Source: Gammaproteobacteria bacterium
GTDB lineage: Bacteria > Gemmatimonadota > Gemmatimonadetes > Longimicrobiales > Gaopeijiaceae
DNA length: 64,000 bases
NCBI GenBank assembly: GCA_028819075.1
Contig: JAPPMM010000059.1
Span: forward strand, 62,001 to 126,000
Reading direction: 5' to 3'
Below, piece after piece: positions 1 through 64,000 of this stretch (positions are counted from its first letter, which is position 1; every line of letters starts with the position of its first letter). Both the position numbers and the translations under genes were made by a program. The notes under the pieces were generated by a model that had not been told where the DNA came from, did no database searches, and saw nothing but the letters and a program-made list of their open reading frames with translations.

Positions 1-186
1 GCGCCGCTGCGCGTCGCGGGCCCGGTCGTGGATCGCGGAGGAGTCGGGTTGAACCGACGCCTCCTGCGGAGATGGATCCGAGGGCAGGTTGCGTTCCTCC
101 CGCGGAGGAACCGCGGCCGCCACGGACGACACTGCAAGGGTCGCGGCCAGCGCGAGCGTGGCGGGGGCGAGAACCGGACTCGCGAT
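1..186 (-). CDS. secreted protein, N-terminal part (runs off the left edge)
   Basis: Reading minus from about 186 gives a hydrophobic Ala/Leu/Val-rich segment (ASPVLAPATLALAATLAV, then SSVAAA) typical of a Sec signal peptide, followed by a polar Pro/Ser/Glu-rich region that continues past base 1. No ATG, GTG or TTG precedes the hydrophobic core in this frame. A strong Shine-Dalgarno AAGGAGG (plus 194-200) lies exactly 7 nt before an ATC codon at 186-184, so ATC is proposed as the start. The first in-frame GTG falls inside the hydrophobic core and would destroy the signal. The gene lies about 30 bases downstream of tRNA-Gln. Function is unknown because only about 60 residues are visible. Confidence 0.5.
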   Translation of the reverse strand, partial: MASPVLAPATLALAATLAVSSVAAAVPPREERNLPSDPSPQEASVQPDSSAIHDRARDAQRR

Positions 187-215
187 GAGGGCTCCTCCTT
201 CGAGGCGGGAGCGGA

Positions 216-286
216 TTGGCCCGGGTGGATTCGAACCACCACCGCCGGTTCCAAAGACCGGTGTCCTGCCATTAGACGACGGGCCA
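216..286 (-). tRNA. tRNA-Gln (anticodon UUG)
   Basis: The minus strand folds into a full cloverleaf: 7-bp acceptor TGGCCCG/CGGGCCA, a D arm beginning GTC and ending GAC, anticodon stem CCGGT/ACCGG with loop CTTTGGA (anticodon TTG), and T arm GGTGG/CCACC with loop TTCGAAT. The discriminator is A. The CCA end is not encoded, which fits with the CCA-adding enzyme at 5954-7321. It sits between ispE and the secreted-protein start. Confidence 0.95.
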
Positions 287-350
287 CCCACGATGGCTCT
301 CGGAATCCTACTCGTGCGCCGCTGCGGTCTCAAGAGTGAACCGGGGCGCG

Positions 351-1253
351 CTACGTCGGTTGCAGCGCGGGAAACCTCGAAAGGGTGGTCGTCAGATGGA
401 CGTGTTCGCCTCCGTGCAGCGGCTGGACCTGGCGGTGAGCTCGCGCAGCCGACTCCTCGTGCGGGTAAACCGCGAAGATCGTGCTGCCGCTGCCCGACAT
501 GAGCGCCAGCAGGGGCGAGGTGTCGCGCAGCGAGAGCATCGTGTCGCGGAGGTCGGGGCGGACGGCGAAGATGGGCGCCTCGAAGTCGTTGTGGGCCATC
601 CCGGCCACGGTCGGCCAGTCCCGGCAGCGGGCCGGGGTGAGGGGGACCGGCTGCCCGGCGGACGGCAACTCCACGCTCCGGCCCCTCCCGCGCGCGAGCA
701 GGTTGTACGCCCAGGCCGTCCCGACCCCTTCCGGCGATCCCACCAGAAGCACCGGGCGGGGCGGCAGCGGGGGCAGCGGCGTGAGGTGGTCGCCTCGGCC
801 GCCACCCAGTCCGAGCGGCGACGGCGACAGGAAGAAGGGGACGTCGGCGCCGAGGCCGCGCGCCATCCCGGTGAGCGCGGCGACGCCCACGGGTGGTCCG
901 AACAACTCGTCCAGGCAGCGGAGCGTCGCCGCCGCGTCCGAGGAACCTCCCCCCAGCCCGCCACCGACCGGAATGCGCTTCTCCAGCTGGATCGCCACCC
1001 CGCCCTGCTCACCGCGCGCGACCAGATACGCCCGCGCCGCCCGGTACACCAGGTTGTCGCGCGGGTCGCCCAGGTCAGCGCCTGTGACCTCCACGGTGAT
1101 GCCCGCCCGAGCGCGCTCCACCCGCAGGCGGTCGCGCAGCCCGACCGCCGCGAAGAGGGTGTCCACGTTGTGGTACCCGTCGGCGCGCCGCGCGCCCACG
1201 CGCAGCACGAGGTTGACCTTGGCCGGAGCCTCGACCACGACCGCGCGCTTCAC
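351..1253 (-). CDS. ispE: 4-diphosphocytidyl-2-C-methyl-D-erythritol kinase
   Basis: Predicted to phosphorylate 4-diphosphocytidyl-methylerythritol at the 2-hydroxyl in the methylerythritol phosphate route to isoprenoids, in the cytosol. The 300-residue product has the GHMP-kinase layout: an N-terminal substrate strand (EAPAKVNLVLRVGARRADGYH), the glycine-rich ATP loop PVGGGLGGGSSDAAA at about residues 96-110, and a C-terminal GSGSTIFAV segment. The GTG start at 1253 overlaps the TGA of the upstream membrane protein (GTGA), implying translational coupling. Length is normal for IspE. Confidence 0.95.
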   Translation of the reverse strand: MKRAVVVEAPAKVNLVLRVGARRADGYHNVDTLFAAVGLRDRLRVERARAGITVEVTGADLGDPRDNLVYRAARAYLVARGEQGGVAIQLEKRIPVGGGLGGGSSDAAATLRCLDELFGPPVGVAALTGMARGLGADVPFFLSPSPLGLGGGRGDHLTPLPPLPPRPVLLVGSPEGVGTAWAYNLLARGRGRSVELPSAGQPVPLTPARCRDWPTVAGMAHNDFEAPIFAVRPDLRDTMLSLRDTSPLLALMSGSGSTIFAVYPHEESAARAHRQVQPLHGGEHVHLTTTLSRFPALQPT

Positions 1254-2281
1254 CGCGCCGGGACCGCCTCTTCGCCGCCCTTCCGCGCCAGCCCGATCTG
1301 CCGGAACGAAAACCCCATGCGCCAGAAGTACCAGAGCCCGATCGCGGTCACGGGAATGAACGTCGTGACGTGGTACCCCGCGGCGAACGCGAGCGCGGGG
1401 TTCTCGCCAATCCCGAGGACACCGACGAGCGCGACCCGCACCGCGGCCTCGAACGGACCGAAGAATCCCGGCGCCGAGGGCAGCGCGACCGCCAGCGCAG
1501 TGATCCCGTTCAGGAAGAGCGCTTCCGCATATCCGGCATCGATGCCGAAGGCGCGGAAGCCAAGCCAGAACGACGCCGAATGCCAGAGCCAGAAGGCTAG
1601 GCTCCACACCGCGGTGCGCGCCACCAGTATTGGACTTCGAAGCGCACCCAGCCCCTCGACGAGCCCGTCCAGAATGGACAGCGCCCTGTCCCCGGCGGCG
1701 TCCGGCAGCCGGGAAGCCAGCGCACGAGCGGCGGCCAGCACCATGTACGGCCGCGCCAGCACCAGCGTCACCCCCAGGATGACGATCGCAAGCACGGCCA
1801 GGAACCCGGCAACCGCGCCCCCGACAAGCTCGCCGGCGAGCTCCGAGTCCGCGCGGAACCCCGGCAGCGACAGCGAAACCACCAGCAGCGCCACAACCGT
1901 GATGCCATCGAAGAGGCGCTCGACGACGAGGGAGGACAGGCACGCGGAGGTCCGCATCCTGGCCATGCGCGCGAGCGACCAGGCGCGGGCGAATTCGCCG
2001 GCACGGGCGGGCAGCAGGTTGTTGACCATGAATCCGATGGTGGTGGCGGCAAAGCGGGCCCGCAGACCGGTCTGCGACCGGAGCGGGGTGAGCAGCACCT
2101 GCCATCGCATGGCGCGCAACAGGTAGCCGGCGGTCGCGACGAACACCGACGCCAGCAGCCACCACGGGTCGGCGGCCGCCACCTCCGCGGCAATGGCGCC
2201 CAGGTCCTCGCCGCGGAACACCCACCAGAGCAGCAGGGCGCTGACGGAAAGCCCCAGGAGGGGCTTCCAGGACGATGTCAC
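1250..2281 (-). CDS. UPF0104/LPG-synthase-TM family membrane protein
   Basis: A 343-residue polytopic inner-membrane protein with about eight hydrophobic segments, beginning with LLGLSVSALLLWWVF. Family-like features include the NNLLPARAGEFARA segment (membrane-embedded Asn/Arg/Glu) and LPSAPGFFGPFEAAV near the C-terminus. This is the lysylphosphatidylglycerol-synthase transmembrane family without the soluble transferase domain; members are proposed lipid or glycolipid flippases, and the substrate here is unknown. GTG start, 11 bases after pdxJ, and overlapping ispE by four bases. A second member of the family lies at 42061-42996. Confidence 0.85.
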   Translation of the reverse strand: MTSSWKPLLGLSVSALLLWWVFRGEDLGAIAAEVAAADPWWLLASVFVATAGYLLRAMRWQVLLTPLRSQTGLRARFAATTIGFMVNNLLPARAGEFARAWSLARMARMRTSACLSSLVVERLFDGITVVALLVVSLSLPGFRADSELAGELVGGAVAGFLAVLAIVILGVTLVLARPYMVLAAARALASRLPDAAGDRALSILDGLVEGLGALRSPILVARTAVWSLAFWLWHSASFWLGFRAFGIDAGYAEALFLNGITALAVALPSAPGFFGPFEAAVRVALVGVLGIGENPALAFAAGYHVTTFIPVTAIGLWYFWRMGFSFRQIGLARKGGEEAVPAR

Positions 2282-2292
2282 CGGGCGCGGCC

Positions 2293-3057
2293 TCAGAAGC
2301 CGATGGGAGGCAGCCAGCCCTCGGCGCTCATCATCGCGGGAGCGCGCCGGATGATCTCCTTCATCTCCCGCACCGCCCGCTCGAGCCCCACCAGCACCGC
2401 GCGCGAGACAATGCTGTGACCGATGTTGAGCTCCTCGATCTCGCCGACCGCGGCCACCGGGATGACGTTCTCGTAGGTCAGCCCGTGCCCGGCGTGCACC
2501 GCCAGTCCCGCGGCCCGCCCGGCGCGCGCCGCCGACACCAGGCGACCCAGTTGCGCGGGACGGCCGTCCATGTCAGCCAGCGCGTACTCTCCGGTGTGCA
2601 GTTCCACGGCATCGGCGCCCAGCTCGGCGCTGGCTTCGATCGCGTCCTCGTCCGGGTCGATGAAGAGCGACGTCCGGACCCCGGCGTCGGCGAGCCGGTC
2701 GAGCGCGTCCCGCATGGCGGCGCGCACCTCCGCCGAGCCGAGCGCCAGTCCGCCCTCGGTGGTGACCTCCTCGCGGCGCTCGGGCACGAGCGTGGCCTGC
2801 ATCGGCGCCAACTCGCACGCCAGGCCGAGGATGTCGGGGGCCGTCGCCAGCTCGAGATTGATCCCCGTGCGTGTCGTCTCCATGAGCAGCCGGACGTCGC
2901 GGTCGCTGATGTGGCGGCGGTCCTCGCGCAGGTGCACGGTGATCCCGTCGCAACCTCCCAGTTCGGCCAGTACCGCCGCGCGCACGGGATCGGGTTCGTC
3001 CGTCCGGCGCGCCTGTCGGACGGTGGCCACGTGATCGATGTTTACGTAGAAGCGCAT
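2293..3057 (-). CDS. pdxJ: pyridoxine 5'-phosphate synthase
   Basis: Predicted to condense 1-deoxyxylulose 5-phosphate with 3-amino-2-oxopropyl phosphate to give pyridoxine 5'-phosphate, the last ring-closing step of DXP-dependent vitamin B6 synthesis. The sequence shows the family start ([17 protein letters not shown]), [14 protein letters not shown], the ELATAPDI strand, [14 protein letters not shown] and a C-terminal [12 protein letters not shown] phosphate loop. I chose the ATG at 3057 because the family begins at this point and GAGG lies just upstream. An in-frame TTG at 3069 overlapping the hflX stop (TTGA) is the alternative and would add four residues. Confidence 0.94.
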
Positions 3058-3065
3058 GGCGTGCC

Positions 3066-4406
3066 TCAACCGGATGAAGGGGCGATGTCCTCGGACGCCG
3101 CCCCGGCGGCGACCTCCAGGATATCGATGTCCCCGCGGGCCTGGAGGCGCCCCAGGGCCGGCGCGGGAAGTCGGGCCGTGACCATCAGGGCGGAGCCGTT
3201 TCGCGTCGTCTTCACAACCTCACCCTCGCGATAAAGCGCTGCAAGCGTCCCCCCGTCGGTCACCTTGAGCACCACCTGCACGCTCTGGAGGGCTGCCCGG
3301 ATGCGCGTCAGCAGCACGCTGCGCAGCCGCTCGAGCGTCTCCGGCTGGTAGACCGACAGGAAGACGGAGGGAGTATGCTCTCGTCCCCGAACGCGTTCCC
3401 TCAGCACCTCCTCCTCGCCGTGGGTGATGAGGTCGGTCTTGTTGAACACGAGCACGCGGGGCGCGTCCAGGAGCTCGAGCTCCTCCAGCACCTCGTGCAC
3501 GACCGAGAGCCGGCCTTCCCAGTCGGGCTCCGAGGAGTCCACGACATGCAGGATCAGATCCGCTTCGCGCGCCTCCTCGAGCGTCGACCGGAAGGAGGCG
3601 ATGAGATCATGCGGGAGCTTGCGGATGAAGCCCACCGTGTCCGTCAGCAGCGCCTGGTGCCCCTCTCCCACCGGCACAACGCGCGTGGCGGAATCGAGAG
3701 TGGCGAAGAGCCGGTCCTCCACCAGCAGGTCGGCGCCCGAGAGCGCCCGGAGGAGCGACGACTTGCCGGCGTTGGTGTATCCGACCAGGGCCGCCCGGAA
3801 GGAGTTGGCGCGTCCCTTGCGCTGGGTGGCGCGGGACCGGGCGACCCCCTCGAGCTTGTGCTTCAGTTCCGAAATCCGGGTGCCGATCAGGCGCCGGTCG
3901 GTCTCGAGCTGGGTTTCGCCCGGCCCCCTGAGCCCGATCCCGCCGCGGATGCGCGAGAGGTGGCTCCACATGCGCTTGAGGCGCGGCAGCAGGTATTCGA
4001 GCTGCGCCAGCTCCACCTGCATGCGCGCTTCGCGGGTGCGCGCGCGGGTGGCGAAGATATCCAGGATGAGCTCGGCACGGTCCATCACCCGGATCCCCAG
4101 GAAGTCCTCCAAGTGGCGAGCCTGATCCGGCTTCAGCTCGTCGTCGAAGATGACCAGGTCGGCTTCCGCCGCCCGCGCCGTCGAGCGCAGCTCGCCAGCC
4201 TTGCCCTTGCCGATATAGAAGTGGGGATGGGGGCTGCGGATGCGCTGCTGCACCGTCCCCACGACATCCGCGCCGGCGGTATCCGCCAGGCGGGCGAGTT
4301 CCTCGAGGTGCTCGCGCGCGGTGACCCGGCGCATGCGCCCGCGGGGCGCCCCGACCAGAATCGCGCGATCGGTGGTGGGGCGGTTGTCGATGAATCGATC
4401 AGGTAT
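3066..4406 (-). CDS. hflX: GTPase HflX (possible ATA start)
   Basis: Ribosome-associated GTPase of the Obg-HflX superfamily, linked in other bacteria to rescue or splitting of stalled ribosomes. An N-terminal HflX domain ([24 protein letters not shown]) is followed by a coiled linker with [21 protein letters not shown], then the G domain with Walker [10 protein letters not shown] at about residues 209-217, [17 protein letters not shown] and NKTD. The start is uncertain: GGAGG (plus 4414-4418) lies 7 nt before an ATA at 4406. The only upstream option is a TTG at 4490 without a Shine-Dalgarno, and the first downstream ATG (4334) would delete the conserved ILVG strand. Confidence 0.9.
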
Positions 4407-4511
4407 GGCAGTGCCTCCGTGGGTGGCGGGCTTCCGCGGGCTCGTTCCGCCTGCGCCTGCAAGCCTCGGGACCGGGACCGCCCGTGGCAAGTTGGAGCAT
4501 CCGGCCCTCGC

Positions 4512-5957
4512 CTACGTCCCCGAGCCCGGTGGCGGTTTCGACCCGCGCTCTTCCCCATGCGATGAAGCCCGGGCGCGCAGGGATCTGAAACGCTCGAGCC
4601 TCGCCGCGATACTCCGTTCTTCGCCCGCGGTCGCGGGGGCGTAGAAGCGCCGGCCATCGAGCTCGCCGGGCAGGTAGCTCTGCGCGGCGACGCCCTGCGG
4701 AGCATCGGGATCGTACTGATACCCGGCACCGTACCCAAGCTGTTTCATCATGTCGGTGGGCGCGTTGCGCAGATGAAGGGGCACCGGGGCGCCGGGCGTC
4801 TGCCGCGCCGCCTGCCCGGCATCGAGCCACGCCCGATAGAGGCGATTGGACTTTGGCGCCGACGCCAGATACACGACGACTTCGGCCAGGGCCAGCTCCC
4901 CTTCGGGTGAGCCGAGGAAGTGGAAGGCGTCGCGTCCGGCGAGCGCGACCGCCAGCGCCCGGGGATCCGCGAGGCCGATGTCTTCGGAGGCCATGCGCAC
5001 CAGTCGTCGCGCGATGTAGAGCGGGTCCTGTCCGCCCTGAAGCATGCGCGCGAGCCAGTAGAGGGCGGCGTCGGGGTCGCTGCCGCGCACCGCCTTGTGC
5101 AGGGCGGAGATGGTGTTGTAGTGCTCCTCGCCCGCCTTGTCGAAGTGCGAGAAGCGGTGCTGGGCCGCCTGCCGTGCGTGCTCCAGGGTTATGGCGCGTC
5201 CGGCACCGGCCAGGTCGCCAGCCCGTTCGAGCACGCCGAGCGCGCGTCGCGCGTCCCCGTCGGCGCGTCCGGCGATCCAGTCCAGCACGCCCGCGCAGGC
5301 GTCTTCCGGCACTCGCCCCAGGCCCCGCTCGCCATCCTCCAGCGCGCGCCTCAGGATGACGGTCAGTTCCTCCGCCGAGAGTGGTTCCAGCACGAACACC
5401 GGGGCCCGCGACAACAGCGGCCGGATGACCTCGAAGCTCGGATTCTCGGTGGTCGCGCCGACCAGGCAGACCACCCCCTCCTCGACAAAGGGGAGGAAGG
5501 CGTCCTGCTGCGCCTTGTTGAAGCGGTGAATCTCGTCGCAGAAGAGGATCGTTCCGCGACCGGTCGCGGCGATGCGCTCCCGGGCCTCGGCGATGATCGC
5601 GCGGACGCGCGCCACCCCCTCCGTCACCGCCGAGAACGCGACGAAGGCGGCATCGCCGCGGCGGGCCAGCAGGCGCGCCAGCGTGGTCTTGCCGCTGCCA
5701 GGCGGACCCCAGAGGATCAGGCTCGAGAGAGCACCCCCCTCGAGCATGCGCCTGAGCGGGCTTCCGTCCTCCAGAAGGCGCGCCTGTCCCGCGAACTCGC
5801 CGAGCGTGCGCGGGCGCATGCGGGCCGCGAGCGGGGCCCCGGCTCCGGCCGTGGATGCCCCTCCCGGACGCGTGTCGCGGCCAGTCGGCCCCGCTCTTCG
5901 CGACCCACCGGAGCCCACCCCGGTTGCGATGTCACCGAAGAGCGTGGGCTCGTTCAC
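4512..5957 (-). CDS. rarA: replication-associated recombination protein A (RarA/MgsA AAA+ ATPase)
   Basis: Homologue of the clamp-loader-like AAA+ ATPase that acts at stalled replication forks. The 481 residues include Walker [10 protein letters not shown] (about 84-92), Walker [17 protein letters not shown], sensor [11 protein letters not shown], and the C-terminal tetramerisation region ([48 protein letters not shown]). GTG start overlapping the cca stop by four bases. The N-terminal 40 residues are low-complexity Gly/Ala/Arg linker after a conserved EPTLFGD-like start. Confidence 0.94.
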
Positions 5958-7321
5958 GCCGGTCTCTCGGAGGTGTGTGACGCCCGGGCGCGGGCGTCAA
6001 CGTAGCGCCGGGCGCGAAGTGCCAGAATCGGACCACGATTCAACGCAGGATCATCCAGGACCAGCTCGAGCAGATGAGCGAGCACGGCGCCGAAACCGGG
6101 ACCGGGCCGCATACCCATCTCGATGAGATCCCGCCCGGTAAGCGCCAGATCCGCCAGCGCGAGCGGGGGATCCATGGCCAGCTCCGCCCTGACCGCCCTC
6201 CAGCGGGAGAGCACGGCGCGCTCGGGGTTCCGGGCTCCCAGAGCGGTCTCCAGTCGGGCGCGGGCGATCCAGATCCGAAACAGGTGGCGGCGGTCCACTT
6301 CCCGGGTCTGGTGAAGCCAGCGCCGCAACGTCGGTCCGGCGCCGATTTCAGGGCTGGCCGCGACCGCGCGCACCAGCGCGCTCACGCCCTCGGTGTCGGC
6401 GCGGGAATAGCGCAGGCGCTCCATCAGCTCAGCCGTGCGCATCCCTGCGCGCTCCTCCGCAGGCAATTCCTCGCCCACATCCCCCGAGGGCACGCCGATC
6501 GCGCCCAGGAGGCATGCCAGACGTGCGAGCGGGTATCTCCGGGAGACGATGTCCACCATCTGAAGGGCGGCGCTCCAAGGGTCGAGCCGGCCGTCCTCGC
6601 GCCGGTTCAGGCATCGCGCCAGCTCCGGGTAGAGGATGGGGAGCACGCCGGAAGCGGCGTACAGAGAGAGCGCGCGCGATGGATGCGTGGAGCGGAGGGT
6701 CTTCGTCAACTCCTCCCGCACCCGCTCGGGCGACAGGTCCGCCAGATGCTGCCGGTGCTCACAGAGGGCGGACCACGTCTCCGGCTCAACGGCCAGGGCG
6801 AAGCGTCCGGCGAAGCGCAACGCACGCAGGATGCGCAGGAAGTCCTCCGCGAACCGCGTCCTGGCGTCTCCGACCGTGCGCAGGATCCCGGCGGCAAGAT
6901 CGTCGGCGCCGCCGAAGGGATCGCGCATCTCGCGGCGCAGAGGGTGCCACGCGATGGCGTTGATGGTAAAGTCCCGCCGCCCCAGGTCCTCGTCGATGTC
7001 GTCGGCAAACTCGACCGTGGCTCTGCGCCCGAAGGTCTCCACGTCGCGCCGGAAGGTGGTGACCTCGTACATCTCCCCTCGCGTGAGCACCCCCACCGTT
7101 CCGTGCTCCAACCCGATGGGCACGACCCGCCGGAACACCCCCCGCACCTGCTCCGGCCGGGCGCGCGTGGCCAGATCCCAGTCGGCGTCCGCGCGACGCC
7201 CCGCGAGCGCGTCCCGTACGACGCCCCCTACCGCCCACGTCTCGAAGCCGGCCTGTTCGAGTCTTCGAATCACCCACCGGACCGAGTCCGGGGCGGCCGG
7301 CTGCTCCCTCCCCTCCGTCAC
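5954..7321 (-). CDS. cca: CCA tRNA nucleotidyltransferase
   Basis: Class II nucleotidyltransferase that adds or repairs the 3' CCA of tRNAs. Visible are the GGVVRD loop (residues 32-37), metal-binding DADWD (about 45-49), the RRDFTINAIAW motif and the base-selection segment EDFLRILRALRFAGRF, followed by a helical C-terminal domain. Length (455) is ordinary. A poly(A)-polymerase-like activity cannot be excluded from sequence, but the tRNA in this window lacks an encoded CCA, so the genome needs this function. GTG start overlaps the preceding stop (GTGA). Confidence 0.9.
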   Translation of the reverse strand: MTEGREQPAAPDSVRWVIRRLEQAGFETWAVGGVVRDALAGRRADADWDLATRARPEQVRGVFRRVVPIGLEHGTVGVLTRGEMYEVTTFRRDVETFGRRATVEFADDIDEDLGRRDFTINAIAWHPLRREMRDPFGGADDLAAGILRTVGDARTRFAEDFLRILRALRFAGRFALAVEPETWSALCEHRQHLADLSPERVREELTKTLRSTHPSRALSLYAASGVLPILYPELARCLNRREDGRLDPWSAALQMVDIVSRRYPLARLACLLGAIGVPSGDVGEELPAEERAGMRTAELMERLRYSRADTEGVSALVRAVAASPEIGAGPTLRRWLHQTREVDRRHLFRIWIARARLETALGARNPERAVLSRWRAVRAELAMDPPLALADLALTGRDLIEMGMRPGPGFGAVLAHLLELVLDDPALNRGPILALRARRYVDARARASHTSERPA

Positions 7322-7611
7322 TGCCAGGCGGCCGCGCAGCGATCCAGAATGAGGTGCAGCCCCGAGGCGACCTCCGGCTCATCGACGGCGGCCTCGCAGG
7401 CGTACGTGAGAAGCGCGTCCGCCGCGAGGAGCTGAAAGGCCGCGTGGCGGTCGAGCTGCCGCGCCACCTCGGCGCGGTCGAGCGCGGCGATGCCCAGGTC
7501 GGCGAGGCCGGCGACCGCGACGGGAATCTCGCCCTCCACCGCGAGCCACTCCTTCAGCCCGTCCGGTACGGCCGGACGGCGGGCGTCGAGCCAGTCCCGG
7601 AGCGCGGTCAC
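7318..7611 (-). CDS. small hypothetical protein
   Basis: A 97-residue acidic, largely helical protein with no recognised domain. It has no signal peptide or membrane segment. Its GTG start overlaps the alaS stop and its stop overlaps the cca start, both as GTGA, so it is translated within the alaS-cca chain and is very likely real. Position between two tRNA-related enzymes is the only functional hint. Confidence 0.75.
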   Translation of the reverse strand: MTALRDWLDARRPAVPDGLKEWLAVEGEIPVAVAGLADLGIAALDRAEVARQLDRHAAFQLLAADALLTYACEAAVDEPEVASGLHLILDRCAAAWQ

Positions 7612-10301
7612 GGCCTTCCGCCGCGGCCGGAGAGTTCGCGCACGACCGCCTCACCCGCCGCCAGCGCCTCGTCAAGCCGGCTGGGATCCGCGACGCCCGC
7701 CTGCGCCATGTGCGGCCGCCCGCCGCCGCGTCCTCCCACCACCGCCGCCACTCCCCGCACCACCTCGTCCGCCTTGATCCCCCGGCGGATGAGGGCGGCG
7801 CCGACGAAGCTGAACAGGGTCTGCTTCCCGCCGGGCAGTTCGGCGGCGACCACCGCCACCCCACTCGGTTCGGCGGCCAGAAACTCGTCGCCGTAGCTGC
7901 GCACCTCGTCCGCGCGGCGCGCCCGCATCCGCACCGCCCGGTAGGCCGCCCGGAAGGGGTCGCCGTCGCCGAGGGTGAGCTCGCTGGCCACCACCACGGT
8001 TTCGCGCCCACCCCCCGCCTTGCCCATCTCGTCCAGCAGCCGCTCGAGCTCCTTCTTCTCGTCGATGAGCTGGCGGGTACGCCGAACCGCGTTGCGCACC
8101 GGCGTCCGCAGCAGGCCGGATACCTCCTCGAGCTCCGCCTCGATGGACTGATAGTGCCTGAGGGCGCCCGGCCCGGTGACCGCCTCGATGCGGCGCACGC
8201 CCGCCGCCACGCCGCCCTCGCTCACGACCTTGAAGAGCCCCACTTCGCCGGTATGGCGCAGGTGGGTTCCGCCGCACAGCTCGATGCTGATGCCGGGAAT
8301 CGTGATCGTGCGCACGCGGTCGCCGTACTTCTCGCCGAAGAGCGCCATCGCGCCCGCCGCGATCGCCTCGTCGTAGGTCGATTCGCCCACCTCGACCGGG
8401 TAGTCTCGCCACACCGCCTCATTGACGAAGGACTCCACCTCCTCGACCTCCCCGGCCGTCATCGGCCCGGAGTGGGCGAAGTCGAAGCGCAGCCGGTCCG
8501 GAGCCACCAGCGACCCCTGCTGCGTCGCGTGCTCCCCCAGCACCGACCGAAGAGCGGCGTGCAGAAGGTGAGTCGCGGTGTGGTTCCGCTCAGTGTCGTG
8601 CCGGTCGTCCTCCGGGACCCGGGCCTGCACGGGCAGCGGCCCCACATCCAGCGGCGGCGGATCCCCCTCCAGCGGCCCGGTCAGTGCCGTGCGGCCTTCC
8701 ACCCGTTCGACCCGCTCGACGGTGAGCCGCCAGCCGTCGCCGGTAACCGTGCCCCGATCGGAGACCTGGCCGCCGGCCTCCACGTAGAACGGGTTCTCGC
8801 GAAGCTGCATGCCCCATTCAGCGTCGCCTTCGCGCAGTGCGATGACGTCTGTGGACACGCCTCGATGGTCGTACCCGACGAATGTCTGCTCGGCATCCGT
8901 ATCCAGGTCCCGCCATCGCCGAGGGCCGAGCGACGCCACTACAGACAACTGTGCGTCCACGCCGACATCAACCGTTACGGTAGCCGTTAGTGGGCCCCGA
9001 CTCCGCTCCCGCTGCCTCTCCAACGCCGCCTCGAACCCCTCCACGTCCACCGAATACCCCCGCTCGCGGGCCATCACCTGGGTGAGATCGAGCGGAAAAC
9101 CGAAGGTGTCGTACAGGCGGAAGGCTTCTTCGCCACCGATCACGTCGTCGTGGGCGTTGGACGCGGCAACCTCGAAGCGCTCCATCCCCCCTTCAATGGT
9201 GGTCAGGAAGCGCTCCTCCTCCCCCCGCGTGATCGACAGGATGTGCTCCGCCCGCTCGACCAGCTCCGGGTAGGTCTCGCCCATGGCCCCGATGACCGCG
9301 TCCACAACCTCCACCAGGGCGGGCTCGCGGCGCCCCAGCAGCCAGGCGTGCCGCACGCCCCGCCGCAGGATCCGGCGCAGCACGTAGCCCCGCCCCTCGT
9401 TGGACGGATAGACCCCGTCGGCGAGCAGGAAGGCCACGGCGCGGCTGTGGTCGGCGAGCACCCGGTAGCTCACCCCCTCCGGCGCATTCGGGTCGTATGG
9501 CCTCCCCACGACCTCGGCGGCGCGCTCCAGAAGCGGCCGAAAGAGATCGATATGGTAGTTGGAGTCCACACCCTGCAGCACCGTAGCCAGGCGCTCCAGC
9601 CCCGCCCCGGTGTCGATGGAGGGCGCCGGCAGCGGGTGCTGCACACCCTCCTCGTCCCGGTTGAACTGCATGAACACGAGGTTCCACAACTCGAGGAACT
9701 CGCCCCGCTCCCCCTTCTCCTCGAACTCGGCGACGGGCAGATCCACGCCCCGCTCCCCCCTCGGCCGCAAGTCGTAGTGCACCTCCGAACACGGCCCGCA
9801 GGGCCCCGTGTCGGCCATCTGCCAGAAGTTGTCCTTGTCGCCCAGCCGGTAGATGCGCGACCGCTCGAGTCCCGCCACCTCGTGCCAAAGCTCGGCCGCC
9901 TCGTCGTCGGTGTAGTGCACCGTTGCGTACAGCCGGTCGGGATCCATGCCCAGCTCGACGGTCAGGAAGTCCCAGGCGTAGCGGATGGCCTCGCGCTTGA
10001 AGTAGTCCCCGAACGAGAAGTTTCCGAGCATCTCGAAGAAGGTGTGGTGGCGCGCGGTGCGCCCGACCTCTTCCAGATCGTTGTGCTTTCCGCCGGCGCG
10101 GAGGCATTTCTGGGAGGTGACCGCAGTGCGGTGCGGCGCAGGCTCTTCGCCCAGAAACACGCTCTTGAACTGGACCATGCCCGCGTTGGTGAACAGCAGG
10201 CTGGGATCGTTCCCGGGAACCAGGGAAGAACTCGATACTACGCCGTGTCCGCGCTCCTCGAAGAAGCTCAGAAAGCGCCGGCGGATTTCAGCAGTTTCCA
10301 T
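7608..10301 (-). CDS. alaS: alanyl-tRNA synthetase
   Basis: Class II synthetase charging tRNA-Ala. The 897 residues contain the N-terminal catalytic core (EIRRRFLSFFEERGH start, TNAGMVQFK, CGPCSEVHYD), the editing/zinc site formed by HTATHLLHAAL (about residue 573) and CGGTHLRHTGEVG (about 674), and a C-terminal DHHA1 domain ending in a Gly/Arg-rich stretch. The ATG at 10301 matches the family start (METAEIRRRF); an in-frame start 18 codons upstream adds unrelated residues. First gene of the minus-strand chain running to ispE. Confidence 0.97.
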   Translation of the reverse strand: METAEIRRRFLSFFEERGHGVVSSSSLVPGNDPSLLFTNAGMVQFKSVFLGEEPAPHRTAVTSQKCLRAGGKHNDLEEVGRTARHHTFFEMLGNFSFGDYFKREAIRYAWDFLTVELGMDPDRLYATVHYTDDEAAELWHEVAGLERSRIYRLGDKDNFWQMADTGPCGPCSEVHYDLRPRGERGVDLPVAEFEEKGERGEFLELWNLVFMQFNRDEEGVQHPLPAPSIDTGAGLERLATVLQGVDSNYHIDLFRPLLERAAEVVGRPYDPNAPEGVSYRVLADHSRAVAFLLADGVYPSNEGRGYVLRRILRRGVRHAWLLGRREPALVEVVDAVIGAMGETYPELVERAEHILSITRGEEERFLTTIEGGMERFEVAASNAHDDVIGGEEAFRLYDTFGFPLDLTQVMARERGYSVDVEGFEAALERQRERSRGPLTATVTVDVGVDAQLSVVASLGPRRWRDLDTDAEQTFVGYDHRGVSTDVIALREGDAEWGMQLRENPFYVEAGGQVSDRGTVTGDGWRLTVERVERVEGRTALTGPLEGDPPPLDVGPLPVQARVPEDDRHDTERNHTATHLLHAALRSVLGEHATQQGSLVAPDRLRFDFAHSGPMTAGEVEEVESFVNEAVWRDYPVEVGESTYDEAIAAGAMALFGEKYGDRVRTITIPGISIELCGGTHLRHTGEVGLFKVVSEGGVAAGVRRIEAVTGPGALRHYQSIEAELEEVSGLLRTPVRNAVRRTRQLIDEKKELERLLDEMGKAGGGRETVVVASELTLGDGDPFRAAYRAVRMRARRADEVRSYGDEFLAAEPSGVAVVAAELPGGKQTLFSFVGAALIRRGIKADEVVRGVAAVVGGRGGGRPHMAQAGVADPSRLDEALAAGEAVVRELSGRGGRP

Positions 10302-10373
10302 CTGCAACGGGCCGGTGGCGGGAAGGCGCCGCCGCCCGATACGGGACGCCAGCACCTAGAATAACCGCGCCCC

Positions 10374-10404
10374 GCAGCCGGGCTCAATACACGCGGCCGG
10401 CTGC
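10374..10404 (-). terminator. probable terminator after recA
   Basis: Perfect 8-bp inverted repeat GCAGCCGG / CCGGCTGC separated by 15 bases, just downstream of the recA stop at 10414 on the minus strand. No long T tract follows, only TTATTCT about 20 bases on, so termination efficiency is uncertain. Confidence 0.5.
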
Positions 10405-10413
10405 CTTCCCGAC

Positions 10414-11565
10414 CTACGCCACCACGCGCGCTCCCCCGACCTTGCCGGCCGGGCTCCGGCGCGGACCCGCCGAGGGGGCCTTCCCGGCATTGGCGCGCGA
10501 ACCCTTCCCGGAAGGCGCGGCGCCCTTGCCGTCCGCCGCCGCGAGTTTCTCATCGGGCCGATCCAGACCGAGCGCGATGCGCACCTTGGCCTCGATCTCG
10601 CCGGCGATGTCGTCGTTTTCTTCCAGGAACTTGCGGGAGTTGTCCTTGCCCTGCCCCAGGCGCAGATCGCCGAAGGAGAACCAGGAACCGGAGCGGGAGA
10701 CGACTCCCTTGTCCACCCCGAGGTCGATCAGCAGCGACGAGTGGCTGATGCCCAGATCGTAGAGAATGTCGAACTCCGCCTGCCGGAAGGGCGGCGCGCA
10801 CTTGTTCTTCACCACCTTGACGCGAACCCGGTTGCCCAGGAATTCCTGGCCGTCCTTGATGGCGCCGATGCGCCGGATGTCGAGCCTGAGCGAGGCGTAG
10901 AACTTCAGGGCCCGGCCGCCGGAGGTGGTTTCCGGACTTCCGAACATGACCCCCACCTTCTCGCGAATCTGGTTGGTGAAGATCACCGACGTGTGCGAGC
11001 GGTTCACCGCCCCCGTCAGCTTGCGCAGGGCCTGGCTCATCAGGCGCGCCTGCAGCCCGACGTGCGAGTCGCCCATCTCGCCTTCGATCTCCGCGCGCGG
11101 GACCAGCGCCGCCACCGAGTCGATGACGATGACGTCGATGGCGTTGGAGCGGATCAGCACCTCGGCGATCTCCAGAGCCTGCTCGCCGGTATCGGGCTGC
11201 GCCACCAGCAGCTCGTCGATATCGACCCCGAGCTTGCGGGCGTAGCCGATGTCCAGGGCGTGCTCCGCGTCGATGAACGCCGCGATGCCGCCTGCGCGCT
11301 GCGCGTTCGCGATCACGTGCAGGCAGAGGGTGGTCTTGCCGCTCGACTCCGGCCCGTACACCTCGCTGATCCGCCCCCGCGGCACGCCGCCGATTCCGGT
11401 CGCCGCATCCAGATTCAGCGAACCGGTGGAGATGGATTCGATCTGAATTCGGGATGAGTCCGACCCCATCTTCATGATCGCCCCCCTGCCGTGGGCCCTC
11501 TCGATCTGCGTGAGAGCGGTCTTCAGCGCCTTGTCCTTCGAGTTGGTCTGGATCTTGCGGGCCAT
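10414..11565 (-). CDS. recA: recombinase RecA
   Basis: ATP-dependent strand-exchange protein and SOS co-protease. The 383 residues show Walker A GPESSGKT (71-78), Walker [11 protein letters not shown], the L1 region around [10 protein letters not shown], the L2 region [16 protein letters not shown] and a normal C-terminal domain. The last ~45 residues are Ala/Gly/Lys/Arg-rich and basic, whereas the E. coli RecA tail is acidic. The ATG at 11565 is preceded by GGAG and starts the conserved [13 protein letters not shown] segment; 16 in-frame codons upstream are non-homologous. Transcribed alone, divergently from the DUF547 gene. Confidence 0.97.
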
Positions 11566-11584
11566 CGCTGTATGTCTCCGTCGG

Positions 11585-11596
11585 GTTCGCGTGAAC
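11585..11596. promoter_or_regulatory. candidate operator in the recA leader
   Basis: Palindrome GTTC-GCGT-GAAC about 20 bases upstream of the recA ATG and downstream of the proposed -10. Position and symmetry would suit a LexA-type site, but the half-site order (GTTC...GAAC) differs from the B. subtilis box (GAAC...GTTC), so the assignment is speculative. Confidence 0.3.
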
Positions 11597-11611
11597 GAAG
11601 AGGTGCAATCC

Positions 11612-11640
11612 AAGATACGAGACCCGAACAGAAAGCGAAA
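11612..11640 (-). promoter_or_regulatory. candidate recA promoter
   Basis: Minus-strand TATCTT (11612-11617) with TTTCGC 17 bases upstream (11635-11640), 46 bases from the recA ATG. The -10 is fair, the -35 weak. Confidence 0.35.
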
Positions 11641-11813
11641 GGGCTCGCGCGGGATGAAACATAACGGGTCCCCTTTGACACCTGGAATGTCAGTTCGGGA
11701 CGATCTCGGGACCCCGTTGCGGAGCCACCGCGACTGCTGTTCTCTTTTTGCCAGAGGCCGCCCCGACCGGCCCGCGTTGATTGGTGGAAAACACTCGCTG
11801 GAGCTGCCAGGAA

Positions 11814-12626
11814 ATGACCACAGGAAAAGCCCTTCTTACGTCCCTGCTCGCCTGCGTGCTCGCGGCGTCACCGGTCGCCGCGCAGGACGTTACCGACCAC
11901 GCTGACTTCACCCGGATCCTCGAGGACGTCGTCCAGGCGCCGCGGGTGGACTACGCCGCCCTGCAGGACCGCCGGGCGGACCTGGCCGCCTACCTGGATC
12001 AGCTCGCGGGTACGGACCTGGCCGCGCTCGAGTCGGCGCCCGACGACGTCCAGCTCGCGTTCTGGATCAACGCGTACAACGCCTGCATGCTGGACCGGGT
12101 GTCGTCGAACTATCCGATCCGGAAGAACGCCGGGCTGGTGGGTTCGATCCGCAACGCGTTCGCCGACCGCCCCGACAACTCCGTCTGGCAGATCCGCGAC
12201 GTCTTCACCGGAGCCTTCTGCGATGTCGCAGGAGCAACCCGCTCCCTCGACGAGATCGAGCACGAGATCATACGGCCGACGTGGGGTGAGCCGCGCATCC
12301 ACTTCGCGGTCAACTGCGCCGCGCTGAGCTGCCCTCCGCTGGCGGCCGAGGCCTACGTGCCGGAGCGTCTCGACGACCAGCTCGATCGAGCCGTGCGCGG
12401 GCTGGTGGAGAATCCCGAACACTTCCTGATCGACCGCTCGGGCGCCGGATCCCTCACCCTGAACCGGGTGCTGGACTGGTACGGCGACGACTTCGGAGGA
12501 ACAGACGGCCTGCTCGACTTCTTCGCCCGGTACGTGTCCGAGGAAGATGCCGAATACCTCCGGAACCCGGGCCTGGACGTGCGCTTCTTCGAATACGACT
12601 GGACGCTGAACGACCTCGACCCGTGA
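11814..12626 (+). CDS. DUF547 family secreted protein
   Basis: A 270-residue protein with a Sec signal peptide ([23 protein letters not shown], cut after A-Q). The body matches DUF547: [14 protein letters not shown], then [12 protein letters not shown], a Cys-rich core [19 protein letters not shown] and [12 protein letters not shown]. Biochemical activity of the family is not established to my knowledge. I used the ATG at 11814 because it starts the signal peptide and is preceded by GGAG; the longer in-frame start at 11781 adds 11 non-signal residues. Overlaps the next gene as GTGA, forming a three-gene unit with two glycosyltransferases. Confidence 0.88.
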
Positions 12627-13342
12627 CCGGCGCCACCCTGGGGGTGGTGATCCCGACCATCGACGAAGCGGGTCATCTGCCCCGACTGCTGGCCGACCTG
12701 GCGGAAGTTCAACTGCCGCTTCGTGTCGTCGTTTCGGACGGCGGTTCCGCCGACGACACCCTCGACCTTGCCCGTGCGGGAGGCGCCGTGTGCGTGTCCG
12801 GGCCCCGGGGACGGGCCACCCAGATGAACGCGGGCGCGGGCGCGCTCGACACACCCTGGCTCCTCTTCCTGCACGCCGACTCCCGGCTCCCGTCAGCCTC
12901 CCGCTCGGCGCTCGTCTCCGCGCTCCAATCCGACAACGGCCCGGCGGCGGCGTATTTCCCGTTCCGCCTGAGCGGGCGTGGCTGGTTCTGGCGCCTGGTC
13001 GAGACCGGACAGCGCGTGCGCGAGCGCCTAACCGGCCTGGTGTACGGCGACCAGGGCCTGCTGGTGCGGCGCGACGCCTTCGAAGCCGTCGGAGGCTACC
13101 CCGAACTGCCCCTCATGGAAGATGTCGAGATGGTTCGCCGACTGCGTCGCTCGGGCAGGATCGCGCGCCTGCCCGGGCCTCTGCTGACCAGCCCCAGAAC
13201 CTACCAGCGCCTCGGAAGATGGAAGGTCTGGCTGCGCAACGGGGCGACCACCTCCCTGTACCTGGCCGGCGTCGCGCCCGAACGCCTGGCGCGTTGGTAT
13301 CCCGAGCGCGTCCCGGCATCGGAGAATGGGCGCAACCGGTGA
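12623..13342 (+). CDS. TIGR04283-type family 2 glycosyltransferase
   Basis: GT-A fold transferase of the group annotated as rSAM/selenodomain-associated transferase 2. Visible are the nucleotide-binding start (LGVVIPTIDEAGHLPRLL), VVSDGGSADDT, GPRGRATQMNAGA, the DxD-like LHADSRLP and the acceptor region YGDQGLLVRRDAF ... LMEDVEMVRRL. It lacks a signal or membrane helix, so it is cytosolic. GTG start coupled to the DUF547 stop. Related genes occur beside arsenosugar-synthesis radical SAM enzymes in other bacteria; none is visible here. Confidence 0.9.
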   Translation: MTGATLGVVIPTIDEAGHLPRLLADLAEVQLPLRVVVSDGGSADDTLDLARAGGAVCVSGPRGRATQMNAGAGALDTPWLLFLHADSRLPSASRSALVSALQSDNGPAAAYFPFRLSGRGWFWRLVETGQRVRERLTGLVYGDQGLLVRRDAFEAVGGYPELPLMEDVEMVRRLRRSGRIARLPGPLLTSPRTYQRLGRWKVWLRNGATTSLYLAGVAPERLARWYPERVPASENGRNR

Positions 13343-13983
13343 CGCGCGACATGGAGCGCACCCTGATCGTCTTCGCGAAAGTCCCCCGTCCGGGGCGCGT
13401 CAAGACGCGACTGGCCGCCGCCATCGGGGAAGTCGAGGCCGCATCGCTGTACGGCATCATGGCACGCCGGGTGCTGGATGGCGTTCGCGGGGGGCGCTAT
13501 CGCCTGGTCGTCTACATCGATCCCGCGAATGAACTGGCCGCGGCGCGTGAGTGGCTGGGGGCTGCGAGCGTCGGTTTCAGACCCCAGGAAGGCGGCGATC
13601 TGGGCGAGCGTCTGGCCGACGCCTTCCGGCGCGAGTTCCAGCGGGCGCGGCAGGTGTGCGCGATCGGCACCGACGCCCCCGCGGTGGATCGTCGCGTCGT
13701 CGAGCGCGCCTTCGCCGAGCTCTCGGCAAACGACCTCGTGCTGGGTCCCGCGCTGGACGGCGGATATTACCTGATCGGCGCGACCGGCTACTGGCCCGAC
13801 CTCTTCCGCGACGTGCCCTGGAGCACCGAGGGAGTCATGACGGCGACGCTGGCTCGCGCCCGCGCCCTGGAGTTGCGCACGGCCACGCTCGAGCCCTTGC
13901 CGGACATCGACACGGTCGAAGACCTGGAACGGGCGAACGCTCCCCCGAGCCCTCAGCCGCGCACCCGCGCCGGCAACTCGTAA
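13339..13983 (+). CDS. TIGR04282-type glycosyltransferase (DUF2064)
   Basis: A 214-residue nucleotidyl/glycosyl-transferase-like protein: TLIVFAKVPRPGRVKTRLA at the N-terminus, QEGGDLGERLADAF, IGTDAPAVD, ALDGGYYLIG and VPWSTEGVMTATL match the rSAM/selenodomain-associated transferase 1 family. GTG start overlaps the preceding stop (GTGA); an ATG four codons in is the alternative. Its 3' end overlaps the convergent outer-membrane-protein gene by about 31 bases. Probably acts with the preceding transferase on a shared substrate that cannot be named from sequence. Confidence 0.9.
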   Translation: MTRDMERTLIVFAKVPRPGRVKTRLAAAIGEVEAASLYGIMARRVLDGVRGGRYRLVVYIDPANELAAAREWLGAASVGFRPQEGGDLGERLADAFRREFQRARQVCAIGTDAPAVDRRVVERAFAELSANDLVLGPALDGGYYLIGATGYWPDLFRDVPWSTEGVMTATLARARALELRTATLEPLPDIDTVEDLERANAPPSPQPRTRAGNS

Positions 13984-15359
13984 GGCTGCCAGCGTCCCGG
14001 GGTCACAGGCACGTAGATCATCGGAATCGGGTCTTCGCCGGCCGCGGCGGACTCCGCGAAGAGCGGTACGCCCAGCCACTCGCCGACCCGCGTGATCGTG
14101 GTGCAGTTCGGGCTGATCTGTTCGCCCACCTTCTCGTACGGGTAGTCCGCGTGCTCGATCTCGCTGTCGTTGTTGAACCACTCGGCGTCCGCCGCGTAGA
14201 CGCCGCCCAGCGCATCCAGCGAAATCACTTCCGCGCCTTCGGGCGTGGCCATCACCGTGCCGTTCTCGCCTGTCGCGAGGCACAGGGTCCGCTCCATGCT
14301 GAGCTCGATCGGGATCTCGGTGGTGCGCTCGATGACCACCGTATCCGGCGGCGGAGCCGGGAGCTGGATCGGCTCCGGACGCGGCATCAGCCGCGGGCTG
14401 CACAGCAGGCCGCTGCCGTTGGGACAGAGCGCCAAGGAGGCCATCACCCCGAAGCGCGAGCTGCGGTATATGGTCGAGGTCTCGACGTGCTGGACCCCGA
14501 GCACGTAGGCGCCGGCCCGGATCCCGCCGACGTCCAGCTGCACTCCGGTGTTGAAGTCCCATCCGTCGTATTCCCCCATTAGGTTCAGGAGAACCCCCTG
14601 GGCGAGCTGGACATGCAGCGCCGTGGCCGCGAGCCAGCCGTGCGAATAGCGCCTTCCGTACCAGCCGAGATCGCTTCCGCTCCCGCCGAACATCCCCGTT
14701 CCGTACCCCAGCCCGAAGGTCAGGTCATGCTCGGGAAGGGCGTCGCTGTCGAGGCCGGCGAGCTGGAAGGACGCCATCACGTAGGGAGAGAACGAGGTCG
14801 ACATGTCGTCGACCAGGCCTCCCTCGTATGCGTCGTAGAACCGGATGTCGGGGAATCCGAGCCGGGGAGGAATGTGATCGCGCCCGTCTCCGAAGGAAGG
14901 ACCGCTCACGAAGCGCGTGCCCACCGCCAGCCCGAACCCGGACGATTCGGGTTTCACGACTGCGACCCGGCCGAATGCTCCGACCATGTTCCCACCGTTC
15001 TCGGCATCGGCGAAGTTCTGGAAGGAGGCGCCGACTTCGACGCGGTCGAAGAGCCCGACCGCAACCGACGCGTCCTGCAGCCACTGGCTCCACTCGCCCG
15101 CGAGACGACCCTTTTCGATCCCTCTCTGCGAGATGAACACGCGCTCGTCCACGCTGATCCCAAACCCCGAATAGGTGCCCGTGATCGCGAGATGCGGGAG
15201 CGTGGAAGCGGCGGGGACGTTGAAGAATCCGGAACCGTACCGCAGCGTGCTGCCCATCTTCGTGCTCTGCGCGTCGAGCGGCTGAACCTGAGCAGCCCCG
15301 GCCAGCGCCACGAGGAACAGCGCCATCCAACGTCCCCGATTCTCACGTCCTCTCATCAT
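13953..15359 (-). CDS. outer-membrane beta-barrel-like protein
   Basis: A 468-residue secreted protein. A signal peptide (residues ~1-31, ending LDAQ) is followed by alternating hydrophobic/polar strands rich in Gly and aromatic residues (SGFGISVDERVFI, VEVGASFQNFADAE, LTFGLGYGTGMFGG), typical of a barrel, then a Pro-rich linker and a C-terminal domain of about 110 residues. I recognise no named family. The start is one of two adjacent ATGs behind AAGGAG. The 3' end overlaps the convergent glycosyltransferase. The upstream side carries the ccm terminator, so it is probably its own transcription unit. Confidence 0.75.
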   Translation of the reverse strand: MMRGRENRGRWMALFLVALAGAAQVQPLDAQSTKMGSTLRYGSGFFNVPAASTLPHLAITGTYSGFGISVDERVFISQRGIEKGRLAGEWSQWLQDASVAVGLFDRVEVGASFQNFADAENGGNMVGAFGRVAVVKPESSGFGLAVGTRFVSGPSFGDGRDHIPPRLGFPDIRFYDAYEGGLVDDMSTSFSPYVMASFQLAGLDSDALPEHDLTFGLGYGTGMFGGSGSDLGWYGRRYSHGWLAATALHVQLAQGVLLNLMGEYDGWDFNTGVQLDVGGIRAGAYVLGVQHVETSTIYRSSRFGVMASLALCPNGSGLLCSPRLMPRPEPIQLPAPPPDTVVIERTTEIPIELSMERTLCLATGENGTVMATPEGAEVISLDALGGVYAADAEWFNNDSEIEHADYPYEKVGEQISPNCTTITRVGEWLGVPLFAESAAAGEDPIPMIYVPVTPGRWQPYELPARVRG

Positions 15360-15440
15360 GTCACTCCTTGGGGTTTTACATGCGCCCGGACCCACGCCGG
15401 CCCCGTCCGATCATCAACCGGCCACAAACGTCGGAATCGC

Positions 15441-15474
15441 AAAAAAATTAGCCCCGGCCAATGCCGAAAGCCAG
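15441..15474 (-). terminator. Rho-independent terminator of the ccm operon
   Basis: Minus strand: stem CTGGC / GCCGG with an 11-base loop, then a short GC-rich spacer and a run of seven T (plus 15441-15447). It starts 16 bases after the ccmD stop and separates the ccm operon from the outer-membrane gene. Confidence 0.65.
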
Positions 15475-15489
15475 CCAGCGGGAGGCGAT

Positions 15490-15735
15490 TCATGCGTCGC
15501 GATTCCCGGTTCCCCCGTCCTCCAGTCCCCGCATCCGCCGACCGATGGAGAACATCCAGCCCAGGAGCAGCAGCCACGCCAGCGCGTAGGCGATGAACAC
15601 GTACCAGTAGGGCCGCAGCGATTGCTGTGCGAGCACTTCGGTACCCACCTGGGCGACCAGCGGAGCCGAGGACGCCAGCGACGCCGCCAGGGCCGCAAGG
15701 AGGACGAGTCGGGGTCGGGGACGTAACATTTGCAT
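15490..15735 (-). CDS. ccmD: CcmD-like heme exporter subunit with signal peptide
   Basis: An 81-residue protein with an N-terminal hydrophobic segment (VLLAALAASLASSAPLVAQ, signal-like) and one further membrane helix (YVFIAYALAWLLLLGWMFSI) followed by basic RRMRGLE. The second half has the size and pattern of CcmD, which stabilises the CcmABC-CcmE complex. The extra N-terminal signal segment is absent from the classical ~60-residue CcmD. Last gene of the operon, 12 bases after ccmC. An internal ATG two codons in is an alternative start. Confidence 0.7.
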   Translation of the reverse strand: MQMLRPRPRLVLLAALAASLASSAPLVAQVGTEVLAQQSLRPYWYVFIAYALAWLLLLGWMFSIGRRMRGLEDGGTGNRDA

Positions 15736-15747
15736 GGTCGATTTTCC

Positions 15748-16452
15748 TTACGTTGCCCGAGGCTGTTCGCGCATTTCGAGGGCGCGCTGGTAGCGCATGT
15801 GCTCGAGGCCGTATCTGAGGCAGAAGACGGAGAAGAAGATGAGGGTGAAGGCCAGCAGCCCCGTCATGAGGGTGATCAGCATGTCCCCGTCCAGCGTCGG
15901 CCCTTCCTCGACATTGAGCACCACCGGCTGGGGATGGAGCGAGGGAAACCAGAGCACACTCACGTGGACAAGCGGAATCAGCAGCGCCCCCAGCACGCCG
16001 ACCACCGCCGCCATGCGCTTGCCCGCCTGCCGGTCCTCCGCCGAAGCGCGCACGAGGAAGTAGCCGACGAAGACGAACCACATGAGCAGCGTCAGGGTCA
16101 GGCGCGGCTCCCAGGTCCAGGGCGTTCCCCAGGCGTACGCCGCCCAGAGCGGCCCCGAAGTGAGCATGATCGCCCCGAAGACCAGTCCTCCCTCGGCCGC
16201 CGACTGCGCGGCCCAGTCCAGCCGCTCGTCGCGCAGCCAGAGATATGCGGCTCCGCACAGCGCCGTGATGCCGAAGGCGAGGAAGGTCACCCAGGCGGAG
16301 GGGACGTGCACATAGAAGATCCGCTGCACGATCCCCATGGTGCGCTCCGTCCCCACCCAGAAGAAGACCAGCCAGTGGAGAACCAGTACTCCGGCGACGC
16401 CCAGAACCCCCAGAGCCGCCGCCATCCATCGGATCCGCGCGAGTGACATCAT
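15748..16452 (-). CDS. ccmC: heme exporter subunit CcmC
   Basis: A 234-residue, six-helix member of the CcmC/CcsA heme-handling family, presenting heme to CcmE at the outer face of the inner membrane. Conserved histidines occur in YVHVPSAW (residue 49) and LVHVSVLW. The tryptophan-rich motif reads WGTPWTWEPRLT, with Glu where the usual WWD motif has Asp. Double ATG start overlapping the ccmB stop (ATGA) behind GGAGG. Confidence 0.92.
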   Translation of the reverse strand: MMSLARIRWMAAALGVLGVAGVLVLHWLVFFWVGTERTMGIVQRIFYVHVPSAWVTFLAFGITALCGAAYLWLRDERLDWAAQSAAEGGLVFGAIMLTSGPLWAAYAWGTPWTWEPRLTLTLLMWFVFVGYFLVRASAEDRQAGKRMAAVVGVLGALLIPLVHVSVLWFPSLHPQPVVLNVEEGPTLDGDMLITLMTGLLAFTLIFFSVFCLRYGLEHMRYQRALEMREQPRAT

Positions 16453-17129
16453 TCCTCCACCACGTATCGAAACAGGATCGTTCCCGCCGTCAGCGCCACC
16501 ACCGTGAAGGCCGCCAGCAGATAGAGGCTGCCCTCGACCTCCTGTACGGGACGCGAAGCGAAGATGCGGCCCGTGGCCGTGACACCGAAGATGACCACAG
16601 GAACCAGGAGTGGAAAGATCAGGATGGGAAGAAGGGTCTGTCCCATGTTCGTCTGCGCCGATATGGCGCTGAACAGCGTGGTGACGGCCACGAACCCGAG
16701 CGTCGCCACACCCAGCACGCCGGCCAGCAGGAGGGGGTCGTTGCCGTAGTTGAACCCGAAGAACAGCCAGTAGGCCGCCAGCGCGACGACCTCGATCAGG
16801 GTCACCAGGATGAAATTGGAGACCACCTTCGCCAGGTATATTCCATCCAGCGGGACCGGGCTGGTGAGCAGGCCCTGGATCGCGCCCTGCTCCCGCTCCA
16901 TTTCGAAGGTCCTGCCCATGCCCAGCATGCCTCCGAACAGGATCGTCATCCAGATCAGGCCGGCGGCCAGCAGCTGCATCCGCACCAGCCCCTGATCGAT
17001 CGCGAAACGAAAGAGGACGGCGACCAGGACGGTCAGCGCACCCATCGCCGCGAGCCGTTCCCCGGTGCGCACCTCCAGCAGCAGGTCCTTGCGCACGATC
17101 GCCGCCACCTGCCGCAGGTAGACGGTCAC
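16449..17129 (-). CDS. ccmB: heme exporter permease CcmB
   Basis: A 226-residue permease with six predicted helices. The family start (VRKDLLLEVRTGERL) and the MEREQGAIQGLLTSPVPLDGIYLAKVVSN segment after helix 2 match CcmB. Works with the CcmA ATPase to release holo-CcmE from CcmC. GTG start overlaps the ccmA stop (GTGA). Confidence 0.94.
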   Translation of the reverse strand: MTVYLRQVAAIVRKDLLLEVRTGERLAAMGALTVLVAVLFRFAIDQGLVRMQLLAAGLIWMTILFGGMLGMGRTFEMEREQGAIQGLLTSPVPLDGIYLAKVVSNFILVTLIEVVALAAYWLFFGFNYGNDPLLLAGVLGVATLGFVAVTTLFSAISAQTNMGQTLLPILIFPLLVPVVIFGVTATGRIFASRPVQEVEGSLYLLAAFTVVALTAGTILFRYVVEE

Positions 17130-17869
17130 GCCCTTCCCTCCACCGCACGCCGATAGGACCGTTCCAGGCCAGCGGCATCCAGATCGGCCCGCTCGGCTTC
17201 GAACACGAAGCTGCCGCGAACCTGGATTGCCACGCGGTCGGCCAACTCGAGCCCCCGCCCCAGATTGTGCGTGACCATGACGACCGTGCGGCCCCCGTCC
17301 TTCAGCGCCGAAAGCAGCTCCTGCAGCATCGCGCCCGCGTAGGCGTCGAGACCGGTGTAGGGTTCGTCGAGCAGGACGATCCCGGGATCGTGAAGCAGCG
17401 CGCGCGCCACCGCCAGCCGCTGCACCGTGCCCCGGGACAGCGTGTCCACCGGGCTGTCGGCGTAACGCTCGAGGCCGACGTCGGCCAGACGGTCCGGCAC
17501 CCGCGAGTCCAGGTCGCCGAGGCGGTGCAGGCGGCCGTAGAAGAGGAGATTCTCGCGGGCCGTCAGGCGGCCGTACAGAAAGCTCAGGTGCGACAGGATG
17601 CCGATCCGGGCGCGCGCCGCCCGGTCTCCGACCGTGAGGGGGATCCCGGACACGCGGACCTCCCCGGACGTCGGGCGGAGCCCTCCGGCGAGCAGCCGCA
17701 GGAGTGACGTCTTGCCCGCTCCGTTGGGGCCGAACACCGAGAGAAACTCACCGGCGCCGAGGCGGAAGGAGACGTGATTCACGGCACGCACCGGCCCGTA
17801 GTCCCGCACCAGCGACGCGGCCTCGAGGACAGGGAGGCCGGCGCGGGGGGCGGCAGCGGCGGCGGGCAT
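17126..17869 (-). CDS. ccmA: heme exporter ATP-binding protein CcmA
   Basis: ABC ATPase of 248 residues: Walker A GPNGAGKT (47-54), signature LSRGTVQRLAVARALL, Walker B GIVLLDEPYTGLD and switch His MVTHNLGRG. Position directly before ccmB fixes the assignment. The ATG at 17869 is chosen because it lies 8 bases after the preceding stop; an earlier in-frame start lies inside the upstream gene. Confidence 0.93.
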   Translation of the reverse strand: MPAAAAAPRAGLPVLEAASLVRDYGPVRAVNHVSFRLGAGEFLSVFGPNGAGKTSLLRLLAGGLRPTSGEVRVSGIPLTVGDRAARARIGILSHLSFLYGRLTARENLLFYGRLHRLGDLDSRVPDRLADVGLERYADSPVDTLSRGTVQRLAVARALLHDPGIVLLDEPYTGLDAYAGAMLQELLSALKDGGRTVVMVTHNLGRGLELADRVAIQVRGSFVFEAERADLDAAGLERSYRRAVEGRA

Positions 17870-17876
17870 CAGCTCA

Positions 17877-18359
17877 TCAGCCCCGCGCGGCCGGCGCGGC
17901 CTCCTCCCCGCGCTCCGACTCAAGGCGTCGGCCGCAGGCCGCGCAGAAGAGCGCCACCTCCGGGTTGGCGCTGCCGCAGCGGTCGCACAGCGTGCCCGCT
18001 CTCAGGGCGGCCCGATACGCCGCGATTTCCTGTTCGAGGTCGTCGGCCACGGTGTCCTGCGCGGGCGGAGGGCGGCCCTCTGCCTGCTCCCGGCTCCGCC
18101 GCACCTCCTGCAACGCATCCAGTGCCTCGCGCGCCAACTCGTCGCGCAAGCGGCGGTAGTCGCGTTCGTCGATCTTTCCGGTCGCGAAGTCGTACTCGAC
18201 GTCGCGCAGCGCCACCAGGCTCAGGTGCCTGCGCGCCTCCGCCTCGGTGAACTCCTCGTCCAGGCTCACGAGAGGCGCCTTCTCTCCACTGAACACGGGC
18301 TGCACGACGTAGAGGACCACCGCGGCCGCGACCAGAACTGCCCCCAGAACGATCATCAT
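17877..18359 (-). CDS. CcmI-like membrane protein with C-terminal zinc ribbon
   Basis: A 160-residue protein: one N-terminal helix (IVLGAVLVAAAVVLYVV), a charged helical stretch resembling the N-terminal part of CcmI (LVALRDVEYDFATGKIDERDYRRLRDEL), then a coiled region and a zinc ribbon CDRCGSANPEVALFCAAC (two CxxC pairs). It lies between ccmF and ccmA. In the classical system CcmI presents apocytochrome to CcmH/CcmF through TPR repeats; those are absent here. Role inferred from position only. Confidence 0.75.
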   Translation of the reverse strand: MMIVLGAVLVAAAVVLYVVQPVFSGEKAPLVSLDEEFTEAEARRHLSLVALRDVEYDFATGKIDERDYRRLRDELAREALDALQEVRRSREQAEGRPPPAQDTVADDLEQEIAAYRAALRAGTLCDRCGSANPEVALFCAACGRRLESERGEEAAPAARG

Positions 18360-18413
18360 GCGCTATGCGGCGGCGGAGCCAGCGGCAGGAACCGGACGGA
18401 ACGCCAGCCCGGG

Positions 18414-20449
<2,036 letters not shown>

Positions 20450-20453
<4 letters not shown>

Positions 20454-20866
20454 CCGGCCATCTCTTCCGGCATCGCCTCGTAGCGGCTGCCACACTTGGT
20501 CAGCACGGTCGTGGCCTCGAAGACCCCGTCGCGCCGGAAGCGTCCTTCGATGACGACTTCGGTCTCGTCGCTGAAGGTGTCTGGGAGGATGTCACGGTAC
20601 TCCACCCGGAAGCTGGCGTCGTCGCGCGCCAGGTCCACCACCGAGAAGTAGTGCTCGAATGCGCCCTCGGCCTGATAGCTCCCCTTGACCACCCGGCCGC
20701 TCACCTTCACGCCGATGTCGTGGAAGGTGTCGTCCTCGGCCACCTTCGCCATGAGTTCGACCGGGGTCAGGTAGTAGACCATCGCCTTGTCGAACCCCGT
20801 CCAGATGAGGAACGTCACGACCATCGCGACGCCGACCAGACCGATATAGAAGCGGCTGTTCTTCAT
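20450..20866 (-). CDS. ccmE: cytochrome c maturation heme chaperone CcmE, CxxxY type
   Basis: A 138-residue periplasmic heme chaperone anchored by one N-terminal helix (FYIGLVGVAMVVTFLIWTG) followed by an OB-fold (YYLTPVEL, VSGRVVKGS, VVIEGRF). In most CcmE proteins heme binds covalently to the His of H-x-x-x-Y; here the position reads Cys125-Gly-Ser-Arg-Tyr129 (codons TGT GGC AGC CGC TAC). CxxxY variants are known from Desulfovibrio and archaea in systems lacking CcmH and CcmG, and neither gene occurs in this operon. First gene of the operon; ATG at 20866 behind AAGGGG. Confidence 0.93.
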
Positions 20867-20939
20867 TCGCTGCGCCCCTTGTTTCCCGTTGTCCCGCACC
20901 TGGCCCGGCGGCCTCAGGTCCGGTCTTCCCAGCGTTCTC

Positions 20940-20969
20940 AATATATAGGATGGAGGCGCGGTTTCTCAA
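20940..20969 (-). promoter_or_regulatory. candidate promoter of the ccmE operon
   Basis: Minus-strand TTGAGA (20964-20969) and a TATATATT block (TATATA at 20942-20947 gives a 16-base spacer, TATATT at 20940-20945 an 18-base one), about 75 bases upstream of the ccmE ATG. The only A/T-rich stretch in the neighbourhood. The -35 overlaps the glpK stop and lies in a GGTTT-nnn-AAACC palindrome that could bind a regulator. Confidence 0.6.
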
Positions 20970-22483
20970 ACCTGACCGGGTGGGTCTCCCTCGCGGGCCC
21001 AGCTGCGTGCAGCCGCAACCGCCCTCTCCCACCCGGCGACGAGCGCGTCGCGTTCCTCGGAGCCCATCCCGGGCGAGTAGATCTCGGGATCTCCGGAGGA
21101 CTCCGCAAACGCCTCGCCGTCCGGCCAGATCCCGGCTGCGATTCCCGCCAGCCCGGCGGCTCCCAGCGCGGTGGTCTCCACCCGGGGGGCGCGGCGCACG
21201 GGCACGCCCAGCACGTCCGCCTGGAACTGCATCAGCCAGCGGTTGCGGGCGGCCCCGCCGTCGGCACGCAGTTCCCCGGTGGCCAGCCCGGCGTCCTCTT
21301 CCATGGCGCGGATGACGTCGGCCGTGCCGTACGCCATCGACTCGAGCGCCGCGCGCGCCAGGTGCGACGCGGTCGTGCCGCGCGTAATGCCCACCACCGT
21401 GCCGCGCGCCTCGGGGATCCAGTGGGGCGCGCCCAGCCCCACGAACGCGGGCACGAAGTAGACTCCGGCGTTGTCCGCCACCTCGCGGGCGCGCTCCTCC
21501 GATTCGGCGGCGTGGTCGAGGATGCCCAGGCCGTCGCGCAGCCACTGCACGGACGCGCCCGCCGAGAAGATCGAGCCCTCCAGGGCGTACGCCGGGCCGC
21601 CGCGCGCGTCGCAGGCCAGCGTGGTGAGAAGCCCGTTCTCCGAGGTCACCACCTCCTGGCCGGTATGCAGCAGCAGGAACGCCCCGGTGCCGTACGTCAC
21701 CTTGGCCCGGCCCGCCCGGACGCAGCCCTGTCCGAAGAGGGCGGCCTGCTGGTCCCCGACCACGCCCGCAACCGGAACCTCCCTCCCCAGGTGCTCGCCG
21801 CGCGCGATCCCGAAGTCGCCCGAGCTGGAGCGCACCTCGGGCAGGATGCCCGCCGGGACCTCGAGCAGATCGGCGAGCGACGGGTCCCAGGCCTTGCGGT
21901 GCAGGTCGTAGAGGAGGGTGCGCGAGGCGTTGGTGTGGTCGGTGGCGTGCACCGAACCGCCCGTCAGGCGGGCCACCAGCCAGGCGTCGATGGTACCCGC
22001 AGCCAGGTCGCCGGCTTCCGCCGCCGCGCGCAGCTCCGGGCGCTCGCGGAAGAGCCAGGTCAGCTTGGTTCCCGAGAAGTAGGGATCCAGAACCAGCCCC
22101 GTCCGCCGGCGCACCTCGGACTCGTGGCCGCCGCGGCGCAGTTCCGCGCAGATCGACGCCGTGCGGCGGTCCTGCCAGACGATGGCCCGGCACACCGGCT
22201 CCAGCGAGGCGCGGTCCCACAGCACCACCGTCTCGCGCTGGTTCGCGATGCCGATGGCCTCGAGCCGCACCTGTCCCCCGGCGTCGTCCAGCGCCGCGCG
22301 CGCGACCCCCCGGGTCACCCGCCAGATCTCCTCGGCGTCGTGCTCGACCCGGCCCGGCCGGGGAAAGTGCTGGGTGAACTCCGAGTAGCCGCGTCCCAGA
22401 ATCCGTCCGTCGCCCGCCACCACCAAGGCGGTGGAGCCGGTCGTGCCCTGGTCGAGGGCGAGCACTGCGGGTTGCCTGCTCAC
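20966..22483 (-). CDS. glpK: glycerol kinase
   Basis: FGGY-family kinase converting glycerol to sn-glycerol 3-phosphate. The 505 residues show LALDQGTTGSTALV (phosphate loop), GIANQRETVVLWD, AIVWQDRRT, DHTNASRTLLYD, GDQQAALFGQGC, YGTGAFLLLHTG and DGGAARNRWLMQFQADVLG, all glycerol-kinase hallmarks. GTG start overlaps the maf stop (GTGA). No glpD, glpF or regulator is adjacent, so it sits alone in a housekeeping chain. Confidence 0.95.
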   Translation of the reverse strand: MSRQPAVLALDQGTTGSTALVVAGDGRILGRGYSEFTQHFPRPGRVEHDAEEIWRVTRGVARAALDDAGGQVRLEAIGIANQRETVVLWDRASLEPVCRAIVWQDRRTASICAELRRGGHESEVRRRTGLVLDPYFSGTKLTWLFRERPELRAAAEAGDLAAGTIDAWLVARLTGGSVHATDHTNASRTLLYDLHRKAWDPSLADLLEVPAGILPEVRSSSGDFGIARGEHLGREVPVAGVVGDQQAALFGQGCVRAGRAKVTYGTGAFLLLHTGQEVVTSENGLLTTLACDARGGPAYALEGSIFSAGASVQWLRDGLGILDHAAESEERAREVADNAGVYFVPAFVGLGAPHWIPEARGTVVGITRGTTASHLARAALESMAYGTADVIRAMEEDAGLATGELRADGGAARNRWLMQFQADVLGVPVRRAPRVETTALGAAGLAGIAAGIWPDGEAFAESSGDPEIYSPGMGSEERDALVAGWERAVAAARSWAREGDPPGQV

Positions 22484-23139
22484 GGCTGCACTCCGGTTCC
22501 CGGTCTCACGCCCCCTGCGGATGCCGTTGCCCTGTCTCCAAACCCGTAGGGGATGCCGGCGGCGCCCAGCAGGCCCACGAGCAGCGGCACGGGCAGCCCC
22601 ACCACCGTGAAGTAGTCGCCCTCCAGCGACTCCACCAGCACCGCGCCGGCGCCCTGTATGGCATAGGACCCCGCCTTGTCCATCGGTTCCCCGGTGGCTA
22701 CGTAGGCCCGAGCCTCCTCCTCGCCGAAGGACCGCAGCCACACCGTGGTTCGGGAGACGCCGGCGTGCACGCAACCGTCGGGCTCCGCCAGCGCCAGCGC
22801 GCTGACCACCTCGTGGGCCCGGCCCGCCAGGCTCAGCAGCATCGCGACCGCGTCATCGGCGTCCCTTGGCTTTCCCAGGATGGTCCCGTCCCGCACCACC
22901 ACCGTGTCGCCTCCCAGCACGAGTCTCCCCGGCCGGCGCGCCGCCACGGCCCGCGCCTTGCCCTCGGCCAGACGCCGGGTATGGGCGACGGGATCCTCCC
23001 CTGGGAGAACCTCCTCCGGGATGTCCGCAGGATCGACCTCGAAGGCGATGCCCAGCATGGAGAGCAGGTCCGCCCGCCGGGGCGACCGGGACGCGAGCAC
23101 GAGGCCGGGGGGCCGCCCATCCGCCGGCCCGCCGGTCAT
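22480..23139 (-). CDS. maf: Maf-like nucleoside triphosphate pyrophosphatase
   Basis: Predicted house-cleaning pyrophosphatase acting on non-canonical or methylated NTPs (dTTP/UTP-type by family). The 219 residues include [19 protein letters not shown] (the S-x-SPRR nucleotide loop), [18 protein letters not shown] (catalytic Asp), [13 protein letters not shown] and [26 protein letters not shown] overlaps the dtd stop. The C-terminal ~20 residues are low-complexity. Confidence 0.92.
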
Positions 23140-23576
23140 CGTTCCAGCACCAGCGTGACGGGGCCATCGTTTACGAGTTCCACATCCATCATGGCGCCGA
23201 ACACGCCGGTCTCGACCCGGCCCGGAGCCTTCTCCCGCAGGAGCGCAACGAAGTCCTCGTAGAGGGGCACGGCCACATCGGGCCCCGCGGCCCGTATGAA
23301 GCTCGGCCGGCGTCCCTTGCGGGTATCGCCGTACAGCGTGAACTGGCTCACGACCAGAACGTCGCCGGAGACATCCCGGAGCGACAGGTTCATCCTGCCC
23401 TGCGCATCGTTGAAGACGCGCAGCCCCAGCACCTTGTTCGCCATCCACTCGAGGGCGTCCGCGCGATCCTCGCGGGTAAACCCGACGAGCAGCAGGAGCC
23501 CGCCGCCGATGCGGCCCACCACCGACCCGTCGACGGTCACCGAGGCGCGCGCCACGCGCTGGAGGACGATCCTCAT
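23136..23576 (-). CDS. dtd: D-aminoacyl-tRNA deacylase
   Basis: Hydrolyses D-aminoacyl- and glycyl-mischarged tRNAs. The 146-residue product carries the active-site segment [19 protein letters not shown] and the C-terminal [13 protein letters not shown] containing the Gly-cisPro-type gate region (here DGP). Starts at ATG with the family start [17 protein letters not shown]. Followed by maf with ATGA overlap; 61 bases downstream of glmS. Confidence 0.95.
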
Positions 23577-23637
23577 CCCGCGCCTCCCGCATCAGCCGCC
23601 CCGGACGGTGTGGCCCCCTGTCCCCGTGCCCGGACCA

Positions 23638-25476
23638 TCACTCGACCGTGACCGACTTGGCCAGGTTGCGGGGCTGGTCCACGTCGCAGCCCCGCAGGAC
23701 GGCGATGTGGTAGGCGAGCAGTTGAAGCGGCACCGTCGTGAGCACGGGGCGCAGGAAGGGCAGCGTGTCCGGCACCCGGATGACGTGATCCACCTTGTCC
23801 TCGAGCTCCGAGTTGCCCTCGCTGACGACGGCGATCACGCGCGCGCTCCTCGCCTTTACTTCCTCGATGTTGGAGACGACCTTCGGGTAGACGGGGTCGC
23901 TCGGAGCCAAGATCACGACCGGCATGGCCTCGTCGATCAGCGCGATCGGCCCATGCTTCATCTCGGCCGCGGGATAGCCTTCGGCGTGGATGTAGCTCAC
24001 TTCCTTGAGCTTGAGCGCCCCCTCCAGCGCCACCGGAAACTGGTAGCCGCGGCCCAGATAGAGGAAGTTGGGCGCGTCCTTGTAGGTGCGCGCCAGCTCC
24101 AGAATGGAATCGTTCAACTTCAGGACCTCCTCCACCTGTCCCGGAAGGGCCTGCATGGCCTGGACGACGCGGCGCCCGCCCAGCAGCGAGATCTGCCGGT
24201 GCCGTCCCATCCACAGGGCAAACAGCGCAAGCACCATGAGCTGGCTGGTGAAGGCCTTGGTGGACGCCACCCCCACCTCGGGTCCGGCGTGCAGGTGGCA
24301 GCCGAAGGCGGTCTCGCGCGCGATGGACGAGCCCACCACGTTGACGATGCCCATGGTGCGGGCTCCCCTGCGGCGAGCCTCGCGCAACGCGGCCAGCGTG
24401 TCGGCGGTCTCTCCGGACTGGCTGATCGCGACCACCAGGGTGCGCTCGTCCAGAACCGGGTTCTTGTAGCGGAACTCCGACGCGTACTCGACTTCGACGG
24501 GTATGCGCGCGAGATCCTCGAGCATGTACTCGCCGATCAGCGCGGCGTGCCAACTGGTTCCGCACGCCGTCATCACCACGCGATCCAGCGAGAGCAACTC
24601 CTCCCGGTGCCGCTCGATCCCGCCCAGGCGAGCCATTCCGTCGGCCTCCAGCAGCCGCCCCCGAAGCACGTCGCGCAGACTGCGCGGCTGCTCGAAGATC
24701 TCCTTCAGCATGAAGTGCTCGAAGCCGCCGCGCTCGATGGCGGACAGGTCCCACGTCACCTGATGCACGGAGCGGCGCACCGTCCCCCGTCCCATATGGT
24801 AGATCCGGTAGCCGGTGCGCTCGAGCTTTGCGTAGTCCCCGTCCGCGAGGTAGACGACGTCGCGCGTCTGGGCCACCACGGCGGCCGCGTCGGAGCCCAC
24901 CAGGTACTGGCCCGAAGCTCCCACGCCGAGCAGGAGCGGGCTCCCCTGGCGCGCCGCGACCAGCTTGTCCGGCTCGTGCGCGGAGATCGCCGCGATGCCG
25001 TAGGTGCCCTCGACCCGTTCCAGCGCAAGCGCCAGGGCTTCCTCCAGCGGAGATCCCTCTCTGAGGAAGAAGTCGACCAGGTGCACCACGACTTCGGTGT
25101 CGGTATCGCTCCGGAAGCGGTACCCTCGCGCCTCTAGCCGTCGCCTGAGCAGGCCTGCGTTTTCGATGATGCCGTTGTGGACGAGCGCCACGCCACCGTC
25201 CTGACTGACATGAGGATGGGCGTTGCGCTCGGTCGGGGCCCCGTGGGTGGCCCAGCGCGTATGGGCGATGCCGCAGCTCCCCCCCAGCGTGTCGCGGCCG
25301 ATGGCCGCTTCCACCTGCCCCAGCTTGCCAGCCCGCTTCACCACGCTCAGCCGGGCGTCACCGTTGATCACTGCGAGACCGGCCGAGTCGTATCCGCGGT
25401 ACTCGAGGCGGCGGAGGCCTTCGAGCAGCACGGGGGTCGCGTCACCGGGACCCACGTATCCCACTATGCCACACAT
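23638..25476 (-). CDS. glmS: glutamine-fructose-6-phosphate aminotransferase (isomerizing)
   Basis: Makes glucosamine 6-phosphate from fructose 6-phosphate and glutamine, first step to UDP-GlcNAc. N-terminal nucleophile Cys2 (MCGIVGYVG), glutaminase domain to about residue 240 (TRWATHGAPTERNAHPH), then two SIS domains (AISQSGETADTLAAL; HAEGYPAAEMKHGPIALI) and the C-terminal PRNLAKSVTVE. Follows glmM with a 64-base gap, too short for a glmS ribozyme. Length 612 is standard. Confidence 0.97.
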   Translation of the reverse strand: MCGIVGYVGPGDATPVLLEGLRRLEYRGYDSAGLAVINGDARLSVVKRAGKLGQVEAAIGRDTLGGSCGIAHTRWATHGAPTERNAHPHVSQDGGVALVHNGIIENAGLLRRRLEARGYRFRSDTDTEVVVHLVDFFLREGSPLEEALALALERVEGTYGIAAISAHEPDKLVAARQGSPLLLGVGASGQYLVGSDAAAVVAQTRDVVYLADGDYAKLERTGYRIYHMGRGTVRRSVHQVTWDLSAIERGGFEHFMLKEIFEQPRSLRDVLRGRLLEADGMARLGGIERHREELLSLDRVVMTACGTSWHAALIGEYMLEDLARIPVEVEYASEFRYKNPVLDERTLVVAISQSGETADTLAALREARRRGARTMGIVNVVGSSIARETAFGCHLHAGPEVGVASTKAFTSQLMVLALFALWMGRHRQISLLGGRRVVQAMQALPGQVEEVLKLNDSILELARTYKDAPNFLYLGRGYQFPVALEGALKLKEVSYIHAEGYPAAEMKHGPIALIDEAMPVVILAPSDPVYPKVVSNIEEVKARSARVIAVVSEGNSELEDKVDHVIRVPDTLPFLRPVLTTVPLQLLAYHIAVLRGCDVDQPRNLAKSVTVE

Positions 25477-25540
25477 TTCCTTGTCGATGATGGTGTCGTT
25501 CGGAAGCCCCTGCGGCCGCCAGCCAGCCTCCCCGCGGGTG

Positions 25541-26959
25541 TCACCGGGAAGCTACCGCGCGCGCATCCCGGTGGGAACGCGCCAGCCGGGAAAGCTCGCC
25601 GCGCGCCTCCTCCACGAGCGCCCTCGCCCGCGGCCCCGCCCGCGCTTCCGCGATCAGCCGCACCACCGGCTCCGTTCCGGAGGGCCGCACGTGCAGCCAC
25701 TCGCGGCGGTCCGGCCAGGTGAGCCGCAGCCCGTCGGTGCGGTCCCGGTCGGCGCCGGGCCAGCGTTGCCGCAGGCGGGCGTACGCGGCCTCCAGCGCCT
25801 CCCTGGGAAAGGCGACCTTGTGCTTCACGATGCGGTAGGCCGGATAGCGGGCGATGGCGGCGGCCAGCGAGAGCCGTTCGTCGCGCAGATGCTGAAGCAC
25901 GAGCGCGGCGCCGACCAGCGCATCCCGCGTGTGGTGCAGCGCGGGCACGACCACGCCGCCGTTCCCTTCCCCGCCCACCACGGCTCCCTCCGCCAGCATG
26001 CGGCGCACAACGTTGATCTCGCCCACGGGCGCGCGCAGTGTCTTCGCCCCGGCCGCGGCCGCGGCATCCTCGACCACCTGGCTGGTGGAGAGGTTGGTCA
26101 CCACGAGGCCCGGACGCCGACGGGTCACGGCCGCGGCCGCCAGAGCCAGGGTGAAGTCCTCGCCCACGGGGGCACCGGTCTCGTCCACCAGGGACAGGCG
26201 GTCAACGTCGGGGTCCACCGCCATCCCCAGGTCGGCGCCGGTGTCCCGCACGAGCGCGCCCAGAGCCCCCAGGTTCTCCGCCGTGGGCTCGGGATCGCGC
26301 GGAAAGCGCCCGTCCATCTCCAACCCGATGCCGTGCACCCGGCACCCCAGCCGCTCCAGCAGCTCCGGCATGACCGCACCCCCCGCCCCGTGAACGCAGT
26401 CGAGCGCCACGGAGAAACCCCGTGCGCGCAACGCGGCAACCTCCACGAAGGGCAGGTCCAGCACCGCCTGCAGATGCCGCTCCGCCGCCCCCTCGTCCCG
26501 CGTCACCTCACCGACCCGATCCCACGGCGCGCGCGGAATCTCCTCCGCGAGCAGCTCGCGAAATCGGGCCATCCCGGGTGCGTCCAAGAACACTCCCTCG
26601 GCGGTAGCGAACTTGAGGGCGTTCCACTCCGCCCGGTTGTGGCTTGCCGTGACCGCGATCCCGCCTGCCGCCCCGGCGTCGCGAACCGCCATCATGAGCG
26701 TCGGGGTGGGGACGATGCCGATGTCGACCACGTCGCACCCCACCGACGCCAGTCCGGCTCCGGCGGCCGCCGCGAGCATGGGCCCGGAAGTCCGCGAGTC
26801 GCGTCCCAGCATCACGGAACGCTCGCCGCCCTCGGTGCGCAGGAATGCGCCGTACGCCGCGGCAAGCGCCGTGACCAGTTCGGGCGTGAGCGGATCTCCC
26901 GCCCGGCCCCGGAAACCCGAGACGCTCACCATGAGATCGGGCGGAAGAACGATTGGCAT
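25541..26959 (-). CDS. glmM: phosphoglucosamine mutase
   Basis: Alpha-phosphohexomutase of 472 residues: active-site serine loop TASHN (104-108, phosphoserine 106), Mg-binding DPDVDR (249-254), sugar loop GEGNGG (about 334) and phosphate loop RPSGTEP. The adjacent glmS supports glucosamine rather than glucose/mannose as substrate, although the sugar-loop sequence alone would not decide it. The ATG at 26959 follows GGGGAGG; 26 upstream in-frame codons are non-homologous. Confidence 0.9.
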   Translation of the reverse strand: MPIVLPPDLMVSVSGFRGRAGDPLTPELVTALAAAYGAFLRTEGGERSVMLGRDSRTSGPMLAAAAGAGLASVGCDVVDIGIVPTPTLMMAVRDAGAAGGIAVTASHNRAEWNALKFATAEGVFLDAPGMARFRELLAEEIPRAPWDRVGEVTRDEGAAERHLQAVLDLPFVEVAALRARGFSVALDCVHGAGGAVMPELLERLGCRVHGIGLEMDGRFPRDPEPTAENLGALGALVRDTGADLGMAVDPDVDRLSLVDETGAPVGEDFTLALAAAAVTRRRPGLVVTNLSTSQVVEDAAAAAGAKTLRAPVGEINVVRRMLAEGAVVGGEGNGGVVVPALHHTRDALVGAALVLQHLRDERLSLAAAIARYPAYRIVKHKVAFPREALEAAYARLRQRWPGADRDRTDGLRLTWPDRREWLHVRPSGTEPVVRLIAEARAGPRARALVEEARGELSRLARSHRDARAVASR

Positions 26960-27098
26960 GGCTGGCGAACCTCCCCGGTGGGCGGCGGGACTCGCCCGGC
27001 GCCTCGCCGCTCCCGGTGCTCGGGCGGATTCATGCACGGACTGCTACATTCGGGCCTGTGACCGCTGTCCAGAACCCCTTCGGACGCATTCGGGATCC

Positions 27099-28283
27099 AT
27101 GACCCAACCCTTTGCAGGGACGCAATCGCCCGAACCTCGGCTCGCGACGCTCGCGATTCACGGGGGACAGGCGCCCGAGCCGCTCACCGGCTCCATAATG
27201 CCCCCGATCTTCCAGACCTCGACCTATGTACAGCCGGGACTGGACCAGGGATGGCCCTGGGAGTACGCCCGTGTCCAGAACCCTACCCGCGAAGCCCTCG
27301 AACGCAACGTCGCGGCTCTGGAAGGGGGGTCCCACGGCATCGCCTTCGCGAGCGGGATGGCCGCCATCGACTGTGTGGCCCGCCTGCTGTCGGCCGGCGA
27401 CCACGTGGTCTGCGAGGAGAACACCTACGGCGGGACGACGCGGCTGGCCACGCAGGTGCTGAACCGGGCCGGCCTCTCCTTCTCCTTCGTGGACTCGCGC
27501 GATCCGCAGCGGATCCGCGACGCGCTCCGGCCGAACACGCGGCTGGTCCTGCTCGAGACCCCCACCAACCCCATGATGCGCCTGTGCGACCTGCGCGCGG
27601 CCGCCGACGCGACCCGCGACGCCGGGGTTCTCCTGTGTGTCGACAACACCTTCGCGACGCCCGTCAACCAGCGCCCGCACGAGACGGGCGCGGACATCGT
27701 GATGCACTCGACCACCAAGTACCTCAACGGCCACAGCGACATCATCGGCGGCGTTCTCACGGTGCGCGACCCCGACCTGGACGAACGGCTGCGCTTCCTG
27801 CGCAAGTCGACCGGCGCGGTGCCCGGCCCCATGGACTGCTGGCTCTGTCTGCGCGGCACAAAGACCCTCCATGTGCGCATGCGCGAACACAACGCCAACG
27901 GGCTGGCGGTGGCGCGCTTCCTGGAGGCTCATCCGACCGTTGAAGAGGTGCACTATCCGGGCCTTTCCTCCCATCCGCAGCACGAACTGGCCGCGCGCCA
28001 GATGACCGGGTTCAGCGGCATGGTGTCCGTCACCCTGCCGACCGAAGACGCGGTGCGGCGGCTGGTGGAGGGCACGCGCATTTTTGCACTTGCGGAAAGC
28101 CTGGGAGGTGTGGAGTCGCTCATCTCGGTGCCCGCGCTCATGACTCACGCGTCGGTACCGCGCGAGCGCAGGGAGGAGATGGGGGTAAGCGGCCGCGTGG
28201 TGCGGCTGTCGGTGGGAATCGAGGACCCGCAAGACCTGCTCGAAGATCTCGGCCGGGCCCTTGGGCGCGGACCTGGCGGGTGA
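27099..28283 (+). CDS. cystathionine gamma-synthase/lyase family enzyme
   Basis: PLP enzyme of the Cys/Met metabolism family, 394 residues. PLP lysine is K207 in HSTTKYLNGHSD; other family segments are FASGMAAIDCV, ENTYGGTTRL, LETPTNPMM and the C-terminal LAESLGGVESLISVPALMTHASVPRERR. The latter resembles gamma-synthases and gamma-lyases; which reaction dominates cannot be told from sequence. A second paralogue is at 51905. Divergent from glmM. Confidence 0.88.
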   Translation: MTQPFAGTQSPEPRLATLAIHGGQAPEPLTGSIMPPIFQTSTYVQPGLDQGWPWEYARVQNPTREALERNVAALEGGSHGIAFASGMAAIDCVARLLSAGDHVVCEENTYGGTTRLATQVLNRAGLSFSFVDSRDPQRIRDALRPNTRLVLLETPTNPMMRLCDLRAAADATRDAGVLLCVDNTFATPVNQRPHETGADIVMHSTTKYLNGHSDIIGGVLTVRDPDLDERLRFLRKSTGAVPGPMDCWLCLRGTKTLHVRMREHNANGLAVARFLEAHPTVEEVHYPGLSSHPQHELAARQMTGFSGMVSVTLPTEDAVRRLVEGTRIFALAESLGGVESLISVPALMTHASVPRERREEMGVSGRVVRLSVGIEDPQDLLEDLGRALGRGPGG

Positions 28284-28392
28284 TGGCCTTCCGGAAATAC
28301 GGCGGAATACGTGCCGAAACCTCGGTTCAGGGCAGGGCGTACGAGAACCGACCACGGCGGGGGGTAGCCCGGCGCGGTCAACACGAATACGA

Positions 28393-28410
28393 GGACGCCG
28401 GCAGGCGTCC
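28393..28410 (+). promoter_or_regulatory. hairpin just upstream of the M48 protease ribosome site
   Basis: Perfect 7-bp stem GGACGCC / GGCGTCC with loop GGCA, ending 6 bases before AAAGGAG. It may terminate the preceding gene or modulate translation of the protease; no T tract follows. The rest of the 144-base gap shows nothing I can name. Confidence 0.4.
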
Positions 28411-28427
28411 GCCAAAGGAGAATCACC

Positions 28428-29456
28428 ATGGACGGTTCTGACGCAGACCGTGCAGGCGGCGCGGCCGAGAACGCCAATGGAAACGGGGGCGCGCCCCACG
28501 CAAACGCGCGCCGCATCCTCACCAGCATCTCGTCGCGCTCGTGGGAACATCCCGCGGATCGCGCGGCGCTGGCGGCGCTGCGCAAGCTCCCCGTCTTCGA
28601 CGAAGTCCTGAAAACCCTCTTCGGCTTCTTCGGCGAGAAGCCCATCCGGCTCGCGTTCCAGGCGAACGCCCTGCGGGTGAGCGAGCGCCAGTACGGGCAC
28701 ATCTACGAGCGTTATCGCGATATCGTGGAGACGCTGGACACCGAGGAGTACCCCCTCTACGTCTCCCAGACGCCCATCGCCAATGCCGGCGCCTACGGCA
28801 TGGACCAGCCCTTCATCATCCTCAACTCGGGGACGGTCCTGATCCTGAACGATGACGAGCTGTCGTTCATACTGGGCCATGAAGTGGGCCACATCATGAG
28901 CGGCCACGTGCTCTACCGCACAATGATGGTGCTGTTGATCCAGCTTGCCAGCCTCGGGTTCCCGATCGTCGGACTCGCCGCACGGGCCGTGCTCATGGGG
29001 CTGCTGGAGTGGTCCCGCAAGAGCGAGCTCTCCTCGGACCGCGCCGGACTGGTCTCCATCCAGGACGCGGATGTAGCCATGACCGCCATGATGAAGATGG
29101 CGGGCGGCGGCACCTCTTCGGACCTCGATCTCGGCGAGTTCGTGCGTCAGGCCGAGGACTACCGCGAGGGCGGAGATGTGGCCGACCACGTCTTCAAGGT
29201 GCTCAACCTGCTCGGCGTCACCCATCCGTTCTGGGTCCTGCGGCTTTCCGAGATACGGAGCTGGATCGAGAGCGGCGAGTACGACCGTATCGTGGCGGGA
29301 GAGTACCCTCGCCGCGACGACCCCGACCCGTCCTACCGCGACGACATTTCCTCGGCGGCCGACGCCTACGCGGAGGAGGCCCGCAGCTTCATCGGATCCA
29401 TGCGCGGAGCGGCCCGCAGGATGGGCGACTCGATACGGGACAACATCCGCAGATAG
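28428..29456 (+). CDS. M48 family zinc metalloprotease
   Basis: A 342-residue metallopeptidase. Zinc motif HEVGH at 151-155, third ligand Glu expected in KSELSSDRAG (about 197-206), and one strong hydrophobic pair of segments between them (MMVLLIQLASLGFPIVGLAARAVLMGLL), which would form a membrane hairpin as in other M48 proteins. No signal peptide; the N-terminal 30 residues are low-complexity Gly/Ala/Asn. Start ATG follows AAAGGAG with ideal spacing. Confidence 0.88.
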   Translation: MDGSDADRAGGAAENANGNGGAPHANARRILTSISSRSWEHPADRAALAALRKLPVFDEVLKTLFGFFGEKPIRLAFQANALRVSERQYGHIYERYRDIVETLDTEEYPLYVSQTPIANAGAYGMDQPFIILNSGTVLILNDDELSFILGHEVGHIMSGHVLYRTMMVLLIQLASLGFPIVGLAARAVLMGLLEWSRKSELSSDRAGLVSIQDADVAMTAMMKMAGGGTSSDLDLGEFVRQAEDYREGGDVADHVFKVLNLLGVTHPFWVLRLSEIRSWIESGEYDRIVAGEYPRRDDPDPSYRDDISSAADAYAEEARSFIGSMRGAARRMGDSIRDNIRR

Positions 29457-29472
29457 CCCCGGGATCACTGGC

Positions 29473-30750
29473 ATGCGCATTCTGATCGTCGGCAACGGCG
29501 GGCGGGAGCACGCCCTGCTCTGGAAGCTCCGTCGGGACGCGCCCGCCGCCGGTTTCTTCGCGACGCGCCCCAACGCCGGGATGGCGGGGATGGCGCGGGC
29601 GGTCGACATCTCCCCGACGGACGTGCGGGCGCTGACTTCCTGGGCGGAGTCGCACCGGATGGACCTGGTGGTGATCGGCCCGGAAGTCCCGCTCGCGCTC
29701 GGCCTCGCGGACCGCCTGGAGGCCGCGGGCGTGCCCGCCTTCGGGCCCTGGCGGGCGGCGGCGCGCATCGAATCGAGCAAGGCCTTCGCGAAGGACCTCA
29801 TGAGCGCCGCGGGCGTGCCCACGGCCGACTACCGCGTCTTCACCGACGCGGCGCGGGCCGAAGCGCATGTGGCGGAGGCAGGCGGGCCGTGCGTGGTGAA
29901 GGCCTCCGGCCTGGCGGCGGGAAAGGGCGCGATCGTGTGCGACGATCCGGACGAGGCCTGCGTCGCCATCCGGCAGATGCTGGTGGAGGGAAGCATGGGC
30001 GATGCCGGACGCGAGGTCGTGATCGAGGAGCGCATGACCGGCGAGGAACTCAGCGTCTTCGCCCTCGCCGACGGGGAGCGGGCGATCCCGCTGGTGGCTT
30101 CGCAGGATCACAAGCGGGTCGGAGAGGGCGACACCGGACCCAACACCGGCGGCATGGGGGCGTACGCGCCGGTCTCGCTGGCCACCGACAACCTGATCGC
30201 GCGGGTCGGCGACGAAGTCCTCGATCCCGTGCTGCAGGCCCTCGCCGAGGCGGGCTGTCCGTTCCGCGGGCTCCTCTACGCCGGCCTGATGCTTACCGAC
30301 GAGGGTCCCAGAGTGGTCGAGTTCAACTGCCGCTTCGGGGACCCCGAAACCCAGGTCGTACTTCCTCTGCTGGAGGGGTCGCTGCTGGACCCGATGATGG
30401 CGATTGCCGACGGGAGCGGTCTCCCGGGACACCGTGCCGGCACCGCCGGGGGAGCCGCGGTCACGACGGTGCTGGCGGCCGAAGGATATCCCGGGTCCTA
30501 CCGGACGGGCGCGGCCATGGAGATCCCGGAGTCTCTCGCGGACGACCCCGACGTGCTTCTCTTCCACGCGGGCACCCGGCGCCACGAAGGTGCGGTGCTG
30601 ACCGCGGGAGGCCGCGTGCTCGCCGCGACCGGGCTCGGCCGCACGCTGGCGGAGGCCGCCGAGCGTTCTCGGCGCGCCGCGCGCGAGATCCGTTTTGAAG
30701 GCAGGTACTTCCGGTCCGACATCGGATGGCGCGAGATGGCGCGAAGCTGA
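29473..30750 (+). CDS. purD: phosphoribosylamine-glycine ligase
   Basis: ATP-grasp enzyme of purine synthesis (GAR synthetase), 425 residues. It starts [19 protein letters not shown], followed by [31 protein letters not shown], the ATP-grasp core [24 protein letters not shown] and [19 protein letters not shown]. Starts 16 bases after the protease stop and ends before the YbjQ gene. No other purine gene is close. Confidence 0.96.
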
Positions 30751-30823
30751 CTTCTCCTCCGATCCCGGAGCCGGACGACACCCGGCGGTCCAACTCCAAC
30801 AATCCAGGTCAACAAGGGAAACC

Positions 30824-31132
30824 ATGATCATTACAACCACGCCAACGCTGGAAGGACGCCCGGTGCGCGACTACCTCGGCATCGTCACCGGCGAGGCGAT
30901 CATCGGCGCCAACATCTTCAAGGATCTGTTCGCGGCCGTCCGCGATGTCGTGGGCGGGCGCTCCAACGCATACGAGCGCGCGCTGAGCGATGCCCGCGCG
31001 CATGCCCTCCGCGAGATGGCCGAGCGCGCCGCCGACCGGGGCGCCAACGCAGTCGTGTCCGTCGATCTTGACTACGAGGTGATCAACAACATGCTCATGG
31101 TGACCGCCGCGGGCACCGCCGTGGAAACCTGA
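30824..31132 (+). CDS. YbjQ/UPF0145 family protein
   Basis: A 102-residue protein with the complete heavy-metal-binding-type domain: [22 protein letters not shown], then [50 protein letters not shown]. The family is pentameric in solved structures and of unclear function. ATG at 30824 follows AAGGGA. Its TGA is the last in-frame stop before the mutM coding frame. Confidence 0.88.
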
Positions 31133-31174
31133 GCGTCACCGCCCCGTCCCCCACCTCCAGCCGCCGGAGTCAGC

Positions 31175-32005
31175 CTGCCGGAGCTTCCTGAAGCGGAGAC
31201 GATCGCGCGCGGCCTCACGCCGCATCTCACCGGCCGGATGATCTCCGGCGTGCGGGTGCGCCGCCCCGATCTGCTGTCGGAGCCGGCTGGCGCCTTCGCC
31301 CGCGGGATGGCCGGCGCCGAGATCGACCAGGTGGGCAGACGGGGCAAGAACGTGGTCTGGTTCTGCTTCCCGGACACGGTTCTGGTCATCAACCTGGGGA
31401 TGACCGGCCGCCTTCTGTTTCATCCGCGCGGCGACCCCACCCCGCTCCCCATCCACACCGGCGTCACCTTCGATCTGGCCGGCGGCGACGCGGCCGTCTA
31501 CAGCGACGTGCGCCGATTCGGGCGGTTGCGGCGCTTTTCCGGCCGCTCCTGGCGGCGCTGGTCGCGCACGCTGGGGGTTGAACCGCTGGGCCGTTCCTTC
31601 ACGGCCCGGCGCCTGGCGGCCGAACTCGCCCGCTCCCGCTCACCGATCCGATCGTGGCTGCTCGATCAGCGGCGCGTGGCCGGAATCGGGAACATCTATG
31701 CCAACGAGGCGCTGTTTCTCGCCGGCATCCATCCGGCCCTGCCGGCGCGGGCGATTCCGGCGGCGAAGGTCGCGCCGCTGCACCGAGCCATACGAAGAGT
31801 ACTGCGGGCCGCCATCGCCGCCTGCGGCACGACCCTGCGGGACTACCGCGACCCTGCCGGGCTGGAAGGATCGTTCGGTCCCCGTCTGGTGATATACGGT
31901 CGAGAAGGTCAGCCCTGCGTGAAGTGTCCAAGGGTTGTCCTGAGGACGGTGATCGGCAACCGATCGGCGTTCCACTGCCCCCACTGCCAGCCGCCACCTC
32001 AATGA
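31175..32005 (+). CDS. mutM: formamidopyrimidine-DNA glycosylase with CTG start
   Basis: Base-excision glycosylase/AP lyase removing oxidised purines. The catalytic N-terminus must be Pro-Glu after Met removal; in this frame PELPEAETIARGL directly follows a CTG at 31175. No ATG, GTG or TTG lies between that CTG and the in-frame stop at 31130, and the first ATG (31238) would delete the catalytic residues. GGAG sits 5 nt before the CTG. The catalytic Lys is in GRRGKNVVW, MTGRL follows, and the C-terminal zinc finger has CVKC ... CPHC. 276 residues, full length. Overlaps the M16 gene as ATGA. Confidence 0.93.
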   Translation: MPELPEAETIARGLTPHLTGRMISGVRVRRPDLLSEPAGAFARGMAGAEIDQVGRRGKNVVWFCFPDTVLVINLGMTGRLLFHPRGDPTPLPIHTGVTFDLAGGDAAVYSDVRRFGRLRRFSGRSWRRWSRTLGVEPLGRSFTARRLAAELARSRSPIRSWLLDQRRVAGIGNIYANEALFLAGIHPALPARAIPAAKVAPLHRAIRRVLRAAIAACGTTLRDYRDPAGLEGSFGPRLVIYGREGQPCVKCPRVVLRTVIGNRSAFHCPHCQPPPQ

Positions 32006-33525
32006 CCAGCACCGAGCGAGCTGCCGGGATTCTCGCGACCGCGGTCCTCGTATCGCTCGGTGCGCCTCCCGAGCTAGCCTCGGGCCAGGACGGCATCGTG
32101 GTTCCCGACCTGCCCGTGCACGAGTTGACGCTCGACAACGGGCTGCGGCTCATCGTCCTCCCAAGGCCATCGGCGCCGACCGTGGCGTTCGTCGTCGAGT
32201 ACGCGGTCGGGGGCGTCAACGAGACCCTCGGGTCGACCGGCACGGCCCACCTGCTCGAGCACATGCTCTTCAAGGGCACAACCACGGTGGGCACCCGCGA
32301 CGTGGAAGCCGAACTCGATCTCTTCGCGCGCATGGACGCCGCCCACGACTCCCTGCTGTTCGAGTCGTCCGCCACCGCCCCCGACACCGCCCGCCTCAGG
32401 ACGCTCCGGGAGCGCGTCGCCACCTACGAGGGTCAGGCGCAGGCCCCGGTGGTCTCCAACGAGTTCAGCCGCATCCTCACGAGAAACGGAGCCCGCAACC
32501 TCAACGCGACCACCTCCTCCGAGGCTACCACCTATTTCGTGGAACTCCCGGCCAACCGGGCCAAGATGTGGTTCCTGCTCGAGAGCGACCGGGCGCACAA
32601 CCCTGTCTTCCGGGAATTCTACACCGAGCGCGACGTGGTCATGGAGGAGCGCCGCACCCGCGTGGATACCAACCCGGGGGGCCTGCTCTACGAGGTCCAC
32701 CTGGGGACGGCGTTCCTGATGCATCCGTACGGGGTCCCGGTGGTCGGGTACATGTCGGACCTGGAGCGGCTGTCGCGCCACGACGTGGAGGAATACCACC
32801 GCCGCTACTACGGCGCCCGCAATGCCGTGGTCGCCATCGTGGGCGACGTGGCGCCGGATTCGATCACGGCCTGGGCGCGCGACTACCTCGGCGACATCCG
32901 TCCCGGCGATCCCCCTCCTCCCGTGCTCGCCGTCGAGCCTCCGCAGCGGGGCGAGCGCCGGGTGGAACTGGTGATGGACGCCGAGCCGCAGCTGCGGGTG
33001 GGTTGGCATACGGTGAGCGGTCATCACCCGGACAGTCCGGCGCTCACCATGCTGGCGTCCGTGCTGTCGGGACGGCGCACCGCCCGCCTCTACCGCCGCC
33101 TGATCACGCAGGACCGTCTGGCCGTCTCGGTCACCGCGTCCACCATCCCCGGATCACGCTTCCCCGGACAGTTCGTCGTGCACGTAACCCCGCGCGCGCC
33201 GAGCACCCCCGCGCAGATCGAAGCCGCCCTCTACGAAGAACTCGAGCGTCTGGCGCTGGAACCGCCCGAACAGAGGGAACTGCAGCGCGTGCGCAACCAG
33301 CTGGTGGCATCCGGCGTGCGGCGCCTGCAGTCCAACCTGGGACTCGCGCTCCAGCTCGCCAGCTCGGTCATCCGGTACGGAGACTGGCGGACCACGTTCG
33401 AACGGACCGCGCTGCTCTACGACGTCCAGCCCGCCGACGTGCAGCGCGTGGTGCGAACCTACTTCACGCGCGACAACCGAACCGTCGCCACCCTCGTGAA
33501 GAGCACCGGGGAAACCGACCCGTGA
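32002..33525 (+). CDS. secreted M16 zinc peptidase, catalytic subunit
   Basis: A 507-residue protein with a signal peptide (ILATAVLVSLGAPPELASGQ) and an intact inverted zinc motif HLLEH (83-87), with the downstream acidic ligand expected in VVMEERRTR. Both M16 halves are present (second half from about residue 240). Pitrilysin-like peptidase, likely periplasmic. Followed at GTGA overlap by a non-catalytic partner, the arrangement of heterodimeric bacterial M16B enzymes. Confidence 0.93.
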   Translation: MTSTERAAGILATAVLVSLGAPPELASGQDGIVVPDLPVHELTLDNGLRLIVLPRPSAPTVAFVVEYAVGGVNETLGSTGTAHLLEHMLFKGTTTVGTRDVEAELDLFARMDAAHDSLLFESSATAPDTARLRTLRERVATYEGQAQAPVVSNEFSRILTRNGARNLNATTSSEATTYFVELPANRAKMWFLLESDRAHNPVFREFYTERDVVMEERRTRVDTNPGGLLYEVHLGTAFLMHPYGVPVVGYMSDLERLSRHDVEEYHRRYYGARNAVVAIVGDVAPDSITAWARDYLGDIRPGDPPPPVLAVEPPQRGERRVELVMDAEPQLRVGWHTVSGHHPDSPALTMLASVLSGRRTARLYRRLITQDRLAVSVTASTIPGSRFPGQFVVHVTPRAPSTPAQIEAALYEELERLALEPPEQRELQRVRNQLVASGVRRLQSNLGLALQLASSVIRYGDWRTTFERTALLYDVQPADVQRVVRTYFTRDNRTVATLVKSTGETDP

Positions 33526-35015
33526 CCGGATTGGGGCCGGGGCGCCAGGCGGTCATCGCCACCCTGCTCGCGGCAGCGGCTGCGGCGCCGGACGGAGCGA
33601 ATGCGCAGCGGCCGCCCGCCGACCGGGAGGCCATCGAGGCGCTCCGATTCGCCCCGCTGTCGTTCACGCCGCCCACCCCCTCGCAGCACGAGATCGAGGG
33701 CGTGACCGTCTTCTTCCTGGAAGACCACTCCCTGCCCCTGGTGAACGTCTACGCGCGCTTTGCGGGCGGTTTCGGACTCCTCGGCCGCGAACTGTACGCC
33801 GCCACCACCGCGCTTCCCTCGCTGCTGCGCTTCGGGGGAACGATCGAGCTGCACCCCGACTCCGTCGACGAACAGGTCGACCAGCACGCGCTGCAGCTCG
33901 CGTTCGGGTCCTCGGGCGGGAGCACCTCCGCGACCCTCAACTCGCTCACCGGCAATCTCGAACCCGGCCTGCGCCTGTGGAAGGACATGCTCCTCAATCC
34001 CCGCTTCGATTCGGTGCAGGTCGAGGTGTGGCGCGGCCAGGAACTGGAAAGCGCCCTGCGCCGCCCGGACGACCCGGGTCGTCTGGCCTTCTCCGAGTTC
34101 AACCGCCTCATGTTCGGCGACCACCCCATCGGCTGGGAGATGGCACCCGGCGATCTCGAACCGGAGGATCTCTCGCGAGAAAACCTCCTCACCGCCCATG
34201 GTCGCATCCTGTGTCGGGACAACCTGGCGCTGGGGGTGTCGGGCAACCTAGAATGGGAGGAAATCCAAGTCCACCTGCTCGAATTCCTCTCCGGATGGCC
34301 GGCCTGCGAGGAGGAGCTGCCCGAACCGCCGGTGCCCGACATCCTGGACGAACCGGGGGTCTACCTGATCCCGCGGGAACTGGACCAGACAACCATCGTC
34401 ATGGCGCACCGAAGCTCCATCCGCCAGGAGGACTCGCGCGACTACTTCGCTTCCCGCATCGCCAACTCCATCCTCGGATCCGGGGGCTTCTCGAGCCGGA
34501 TCCTGAACCGGGTGCGCACCGAACTCGGCCTGTCCTACAGCGCGGGCTCCTTCTGGACCACCCCCGACGACAACGACGGCATCGTGGGCGCGCTCACGCG
34601 AACGAAGAGCGAGTCGACGATCGCCGCGACGCGCGCAATCCTCGAGGTGATGGAGGAGATGCGCAGCTCGCCTCCCGCGCGCGGCGAAGTGGAAGCCGCC
34701 GTGGAAGCGGCCAGCAACGGTTTCTCCTTCAACTTCCAGGGAGCGATGCAGGTCGTCTCCCGGCGCGTGCTGCACGACGCCCAGGAGCTGCCGGAAGACT
34801 GGCTGGAAAGGTATGTGGCGGGCGTGCAGCGAGTCTCCGCAGCCGACGTGCGCAACGTCCTCCGCAGGCATCTGGACCCTGGCCGGATGGTCATCCTCAT
34901 TCTCGGCGATCCGTCCCGGTTCGACCTGCCCGTCGAGACGCTCGGGGAAGTGACGACCTGGGAAGTGGAGGGAGTTACCGATTCGGTTCGGCCGGTCGGA
35001 CCGTCCCCCGGGTGA
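33522..35015 (+). CDS. secreted M16 family protein, non-catalytic partner
   Basis: A 497-residue homologue of the preceding gene. It has a short hydrophobic N-terminus ending ANAQ. The HxxEH zinc motif is missing: the aligned segment reads LLGRELYAATTALPSLLRFGGT. The C-terminal half keeps the R/Y pair of the M16 substrate-closing domain (SSRILNRVRTELGLSYS). GTG start coupled to the catalytic gene, so the two are probably made in equal amounts and assembled as a heterodimer. Confidence 0.9.
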   Translation: MTGLGPGRQAVIATLLAAAAAAPDGANAQRPPADREAIEALRFAPLSFTPPTPSQHEIEGVTVFFLEDHSLPLVNVYARFAGGFGLLGRELYAATTALPSLLRFGGTIELHPDSVDEQVDQHALQLAFGSSGGSTSATLNSLTGNLEPGLRLWKDMLLNPRFDSVQVEVWRGQELESALRRPDDPGRLAFSEFNRLMFGDHPIGWEMAPGDLEPEDLSRENLLTAHGRILCRDNLALGVSGNLEWEEIQVHLLEFLSGWPACEEELPEPPVPDILDEPGVYLIPRELDQTTIVMAHRSSIRQEDSRDYFASRIANSILGSGGFSSRILNRVRTELGLSYSAGSFWTTPDDNDGIVGALTRTKSESTIAATRAILEVMEEMRSSPPARGEVEAAVEAASNGFSFNFQGAMQVVSRRVLHDAQELPEDWLERYVAGVQRVSAADVRNVLRRHLDPGRMVILILGDPSRFDLPVETLGEVTTWEVEGVTDSVRPVGPSPG

Positions 35016-35047
35016 AGCGGGGCCATCCGGGTCCGCCGCCCTCCGAG

Positions 35048-35776
35048 CTACCTCACGCCGACGTGGATCGCCGCGATCCCGAAGGTCAGCAGCTGCCACC
35101 GCACCGTGCCGAATCCCGCGTCCAGCAGTCGCTGGCCCAGGACTTGCGGGCCCGGGAATTCACCGACCGAGGCCGGCAGATAGCTGTACGCCCAGCGGTG
35201 CCCCGACACGATCCGGCCGACCGCCGGAAGAATGTGCCGGAAGTACCAGAGATATGCGGCCCGGACGATCGGGTTCGGAGGAGTGGTGAATTCGAGAACG
35301 ACCAGCGGGCTCCCGTCGCGAAGCACCCGTCGCAGTTCCGCCAACCCCAGGTCGAGGTGGGAGAGGTTGCGCACCCCGAAGGCCACCATGGCGCCGTCGA
35401 AGGACTCGTCGGCAAAGGGCAGACGTTGCGCGTCCCCGCACAGCGGATGCACGGGCAGACGAACGCTTTTCGTCCCGCCGCGGCGCAGCATGGGTTCCGC
35501 GAAGTCCAGCGCCACCACCCTGCCCCGGAAGTCGGGGCGGGTCGCCAGTTCGATGGCCAGGTCGCACGTGCCCGCACAGGCATCCAGGTATCGGGCCGAG
35601 TCATGACGGGAATAGTCGAGCGCGCGCACGGCCCGGCGACGCCACCAGCGGTCGACGCTCAGGCTGAGCACCCGGTTGAGCAGGTCGTAGCGTGGCGCGA
35701 TGCGCGAGAAGATCTCGTGCACCTGGCGCGCGCGATCCTCACCCGAGGACGGCTGACCACCGGAAACGTTCATCAT
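35048..35776 (-). CDS. ubiE: ubiquinone/menaquinone C-methyltransferase
   Basis: SAM-dependent methyltransferase of 242 residues: HEIFSRIAPRYDLLNRVLSL (family start), SAM loop YLDACAGTCDLAIELA, FADESFDGAMVAFGVRNLSH and VVLEFTTPPNPIVR all match UbiE/MenG. In this kind of organism it most likely methylates demethylmenaquinone. Two adjacent ATGs are possible starts. Only 38 bases separate it from the divergent sigma-factor gene. Confidence 0.93.
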   Translation of the reverse strand: MMNVSGGQPSSGEDRARQVHEIFSRIAPRYDLLNRVLSLSVDRWWRRRAVRALDYSRHDSARYLDACAGTCDLAIELATRPDFRGRVVALDFAEPMLRRGGTKSVRLPVHPLCGDAQRLPFADESFDGAMVAFGVRNLSHLDLGLAELRRVLRDGSPLVVLEFTTPPNPIVRAAYLWYFRHILPAVGRIVSGHRWAYSYLPASVGEFPGPQVLGQRLLDAGFGTVRWQLLTFGIAAIHVGVR

Positions 35777-35814
35777 CGATTCTCGTATGGGACGGCGCGA
35801 ACCTCATCCGGCGG

Positions 35815-36405
35815 ATGTCCTTGAACTACCAGAGCGTCGAAGACGCGGAACTCGTCACCCTCGCCGCCGAGGGTCGGGAGAGCGCCTATCGCGAGCTGCT
35901 CTCCAGATATGAACGTCCCGTCTTCTCCCTCATCTACAGGATGGTGAGGAACCGCACCCTCGCCGAAGACCTGGCGCAGGAAGCCTTCATCCGCACCTTC
36001 AACGCGATCGATACCTACAATCCGCAATACAAGTTCTCAAGTTGGATCTTCAAGATCGCAAACAACCTGACCATCGATCATCTGCGCAAGCGGCGCGTGC
36101 CCACCGTTTCCATGCACGGCGCGCCGGACGCGGTCACCGCGGAGGCCCAGGCGCGCACCAGCCTGGTGGTGCGGTCGCCCGGAGAGAGCCCCGAGGAGTA
36201 CGTTCAGAACCGCGAGCTCGGCGGCCAGATCGAGGCCGCGATCGGGGAGCTGCGGGAGGAGTATCGGGTGGTGGTGTTGCTCCGCCACATCGAGGGACAC
36301 ACCTACGACGAGATCGCGCGCATCATGGATATCCCGCTGGGGACGGTAAAGACCTACCTTCATCGGGCCAGGGCCGAGCTCAAGCTTCGGCTCGCGGAGG
36401 CATGA
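35815..36405 (+). CDS. ECF RNA polymerase sigma factor
   Basis: A 196-residue sigma-70 of the RpoE-like ECF class. Region 2 covers LLSRYERPVFSLIYRMV to KFSSWIFKIANNLTIDHLRKRR; region 4 is EEYRVVVLLRHIEGHTYDEIARIMDIPLGTVKTYLHRAR. A ~45-residue linker separates them. Followed by a zinc anti-sigma and envelope genes, so it probably controls an envelope-stress regulon and its own operon. Start ATG at 35815 has only a weak CGGCGG upstream. Confidence 0.93.
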   Translation: MSLNYQSVEDAELVTLAAEGRESAYRELLSRYERPVFSLIYRMVRNRTLAEDLAQEAFIRTFNAIDTYNPQYKFSSWIFKIANNLTIDHLRKRRVPTVSMHGAPDAVTAEAQARTSLVVRSPGESPEEYVQNRELGGQIEAAIGELREEYRVVVLLRHIEGHTYDEIARIMDIPLGTVKTYLHRARAELKLRLAEA

Positions 36406-36409
36406 TTCG

Positions 36410-36565
36410 ATGCGCATGGACGCGAAACTTCCCGCGGGTTCGTGCCGTACGCCGGGAGAACCGATGGACGGCATGGACACTTGGACTCAGATGACCCCGG
36501 ATCCCGGAGATCCCGCGAGGATGGCAACGCCACGACAGGCGGAGGCAGGGACAGGCCGCAGATGA
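36410..36565 (+). CDS. possible 51-residue linker ORF between sigma and anti-sigma
   Basis: An ORF below usual length cut-offs fills the 156-base gap. It starts 4 bases after the sigma stop, with GGAGG 9 bases upstream, and its TGA overlaps the anti-sigma ATG (ATGA). The product is Met-, Pro- and Gly-rich with no recognisable domain. It may simply couple translation of the two genes. A 30-residue ORF in another frame, ATGA-coupled to the sigma stop, is an alternative. Confidence 0.35.
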   Translation: MRMDAKLPAGSCRTPGEPMDGMDTWTQMTPDPGDPARMATPRQAEAGTGRR

Positions 36566-37506
36566 ATTCGGACCGATCCAGCTACGGCAGGCATCTGGAC
36601 GATGACGCGATCCAGGGACTGCTCGACGCCGCCGAAGGACGTGCCGACGCGGAGACCGCGTCCGCCCGCAGGCATCTGGCGGACTGTCCCGCGTGTCAGG
36701 CCCGGGTGGATGCCTGGCGGGAGGTCTTCGGCGAACTCGGCCGACTGCGGCGCTTCGCCCCTCCCGGCCGGTTCGCCGAGCGGGTCCTGTCCGGGATCGA
36801 TCTCCCCGGCGAGGCCTCGAGTTCCTCCCGGGCATGGTGGTGGGTCCGGCTGCGCCGCCGGCTGACCGGACGGGCCGCGGACGCTCATCTCTCCGGGAGG
36901 CGGCTGCAGGCGCTCGCGGACGGTGGGCTGCCCCGGAAACGCGCCACCCTGGCGAAGGCGCATGTGGCGACGTGCGGGGACTGTGAGAGCAGGCTGGCGG
37001 GCTGGCGGCGCCTGATCGCCACACTGGAAGCCCTGCCCCCCTTCGCGCCTGCCACGGGCTTCGCCGAGCGGGTGATGGCGCGCTGGCGGGAGGTGGCCGA
37101 AGAAGCCACGGGGCGCGGCCAGGCTGCGCGAAGGTGGCGACTCCTGCCTCGTTCGCCGCGTGGATGGGTGCTCGCGGGAACGCTGACCAGCATGCCGGTT
37201 GCCGCATTCGCCGCAGTGGCGGCCTTCCTCTCAACCGTCCCGCAGCTTACCACCGGCGGCCTCGTTACCTATCTGTGGTGGCAGGCTCGCGACGCCCTGT
37301 CGGCGTTCGGGAGCTCGCTGCTGGCGGCGGTCATGCAGAGCGGGGCGGCCTTCCGGGCCTATTCGCTCGCAGAATACCTGATCGCGTCGCCCACTACCGC
37401 GGTCGCCGCCGCGGCGGGCTTCACCACCCTGATGTTCAGTTCCATCTGGGTTCTTCACCGCAACATCGGCTTCCCCCGTTTCGCGCTTCGCCATGTTTAC
37501 AACTGA
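36562..37506 (+). CDS. membrane anti-sigma factor with two zinc fingers
   Basis: A 314-residue protein with two HxxxCxxC anti-sigma zinc-finger motifs: RHLADCPACQ (H38, C42, C45) and AHVATCGDCE (H134, C138, C141). After these come hydrophobic segments (WVLAGTLTSMPVAAFAAVAAFL near 205-230 and a C-terminal one near 285). Tandem fingers are unusual; one is the norm. It should hold the adjacent ECF sigma at the membrane. I took the ATG at 36562, overlapped by the stop of the short ORF; an upstream in-frame start at 36442 adds 40 low-complexity residues. Confidence 0.87.
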   Translation: MNSDRSSYGRHLDDDAIQGLLDAAEGRADAETASARRHLADCPACQARVDAWREVFGELGRLRRFAPPGRFAERVLSGIDLPGEASSSSRAWWWVRLRRRLTGRAADAHLSGRRLQALADGGLPRKRATLAKAHVATCGDCESRLAGWRRLIATLEALPPFAPATGFAERVMARWREVAEEATGRGQAARRWRLLPRSPRGWVLAGTLTSMPVAAFAAVAAFLSTVPQLTTGGLVTYLWWQARDALSAFGSSLLAAVMQSGAAFRAYSLAEYLIASPTTAVAAAAGFTTLMFSSIWVLHRNIGFPRFALRHVYN

Positions 37507-39109
37507 CCCCTCCCGCCCCGCCGGCCTGAATCCGCTGTTCGGCGCGGTGCTCGCGCTCTCGGCGGCGGGTGCGGCGCAGCCCGCCGGCGCTCAGGAGCGG
37601 CAGGTGGTATCGAACCGCGTGACCGTGTCGGACGCGGATGCAACCCTGTCACTCGAGTTCGATTCCGGCCCGGCCCTCGAGATCTCCTTTCAGAACGGCG
37701 AAATCCGCGTCGACGGCGAGGAGGTAGACAGCTACCAGGCGGGCGGGGAGCTCGCTGCCTCATGGCGGTCCCTGCTCTCCGAAGTCGTTCCGCTGGATGA
37801 CGGACCACTCGCCGAAGCCCTGCTCGCGTGGGAGCCCGGCGGACAGTTGAGTGGTGACGCGCGAGCCGCCGCCGAGCGGGTCGACCGGGCGCTGCAGGAG
37901 GCGCTCACCGGTACGCCGCCGGAAGGCGACCTGATGCCGCGGATTTCGGGGAGCGCCGAGGTGGGAGGCATGGCACCGGCCCTGGTTCCCCCGTTGCTCC
38001 GGCTCCTTCTGCAACGGGGCCGGGTGCTGGAAGAGGCGCTCCAGGACGTCGATCTGACGGAGCTGTCGCTTCATCTGGGCGAGGACGTGACCGTTGACGC
38101 CGGCACCGATATCGAGGGGGCCCTGCTTGTGGTGGAGGGCGACGCCACCATTTCCGGGGAGGTCCCCGGCGACGTGGTCGTGGTCGAGGGGACGTTGCGT
38201 ATCGAGGGTGACGCGTACATCGGGGGCGAGGTGCGCGTGATCGACGGACAGCTGGAGCGCGACGGGGGGACGGTGGAGGGCACCATCCTCACCGTGGACG
38301 CCGGCGACGTCGCGGGAGCGGGGATGGTGCCGGATGCGGCGGCTTCGGGGGACGATGAGCGCGGCCCGCCCTCCCGTCAGGGTGAAGCACGCACCCGGCT
38401 GCCTTTCCGCTACGTCACATCCGGTCTGAGCGGTCTCTTCGGGGACGTGTTCTGGCTCGTGGTCATCCTGGCCGTGGGGACTGCGGTCGTCCACTTCGCC
38501 GGAGACCGGCTGCAGAACGTGGCCGAAGTGGTGAGAGCCGCTCCCGGACGGGCCGCGCTGGTCGGTCTGGCAGGCGGCTTTCTCCTTCTGCCGCTGTGGG
38601 TGCTGGGCGGTCTCGCTCTCCTGGTGTCGATCATCGGCATCCCTCTGCTGGTCGCCTGGCTGCCGCTCTTCCCCCTGGCCGCACTCCTGGCCGGCGGGCT
38701 GGGATACCTGGCCGTGGCGAGCGTTGTCGGCGAGTGGGTGGCGCGCAAGGGCATTCCGGCCCTGGACCGCTTCCGGCCCTCCAACCGGCTGCACGTGCTG
38801 GCCGTCGGCCTGGCAGCGCTCGTCCTTCCGTCGGCCCTTTCCCACGTCACGGAAATGGGCGGGCCGACGCTCGGTGCCTTCCTGAGCGGGCTGTTCACCC
38901 TCGTCGCGGTGGCTACCGCGATGATCGCGCTGATGCTCGGCTTCGGCGCCGTGCTGCTCACCGGGGCGGGCCGCACTTCCGACCCGGGCAGGATGGCGGC
39001 GACGTACGGCGGGGGGATTCGGGCGACGCGGGCGTGGACCCGGAGGCGTTCCCGGCGACGCTCGCACGAGAAACCCGGACACCCCGACGACGGAGGCACT
39101 GGTGAGTAG
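37493..39109 (+). CDS. secreted/membrane protein with bactofilin-like beta-helix domain
   Basis: A 538-residue protein: signal peptide (LFGAVLALSAAGAAQPAGAQ), a ~150-residue unknown region, a polymer-forming (bactofilin-like) repeat domain at about 195-265 (DIEGALLVVEGDATISGEVPGD...), and then four to six membrane helices ending in an Arg/Lys-rich tail. ATG lies inside the end of the anti-sigma gene. Domain order resembles integral-membrane bactofilin-like proteins of unknown role; envelope organisation is inferred. Confidence 0.8.
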   Translation: MFTTDPSRPAGLNPLFGAVLALSAAGAAQPAGAQERQVVSNRVTVSDADATLSLEFDSGPALEISFQNGEIRVDGEEVDSYQAGGELAASWRSLLSEVVPLDDGPLAEALLAWEPGGQLSGDARAAAERVDRALQEALTGTPPEGDLMPRISGSAEVGGMAPALVPPLLRLLLQRGRVLEEALQDVDLTELSLHLGEDVTVDAGTDIEGALLVVEGDATISGEVPGDVVVVEGTLRIEGDAYIGGEVRVIDGQLERDGGTVEGTILTVDAGDVAGAGMVPDAAASGDDERGPPSRQGEARTRLPFRYVTSGLSGLFGDVFWLVVILAVGTAVVHFAGDRLQNVAEVVRAAPGRAALVGLAGGFLLLPLWVLGGLALLVSIIGIPLLVAWLPLFPLAALLAGGLGYLAVASVVGEWVARKGIPALDRFRPSNRLHVLAVGLAALVLPSALSHVTEMGGPTLGAFLSGLFTLVAVATAMIALMLGFGAVLLTGAGRTSDPGRMAATYGGGIRATRAWTRRRSRRRSHEKPGHPDDGGTGE

Positions 39110-39998
39110 CAGCAATCCGTGGATGAATCAGCGCGCACATCGAGAACGGCGGGGCACCGGGCTGGCACGACTGACTTGCGCGGCCATCGGAGGGCTGGCC
39201 TGCACGGCGACCGGACTTGCGGCCCAGGACTGGAGCACCGTGACCGCATCGCGCCAGCTGAGTGGCGAGCGCGAGATCGAGGTCCAGGTGGAATATGGAG
39301 CGGGCGTCCTCGACCTGCGTCCGGGAGAGCCCGGCACCCTGTACCGGATGGAGCTTCGATACGATCGCGATCTCATGGAGCCGCAGACGCACTACGAGGA
39401 CGGAGTCCTCGAGATCGGCATGGATCGCGTCGGCAGGGGTATCCGCATGGGCTCGCGCGACGGATCGGGGCGACTGGATCTGGAACTGTCGCCGGAAGTT
39501 CCCCTGTTGCTGGACCTGGAGTTCGGGGCGGCGCGGGCGGACCTGGATCTGGGAGGGCTCGCGATCCGGGAGTTGAATGTCGAGACGGGGGCATCCGATA
39601 CGCGCATCGAGGTGTCGATGCCCAACGCCGTGGAGTTGGAACTCGCCTCCTTCGAGGCGGGCGCGGCCAACCTGGTCGCCACCGGACTCGGCAACCTGAA
39701 CGCCGAGCGCATCCGGCTGGAGGCGAAGGCAGGCAAGGTGACCCTGGACTTCAACGGGGAATGGCAGCGCGACGCCGATGTCGATCTCGACCTCGACCTG
39801 GGCGCGGTTGAGCTTCGCTTTCCGCGGGGCCTCGGCGTGCAGCTGGTAGTGGATGCGCTTCTGACATCCGTGGATGCCCAGGAGATGTTCAGGCGAGGCG
39901 ACAGTTACTACTCCGCGGACTGGGATGGTGCGGAGACACGGCTTACGATGGAAATCGACGCGCACATCGGGGCGATCGACGTGGTGTGGACGCCATGA
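39102..39998 (+). CDS. secreted toast-rack-type beta-repeat protein
   Basis: A 298-residue protein. The N-terminal hydrophobic stretch (LTCAAIGGLACTATGLAAQ) is a signal peptide, and the body consists of short beta strands with Leu/Asp/Gly periodicity (GVLDLRPGEPGTLYRMELRY, ADLDLGGLAIRELNVETGAS, VDLDLDLGAVELRFP). It resembles DUF2154/LiaF-type toast-rack domains. GTG start overlaps the preceding gene by 8 bases, behind GGAGG. Probably acts with the bactofilin-like protein in the cell envelope. Confidence 0.78.
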   Translation: MSSSNPWMNQRAHRERRGTGLARLTCAAIGGLACTATGLAAQDWSTVTASRQLSGEREIEVQVEYGAGVLDLRPGEPGTLYRMELRYDRDLMEPQTHYEDGVLEIGMDRVGRGIRMGSRDGSGRLDLELSPEVPLLLDLEFGAARADLDLGGLAIRELNVETGASDTRIEVSMPNAVELELASFEAGAANLVATGLGNLNAERIRLEAKAGKVTLDFNGEWQRDADVDLDLDLGAVELRFPRGLGVQLVVDALLTSVDAQEMFRRGDSYYSADWDGAETRLTMEIDAHIGAIDVVWTP

Positions 39999-40047
39999 TG
40001 GGTTTCGTCATCAGGATTCGGGCATTGGGCCCGGGGAGAGGCTCGAT

Positions 40048-40278
40048 ATGATCAGCGCCCTGCTGACCCTGTTCGCCGTTGGCCTGGTTACGCTACTGGT
40101 CGTGGGAGTGCTGCTTGCGGTGGCGGGCACGGTGTTCTCCATCGGCTTCGGCCTGGCCAGCTTCCTGCTTTTCAAGGTCGCGCCGATCGCACTCCTGGGG
40201 TATGTGGTGCTCCGCCTGATCGCGCCCCGCAAGCGCAAGGAGCTGAGTGAAGCCGACCGCAAGTGGCTGGAGGGATAG
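40048..40278 (+). CDS. small two-helix membrane protein
   Basis: A 76-residue protein with two hydrophobic helices (LLTLFAVGLVTLLVVGVLLAVAG; FLLFKVAPIALLGYVVLRLI) and a basic/acidic tail ending DRKWLEG. ATG follows GGAGAGG. It closes the sigma-factor operon. No named family; size and position recall phage-shock-type accessory proteins, but this is only a resemblance. Confidence 0.7.
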   Translation: MISALLTLFAVGLVTLLVVGVLLAVAGTVFSIGFGLASFLLFKVAPIALLGYVVLRLIAPRKRKELSEADRKWLEG

Positions 40279-40302
40279 CCAGGCAGGCTGCGGGAGGGTC
40301 GG

Positions 40303-40530
40303 TCAGGCGGGCGGCGGCCGCGGTGGCGGTCGCCAGGCGATGGCCTCTTCGATCTCGGCGATCAGGTCAGGGGTGGCGAACGCTCCTACCGGCGACGTCC
40401 CCACCAGGTCGAGATCGATGTCGCGGGCCAGCAGCGGCGCAAGCGATTCGGGGTAGTCGCGCACCATCACATGCGCGGGCATCCGCCGGATTCGATCCGG
40501 GCCGACGCGGGGAAGCGGGGACCACCTCAA
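40303..40530 (-). CDS. small protein coupled to mrp
   Basis: A 75-residue protein starting TTG in a TTGA overlap with the mrp stop; an ATG at 40482 is the alternative. MVRDYPESLAPLLARDIDLDLVG and LIAEIEEAIAWRP loosely resemble the N-terminal DUF542/ScdA-type domain but lack its Cys residues. Coupling to mrp suggests a link to Fe-S metabolism. Function not recognised. Confidence 0.6.
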   Translation of the reverse strand: MRWSPLPRVGPDRIRRMPAHVMVRDYPESLAPLLARDIDLDLVGTSPVGAFATPDLIAEIEEAIAWRPPPRPPPA

Positions 40531-41684
40531 CCGGTCCCCTCGCGCAACGCCACCACCACCTGGTCGCAGATTCGGTTCAGGGCCTGCGCAACCGGCGACT
40601 CCGGCCGGCCCACCACGGTGGGCAGCCCGTCGTCGCCCGACCGCCGAACCGCGGGGTCCAGCGGCACGGCGCCCAGGAAGGGTACGCCCTGCTCCCTTGC
40701 CAGAGCCTCCCCTCCGCCCGTGCCGAACACGTCCACCGGTTCGCCGCAGTGCGGACAGGCCATCCCGCTCATGTTCTCTATTACGCCGATGATCCGCGTG
40801 TTGACGCGCTCGAACATCTTGATGCCGCGCCGGACGTCGGTGGTGGACACACCCTGCGGGGTGGTGACCATGACGGCCCCGTCGAGGTTGACGCTCTGCA
40901 CCAGCGACAGCTGGGCATCGCCGGTGCCCGGGGGCATGTCGACAAGCATGACATCCAGGGTGCCCCAGCGCACCTGCTCCAGGAACTGCTTCAGGACGCC
41001 CGCGATCAGCGGGCCGCGCATGATCGCCGGCTGTTCGTCGGCGAGCAGGAATCCGAGGCTCATCAGCTTGACGCCATGGGCCTGGAGCGGCTCGATCATC
41101 TCCTTGCCCTTGCCGCCGGACACGCTCGGCCGGCGGCGCTCCCCGAACATGACAGGGATGTTCGGGCCGTAGATGTCGGCGTCCAGAAGTCCGACCCGCA
41201 GGCGGCGACGCGCGAGCGCGGCGGCGAGGTTGGTGGTGACCATCGACTTGCCCACGCCTCCCTTGCCCGAGCTCACCGCCACCACGTAGCGGGTGTCGGC
41301 GAGGATGCCCGGCCGGGGGGTCGGCGCGGGTACCGAGCCGGGAACGAGGGGCGAGCGCCCCGCAGGCGCGGGAGGCGGCGAAGGCGCGCCCGCGGGCGGC
41401 GAGGAACCTGCCGGGGCTGCGGGCCGCGGCGGCGCGCTCTTGGGGAGCTGGACGTTGACCCGCACCCCCGAGACGCCGCGCACGCCCCCGGCGGCGGTGC
41501 GGGCGGACTTCACCAGCGATCCAGGGTCGTCCGGCTTGAGCTGGAAGGCGAAACGCACCTGCCCTTCTTCGTCGACTTCGAGCTGCTGAACGCGTCCGCT
41601 GGAGACGATGTCACGCCCGCTGGCCGGGTGCCGTACCGCGGACAGGGCGTTCGTTACCGCTTCGATGAGATTTTGCTGCGACAT
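40527..41684 (-). CDS. mrp: Mrp/ApbC-type Fe-S cluster carrier ATPase
   Basis: P-loop ATPase of 385 residues that binds and transfers 4Fe-4S clusters. An N-terminal DUF59-like domain (about 1-85) leads through a Pro/Ala-rich linker to the deviant Walker A SSGKGGVGKS (about 140), LLDADIYGPNIPVMFG, VDMPPGTGDAQL and the cluster-binding CPHC pair in NMSGMACPHCGE. A NifU-type scaffold lies just upstream (41733). Confidence 0.94.
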   Translation of the reverse strand: MSQQNLIEAVTNALSAVRHPASGRDIVSSGRVQQLEVDEEGQVRFAFQLKPDDPGSLVKSARTAAGGVRGVSGVRVNVQLPKSAPPRPAAPAGSSPPAGAPSPPPAPAGRSPLVPGSVPAPTPRPGILADTRYVVAVSSGKGGVGKSMVTTNLAAALARRRLRVGLLDADIYGPNIPVMFGERRRPSVSGGKGKEMIEPLQAHGVKLMSLGFLLADEQPAIMRGPLIAGVLKQFLEQVRWGTLDVMLVDMPPGTGDAQLSLVQSVNLDGAVMVTTPQGVSTTDVRRGIKMFERVNTRIIGVIENMSGMACPHCGEPVDVFGTGGGEALAREQGVPFLGAVPLDPAVRRSGDDGLPTVVGRPESPVAQALNRICDQVVVALREGTG

Positions 41685-41732
41685 ACCCCGCCCAGGCCGA
41701 AGTGCAGGTGGGATGGTGAAGTGGCCGTGGAA

Positions 41733-41963
41733 TCAGACGGCGGCTACCCTGGTAACCCCCGGAACCCGGTCCTTCAGGCGCCGTTCGATGCCTTCTCTCA
41801 GAGTGAGCATGGAGATCGGACAGGTCTCGCACGCGCCCATGAGGCGAAGCATGACCACCCCTTCCGCCTCGTCGTAGTCGATCAGCTCGACGTCGCCCCC
41901 ATCCTGCCGGATCGCGGGTCTCACGGTCTCGAGGACCTCCTCGATCTTCTCCGTCGCCAGCAT
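41733..41963 (-). CDS. NifU C-terminal-domain Fe-S scaffold
   Basis: A 76-residue stand-alone Nfu domain: IEEVLETVRPAIRQDGGDVELIDYD, then the cluster motif GACETCPISMLTL with C45 and C48. Such proteins form a dimer bridging one cluster and hand it on, plausibly to the neighbouring Mrp. ATG start. The gap to mrp is 48 bases and the pair is likely co-transcribed. Confidence 0.92.
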   Translation of the reverse strand: MLATEKIEEVLETVRPAIRQDGGDVELIDYDEAEGVVMLRLMGACETCPISMLTLREGIERRLKDRVPGVTRVAAV

Positions 41964-42060
41964 GATTCTCGTTCTCCTCGCCCACCCGTCCGCGCTCTCG
42001 ATCCCGAGCGCGGGCGGACTCCGAAATCGCCCGAAGTTTAGGCAGCGCGCGAGGGCGTGG

Positions 42061-42996
42061 TCAACCTCGCTTCGGCTCGGCCCGCGACAGCGACCGCTGA
42101 TGGAGCCCCCACAGGATGGCGGCGGGGATCACCTCAGCCGCGGTCATCCATAGCCGGGCGGCGATCGCGAGCACGGTGGCCGGTCCGCTCCCGAGTGCAG
42201 GGGCGAGGATGGCGACCAGGAATCCTTCGCGAACGCCGACTCCCGCCGGCGCGAAGAGCATCAGGTAGCCCGCCACGTACGCCGCCGCGAAAGCCGAGCC
42301 GGCGTGCACGGGCGACAGTTCCATGCCCAGACTCGCGGCCAGGATCCAGAAGGATGCGCCCATGGCCACCCAGGCCAGCGCGACCTGCAACAGCCAGCGC
42401 AGCACCAGAGCGGCGGTGAGGTTCGCGGGAGCGGCGGTGCGGACGATGCGAAACCACAGCGCAACCGCCGCGCGGAACAGGGAGGGAACGGCAAGCACGA
42501 GCACGAGCAGGCCGGCCGCCACCCCGGCGCCGGCGAGTCCCCAGCGCGGCAGCGGCACGGGTCCTCCGACGAATGCGCCGAGCCCGATTGCGCCGGCGGC
42601 CAGCAGCCCTGTGCCCTGCACGATCACCGCGGAGGTGGCCGAGACTGCCACAGGAACCCCCTTCCCCTTCGCCAGCGCGGCCATCCCGGCGACCGACCAG
42701 ACCTTTCCCGGCACGTACCGGCCCATGTTGGCGATCATGAAGATGCTCACGGCGTCGCCCGCAGAAAGCCGCGGCCCGCCCAGCCCGGTCACCACTCCGC
42801 CCCAGATCAGGCCACTCAGGCCGTAGGCGGCGAGCAGGAGCAACGTCGCGCCGACGAGCGGAAGCAGCCGCGGACGGGCGAGCACATCCTGCCACTCCCT
42901 TAGTTCGGCCACCGACAGCCCCACCCGATCGAGGATGAACCAGGTGACAATGACCGTGAGGGCGACGCGCGCCGCCAGCGAAAGCCACTTCTTCAG
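42061..42996 (-). CDS. UPF0104/LPG-synthase-TM family protein with CTG start
   Basis: A 311-residue polytopic protein, paralogue of 1250-2281. Hydrophobic segments begin at once (KKWLSLAARVALTVIVTWFIL), followed by IFMIANMGRYVPGKVWSVAGM and LMLFAPAGVGVREGFLVAIL, both family-typical. The coding frame opens at CTG 42996, which overlaps the TGA of the upstream YfhO-like gene as CTGA, with GGAG 9 nt before. The first standard in-frame start (a GTG in DRVGLSV) would remove helix 1. Probably a flippase acting with the neighbouring glycosyltransferase and YfhO-like protein. Confidence 0.87.
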   Translation of the reverse strand: MKKWLSLAARVALTVIVTWFILDRVGLSVAELREWQDVLARPRLLPLVGATLLLLAAYGLSGLIWGGVVTGLGGPRLSAGDAVSIFMIANMGRYVPGKVWSVAGMAALAKGKGVPVAVSATSAVIVQGTGLLAAGAIGLGAFVGGPVPLPRWGLAGAGVAAGLLVLVLAVPSLFRAAVALWFRIVRTAAPANLTAALVLRWLLQVALAWVAMGASFWILAASLGMELSPVHAGSAFAAAYVAGYLMLFAPAGVGVREGFLVAILAPALGSGPATVLAIAARLWMTAAEVIPAAILWGLHQRSLSRAEPKRG

Positions 42997-45569
42997 GGTT
43001 TCGCACTCCGCGTCGCGCGGCGGGCCGACCAGATGCGGACCGCGTTGGCCGCGAGCAGCCCGGTCAGGATGATGAAGCCCAGCCAGAAGCTGCGCAGCAC
43101 CACGTCGGACCGGTACCACAGCTCGACCTCGGATTCCCCCGCCGGCACGGGAACGGCGCGCAGGGTGTGGTAGGCGCGCAGCACGGGGGCGTCGCGGCCG
43201 TTCACGCGGGCATGCCACGCGGGGTACCAGTTGTCTGCTATGGCGAGCAGCGCCGGAGCGGAGGAGCGCACGGCGAGCCTCAAGCGGTCGGGGCCGCGCT
43301 CCAGCCAGTCGATCTCGCCCGCGACAGGCGTGCCCGGCAGGTCGACGGGCGGTGGCTCCGCCAGCACCACCTCCCCTGCGGGGTCGAACGCGGGAGAGAG
43401 CATGTACGCCATCGCCTCGTCGTCGGACCTGACGACGGCGCTTCCCACGAGCCGCGCGCGCGGAAGGCCGGCCTCCACGAAAACGGTCTCGTAGATGCGG
43501 CCGTCGGGCAGTTGCGTCCGGCTGAAGACATTCCCCTGCGGCGAACTCCCCATCTGCAGATCGGGCCAGAGCAGATAGCGCACGTTGAGCAGCCTGCGGA
43601 TGTTCTCGTTTCCGTAGAGGTTCATCGGCTGTCCCGAGCCCACCATGCCGATGAGATTGCGGTAGCGGGCCAGGTCGTTGGGGTGGTGTCCGCCGGCGAG
43701 TTCGATGCCGTGTAGCGCGGGCATCAGGTCCTGGCCCGCGTTGCGAAAGGACAGCATGCGGTAGGGTTCGGAGCTGCCGGCCTCCCGGTCGAGCACTGCC
43801 TGGATGTTGGCATCCGGGGCAGACCAGCGCTCGAAGTCGATGGTCTGGATGAACACGCGGTCTATGCGGTAGGCGTCCAGCGCGACCAGGGCGACGAGCG
43901 CGCCCAGGACGATGCCGGGCGCCAGGTACGCCCTTCGCAGCGCCCACACCGCCGCCGCCACGGCCCCGGCCAGAAAGACCGCGATCCAGGCACCGGCCCC
44001 GATCCAGGGCAGCGCGGCCGCCAGCGCCTGACGCCTGGCCTCGGTGATTCCGGGATAGAGGACGGAGGCCCACAGAGAGGTCAGCGCGCCCGCTGCGGCG
44101 AGCAGCGCGATTGCTCCCAACGTGCCGGCAGCGACCAGAACCAGCCGCTGGACACGCCGTCCCAGTTCGGGATCGCGCACGCAGGCGAAGATGCGGTCCA
44201 CCCCCAGCGCCGCCAGCGTCGCCGCGCTGAAGGCGACCAGGTAGGCCGCCTGAGAGGGCGCCCGGAAGAGGCTGATGCCGGGCAGGACTTCATAGGCTAT
44301 GCGCCAGACGGGCGTATGGGTGCCGAGAGCGAACAGAAGGGCGGTCCCGGCCAGCCCCCCGAAGAACCAGCGCAGCCCGCGCAGGGGTCCGCCCACGAAC
44401 GAGATCGCGGCAAGCAAGAGCAGTACCAGGCCCGCGTATTCGTGGTTGTGCTTGAACGGATTGCGGCCCCAGTAGGTGTTGTCGGCCCAGCTTCCCGTAC
44501 CGCCGATGTTGGCTCCCGCGAATTCGGGGATGACGAGGGAGAAGGCCTCCTCCGGATGAAGCGACCAGGAACTGGACCACTCGAGGGCGGCATCCTCGTC
44601 GAGTGCCTCGGAGGTCGCGGTGCGCCGGGAGTCGGCGGTCACGTAGTCGAGGGCCGGCAGGAGTTGGCCGCCTGTGATGAGCGCGCCGGTGATCGACGCC
44701 GCCAGAAACAGACCGAAGCGTGACGCCGCCCGCGAGCGCGAGCCGGGGCGGGTCCCAGCGGCATCTGCATCCCGTGGATTGTCGTCCGTCCCGGCCACAG
44801 CTTCCGCACCCGTCCCCCGCAGGATCTGAACGCTGCGGAACATGGCGAACAGCCCGGTGGCGCCGAACAGGAAGTACGCCGTCTGGAAGTGCGGCGTCAG
44901 GATCACGAGCGCGATCACCAGGGCCAGCCAGGTGAACGACTTGAGGCCGGGGCCCAGGAAGTGCCGCTCCGTGGCCCAGAACAGCAGCGAGGTCAGCGCG
45001 GTCACGAACATCTTGCCGTCGTGACCCGCGAACACGAGCCCGACGAAGACCGGGGCGAGCATGTAGCCGGTTCCCGCGACCAGCGCCGCGGCCCGGGAGA
45101 CCCCCAGCGCGCGCACCCACATGAACATGAAGAAGCCCGCCGCCGCGACGTGCACGACGAGCTTCCATCCGAGCGCCCGATAGGGCTCCACGAGGATGAG
45201 CAGCAGGAGAGAAGGCGGGTAGAAGGAATCGCCCGCGCTGAGGGCTTCTACCAAGGGAGTGCCCCCGAGGAACTGCGGCAGCCATCCCGGGATGCGGCCC
45301 AGTTCGGCCAGGGCGTCCGCGTAGATTGCGCGTGCCATGTAGCCGCCGGCCAGGGTGTCGCTCCCGTAGAGCATCGCGCTGCTGAAGATGAACCCGCGGA
45401 ACAGGACCACCGTCAGCCCGAGGAAGAGGGCCCACGGAAGCCACCTGGGGATGGCGGGAGCGCCGCCGGAGGCCATCTGCGCCCGCGAAGGAGCGCTCTT
45501 CCGTGCCGAGGCTGTCTCTGCGCGCGGCCTCCGCGCCTGCTTTCGCTTGCCTCGTCGCTTCGCGCTCAT
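42993..45569 (-). CDS. YfhO family membrane protein
   Basis: An 858-residue, ~12-helix protein with a large C-terminal periplasmic beta domain (YETVFVEAGLPRARLVGSAVV; WYPAWHARVNGRDAPVLRAYHTLRAVPVPAG) typical of the YfhO/GT-C-like family, proposed lipid-linked glycosyltransferases. The first ~45 residues are very basic (SAKRRGKRKQARRPRA). I chose the ATG at 45569, since the longer frame to 45656 would overlap the upstream gene. Confidence 0.85.
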   Translation of the reverse strand: MSAKRRGKRKQARRPRAETASARKSAPSRAQMASGGAPAIPRWLPWALFLGLTVVLFRGFIFSSAMLYGSDTLAGGYMARAIYADALAELGRIPGWLPQFLGGTPLVEALSAGDSFYPPSLLLLILVEPYRALGWKLVVHVAAAGFFMFMWVRALGVSRAAALVAGTGYMLAPVFVGLVFAGHDGKMFVTALTSLLFWATERHFLGPGLKSFTWLALVIALVILTPHFQTAYFLFGATGLFAMFRSVQILRGTGAEAVAGTDDNPRDADAAGTRPGSRSRAASRFGLFLAASITGALITGGQLLPALDYVTADSRRTATSEALDEDAALEWSSSWSLHPEEAFSLVIPEFAGANIGGTGSWADNTYWGRNPFKHNHEYAGLVLLLLAAISFVGGPLRGLRWFFGGLAGTALLFALGTHTPVWRIAYEVLPGISLFRAPSQAAYLVAFSAATLAALGVDRIFACVRDPELGRRVQRLVLVAAGTLGAIALLAAAGALTSLWASVLYPGITEARRQALAAALPWIGAGAWIAVFLAGAVAAAVWALRRAYLAPGIVLGALVALVALDAYRIDRVFIQTIDFERWSAPDANIQAVLDREAGSSEPYRMLSFRNAGQDLMPALHGIELAGGHHPNDLARYRNLIGMVGSGQPMNLYGNENIRRLLNVRYLLWPDLQMGSSPQGNVFSRTQLPDGRIYETVFVEAGLPRARLVGSAVVRSDDEAMAYMLSPAFDPAGEVVLAEPPPVDLPGTPVAGEIDWLERGPDRLRLAVRSSAPALLAIADNWYPAWHARVNGRDAPVLRAYHTLRAVPVPAGESEVELWYRSDVVLRSFWLGFIILTGLLAANAVRIWSARRATRSAKP

Positions 45570-45615
45570 CGATCTCGTCCCACGGTTCCGCGTCGCTTCA
45601 GCCCGCGCGCACCGC

Positions 45616-46731
45616 TCAACCGTCCCCGGTAGCCGCGGGCCCGGACCCTGCATCATCGCGTGTCCCGCCAGCCAACTGGCGTCGCAGCGCCTCGATCTCG
45701 TGCCGGACGTGGGCGATCTGCTCGCTGACCAGGCCGAATCCTGCCAGAAGGAACCCGAGCGTCTCCAGCAAGACCACCAACTGGATCAGCAGACGGTAGC
45801 CGAACGGGGGCACGTAGGGCTCGAATCCCAGCGCCGGATGCAGGTAACGCAGGTAGAGGGCGCCCGCCGCAACCAGTCCTCCCAGTGCCGCCAGAGCCAG
45901 TCCGGAAGCACCGAACAGCAGCAGCGGCTTGCGCGAAAAGAACACCAGAAAGGCGACGGATGCCAGGTCGGTAACGCCGATCACCACGCGCCACAGCCCC
46001 TGGTACTTGGATTCGCCCGCCCTGCGGTCGTAGAGCTTGATGTCGATTTCGGTGACCGTGGCCCCGCGCCCGTGCGCCAGCACAACGAAGAAACGATGCC
46101 AGTCGTGCCTGAGCGTGAGCCCGTCCAGGATCTCCCGCCGAAACCCCTTCATGGCTGAGTTGAGGTGGGTGACGGGCACACGGAACAGCAGGCGCGACAT
46201 GCGGTTGTAGATCTCGGACACCGCCGCCTTGTCGTAGTGGCCGATGCGCCGCCCGGAGACGATGTCCCACCCTTCGTCGAGCTTCTCCAGGAAGCGGGGG
46301 ATGTCGCGCGGGGAGTGCTGCAGATCGGCGTCGAAGAGGATGATGCAGCGACGATCGGTGGCGTTGACACCGGTGACCATCGCTTCGGTCTTGCCCCGGT
46401 TGCGCCGATGGCGGACGACGCGAAACCCGTCCCAGTCCGCCGCCTCGCGGCGGGCCACCTCCGCCGTGCCGTCGGTGGACCCGTCGTCCACGAGCACGAC
46501 TTCACCGTCGAGATGGAACTCCTGGAATGCGTCCCGCAGTTCGCGCACCAGGTCGGGGACCACGGGGGCCTCGTTGAATGCGGGAATGACGACCGCGAAG
46601 TCCCTTCTGGCCTGCTGGATCTCCGGTTTCAGATTCTGCCCCGGTCGGAGGGTGGCGTTGCCGCGTGCGCCGCGCGTTGGGCGAGCGCGGTCAAGATGGT
46701 CTCGCAGGACACGGTACGCCACTCGCGGCAC
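45616..46731 (-). CDS. DPM-like family 2 glycosyltransferase
   Basis: A 371-residue transferase: GT-A core FAVVIPAFNEAPVVPDLV, LVDDGSTDGTAEVA, FDADLQHSP (DxD), then LNSAMKGFRREI and two C-terminal membrane helices (LLLFGASGLALAALGGLVAAGALYL; LIQLVVLLETLGFLLAGFGLV). Probably transfers a sugar to a polyprenyl phosphate at the cytosolic face. The start is uncertain: GTG 46731 is used here, but a CTG at 46632 (LKPEIQQAR) lies nearer the conserved fold. The 230-base gap to the divergent pruA holds no feature I can name. Confidence 0.9.
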   Translation of the reverse strand: MPRVAYRVLRDHLDRARPTRGARGNATLRPGQNLKPEIQQARRDFAVVIPAFNEAPVVPDLVRELRDAFQEFHLDGEVVLVDDGSTDGTAEVARREAADWDGFRVVRHRRNRGKTEAMVTGVNATDRRCIILFDADLQHSPRDIPRFLEKLDEGWDIVSGRRIGHYDKAAVSEIYNRMSRLLFRVPVTHLNSAMKGFRREILDGLTLRHDWHRFFVVLAHGRGATVTEIDIKLYDRRAGESKYQGLWRVVIGVTDLASVAFLVFFSRKPLLLFGASGLALAALGGLVAAGALYLRYLHPALGFEPYVPPFGYRLLIQLVVLLETLGFLLAGFGLVSEQIAHVRHEIEALRRQLAGGTRDDAGSGPAATGDG

Positions 46732-46961
46732 CCTCGTTCCGCGCCGTGGCAGGGCGCGGGAGGCACCGCGGGCGAGAGATCGCGGGGGTCTCGGCGGGCC
46801 CCCGGCTCAGCCCTTGCGGTGGGATGGCGAATCGCGAGATTTGTCCCTGCCGGTCGCTGCCCGTGCCCTTTGCCGGGCTGTTCGAAGAGCCGCACCCGAG
46901 CCGGGCGACCACCGTTTTCCCGTCGCCGCCCAGATTTCTCCCTACCGTACCCGAGGCTGTC

Positions 46962-48593
<1,632 letters not shown>

Positions 48594-48610
48594 CGGGGCT
48601 CGAGCCGGAC

Positions 48611-49450
48611 ATGGACACAACACGGTCGAACGGGCCGAGCGTGGCCTTTATCGGTGCCGGAGCCATGGGCGCGGCAATGATCGGCGGCCTTGCGGGGGGC
48701 GACGACATCGATCGGGCCCACATGATCGCGAGCGACCGAAACGAGGACCGGCTCGCGCTGGTGCGGGACCAGTTCGGGGTCCGGACCACCCTGTGCAACC
48801 GCGAGGCGGCCCGGGACGCGGACGTCGTCGTCCTGGCGGTCAAGCCGCAGGTCCTGCCCGGCGTGCTCTCGGAGCTTCAGGGCGGGATCCGGCGGGACGC
48901 GCTGACGCTGTCGATCGTGGCCGGCGCCTCCATCGGCACCATCGCCTCGCTGCTCAAGCACCGCGCCATCGTACGCACCATGCCCAACACGCCGGCCCAG
49001 GTCGGGGAGGGCATGACCGTGTGGACGGCGACCCCGGAGGTCTCGCCGGAGCAGAGGGCGCAGGCAGGAACCATCGTCGGGTCGCTGGGGCGACAGCTGT
49101 TCGTCGACGACGAGCGGTTCCTCGACATCGCGACGGCCATCAGCGGCACCGGACCGGCCTACGTGTTTCTCATGATGGAGGCGCTGATCGACGCGGCCGT
49201 TCATCTCGGGTTCTCGCGCAAGGACGCGCGCGAACTCGTGGTGCAGACCATCCGCGGCGCGGCGATCTACGCCGAGCACCAGACCGTCCATCCAGCCGAG
49301 CTGCGCAACCGCGTGACCTCACCCGGAGGCACCACGGCCGAGGCGCTGTACCAGCTTGAGAAGGGCGGTTTCCGCACCATCATGTCCAAGGCGGTGCACG
49401 CGGCGTTCCAGCGCAGCGTGGCCCTGGGCGAGATGAGCACGCAGGCGTAG
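48611..49450 (+). CDS. proC: pyrroline-5-carboxylate reductase
   Basis: NAD(P)H-dependent reductase completing proline synthesis, 279 residues: Rossmann loop AFIGAGAMGAAMIGGL, AVKPQVLPGVL, RTMPNTPAQVGEGMT and the C-terminal ISGTGPAYVFLMMEALIDAAV / VTSPGGTTAEAL. ATG at 48611 used; a CTG seven codons earlier overlaps the pruA stop as CTGA and is in frame. Next to pruA it could close a proline/P5C cycle. Confidence 0.95.
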   Translation: MDTTRSNGPSVAFIGAGAMGAAMIGGLAGGDDIDRAHMIASDRNEDRLALVRDQFGVRTTLCNREAARDADVVVLAVKPQVLPGVLSELQGGIRRDALTLSIVAGASIGTIASLLKHRAIVRTMPNTPAQVGEGMTVWTATPEVSPEQRAQAGTIVGSLGRQLFVDDERFLDIATAISGTGPAYVFLMMEALIDAAVHLGFSRKDARELVVQTIRGAAIYAEHQTVHPAELRNRVTSPGGTTAEALYQLEKGGFRTIMSKAVHAAFQRSVALGEMSTQA

Positions 49451-49464
49451 CCGCGGACGCCGGG

Positions 49465-49482
49465 CGGACGACTCTTCGTCCG
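49465..49482. terminator. bidirectional terminator between proC and the acylase gene
   Basis: Perfect palindrome CGGACGA-CTCT-TCGTCCG (7-bp stem, 4-base loop) in the 37-base gap between two convergent genes. No T tract, so it may rely on structure or Rho. Confidence 0.5.
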
Positions 49483-49487
49483 GCGTG

Positions 49488-51908
49488 CTACCCCGGCAGG
49501 AGTACCAGCCGGGAGACCGTGCGTGCCTCCACCTCCGACCGGTCGAGCGGCAGACGCCACAGTTCGCCGTGCTGCCAGCGCTCCAGCTGGTCCCAACTGT
49601 GGCGGTTGGCGGGACGGCCGGACTGCCCTCCGGGCAGGATGAATCCACCCCCGCGGCCGAGGTCTCCCAGGTCGGCGACGGAACGCTGGCTGGGCCCGGC
49701 GGTGACCTCGAACAGGGGGACGTTGCCCTCGAACGGGGCGGCGTCGACCGTGTAGTCGTCGCCCGGCCGGGGAAGACCGCGCCGGCCGAAGCCCAGCAGT
49801 CCGCCGATCAGCGGCACGTCCTGAAAGGGATGCGAGATGCGCAGGAGGTGGACCTCCCCCCAAGGTCGACCGCTCGCCTCGGCCGCCTCGAGCGCGGCCT
49901 GCCCGGCCAGGGAGTCCACCCCGGCCCCGCCGGCGTCGAGCGCCCGCCCCACCATGTACTGCGGGAAATAGCCGAAACCGCCTGAAGCCGCGTAGAAGCG
50001 GGCGCGCAGCGCAGCCCCGAGCGCGTCCGCCCAGGCGTGGAAGAGCGTCGCCTCCGTGCTCTCCACGGTCGCGCGGCCATCCCAGGCTTCGAGCGCGGCG
50101 GCGAGGCTGTCCAGCCCCGCGCGCCGAAAGGCGCCGGCCGCCCGGTCGCGGTAGCGGGCGATGAAGGCGCTCCGGACATCCAGTTGAATGGCCCTCATCG
50201 ACTCCGCGTCGTGGTCGCTCCGCGCCTCGATCAGCTCGGTGATGCGCTGGGCGCGGTACGGGTCCTCCCAGCGGTCCGGGGAGATCAGCAGCGACAGCGA
50301 GTCCCGGCCCTGGCGGTTGTTGGCCGTCGCGATAAAGCCGGACGCCGGGTTGAGCAGCCGGGGATTGCGCTCGTAGGGCAGCGTCCCGGTCCAGTCGTGT
50401 TCACCGGTCCAGCCGGGCACCGGGAGGAGGGACGGACGGCCCGAGCGGCGCAGGGGAACGGCCCCGGCGAGCTGGTAGCCGAAGTCGCCGGCGGTGTCGG
50501 CGAAGACCACGTTCTGGTAGGGGCTGGTGAAGAGGGCCAGCGCGGCGATCAGTTCGCCGGCGGAATTGGCGAGGTTCATCGCCAGGATCCCGTCGAAGGT
50601 CGTCGACGGGTCGTGCGCGCCCCAGCGGAACGACAGCAGTTCGCCTCCCGGCACCGGATCCACGGATGTCATGACGGGGCCGTGGCGAGTTTCGCGCACC
50701 ACCATGCGCACCGGCTCTTCGCGCCCGCGCACCCGGATCGATTCCTCCCGCACCCGGAACGGCTCGCTCCCCTCCGGCGTCAGGTAGCGCGTGGTGTCGG
50801 CAGGGTCCACCCGTTCGATGAAGAAGTCGGAGTCATCCACCATCGCGTTGGTGAAGCCCCATGCAACGCCGGCGGTGTGTCCCGCGGCCACGCCGGGCGC
50901 GCCCGGCAGGCTCTGTCCGACGACATCCAGGCCGGGCGCGTGCAGCCCGATGAGGTACCAGATGTTGGGGTGGTCCAGGCCCAGGTGCATGTCGTTGGCG
51001 AGCAGGGGCATTCCGGTCGCGGTGCGGGAGCCTCCGACGACCCAGGAGTTCGAGGCACGGAAGATGCTCGCCGCTTCCAGCGCGGTGCGGGCGGCCGCGG
51101 GCATGCGCGCCGACGCGATCACGTCGCCGGAGACGGCGGGGGGCAGAGCGGCCGGCGGCGCGACGGGACCGCTGGCGATCCCGCCACCCCCGGATACGCC
51201 GGTATCGCCGGGAACTCCGCCATCTGCGCGCGCCACCGGGCCATCCTGCAGAATCGTCACCCCCCAGTCCGGATAGGACGGCAGCAACTCCAGAACGGCT
51301 TCGTCTCCCGCGGTGGCGCGCGCGCCCGCCAGCGACATCGAGACCCCGTACTGTGACAGGTCCCAGGCCATGATCTTCTCGACCGCGAGCGAGTGCTCGA
51401 GCTCCCAGGTCTCGAAGCCGGCGCGCAGCAGGACGAACTCGGGCGGCAGGAGACCGCGCCATCCGGCCATGGCCGCGTTCACCCCGCGGGCGTACGCCTC
51501 CACCAGCGCCCGGGTCCCTTCGCTGACGGCCGTCTCGCGCCCCGCCCGCGCGAGGCCCAGCGCGCGCAGGAAGCGGTCGGCATCCAGGGTTTCCTCGCCG
51601 AACAGCTCGCTCAGACGTCCCTGGGCGACGCGGCGGAACATCTCCAGTTGCCAGAGGCGGTCCGTCGCGTGCAGATACCCCTGCGCGAAGACCGCGTCGG
51701 CCAGCGAACCCGCCCACACGTGGGGCACGCCCAGGGAGTCGCGCAGGATCTCCACCGGCTGCTCCAGGCCGGCAAGCACGAGCTCCCCGGACGCCGGCGC
51801 GGGACCGGCGGCCAGCCGCCTGAGCCAGATCGCGCCCGCCAGCGAAGCGAGCAGAACCCCTGCCAGTGTCCCGAGCAGGATCCTCCGGAACAGGCGGCCC
51901 CTCTTCAG
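49488..51908 (-). CDS. penicillin acylase family protein with CTG start
   Basis: An 806-residue Ntn hydrolase of the penicillin/acyl-homoserine-lactone acylase family. After an N-terminal signal-anchor (LFRRILLGTLAGVLLASLAG) comes the alpha part (LRDSLGVPHVWAGSLADAVFAQGY), a Gly/Pro/Ala-rich spacer near 235-270, and the beta-chain start Ser (about residue 286) in ASNSWVVGGSRTATG, with ANDMHLGL after it. Precursor self-cleavage is expected. Start: CTG 51908 overlaps the upstream TGA (CTGA) and lies exactly 7 nt after GGAGG; the first standard codon (GTG at 51779) would delete the whole anchor. Substrate unknown. Confidence 0.9.
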   Translation of the reverse strand: MKRGRLFRRILLGTLAGVLLASLAGAIWLRRLAAGPAPASGELVLAGLEQPVEILRDSLGVPHVWAGSLADAVFAQGYLHATDRLWQLEMFRRVAQGRLSELFGEETLDADRFLRALGLARAGRETAVSEGTRALVEAYARGVNAAMAGWRGLLPPEFVLLRAGFETWELEHSLAVEKIMAWDLSQYGVSMSLAGARATAGDEAVLELLPSYPDWGVTILQDGPVARADGGVPGDTGVSGGGGIASGPVAPPAALPPAVSGDVIASARMPAAARTALEAASIFRASNSWVVGGSRTATGMPLLANDMHLGLDHPNIWYLIGLHAPGLDVVGQSLPGAPGVAAGHTAGVAWGFTNAMVDDSDFFIERVDPADTTRYLTPEGSEPFRVREESIRVRGREEPVRMVVRETRHGPVMTSVDPVPGGELLSFRWGAHDPSTTFDGILAMNLANSAGELIAALALFTSPYQNVVFADTAGDFGYQLAGAVPLRRSGRPSLLPVPGWTGEHDWTGTLPYERNPRLLNPASGFIATANNRQGRDSLSLLISPDRWEDPYRAQRITELIEARSDHDAESMRAIQLDVRSAFIARYRDRAAGAFRRAGLDSLAAALEAWDGRATVESTEATLFHAWADALGAALRARFYAASGGFGYFPQYMVGRALDAGGAGVDSLAGQAALEAAEASGRPWGEVHLLRISHPFQDVPLIGGLLGFGRRGLPRPGDDYTVDAAPFEGNVPLFEVTAGPSQRSVADLGDLGRGGGFILPGGQSGRPANRHSWDQLERWQHGELWRLPLDRSEVEARTVSRLVLLPG

Positions 51909-53107
51909 CGCGACGCCTCCAGAGCCCGGCTGAAGTCGCGCTGCAGGTCCCGGACCTCTTCGAGCCCCACCGAGACACGAACGAACCCGTCGGGAATGCC
52001 CGCCTGCGTCCTCTCCTCCGGTGTCAGGCCGATGTGAGACGTGAAGCGCGGCTGCGACACCAGGGTCTCGACGCCGCCCAGGCTGGGCGCGACCCTGGCC
52101 ACCTCCAGACTGCGGCAGAATGCGTCCGCGCCCGCGCCGCCGCTCTCCAGCACGAAACCCACCATGCCGCCGAAACCGTCCAGAAGCTCGCCCGCGAGAG
52201 CGCGGTCGGGGTGACTGGCGAGCCCGGGGTAGGAGACGCGCGAGACCCCGGGCCGGCCCTCCAGCCAGGCTGCGAGCTCCAGGCCGCTCCGGTTGTGGCG
52301 CGCCATGCGCACCGACAGCGTCTTGATCCCGCGCTCCAGCAGCCAGGCCGCGTGCGGGTCCAGCGCCGGGCCGTAGAGCACCAGCATGCGCTGCACGCGC
52401 TCGACCAGCTCGCGGCTGCCGGAGACGACGCCCGCGATCAGGTCGGAATGGCCGCCGAGATACTTGGTCGCGCTGTGGATCACCACGTCTACGCCGAGGC
52501 GGGCCGGCCTCAGGTTGACGGGCGAGGCGAAGGTGGCGTCCATCATGGTCACCGCTCCGGCCTGGCGCGCGAGGCGCACCGGGATGCGCGGATCGAAGAC
52601 GCGCATCACGGGGTTGGTCGGGGTCTCCAGGAAGAGAATGCGGGTGTTGTCCCGCATCGCCGACTCCCAGGCGCAGGTCTCGTCCGGATCTACGAAGGTC
52701 GTGGTCACCCCCCGGTGCGGCATCTCATCGGCGAGCAACGTGGCGGTGGCGCCGTACAGGTGCTTCGAGGCAACGACGTGGTCCCCGGCGCGGGTCAGGG
52801 CGAGAACGGGAAGCGCGGTGGCCGCCATCCCGCTTGCCACGGCCAGCGAGGCTTCGGTGCCCTCGAGCGCCGCCAGCTTCTTCGCCACGGCGACCTGATT
52901 CGGGTTGTTGCCGTACCGGGAGTAGCGCAGCTCGGGCGCATCGCCGGGCGCGTTCCAGAAGAAGGTGGAGCTCTGGACCACGGGCAGTACGACGGCTTCG
53001 CCGGGACGCGGCTCGGGGGCGCCGGCGTGGACACCCAGCGTGCCCGGACCCCAGGCCTCCCGCACCTCCGGCGAATCGTTCGTTCTCTCCTCCGAGACGC
53101 TCTTCAT
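51905..53107 (-). CDS. Cys/Met metabolism PLP-dependent enzyme
   Basis: A 400-residue trans-sulfuration-family enzyme: PLP lysine K215 in IHSATKYLGGHSD, ASGMAATALPVLAL, KHLYGATATLLAD, ETPTNPVMRVFDP and LGGVETLVSQPRFTSH. It resembles methionine gamma-lyases and cystathionine enzymes; the reaction is unresolved. ATG at 53107 overlaps the preceding stop. A homocysteine methyltransferase lies at 59652, so sulfur amino-acid turnover is a theme here. Confidence 0.85.
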   Translation of the reverse strand: MKSVSEERTNDSPEVREAWGPGTLGVHAGAPEPRPGEAVVLPVVQSSTFFWNAPGDAPELRYSRYGNNPNQVAVAKKLAALEGTEASLAVASGMAATALPVLALTRAGDHVVASKHLYGATATLLADEMPHRGVTTTFVDPDETCAWESAMRDNTRILFLETPTNPVMRVFDPRIPVRLARQAGAVTMMDATFASPVNLRPARLGVDVVIHSATKYLGGHSDLIAGVVSGSRELVERVQRMLVLYGPALDPHAAWLLERGIKTLSVRMARHNRSGLELAAWLEGRPGVSRVSYPGLASHPDRALAGELLDGFGGMVGFVLESGGAGADAFCRSLEVARVAPSLGGVETLVSQPRFTSHIGLTPEERTQAGIPDGFVRVSVGLEEVRDLQRDFSRALEASR

Positions 53108-53691
53108 CCCATCAGACTCCTCATCAGATTGCTCAGCGCCAGATAGTCTCCCGACTCGGGTCGCCGGAAAACAAGTCCGCGCCGCACGAGTGACTCCAGC
53201 GTAGCGCGATCGACCTCGTCCGGAAGGTGTGCCGGGACATCCCCCGGAGAAAGGGCTCCCCGCTCCTCCAGGGAACGCCAGACCCTCGCATCGGCCTCGC
53301 TCGGCACGCCAACCAGCCGGCACGGCCCCGCCGCGGTTTCCGCCACGGCAGTGAGACGATGGCGTTCCAGCACGGCCTCGATCGGCTCCAGATGAAGATC
53401 GCTCACGCCGCGCAGGATGAAAAAGGCGCGGGTGGCTTGCCCGGGCGGCTGGTAGTGCAGGAGCAGCTTCGCCACAACCTCGTCCGCGCACGAGAAATCC
53501 ACCACGTGAACCTCGGAGAAGTCGATGACCGAGAGCGCCATCTCTCCCGCGTTCGCTAGCTGGCTCTCGATGGCCAGCCGCACCGCGCGCCCCGTGGGCC
53601 GGGTCACCAGGTGCGCGTAGAGCGACGCCACCTGCCTCTGTACCAGGCGACGGAGGTCGATCGCCACGGGATCGATGCCGAATCCGTTCAT
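53104..53691 (-). CDS. STAS-like / winged-helix regulatory protein
   Basis: A 195-residue protein. The central segment SVIDFSEVHVVDFSCADEVVAKLL has the Asp-Phe-Ser strand-turn and downstream Ser-Cys-Ala helix of STAS-like anti-anti-sigma domains, followed by about 65 residues resembling a winged helix (WRSLEERGALSPGDVP, LESLVRRGLVFRRPESGDYLAL). The upstream gene encodes a STAS plus GHKL ATPase. The start ATG at 53691 overlaps the stop of a seven-codon ORF (TGATG). Role as a phospho-switchable partner is inferred. Confidence 0.75.
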   Translation of the reverse strand: MNGFGIDPVAIDLRRLVQRQVASLYAHLVTRPTGRAVRLAIESQLANAGEMALSVIDFSEVHVVDFSCADEVVAKLLLHYQPPGQATRAFFILRGVSDLHLEPIEAVLERHRLTAVAETAAGPCRLVGVPSEADARVWRSLEERGALSPGDVPAHLPDEVDRATLESLVRRGLVFRRPESGDYLALSNLMRSLMG

Positions 53692-53714
53692 CAGGCCGGA
53701 CCCGAGTCCGTCAT
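53691..53714 (-). other. seven-codon ORF bridging two regulatory genes
   Basis: ATG at 53714 overlaps the TGA of the ATPase gene (ATGA) and encodes MTDSGPA; its TGA shares one base with the ATG of the next gene (TGATG). It could be a translational relay, or the remnant of the original start followed by a frameshift. Confidence 0.35.
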
Positions 53715-54616
53715 GCGCCGCTCCTCTCCTTGCCCCGCTGCTTCGCGGGCAGAACGATGTTGATCTGGGCGCCCGGAAAATGCGCCAGGCCCTGCTCCAG
53801 AGCGGGGGTGTCGTCCCATTCGGGCACGTCGGCGATGCGCGCGGTCCCGCTGCGGATGGAGATGAGCCCGTCCCAACGGCGCACCTGCCTGCGGATCTGC
53901 TGGATTCCCTGGCCTCTGCCCAGGTCCTGGAAACGCGTGACGCCGTGGAGGAAGGCGGCCTCCAGCGCCCTGCCGTCCCCCCATCGCTCTCCGAAACGGC
54001 CGGCGTGCTCGGCCGCCAGCGATTCACGGAAGCCGCGCCCCAGGTCGGACACGGCGATCACCAGCATCCAACGGTCCCGGCGCTTTGCCCAGTAGTACGC
54101 CTGCGCGGCCACCCATCCCGGGGCCTCGGCATGTTCGATGATGTTCTGGCACACCTCCGAGAGCACCACCGAGAACTGGACGACGGTCACCAGTGGATAC
54201 CCCAGGGTGCGGGTGAGGATGGTCCCCGCGCGCGTCTGCACGCGGTCCACCACCGCGTGCACGTCGCTGTTGGTGGTCACCGGGGTGATTTCGAGCAGCA
54301 CGTCGGAGCTTGCGGCGATTTCGCGCGGACGCCGGATCTCTATCGAGAAGAAGCGTCGAGCCTGCTCGAGGAAGCGGATGCGCGCCAGGTATCCGAGGAC
54401 CTCCGCCTGCCGGGGAAGCCGCAGATGGGGCGCCTGCCCCAGCCGGCGCTTCAGCAGTGCGCCGGCGCTGAGGAGCCCAACCAGGCCCTGCGGGTCGACG
54501 AAGCGAAGGTAGCCCGCGTCGAAGAGCGCCTTGCCTTCCACGGCCTGCGCGCATTGCCGGAAGACGCTGTCCACGGTGGAGTAGTCCAGCGACGAGGGTA
54601 CGCGGATCACATGCAC
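53711..54616 (-). CDS. STAS domain fused to a GHKL (anti-sigma-kinase-like) ATPase
   Basis: A 301-residue protein. Residues 1-100 form a STAS-like fold (TVDSVFRQCAQAVEG; FVDPQGLVGLLSAGALL). Residues ~150-300 form a histidine-kinase-type ATPase: N box FSVVLSEVCQNIIEHA (Glu/Asn/His), G1 AVSDLGRGF and G2 GRGQGIQQIRRQV. No histidine phosphoacceptor or membrane segment. The layout suits a SpoIIAB/RsbW-type Ser kinase acting on the next gene's STAS domain. GTG start has GGAG 8 nt upstream. Confidence 0.8.
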   Translation of the reverse strand: MHVIRVPSSLDYSTVDSVFRQCAQAVEGKALFDAGYLRFVDPQGLVGLLSAGALLKRRLGQAPHLRLPRQAEVLGYLARIRFLEQARRFFSIEIRRPREIAASSDVLLEITPVTTNSDVHAVVDRVQTRAGTILTRTLGYPLVTVVQFSVVLSEVCQNIIEHAEAPGWVAAQAYYWAKRRDRWMLVIAVSDLGRGFRESLAAEHAGRFGERWGDGRALEAAFLHGVTRFQDLGRGQGIQQIRRQVRRWDGLISIRSGTARIADVPEWDDTPALEQGLAHFPGAQINIVLPAKQRGKERSGA

Positions 54617-54669
54617 CCGGCGAACTCCGGAGTTGGCGCGGCGGGATCGGCGGGCGTGGCGCGGTTCAT
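54607..54669 (-). other. 20-codon ORF linking sugar kinase and ATPase genes
   Basis: ATG at 54669 overlaps the kinase stop (ATGA) and encodes MNRATPADPAAPTPEFAGCM. Its TGA lies 7 bases inside the following GTG-started gene. Pro/Ala-rich product with no domain; likely a coupling ORF. Confidence 0.35.
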
Positions 54670-55691
54670 CGGCGGGCGATCCGCCCCTTCAGGTGGAGGT
54701 GCAGCCCGCGCGCACCGCGATGTTCGACGTTTCGGGCGGCCATGGAGTTGGCGGTGACGATCGCACGCTCGATGCGGTCGCCCTCCAGCAGGCGAGCGAA
54801 GAAGGTAGCGCCCCATACGTCCCCGCAGCCAGTCACGTCGCCTTCGCGCGGGCCTCCGGGGATGTCGATCTGCCGGGTGGTGGCCGGGGCCACGGTGGCC
54901 ACCTGTCCGCGCATCGCATGCCAGGTCGAGGTGTCGGGCGAGAAATCCGGCGCTGCGACATACGCCGCCCCGCGCGGACCCATCGTGACCGTGACCAGCT
55001 TCAGGTCCGGCCCCACCACGTGCGCCGCCAGCCGCCATGGATCTCCGGCGTCCCGGCCCAGCAGCGCATACTCGTCCTCGTTCATCTGCACCGCGTCGAA
55101 GCAGCGCAGCCAGGAGTCCCACAGCGGCAGCCGGCGCGGCTCGCGTTCGCCGTGGCGCCCGATGCCCAGGAAGAGGGAATGGAGGTCGGCGTAGATCGGG
55201 CCCTCGAACGCTTCGCGCAGCATCTGTGCGGTGCCCAGCTCCATCTCGAATCCCGAGATGAAGTTGACGTAGAGGGCGTCGCAGTCGCCGGCGAGAGGCC
55301 GGAACTCTTCCCAGCTCCAGGCGGGCACCCCTCCGGACAGACGCTCGCAGCGCCGCTCGTCGTCCTGGTAGCGCAGCTCCACGCGGTTGTTGGGTTCCGG
55401 GACGATGCGGACGGCGCGATGCGGGTTCACGCGGGGGATCTCGCCCAGGAACCGGAGCGCGGGCTCGGCCAGGTCCCGGCCCACCTTGAGGATCGGCACG
55501 ATGCGCCAGTGCGCCGGCAGCGACGCGGCCAGCGCTTCGAGGGCGTAGCTCACCCCGCCCCATTCCTCCACGGGATCACCGCGTCCGTCGCGCAGATGGA
55601 TGGTGTCCCACACCAGCGTGCCGACCACGCCGAGGCGGGGGCGTCGTGCCCCGGAACGGGGCGATCCCCGGCGGGAGCCCGGGTCAGTCAC
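54666..55691 (-). CDS. PfkB family carbohydrate kinase
   Basis: A 341-residue ribokinase-fold kinase: RLGVVGTLVWDTI at the N-terminus, WGGVSYALEALAA, substrate-lid segments, and C-terminal signature GDVTGCGDVWGATFFARLL, where the usual DTxGAGD reads DVTGCGD but keeps the catalytic Asp. The sugar cannot be named. GTG start overlaps the ROK-kinase stop by 8 bases. Confidence 0.85.
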   Translation of the reverse strand: MTDPGSRRGSPRSGARRPRLGVVGTLVWDTIHLRDGRGDPVEEWGGVSYALEALAASLPAHWRIVPILKVGRDLAEPALRFLGEIPRVNPHRAVRIVPEPNNRVELRYQDDERRCERLSGGVPAWSWEEFRPLAGDCDALYVNFISGFEMELGTAQMLREAFEGPIYADLHSLFLGIGRHGEREPRRLPLWDSWLRCFDAVQMNEDEYALLGRDAGDPWRLAAHVVGPDLKLVTVTMGPRGAAYVAAPDFSPDTSTWHAMRGQVATVAPATTRQIDIPGGPREGDVTGCGDVWGATFFARLLEGDRIERAIVTANSMAARNVEHRGARGLHLHLKGRIARR

Positions 55692-56679
55692 GGACCGGAT
55701 CGGTCCGCAGGCGGAACACCCCCGCCGCCCCCACCACCCCGGCGGTCCCCGGGAGCGCTCCCGGCACGAACGTGCAGGCATCCAGCGCCGAGCGGAAGCG
55801 GGGGCGGCCGAGTTCCGCGGCGAGCGGGCCGAAGAACAGGTCGCCGGCCGCGGCCACCCCGCCCATCACCACCACCGCCTCCGGGCCGAGCAGGTTGACC
55901 GCGCCGGTGATCCCGGCCGCGAGCATGCATGCCGCGCGCGCCAGCACGCCAGCCGCGTAGGCGTCGCTCCCCGCCGCCGCCTCGTGCACGGTGGCGGCCG
56001 TGATGCGGTTCAGGTCGCCATCGACCAGCTCGGGCAGAGTCGACCGCGTCCGACCGGCCAGCCCCTCGACCGCGGCGCGCGCGATCGCCGGCCCGGAGGC
56101 GTAGGCCTCGAGGCACCCCCTGCCTCCGCACGTGCAGGGTCGGCCGCCGAACTCGACCGTCATGTGCCCGATCTCCCCGGCGGCTCCCGTCGCCCCGGCG
56201 AAGGGCCGGCCGTCGATGACGATCCCGCCGCCGATTCCGGTGCCCAGGGTGATTCCCAGCACCGACCGGAAGCCGCGCCCCGCCCCCTGCCACCATTCCC
56301 CGTAGGCGGCGCAGTTGGCGTCGTTCTCCAAGACGGCGGGCAGGCCGGTCGCGGCCTGGACGCGGTCGCGCAGCGGAAGCCCGAACCACCCCAGGTTGTG
56401 CGACTCGAGCACCACGCCGCGGGCGCGGTCCAGCGATCCCGGCGCCGCGACCCCGACGCCGGCTACCGTGGCGCCCGGGCCCTCCGTGCGCGCCAGCTCA
56501 TCCACGGCCGCGCGGACCATCGCGGCAACCTGGGCGATCACCGCACTTCCGCCCTGCCCGCCCGCCGTGTCCTCCATCCGGAGCGCGCGCGGACGCCCTC
56601 CCTCCGCCGGAACCATCCCCACCGAGAGCGTGGTCCCACCGATATCGACCCCGGCGATCCACTTCGCCATCAGAGCCAT
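55684..56679 (-). CDS. ROK family glucokinase-like sugar kinase
   Basis: A 331-residue ROK protein: ATP loop GVDIGGTTLSVGMV, ENDANCAAYGEWW, GITLGTGIGGGIVIDG, the zinc/ROK signature GHMTVEF ... CTCGGRGCLEAYASG, and C-terminal VVVMGGVAAAGD. No DNA-binding N-terminus, so an enzyme rather than a repressor. Glucose or an amino sugar is the likely substrate by family. ATG 56679 or 56670. Linked to the PfkB kinase by overlap. Confidence 0.9.
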   Translation of the reverse strand: MALMAKWIAGVDIGGTTLSVGMVPAEGGRPRALRMEDTAGGQGGSAVIAQVAAMVRAAVDELARTEGPGATVAGVGVAAPGSLDRARGVVLESHNLGWFGLPLRDRVQAATGLPAVLENDANCAAYGEWWQGAGRGFRSVLGITLGTGIGGGIVIDGRPFAGATGAAGEIGHMTVEFGGRPCTCGGRGCLEAYASGPAIARAAVEGLAGRTRSTLPELVDGDLNRITAATVHEAAAGSDAYAAGVLARAACMLAAGITGAVNLLGPEAVVVMGGVAAAGDLFFGPLAAELGRPRFRSALDACTFVPGALPGTAGVVGAAGVFRLRTDPVRD

Positions 56680-56752
56680 CCCATAGGGTCCGCCTTCCCT
56701 CCACGGCGCGCCCGACGAAGCATCATCGACATCTACTGATATCTACTGATGT

Positions 56753-58552
56753 TTACTGTTCAATAGATAGCACGGCTAGAAACGCCTCCTGCGGGATCTC
56801 GACCGACCCCACCAGCTTCATCCGCTTCTTCCCCTCCTTCTGCCGTTCGAGCAGCTTGCGCTTGCGCGTGATGTCGCCGCCGTAGCACTTGGCGGTCACC
56901 GCCTTGCGCAGGGCCTTCACGTTGGTGCGCGCCACGATCTTGGACCCGATCGCCGCCTGCAGCGCCACCTGGAACTGCTGGCGCGGGATGAGCTCCTTCA
57001 GCTTGCGCACCAGGTCGCGGCCGTAGAGCTGCGCGCGGTCGTGGTGGATGATGACGCTGAAGGCATCCACCGGATCGCCGTTCACCAGCACATCCAGCTT
57101 CACCAGGTTGTCGGGCCGGTACTCCGCGAACTCGTAGTCGAGCGCCGCGTAGCCGCGCGTGCTGCCCTTGAGGCGGTCGTAGAAGTCCAGGACGATCTCG
57201 GCCAGCGGCAGCTCGAAGTCCATCTCCACGCGCCGGGGATCCAGGTAGCGCATCCCCTTGAACGTCCCGCGCCGATCGTGGCAGAGCTTCTGCACGTTGC
57301 CGATGTATTCGGCGGGCGACACGATGTGCGCGCGCACCCAGGGCTCGGCGACCGACTTCAGCTTGCCGCGTCCAGGCAGGCGAGTGGGGTTCTCGATCGC
57401 CAGCTCGCTGCCGTCGGTGAGCGTGATGTGATACTCGACGTTGGGCACGGTGGTGATCAGGCTGACGCCGAACTCGCGGTCCAGCCGCTCCTGGACGATC
57501 TCCATGTGCAGCAGCCCGAGGAAGCCGCAGCGGAAGCCGAATCCGAGGGCGGCCGAGGTCTCCGGCACGTAGTGCAGGCTGCCGTCGTTGAGCCTGAGCC
57601 GGTCGAGCGCGTCGCGCAGCGACTCGTAGTCGTCGGCGTTGCTGGGATAGAGCCCCGCGAACACCATGGGGCGGACTTCCTTGTAGCCCGGCAGCAGTTC
57701 GGTCGCCCTGCGGGAGGCCTCTACGACGGTGTCCCCCACCCTCGTGTGCGTGACCGATTTGATGGCCGCGACCAGGTAGCCCACTTCCCCGGGGTGGAGG
57801 GCATCGCGGGGCACGCGCACCAGCCGCGTGTAGCCCACCTCGGTTACCTCGTAGGTGGCGTTCACGGTGCCGAAACCGATGTCCATCCCGGGGCGCAGCA
57901 CACCGTCCACCACGCGCACGCTCGGGACCGCGCCCAGGTACTGGTCGTAGTAGGAGTCGAAGATGAGCGCGCGCAGGGGCGCCTCCGGGTCTCCCTCCGG
58001 AGGGGGCACCCGTTCGATGACCGCTTCCAGGATCTCCGCGGCGCCCGTCCCCTCCTTGGCGCTGGCGAGCAGCACCTCGGAGGGATCGACCCCCAGCAGG
58101 TCCGCGAGCTCGTCGCGGCGGCGCTCCGGCTCGGCGCCTGGAAGATCGATCTTGTTGATCACCGGGATCACCTCCAGGTCCGCGTCCAGCGCCAGGAACA
58201 GGTTCGAGATGGTCTGGGCCTGGACGCCCTGGCTGGCGTCGACGACCAGGATGGCGCCCTCGCATGCGGCCAGGGAGCGTGACACCTCGTAGGTGAAATC
58301 GACGTGTCCGGGGGTGTCGATCAGGTTGAGCTGATAGCGCTCGCCGTCGCGCGCCGTGTAGTCCATGCGCACGGCGTGCAGCTTGATGGTGATGCCCCGC
58401 TCGCGCTCCAGCTCGTTGGAATCGAGCACCTGGGCGCGCATCTGCCGGGGATCGAGCGCGCCTGTGAGCTCCAGGAGCCGATCGGCCAGGGTCGACTTGC
58501 CGTGGTCGATGTGGGCGACGATGCAGAAGTTGCGGATGCGGTCGAGCTGCAC
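56753..58552 (-). CDS. lepA: elongation factor 4 (LepA)
   Basis: Ribosome-binding GTPase of 599 residues: G1 AHIDHGKST (13-21), [33 protein letters not shown], domain IV/V features and the C-terminal [25 protein letters not shown] specific to LepA. GTG start with the family N-terminus [10 protein letters not shown]. Expected to assist ribosome movement or assembly at the membrane. Confidence 0.97.
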
Positions 58553-58564
58553 GGCGTCTCCTCG

Positions 58565-59614
58565 CTAGCCCCGGCAGGCCGCGCGCACCACGCGCCGCAT
58601 GATGTCGAGCGCACGCTCCACGTCGGGCGCGGAGATGTCCCGGTGGGTCACGGCCCGGACGCCGGTTTCGCCCTGGGGCAGGAGATGAAGCCCGCGTGCA
58701 TGGCAGCGGAGCGCGAAGGCGCCCGCCGGCACTGCGTTCACCCGGAAGCGCACCAGGTTGGACTGCACGCGGTCGAGATCGACCTCCAGGCCGTCGATGC
58801 AGGCGACCCCGTGCGCCAGGGCGCGGGCGTTGGCGATGTCGGCCGGCAACCCGCCGTGGTGGTGCTCCAGCGCGTGCAGTGCGGCGGCGGCCAGGATTCC
58901 CGCCTGGCGGAAGCCGCCCCCGAACTGCTGCTTGAAGCGCCGCGCCCGCGCTACCAGCTCCTCGGAGCCGGCCAGGGCGGAGCCCACGGGAGCGCCGAGT
59001 CCCTTGCTGAAGCAGACGTTCACGGTGTCAAAAGGCGCGCAGTAGCGGGCCTCGGAGACCCCCGTGGCGGCAGTGGCGTGCCAGAGGCGGGCGCCGTCAA
59101 GGTGGGTCGCAAGGCCGTGGCGGCGGGCGGCCGCGCACACTTCCTCGACCTGGCCGAGCGGCCACACCGTCCCCCCTCCCCCGTTGTGGGTGTTCTCCAC
59201 GCACAGCAGCCGGGGTGGCGACTCCAGGTGGATGGGATTGAAGGGGTGCTCGGGCTCGATGGCGTCGTCCACATCGGCGGCGGTGAACACGCCGGCACGC
59301 CCGGGGAGGGGCTTCAGGGTCACGCCGCTGAGCGCGGCCGGGGCGCCCGACTCGCTGCGGACGATGTGGGCGCTCCGGTCGATCAGGACGAGGTCGCCGG
59401 GTTCGGTGTGGGCGCGCACCCCGATCTGGTTGGACATCGTGCCGGTGGGGACGAAGACCGCGGCCTCCTTGCCCAGCAGCTCCGCCGTGCGCGCCTCCAG
59501 GGCGTTCACCGTGGGGTCGTCGCCGTAGACGTCGTCGCCCACCGGGGCGGCGGCCATGGCGTCGCGCATGGCCGGGGTGGGAAGGGTCACGGTGTCGCTG
59601 CGCAGATCGATCAT
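58565..59614 (-). CDS. ltaE: low-specificity L-threonine aldolase
   Basis: PLP enzyme of 349 residues cleaving threonine to glycine and acetaldehyde: [72 protein letters not shown] and PLP-lysine segment [14 protein letters not shown]. Lies 37 bases after the homocysteine methyltransferase and 12 bases before lepA. Confidence 0.95.
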
Positions 59615-59651
59615 GACCCGCGATACCCCGGGCGGGACCGGTGGTGTCGCA

Positions 59652-60680
59652 TCACCGCTGCCGGTCGGAGGGACCGAATCCGCCACCGGGCGATCCACCG
59701 GAAGGCGCCAGCGGCACACCCGCGATCTGCCGTCGCAGCGCGCGGATCTCCGCGGGACCGACGCGGCAGCACCCGCCGACTCCTGCCGCACCGCGGGCGA
59801 TCCAGTCGCCCGCATCCGGGATCGGCTCGCCGGCCCCGCCGGCGCCGTTCGCGGGCCAGTGCCACGTGCCGGTGCGGGCGTCGTACACCTCCCCCGAGTT
59901 GGGATAGGCGATTGCGGGAAGATCGGTCACGGTGCGGATTCGCCCGATGAGCTCGCCGACATGGGCGGGGGCGACGCAGTTGACTCCCACCGCCACCACC
60001 CGGTCCGCCCGATCGCAGAGGCGTGCGACCTCCTCCACCGGCGTGCCGTCCCAGAGCCGCGCGCCATCCGCGCAGCAGAAGCTCATCCACACGCAGGCCT
60101 CCGGCGTCTCGTCCAGAATCCCGAGCAATGCCTCGACCTCGAGACCCGAGGGGATGGTCTCGCACAGGATCAGGTCGGCGCCCGAGCGCGCGAATAGCCG
60201 GAATCGGCGCCGGTGGAACGCGTCCAGCACCCCGAACTCGACGCCGTAGCGGCCATCGTACTCGGACCCGTCCGCGAGATACGCCCCGTATGGGCCGGCG
60301 CTCGCCGCCACCAGCGGCCGCAGCCGCCCGGTGCGGTTGGCCTCAACCGCCCAGTAGCGATCGCGCGCTTCGAGAGCCAGCGCGACCGACAGCTCAAGGA
60401 AGCCGGCCGCCTCGGCATCGTCGTAGCCCTGCTCGCGGAAGCCGGCAAAGCTCGCCTGGTAGCTGGCGGTGGAGACGCAATCCGCACCTGCTGCGAGGTA
60501 TTCGGCGTGAATGTCGCGGATGGCATCGGGGTTCGAGACGAGCAGTTCCGCCGACCAGAGCCGGGTGCCGAGCCGGTGTCCGCGGGCCTCGAGCGCCGTC
60601 GCCAGACCCCCGTCGGCGATCAAGGGCCTCCCGCGAGCGAGAAACGGCGCAAGAGGCCCGTTCTTCTCCGCCGGGCTCAT
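59652..60680 (-). CDS. mmuM: homocysteine S-methyltransferase
   Basis: A 342-residue betaine/S-methylmethionine-type methyltransferase barrel making methionine from homocysteine. [13 protein letters not shown] is the family start; zinc ligands are expected in VGVNCVAP and the C-terminal [10 protein letters not shown] pair. ATG overlaps the stop of the selenoprotein gene (ATGA). Methyl donor is not determined by sequence. Confidence 0.92.
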
Positions 60681-61039
60681 CCCTCCGGACTGAGCAGCGT
60701 CGACAGCATCTCCGCGTTGTATCCCACCATGAGCCGATCCCCGCTGCGCATGGTGGGCGCGCGCAGCTTTCCGAAGCGGCTGCAGAGCAGGCCCACGAGG
60801 TCCTCGTCGGCGGGCCGCGTGGCGTTCAGATCGACGTGCACGATCTTCTTCCCCCTGGCTACGTAGAGGTTGCTCACGCCCTCCAGCAGGCCCAGGACCT
60901 GGTCGCTCGCCACGGGGTTGCGCGTGGCGCTCTGCGTTTCCTCCGTCGCGATCTCGTTCTGCGCAAGAAACTCTTGCGTGCGCTTGCAACTGGTTCAGCC
61001 CGGGCGGTGATACCGCCATTCAACGGACGACGTGGCCAT
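60677..61039 (-). CDS. ArsC/thioredoxin-like selenoprotein (UGA = selenocysteine at residue 15)
   Basis: Read through one in-frame UGA, this frame gives 120 residues: MATSSVEWRYHRPG, then U15, then TSCKRTQEFLAQNEI, ending in a thioredoxin-fold half with a cis-Pro-like LRAPT and DRLMVGYNAEML. The UGA (60995-60997) falls on the first position of the C-x-x-C redox motif, so the site is U-x-x-C as in other bacterial selenoproteins. A SECIS-like hairpin follows 16 nt on. ATG at 61039 has GGAGG 5 nt upstream, and the 3' end is ATGA-coupled to mmuM, so it is not a decayed gene. The family resembles proteins annotated as ArsC family (seleno)protein; its substrate is unknown. A 78-residue ORF downstream of the UGA is only its tail. 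Confidence 0.8.
60962..60978 (-). promoter_or_regulatory. SECIS-like hairpin for UGA decoding
   Basis: mRNA-sense stem CGCAAGA / UCUUGCG, 7 perfect pairs, with loop GUU. The stem begins 16 nt after the UGA and the loop is 23 nt after it. A short apical loop with G at its start, a stem of several pairs and a 16-37 nt UGA-to-loop distance are the published features of bacterial SECIS elements read by SelB. Confidence 0.7.
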
Positions 61040-61236
61040 GGGTCCCTCCGATGAGTGTGCGGCGCGAATGGAAAACGGCGGGAGAGCAGCGCCGGTATGC
61101 CCGGACCTAATGTCGAACAACCGGCCTTGCGGCGCTATCGCGGCGGTTTGATTCTTGGGACGCATCCGGGGCGCGGGCCGACGCCGGACGGACACGCGCC
61201 GATGCCGCCCTGCGACCCGAACCCGTGGAGACCAGG

Positions 61237-61965
61237 ATGACCGTTTTCCGATGCGCGGCGCTGGGGGGCCTCGTGCTCCTGGCGGCCGACGCCGGCGCGC
61301 AGTCCCTCGAAGACGCGAGAGCCGCGTACGCGGAAGGCCGCTTTCTCGAGGCGGCGGAGATCGCCGAGGCGCTCGAAACCTCCGACGGCTACGCGCTGGC
61401 GGCGCAATCGCTCTCGATACACGCCCACTACTTCACGACCGATAACGAGTGGGAGGAGCTTGTCGACCGCGCGATAGAGATGAGCGACGAGGCCATGGGC
61501 GCCGACTCCAGCAACGCCGAGGCACACTATCAGGCGGCCCACGCCCTCGGCCGCTACGCTCAGGGCATTGGTGCATTCACGGCGCTCCGCCAGGGTCTCG
61601 CGGGCAGAATCCGCGAACGGCTGGATGCGGCGATTCGCCTCGATCCATATCTCTGGGAGGCCAGGCTGGCGCTCGGCGGATGGCACGCCGACATCGCGGC
61701 GGAAGGGTTCATCGCGCGGCGGATGTACGGAGGGAATCGCCCGGCCGCCGTCGTCCTGTTCGAGCAGGCGCTGCAACTGGCGCCGGAGTCGAGGGTCGTG
61801 CTCTACGAATACGCGATCCGGCTTCCCGACCTCGACGAGGAGAACGGCGAGGAGCGGGCGCGGGAAATGCTCGACACGGCGGCTCGATTGCCGATCGTCG
61901 ACGCCTACGACGGAATTATTCAGGAACTGGTGCTGGAGGCCGTCGCGGACCGGGAGAGCGGGTAA
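61237..61965 (+). CDS. secreted TPR-like protein
   Basis: A 242-residue protein with a signal peptide (VFRCAALGGLVLLAADAGAQ) followed by helical pairs with TPR spacing (DARAAYAEGRFLEAAEIAEAL; NAEAHYQAAHALGRYAQG; PYLWEARLALGGWHADI; AVVLFEQALQLAPESRVVLYEYA). No catalytic motif. ATG at 61237 has GGAG 6 nt upstream. Probably exported to the periplasm. The ~200-base gap to the divergent selenoprotein gene shows no further signal. Confidence 0.8.
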   Translation: MTVFRCAALGGLVLLAADAGAQSLEDARAAYAEGRFLEAAEIAEALETSDGYALAAQSLSIHAHYFTTDNEWEELVDRAIEMSDEAMGADSSNAEAHYQAAHALGRYAQGIGAFTALRQGLAGRIRERLDAAIRLDPYLWEARLALGGWHADIAAEGFIARRMYGGNRPAAVVLFEQALQLAPESRVVLYEYAIRLPDLDEENGEERAREMLDTAARLPIVDAYDGIIQELVLEAVADRESG

Positions 61966-61988
61966 CCCGGCGGCTCCGGCAGATAGCC

Positions 61989-63071
61989 ATGCGCATCGCG
62001 ATCACCACCGGCGGCGGGGACGCTCCCGGGCTCAACGCGGTCATCCGTGCCGCCGTGCTCGCGGCCCGGGCGCGCGGATGGGAGGTGTTCGGGATCCGGC
62101 GGGGCTATTCGGGTCTCTTCCAGGCGGGCTATGGCGGGGTGGTGGTGCTCGACGAGGCCGCGGTCCGCGGGATCACCCACGAGGGCGGCACGATCCTGGG
62201 GACCACCAGCCGGGGCAACCCGTTCTCGTTCCAGGTCACGCAGCCGGACGGATCGGTGCGCACGGTGGATCGTTCCGGCGAAGTCATCGACCGATTCCGG
62301 GAGATGGGGATCGACTGCCTCATCGCGATTGGCGGCGACGGCTCGCTCAGGATCGCGCGCGATCTGGCGCGCCGGGGCCTCAACGTCATCGGCGTGCCCA
62401 AGACCATCGACAATGACCTGGATGCGACGGTGGTAACCTTCGGCTTCCATACCGCCGTCCAGACCGCGACCGACGCCATCGACAAGCTTCATTCCACCGC
62501 CGAGGCGCACGAGCGCATCATGGTCGTCGAGCTGATGGGACGGCACGCCGGCTGGATTGCGCTCTTCGCCGGCCTGGCCGCAGCCGCGGACGTGATTCTC
62601 ATCCCGGAGATCCCCTACCGGCTCGACCGTGTGGTGGAAGCGATCGAGGCCCGCTGGAGCCGGGGCCACGAGTACGCGATCGTGGTCGTGGCGGAGGGTG
62701 CGCTTCCCGTGGGTGGAGAAGCCTCATACCTGGACGACCATGCCGGCCTGAAGCGCCGACTGGGAGGAGCCGCGAGGCTGCTCAGCCGCCAGTTGAGGGA
62801 ACGCACCCGCCACGAGACCCGCAGCCTGGTGCTGGGACACCTGCAGCGGGGCGGCGCGCCCACCGCCTACGACCGCATCATCTCCCTGCGATTCGGATCC
62901 GCGGCCATCGAACTCGCCGAACGTGGACAGTTCGGCTGCATGGTCGCGCTGGAGCCGCCCGACGTGAAGGCGGTGCCCCTCGCAGATGCGGTGAGGCATC
63001 TCAAGACAGTGCCTGCCCGGGGAGATGTCGTGCGCACTGCCCGGGCGGTGGGGATTTCGTTCGGCGACTGA
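61989..63071 (+). CDS. 6-phosphofructokinase (ATP or pyrophosphate donor unresolved)
   Basis: A 360-residue PFK: IAITTGGGDAPGLNAVIR, GGDGS at 115-119, GVPKTIDNDLDAT at 136-147, ELMGRHAGWIAL and GHLQRGGAPTAYDR. At the two donor-discriminating sites it combines Gly in GGDGS (ATP-type) with Lys in PKTIDND (usual in PPi and mixed-subgroup enzymes), so the phosphoryl donor is not settled. Starts 23 bases after the TPR gene. Confidence 0.92.
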   Translation: MRIAITTGGGDAPGLNAVIRAAVLAARARGWEVFGIRRGYSGLFQAGYGGVVVLDEAAVRGITHEGGTILGTTSRGNPFSFQVTQPDGSVRTVDRSGEVIDRFREMGIDCLIAIGGDGSLRIARDLARRGLNVIGVPKTIDNDLDATVVTFGFHTAVQTATDAIDKLHSTAEAHERIMVVELMGRHAGWIALFAGLAAAADVILIPEIPYRLDRVVEAIEARWSRGHEYAIVVVAEGALPVGGEASYLDDHAGLKRRLGGAARLLSRQLRERTRHETRSLVLGHLQRGGAPTAYDRIISLRFGSAAIELAERGQFGCMVALEPPDVKAVPLADAVRHLKTVPARGDVVRTARAVGISFGD

Positions 63072-63072
63072 T

Positions 63073-63096
63073 CCGGAGCCTTGGAGAGGGCTCCGG
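63073..63096. terminator. bidirectional terminator between pfk and the MutS-family gene
   Basis: Perfect 8-bp inverted repeat CCGGAGCC / GGCTCCGG with an 8-base loop fills the 30-base gap between two convergent genes. No T run. Confidence 0.6.
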
Positions 63097-63101
63097 GCGA
63101 G

Positions 63102-64000
63102 CTATTCCCGGCCGATCCTGGAGGGGCCCCGGCGGCCATCGCCGAGTCCGACGAGTTCCAGCAGCCGCAGAGCGTTGGTCGAGGTGGCGATTCCGGTCCT
63201 CAGACGGTAATCGAAGGTGAGCCCCTCGTTCTCGTCGCCGACGGACTCGGTCAGGTGGACCGGGACTGCCCTCATGTTCAGGTCTTCCGCGTCGGCCAGC
63301 GACAGGTCGTGGGTCGTTACGGCCCCGATCGCACCGGAGCGGAGCAGTCTCCGCAGAACGGTTCGCGCGGCGATCCTGCGCTCGGCGCTGTTGGTCCCCT
63401 GGAGAATCTCGTCGAGGAGGTACAGGACCCGTGGGCCGCCGGAGACTGGCCGGCCGGCCCGCGACCCCTCCCCGGCGCCGGGTGTCTCGGCCGCATCCAC
63501 GACCTGCTTCAGGCGCTGCAGTCCGGCCATGAAGAAGGACACGCCGTCGGCGAGGGAGTCGGCAACATGCATGCTGGTGACGACGCGCAGCGATGGGATG
63601 CGCAACGCCTCGGCGCACACCGGTCCGCCCGCCTGAGCGAGCACGGCATTCAGGCCGACTGCCTTCACCAGCGTGGATTTCCCGGACATGTTCGATCCCG
63701 TCACCAGCAGAAACGAGCCTGCCGGGCCCACCTCCACGTCGTTGCGCACGCAGAGTTGCGGAGCGAGGAGAGGATGGCCCAGCGCCCGCCCCCGTAGCGA
63801 GGTGGCTTCGGCGTCCAGCGCGGGCATGGTCCAGTCGGGATGATCGGCGGCGAGCGCCGCCAGGGCGACCAGCGCCTCTGCCTCGCCGACAACCTCAAGC
63901 CACGCCCGGACGCGAGCGCCCGACCGCTTCTTCCAGCGCTCGAGGGCGGCCAGGACGTGCACGTCCCAGAGGAATACCAGAGCCAGAGGGATGTGGAATA
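63102..64000 (-). CDS. MutS-family ATPase, C-terminal part (5' end beyond window)
   Basis: The frame is open to the right edge (HIPLALVFLWDVHVLAALERW near the edge). It contains the MutS ATPase: Walker A VTGSNMSGKSTLVKAVGLN, RVVTSMHVADSLADGVSFFMAGLQRL, Walker B RVLYLLDEILQGTN, SAERRIAARTVL and THDLSLADAED. The hydrophobic stretch upstream and the absence of a Smr domain suggest the stand-alone MutS-related group rather than MutS1 or MutS2. Mismatch-repair activity is not implied. Confidence 0.87.
   Translation of the reverse strand, partial: FHIPLALVFLWDVHVLAALERWKKRSGARVRAWLEVVGEAEALVALAALAADHPDWTMPALDAEATSLRGRALGHPLLAPQLCVRNDVEVGPAGSFLLVTGSNMSGKSTLVKAVGLNAVLAQAGGPVCAEALRIPSLRVVTSMHVADSLADGVSFFMAGLQRLKQVVDAAETPGAGEGSRAGRPVSGGPRVLYLLDEILQGTNSAERRIAARTVLRRLLRSGAIGAVTTHDLSLADAEDLNMRAVPVHLTESVGDENEGLTFDYRLRTGIATSTNALRLLELVGLGDGRRGPSRIGRE

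Follow-up and report, generated by a model that had tools for sequence, protein, structure and literature searches.

A predicted ArsC/Spx-like selenoprotein gene interrupted by UGA in a Gemmatimonadota-group genome

ArsC-like selenoproteins were already listed in 2006 (PMC1794560). The Global Ocean Sampling study of 2008 described “Arsenate reductase 2” (cd03032), an ArsC/Spx-like protein with a UxxC motif from marine metagenomes (PMC2398784; listed in PMC9312934), and an ArsC-like selenoprotein with a UxxS motif came from the Sargasso Sea study (PMC9312934). A curated NCBIfam model, NF041106 “ArsC family (seleno)protein” (ArsC_rel_Se_1), is available for such proteins, although a literature text search found no paper describing it.

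The gene described here lies within a window of 64,000 nucleotides, the whole stretch of DNA analysed. It is a new member of a known family. The original prediction of a selenoprotein is correct, but genes of this kind were known before: NF041106 is catalogued, and an ArsC-like UxxC protein was reported in 2008. The features of the locus are as follows:

60677..61039, minus strand: ArsC/Spx-like selenoprotein gene, 120 residues with Sec15, stop UGA at 60679-60677 (from the frame and profile matches)
60995..60997, minus strand: in-frame UGA, the predicted Sec codon 15 (U of U-T-S-C; TGA in 61/61 distinct sequences, Cys codons in Planctomycetota homologues)
61045..61049, minus strand: GGAGG, likely ribosome-binding site, 5 nt 5′ of the ATG (read from the sequence)
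60962..60978, minus strand: SECIS-type hairpin lying 16 nt 3′ of the UGA, with a 7-bp stem and a GUU loop (from covariation)
59652..60680, minus strand: mmuM-like (homocysteine S-methyltransferase) gene, named as in the original prediction; a neighbour outside the proposed mechanism

The interrupted frame and its conservation

The minus-strand frame from the ATG at 61039 translates as MATSSVEWRYHRPG-U-TSCKRTQEFL...LLSPEG, with UGA written as U. The only internal stop between 61039 and 60677 is the UGA at 60997-60995 (codon 15, RPG-U-TSC), so that the translation bears out the claim of a single UGA in an otherwise continuous frame. The predicted GGAGG is likewise present before the ATG, at 61049-61045. 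The two sides of the UGA had been described as one thioredoxin-fold protein, and this agrees with two profile matches: NF041106 spans both halves (residues 6-111, 114.5 bits), and Pfam ArsC (PF03960) covers residues 10-112 with 25.4 bits against a gathering score of 24. A crude scan of the window for further UGA read-throughs listed nothing; as it missed the known one too, its empty list does not speak against others.

An internal stop signifies by default a nonsense mutation. The gene could thus be a pseudogene or the product of a sequencing error, with only fragments left, and if it is cut at the UGA an open tail of 78 residues does persist on the 3′ side. Protein searches, with one genome taken per species, recovered 34 relatives, and all 34 have TGA at codon 15, which is attributable neither to chance nor to sequencing error. 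None of these 34 shows a clean stop followed by unrelated sequence, the pattern that had been named as telling against the prediction. Further genomes were then added to give 61 distinct sequences, one of them identical to that of the window. Codon-by-codon reading places TGA, never TAA or TAG, at codon 15 in 61/61 of these, from Gemmatimonadota, Acidobacteriota, Rokubacteria and Planctomycetota, with both flanks conserved. The probability of a pseudogene or an error is therefore close to nil, this reading being ruled out by the conservation of the UGA and of the protein.

Across an alignment of 37 sequences, identity to the window protein ranges from 97% down to 35%. The invariant positions, with Sec written as C, are Y10, R12, G14, U15, C18, L25, G63, G90, R93, A94, P95, G100, V105 and G106. 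Cys18 is found in 60/61 distinct sequences. The exception is a close relative (L019, 1385-1729), a MAG that has Tyr at this position and thus UxxY (U-T-G-Y) in place of UxxC; this could be a MAG error or a variant that uses the selenol alone.

Since the pattern used to collect the 61 sequences requires UGA, cysteine forms were sought separately. Family searches were translated through stops, the stops were counted, and matches over the NF041106 cut-off were tallied. Exactly one internal TGA occurs in 67/67 such matches from the window's phylum and in 25/25 from the phylum to which L020, titled Acidobacteria, belongs. The corresponding search around L033, titled Planctomycetota, gave 81 matches in its phylum, 70 with one TGA and 11 with none. 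Ten of the 11 stop-free matches were read, and in each of these the site is occupied by Cys (TGC or TGT); the reading pattern missed some loci, e.g., L139, L142 and L145. The UGA was predicted to occupy the place of the first Cys of a C-x-x-C motif, and the homologues do carry Sec or Cys at residue 15. One genome with SelA (G800) holds two copies of the family (L139 and L141), one stop-free and one with UGA.

Shorter, divergent members that keep the UGA (e.g., YQRPG-U-TSCKRTR) were observed at L098, L099, L101 and L102, which belong to the window's class (genus g73), and at L119, L123 and L124. All seven fall below the NCBIfam cut-off, and the RNA 3′ of their UGA differs. Part of the family therefore escapes the curated model. 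In genomes of the L020 phylum (L114 and L115) there is a second ArsC-type selenoprotein candidate, FYKST-U-TTCRNARSFL; its frame is otherwise open and it scores about 27 bits to NF041106.

The downstream hairpin and the selenocysteine machinery

A SECIS-type hairpin had been predicted after the UGA. It is found 16 nt downstream as CGCAAGA-GUU-UCUUGCG (60978-60962), and its pairing is kept by covariation. In 37 distinct sequences, 94.2% of the stem cells are paired against a mean of 87.2% in shuffled alignments, and 16 cells are changed on both sides of the stem against 3.0 in the shuffles. The stem covariation score is 0.273 against 0.145. None of 500 shuffles reaches the observed pairing, number of double-changed cells or covariation score, and every slid register of the stem lowers both the pairing and the score. 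Double changes fall on 3 stem pairs, a number reached in 135 of 500 shuffles and so not in itself unusual. Stem variants among the relatives include CGCAAGA/UCUUGCG, CUCGAGA/UCUCGAG and CCCAGGA/UCCUGGG, and some of the paired changes also alter the protein (T-Q-E-F-L-A to T-R-E-F-L-E). Two rare codons are retained within the stem, in a window of 70% GC: TTT in 28/37 sequences (9.8% of the window's Phe codons) and CTT in 30/37 (7.2% of its Leu codons). In the loop, G27-U28 is invariant in the alignment, with a G in the apical loop as for bacterial SECIS elements. Judged from the aligned sequences, the comparative evidence that this predicted hairpin is paired is strong.

The folding energy is unexceptional (z 0.73 to -0.31) and non-significant by itself, and the case for the hairpin thus rests on covariation. 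An Rfam scan of the region returned sub-threshold matches only. The divergent L033 and L098-L102 keep the UGA in the absence of the same stem; like some Planctomycetota, they have other downstream hairpins or none recognised. As these divergent members were left out of the hairpin alignment, the covariation is valid for the main clade only.

The original prediction placed the selenocysteine machinery outside the window, elsewhere in the genome. A search of that genome located all four components on contigs other than that of the window: selA (516 bits), selB (310 bits), selD (302 bits) and a tRNA-Sec (74.8 bits), which ARAGORN reports as tRNA-SeC with anticodon TCA. In agreement with the claim that the window is without sel genes, the best sel matches are all on other contigs. 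The only match to the SelB profile inside the window coincides with the ORF of a 599-aa LepA-like GTPase (56753-58552).

The same association is seen across genomes. In the sample of the window's phylum, SelA is found in 65/66 genomes whose Sec form exceeds the NF041106 cut-off versus 225/329 others (Fisher p 8e-9, uncorrected for relatedness). The sole Sec-form genome of this sample that gave no SelA match, G339, is 89% complete, and the gene is possibly missing through incompleteness. SelB exceeds the cut-off in 15/15 genomes tested among relatives from several phyla. For Planctomycetota, SelA is present in 20/20 Sec-form versus 2/10 Cys-only genomes (p 8e-6, uncorrected for relatedness), where every Cys-only genome found was included and the Sec genomes were hand-picked from a list.

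These results bear on whether the UGA might be decoded as an amino acid other than Sec, through a reassigned code or leaky suppression. Such decoding would fit with Sec at residue 15 being predicted from the sequence rather than read from the protein. However, the terminator of the same gene is itself UGA, the genome encodes the full Sec machinery, the UGA occupies a redox Cys position, and its replacement is Cys, mostly in genomes that lack SelA. Decoding as another amino acid is thus extremely unlikely, and the interpretation of the UGA-interrupted gene at 61039-60677 as a selenoprotein gene is supported.

Fold, proposed chemistry and neighbouring gene

The proposal is that SelB/SECIS-directed insertion of Sec very probably yields a 120-residue UxxC selenol-thiol oxidoreductase of ArsC/Spx-like type. 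The hairpin at 60978-60962 would recruit SelB carrying Sec-tRNA(Sec), the latter produced by means of SelA and SelD, whose genes lie on other contigs, and the UGA at 60997-60995 would hence be read as selenocysteine in the living cell. The product would be a thioredoxin-fold, ArsC/Spx-like protein of 120 residues in which Sec15 would act as the nucleophile and Cys18 as the resolving thiol. It could cycle between the selenol/thiol and selenenylsulfide states, reducing some substrate, with electrons supplied by a thioredoxin- or glutaredoxin-type donor. By analogy with the established chemistry of UxxC/CxxC thioredoxin-fold proteins, action as a selenol-thiol oxidoreductase is the most likely role.

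AlphaFold predicts a thioredoxin-like structure (pLDDT 89, pTM 0.81). Among the matches listed, the nearest solved structure is Spx both by sequence (6ghb, 3.2e-11) and by fold (3gfk, Z 8.9, 4.9 Å over 95 residues). The core fits the thioredoxin-like BC3987 more tightly (Z 8.0, 2.1 Å over 71 residues). These Spx matches are what speaks for a selenium-dependent Spx-like regulator, which would bind RNA polymerase, its U-C pair serving as the redox switch, and would be a special case of the proposed redox chemistry. Against this, the Spx models score 22.7-37.1 bits versus cut-offs of 75-159 and so remain short of them (NF002459, 37.1 versus 123 bits; TIGR01617, 35.0 versus 75.05 bits). The full-length superposition with B. 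subtilis Spx is loose (4.5-5.0 Å) compared with that on BC3987, and a β-hairpin is predicted by the model in the segment between the core strands. It is therefore unlikely that the protein is such a regulator. A reading in which oxidants are sensed through the U-C pair, with an effect on RNA polymerase or on some other partner protein, is equally unlikely; if it held, stress regulation in Gemmatimonadota, Acidobacteriota and Planctomycetota would be under the control of selenium.

The protein might instead be a true arsenate reductase of the ArsC type with Sec as its nucleophile. The Pfam ArsC match, barely over its gathering score (25.4 versus 24), would agree with this, as would R93, which together with R12 makes up the invariant arginines of the alignment and stands within the invariant R-A-P. 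Yet the Spx and redoxin models are closer than the arsenate reductase models, none of which is among the listed NCBIfam matches, and an arsenate reductase is likewise an unlikely reading.

Downstream of the proposed oxidoreductase, the stop codon of its gene overlaps the ATG of the mmuM-like gene (60680) as ATGA. Plant relatives of the mmuM-type enzyme methylate selenocysteine. The original prediction took the overlap as coupling to mmuM. The overlap itself is confirmed, but it gives no ground for inferring a common function: a tblastn search with MmuM in flanks of 1.5-3 kb found the ATGA overlap kept in L001-L010 only, a narrow lineage of the same genus and near relatives. A functional operon is consequently unsupported on the basis of the one neighbour tested in these flanks. 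The tblastn search also found a separate MmuM copy near L027.

Significance and comparison with known families

Ordinary gene callers cut such genes at the UGA or miss them, and selenium use in uncultured bacteria is thus underestimated. As the exchange of Sec for Cys occurs mostly in SelA-less genomes, the family is a useful test case for the gain and loss of selenocysteine.

The closest relationship is with the NF041106 family. The window protein matches its model over the full length with 114.5 bits against a curated cut-off of 85, and Sec or Cys occupies the same site. There is no difference that matters, and the window gene adds a member from an uncultured genome of the Gemmatimonadota group. 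“Arsenate reductase 2” (cd03032, PMC2398784) is also ArsC/Spx-like with UxxC and is probably the same family as the window gene, as matched by description only. The Sargasso Sea protein is alike in having Sec in an ArsC-family protein but differs in its UxxS motif, whereas UxxC is found in 60/61 distinct sequences here. The Spx transcription regulator provides the nearest solved structure, with CxxC where the window protein has UxxC; the window protein nonetheless lies far under the Spx family cut-offs and superposes on Spx loosely.
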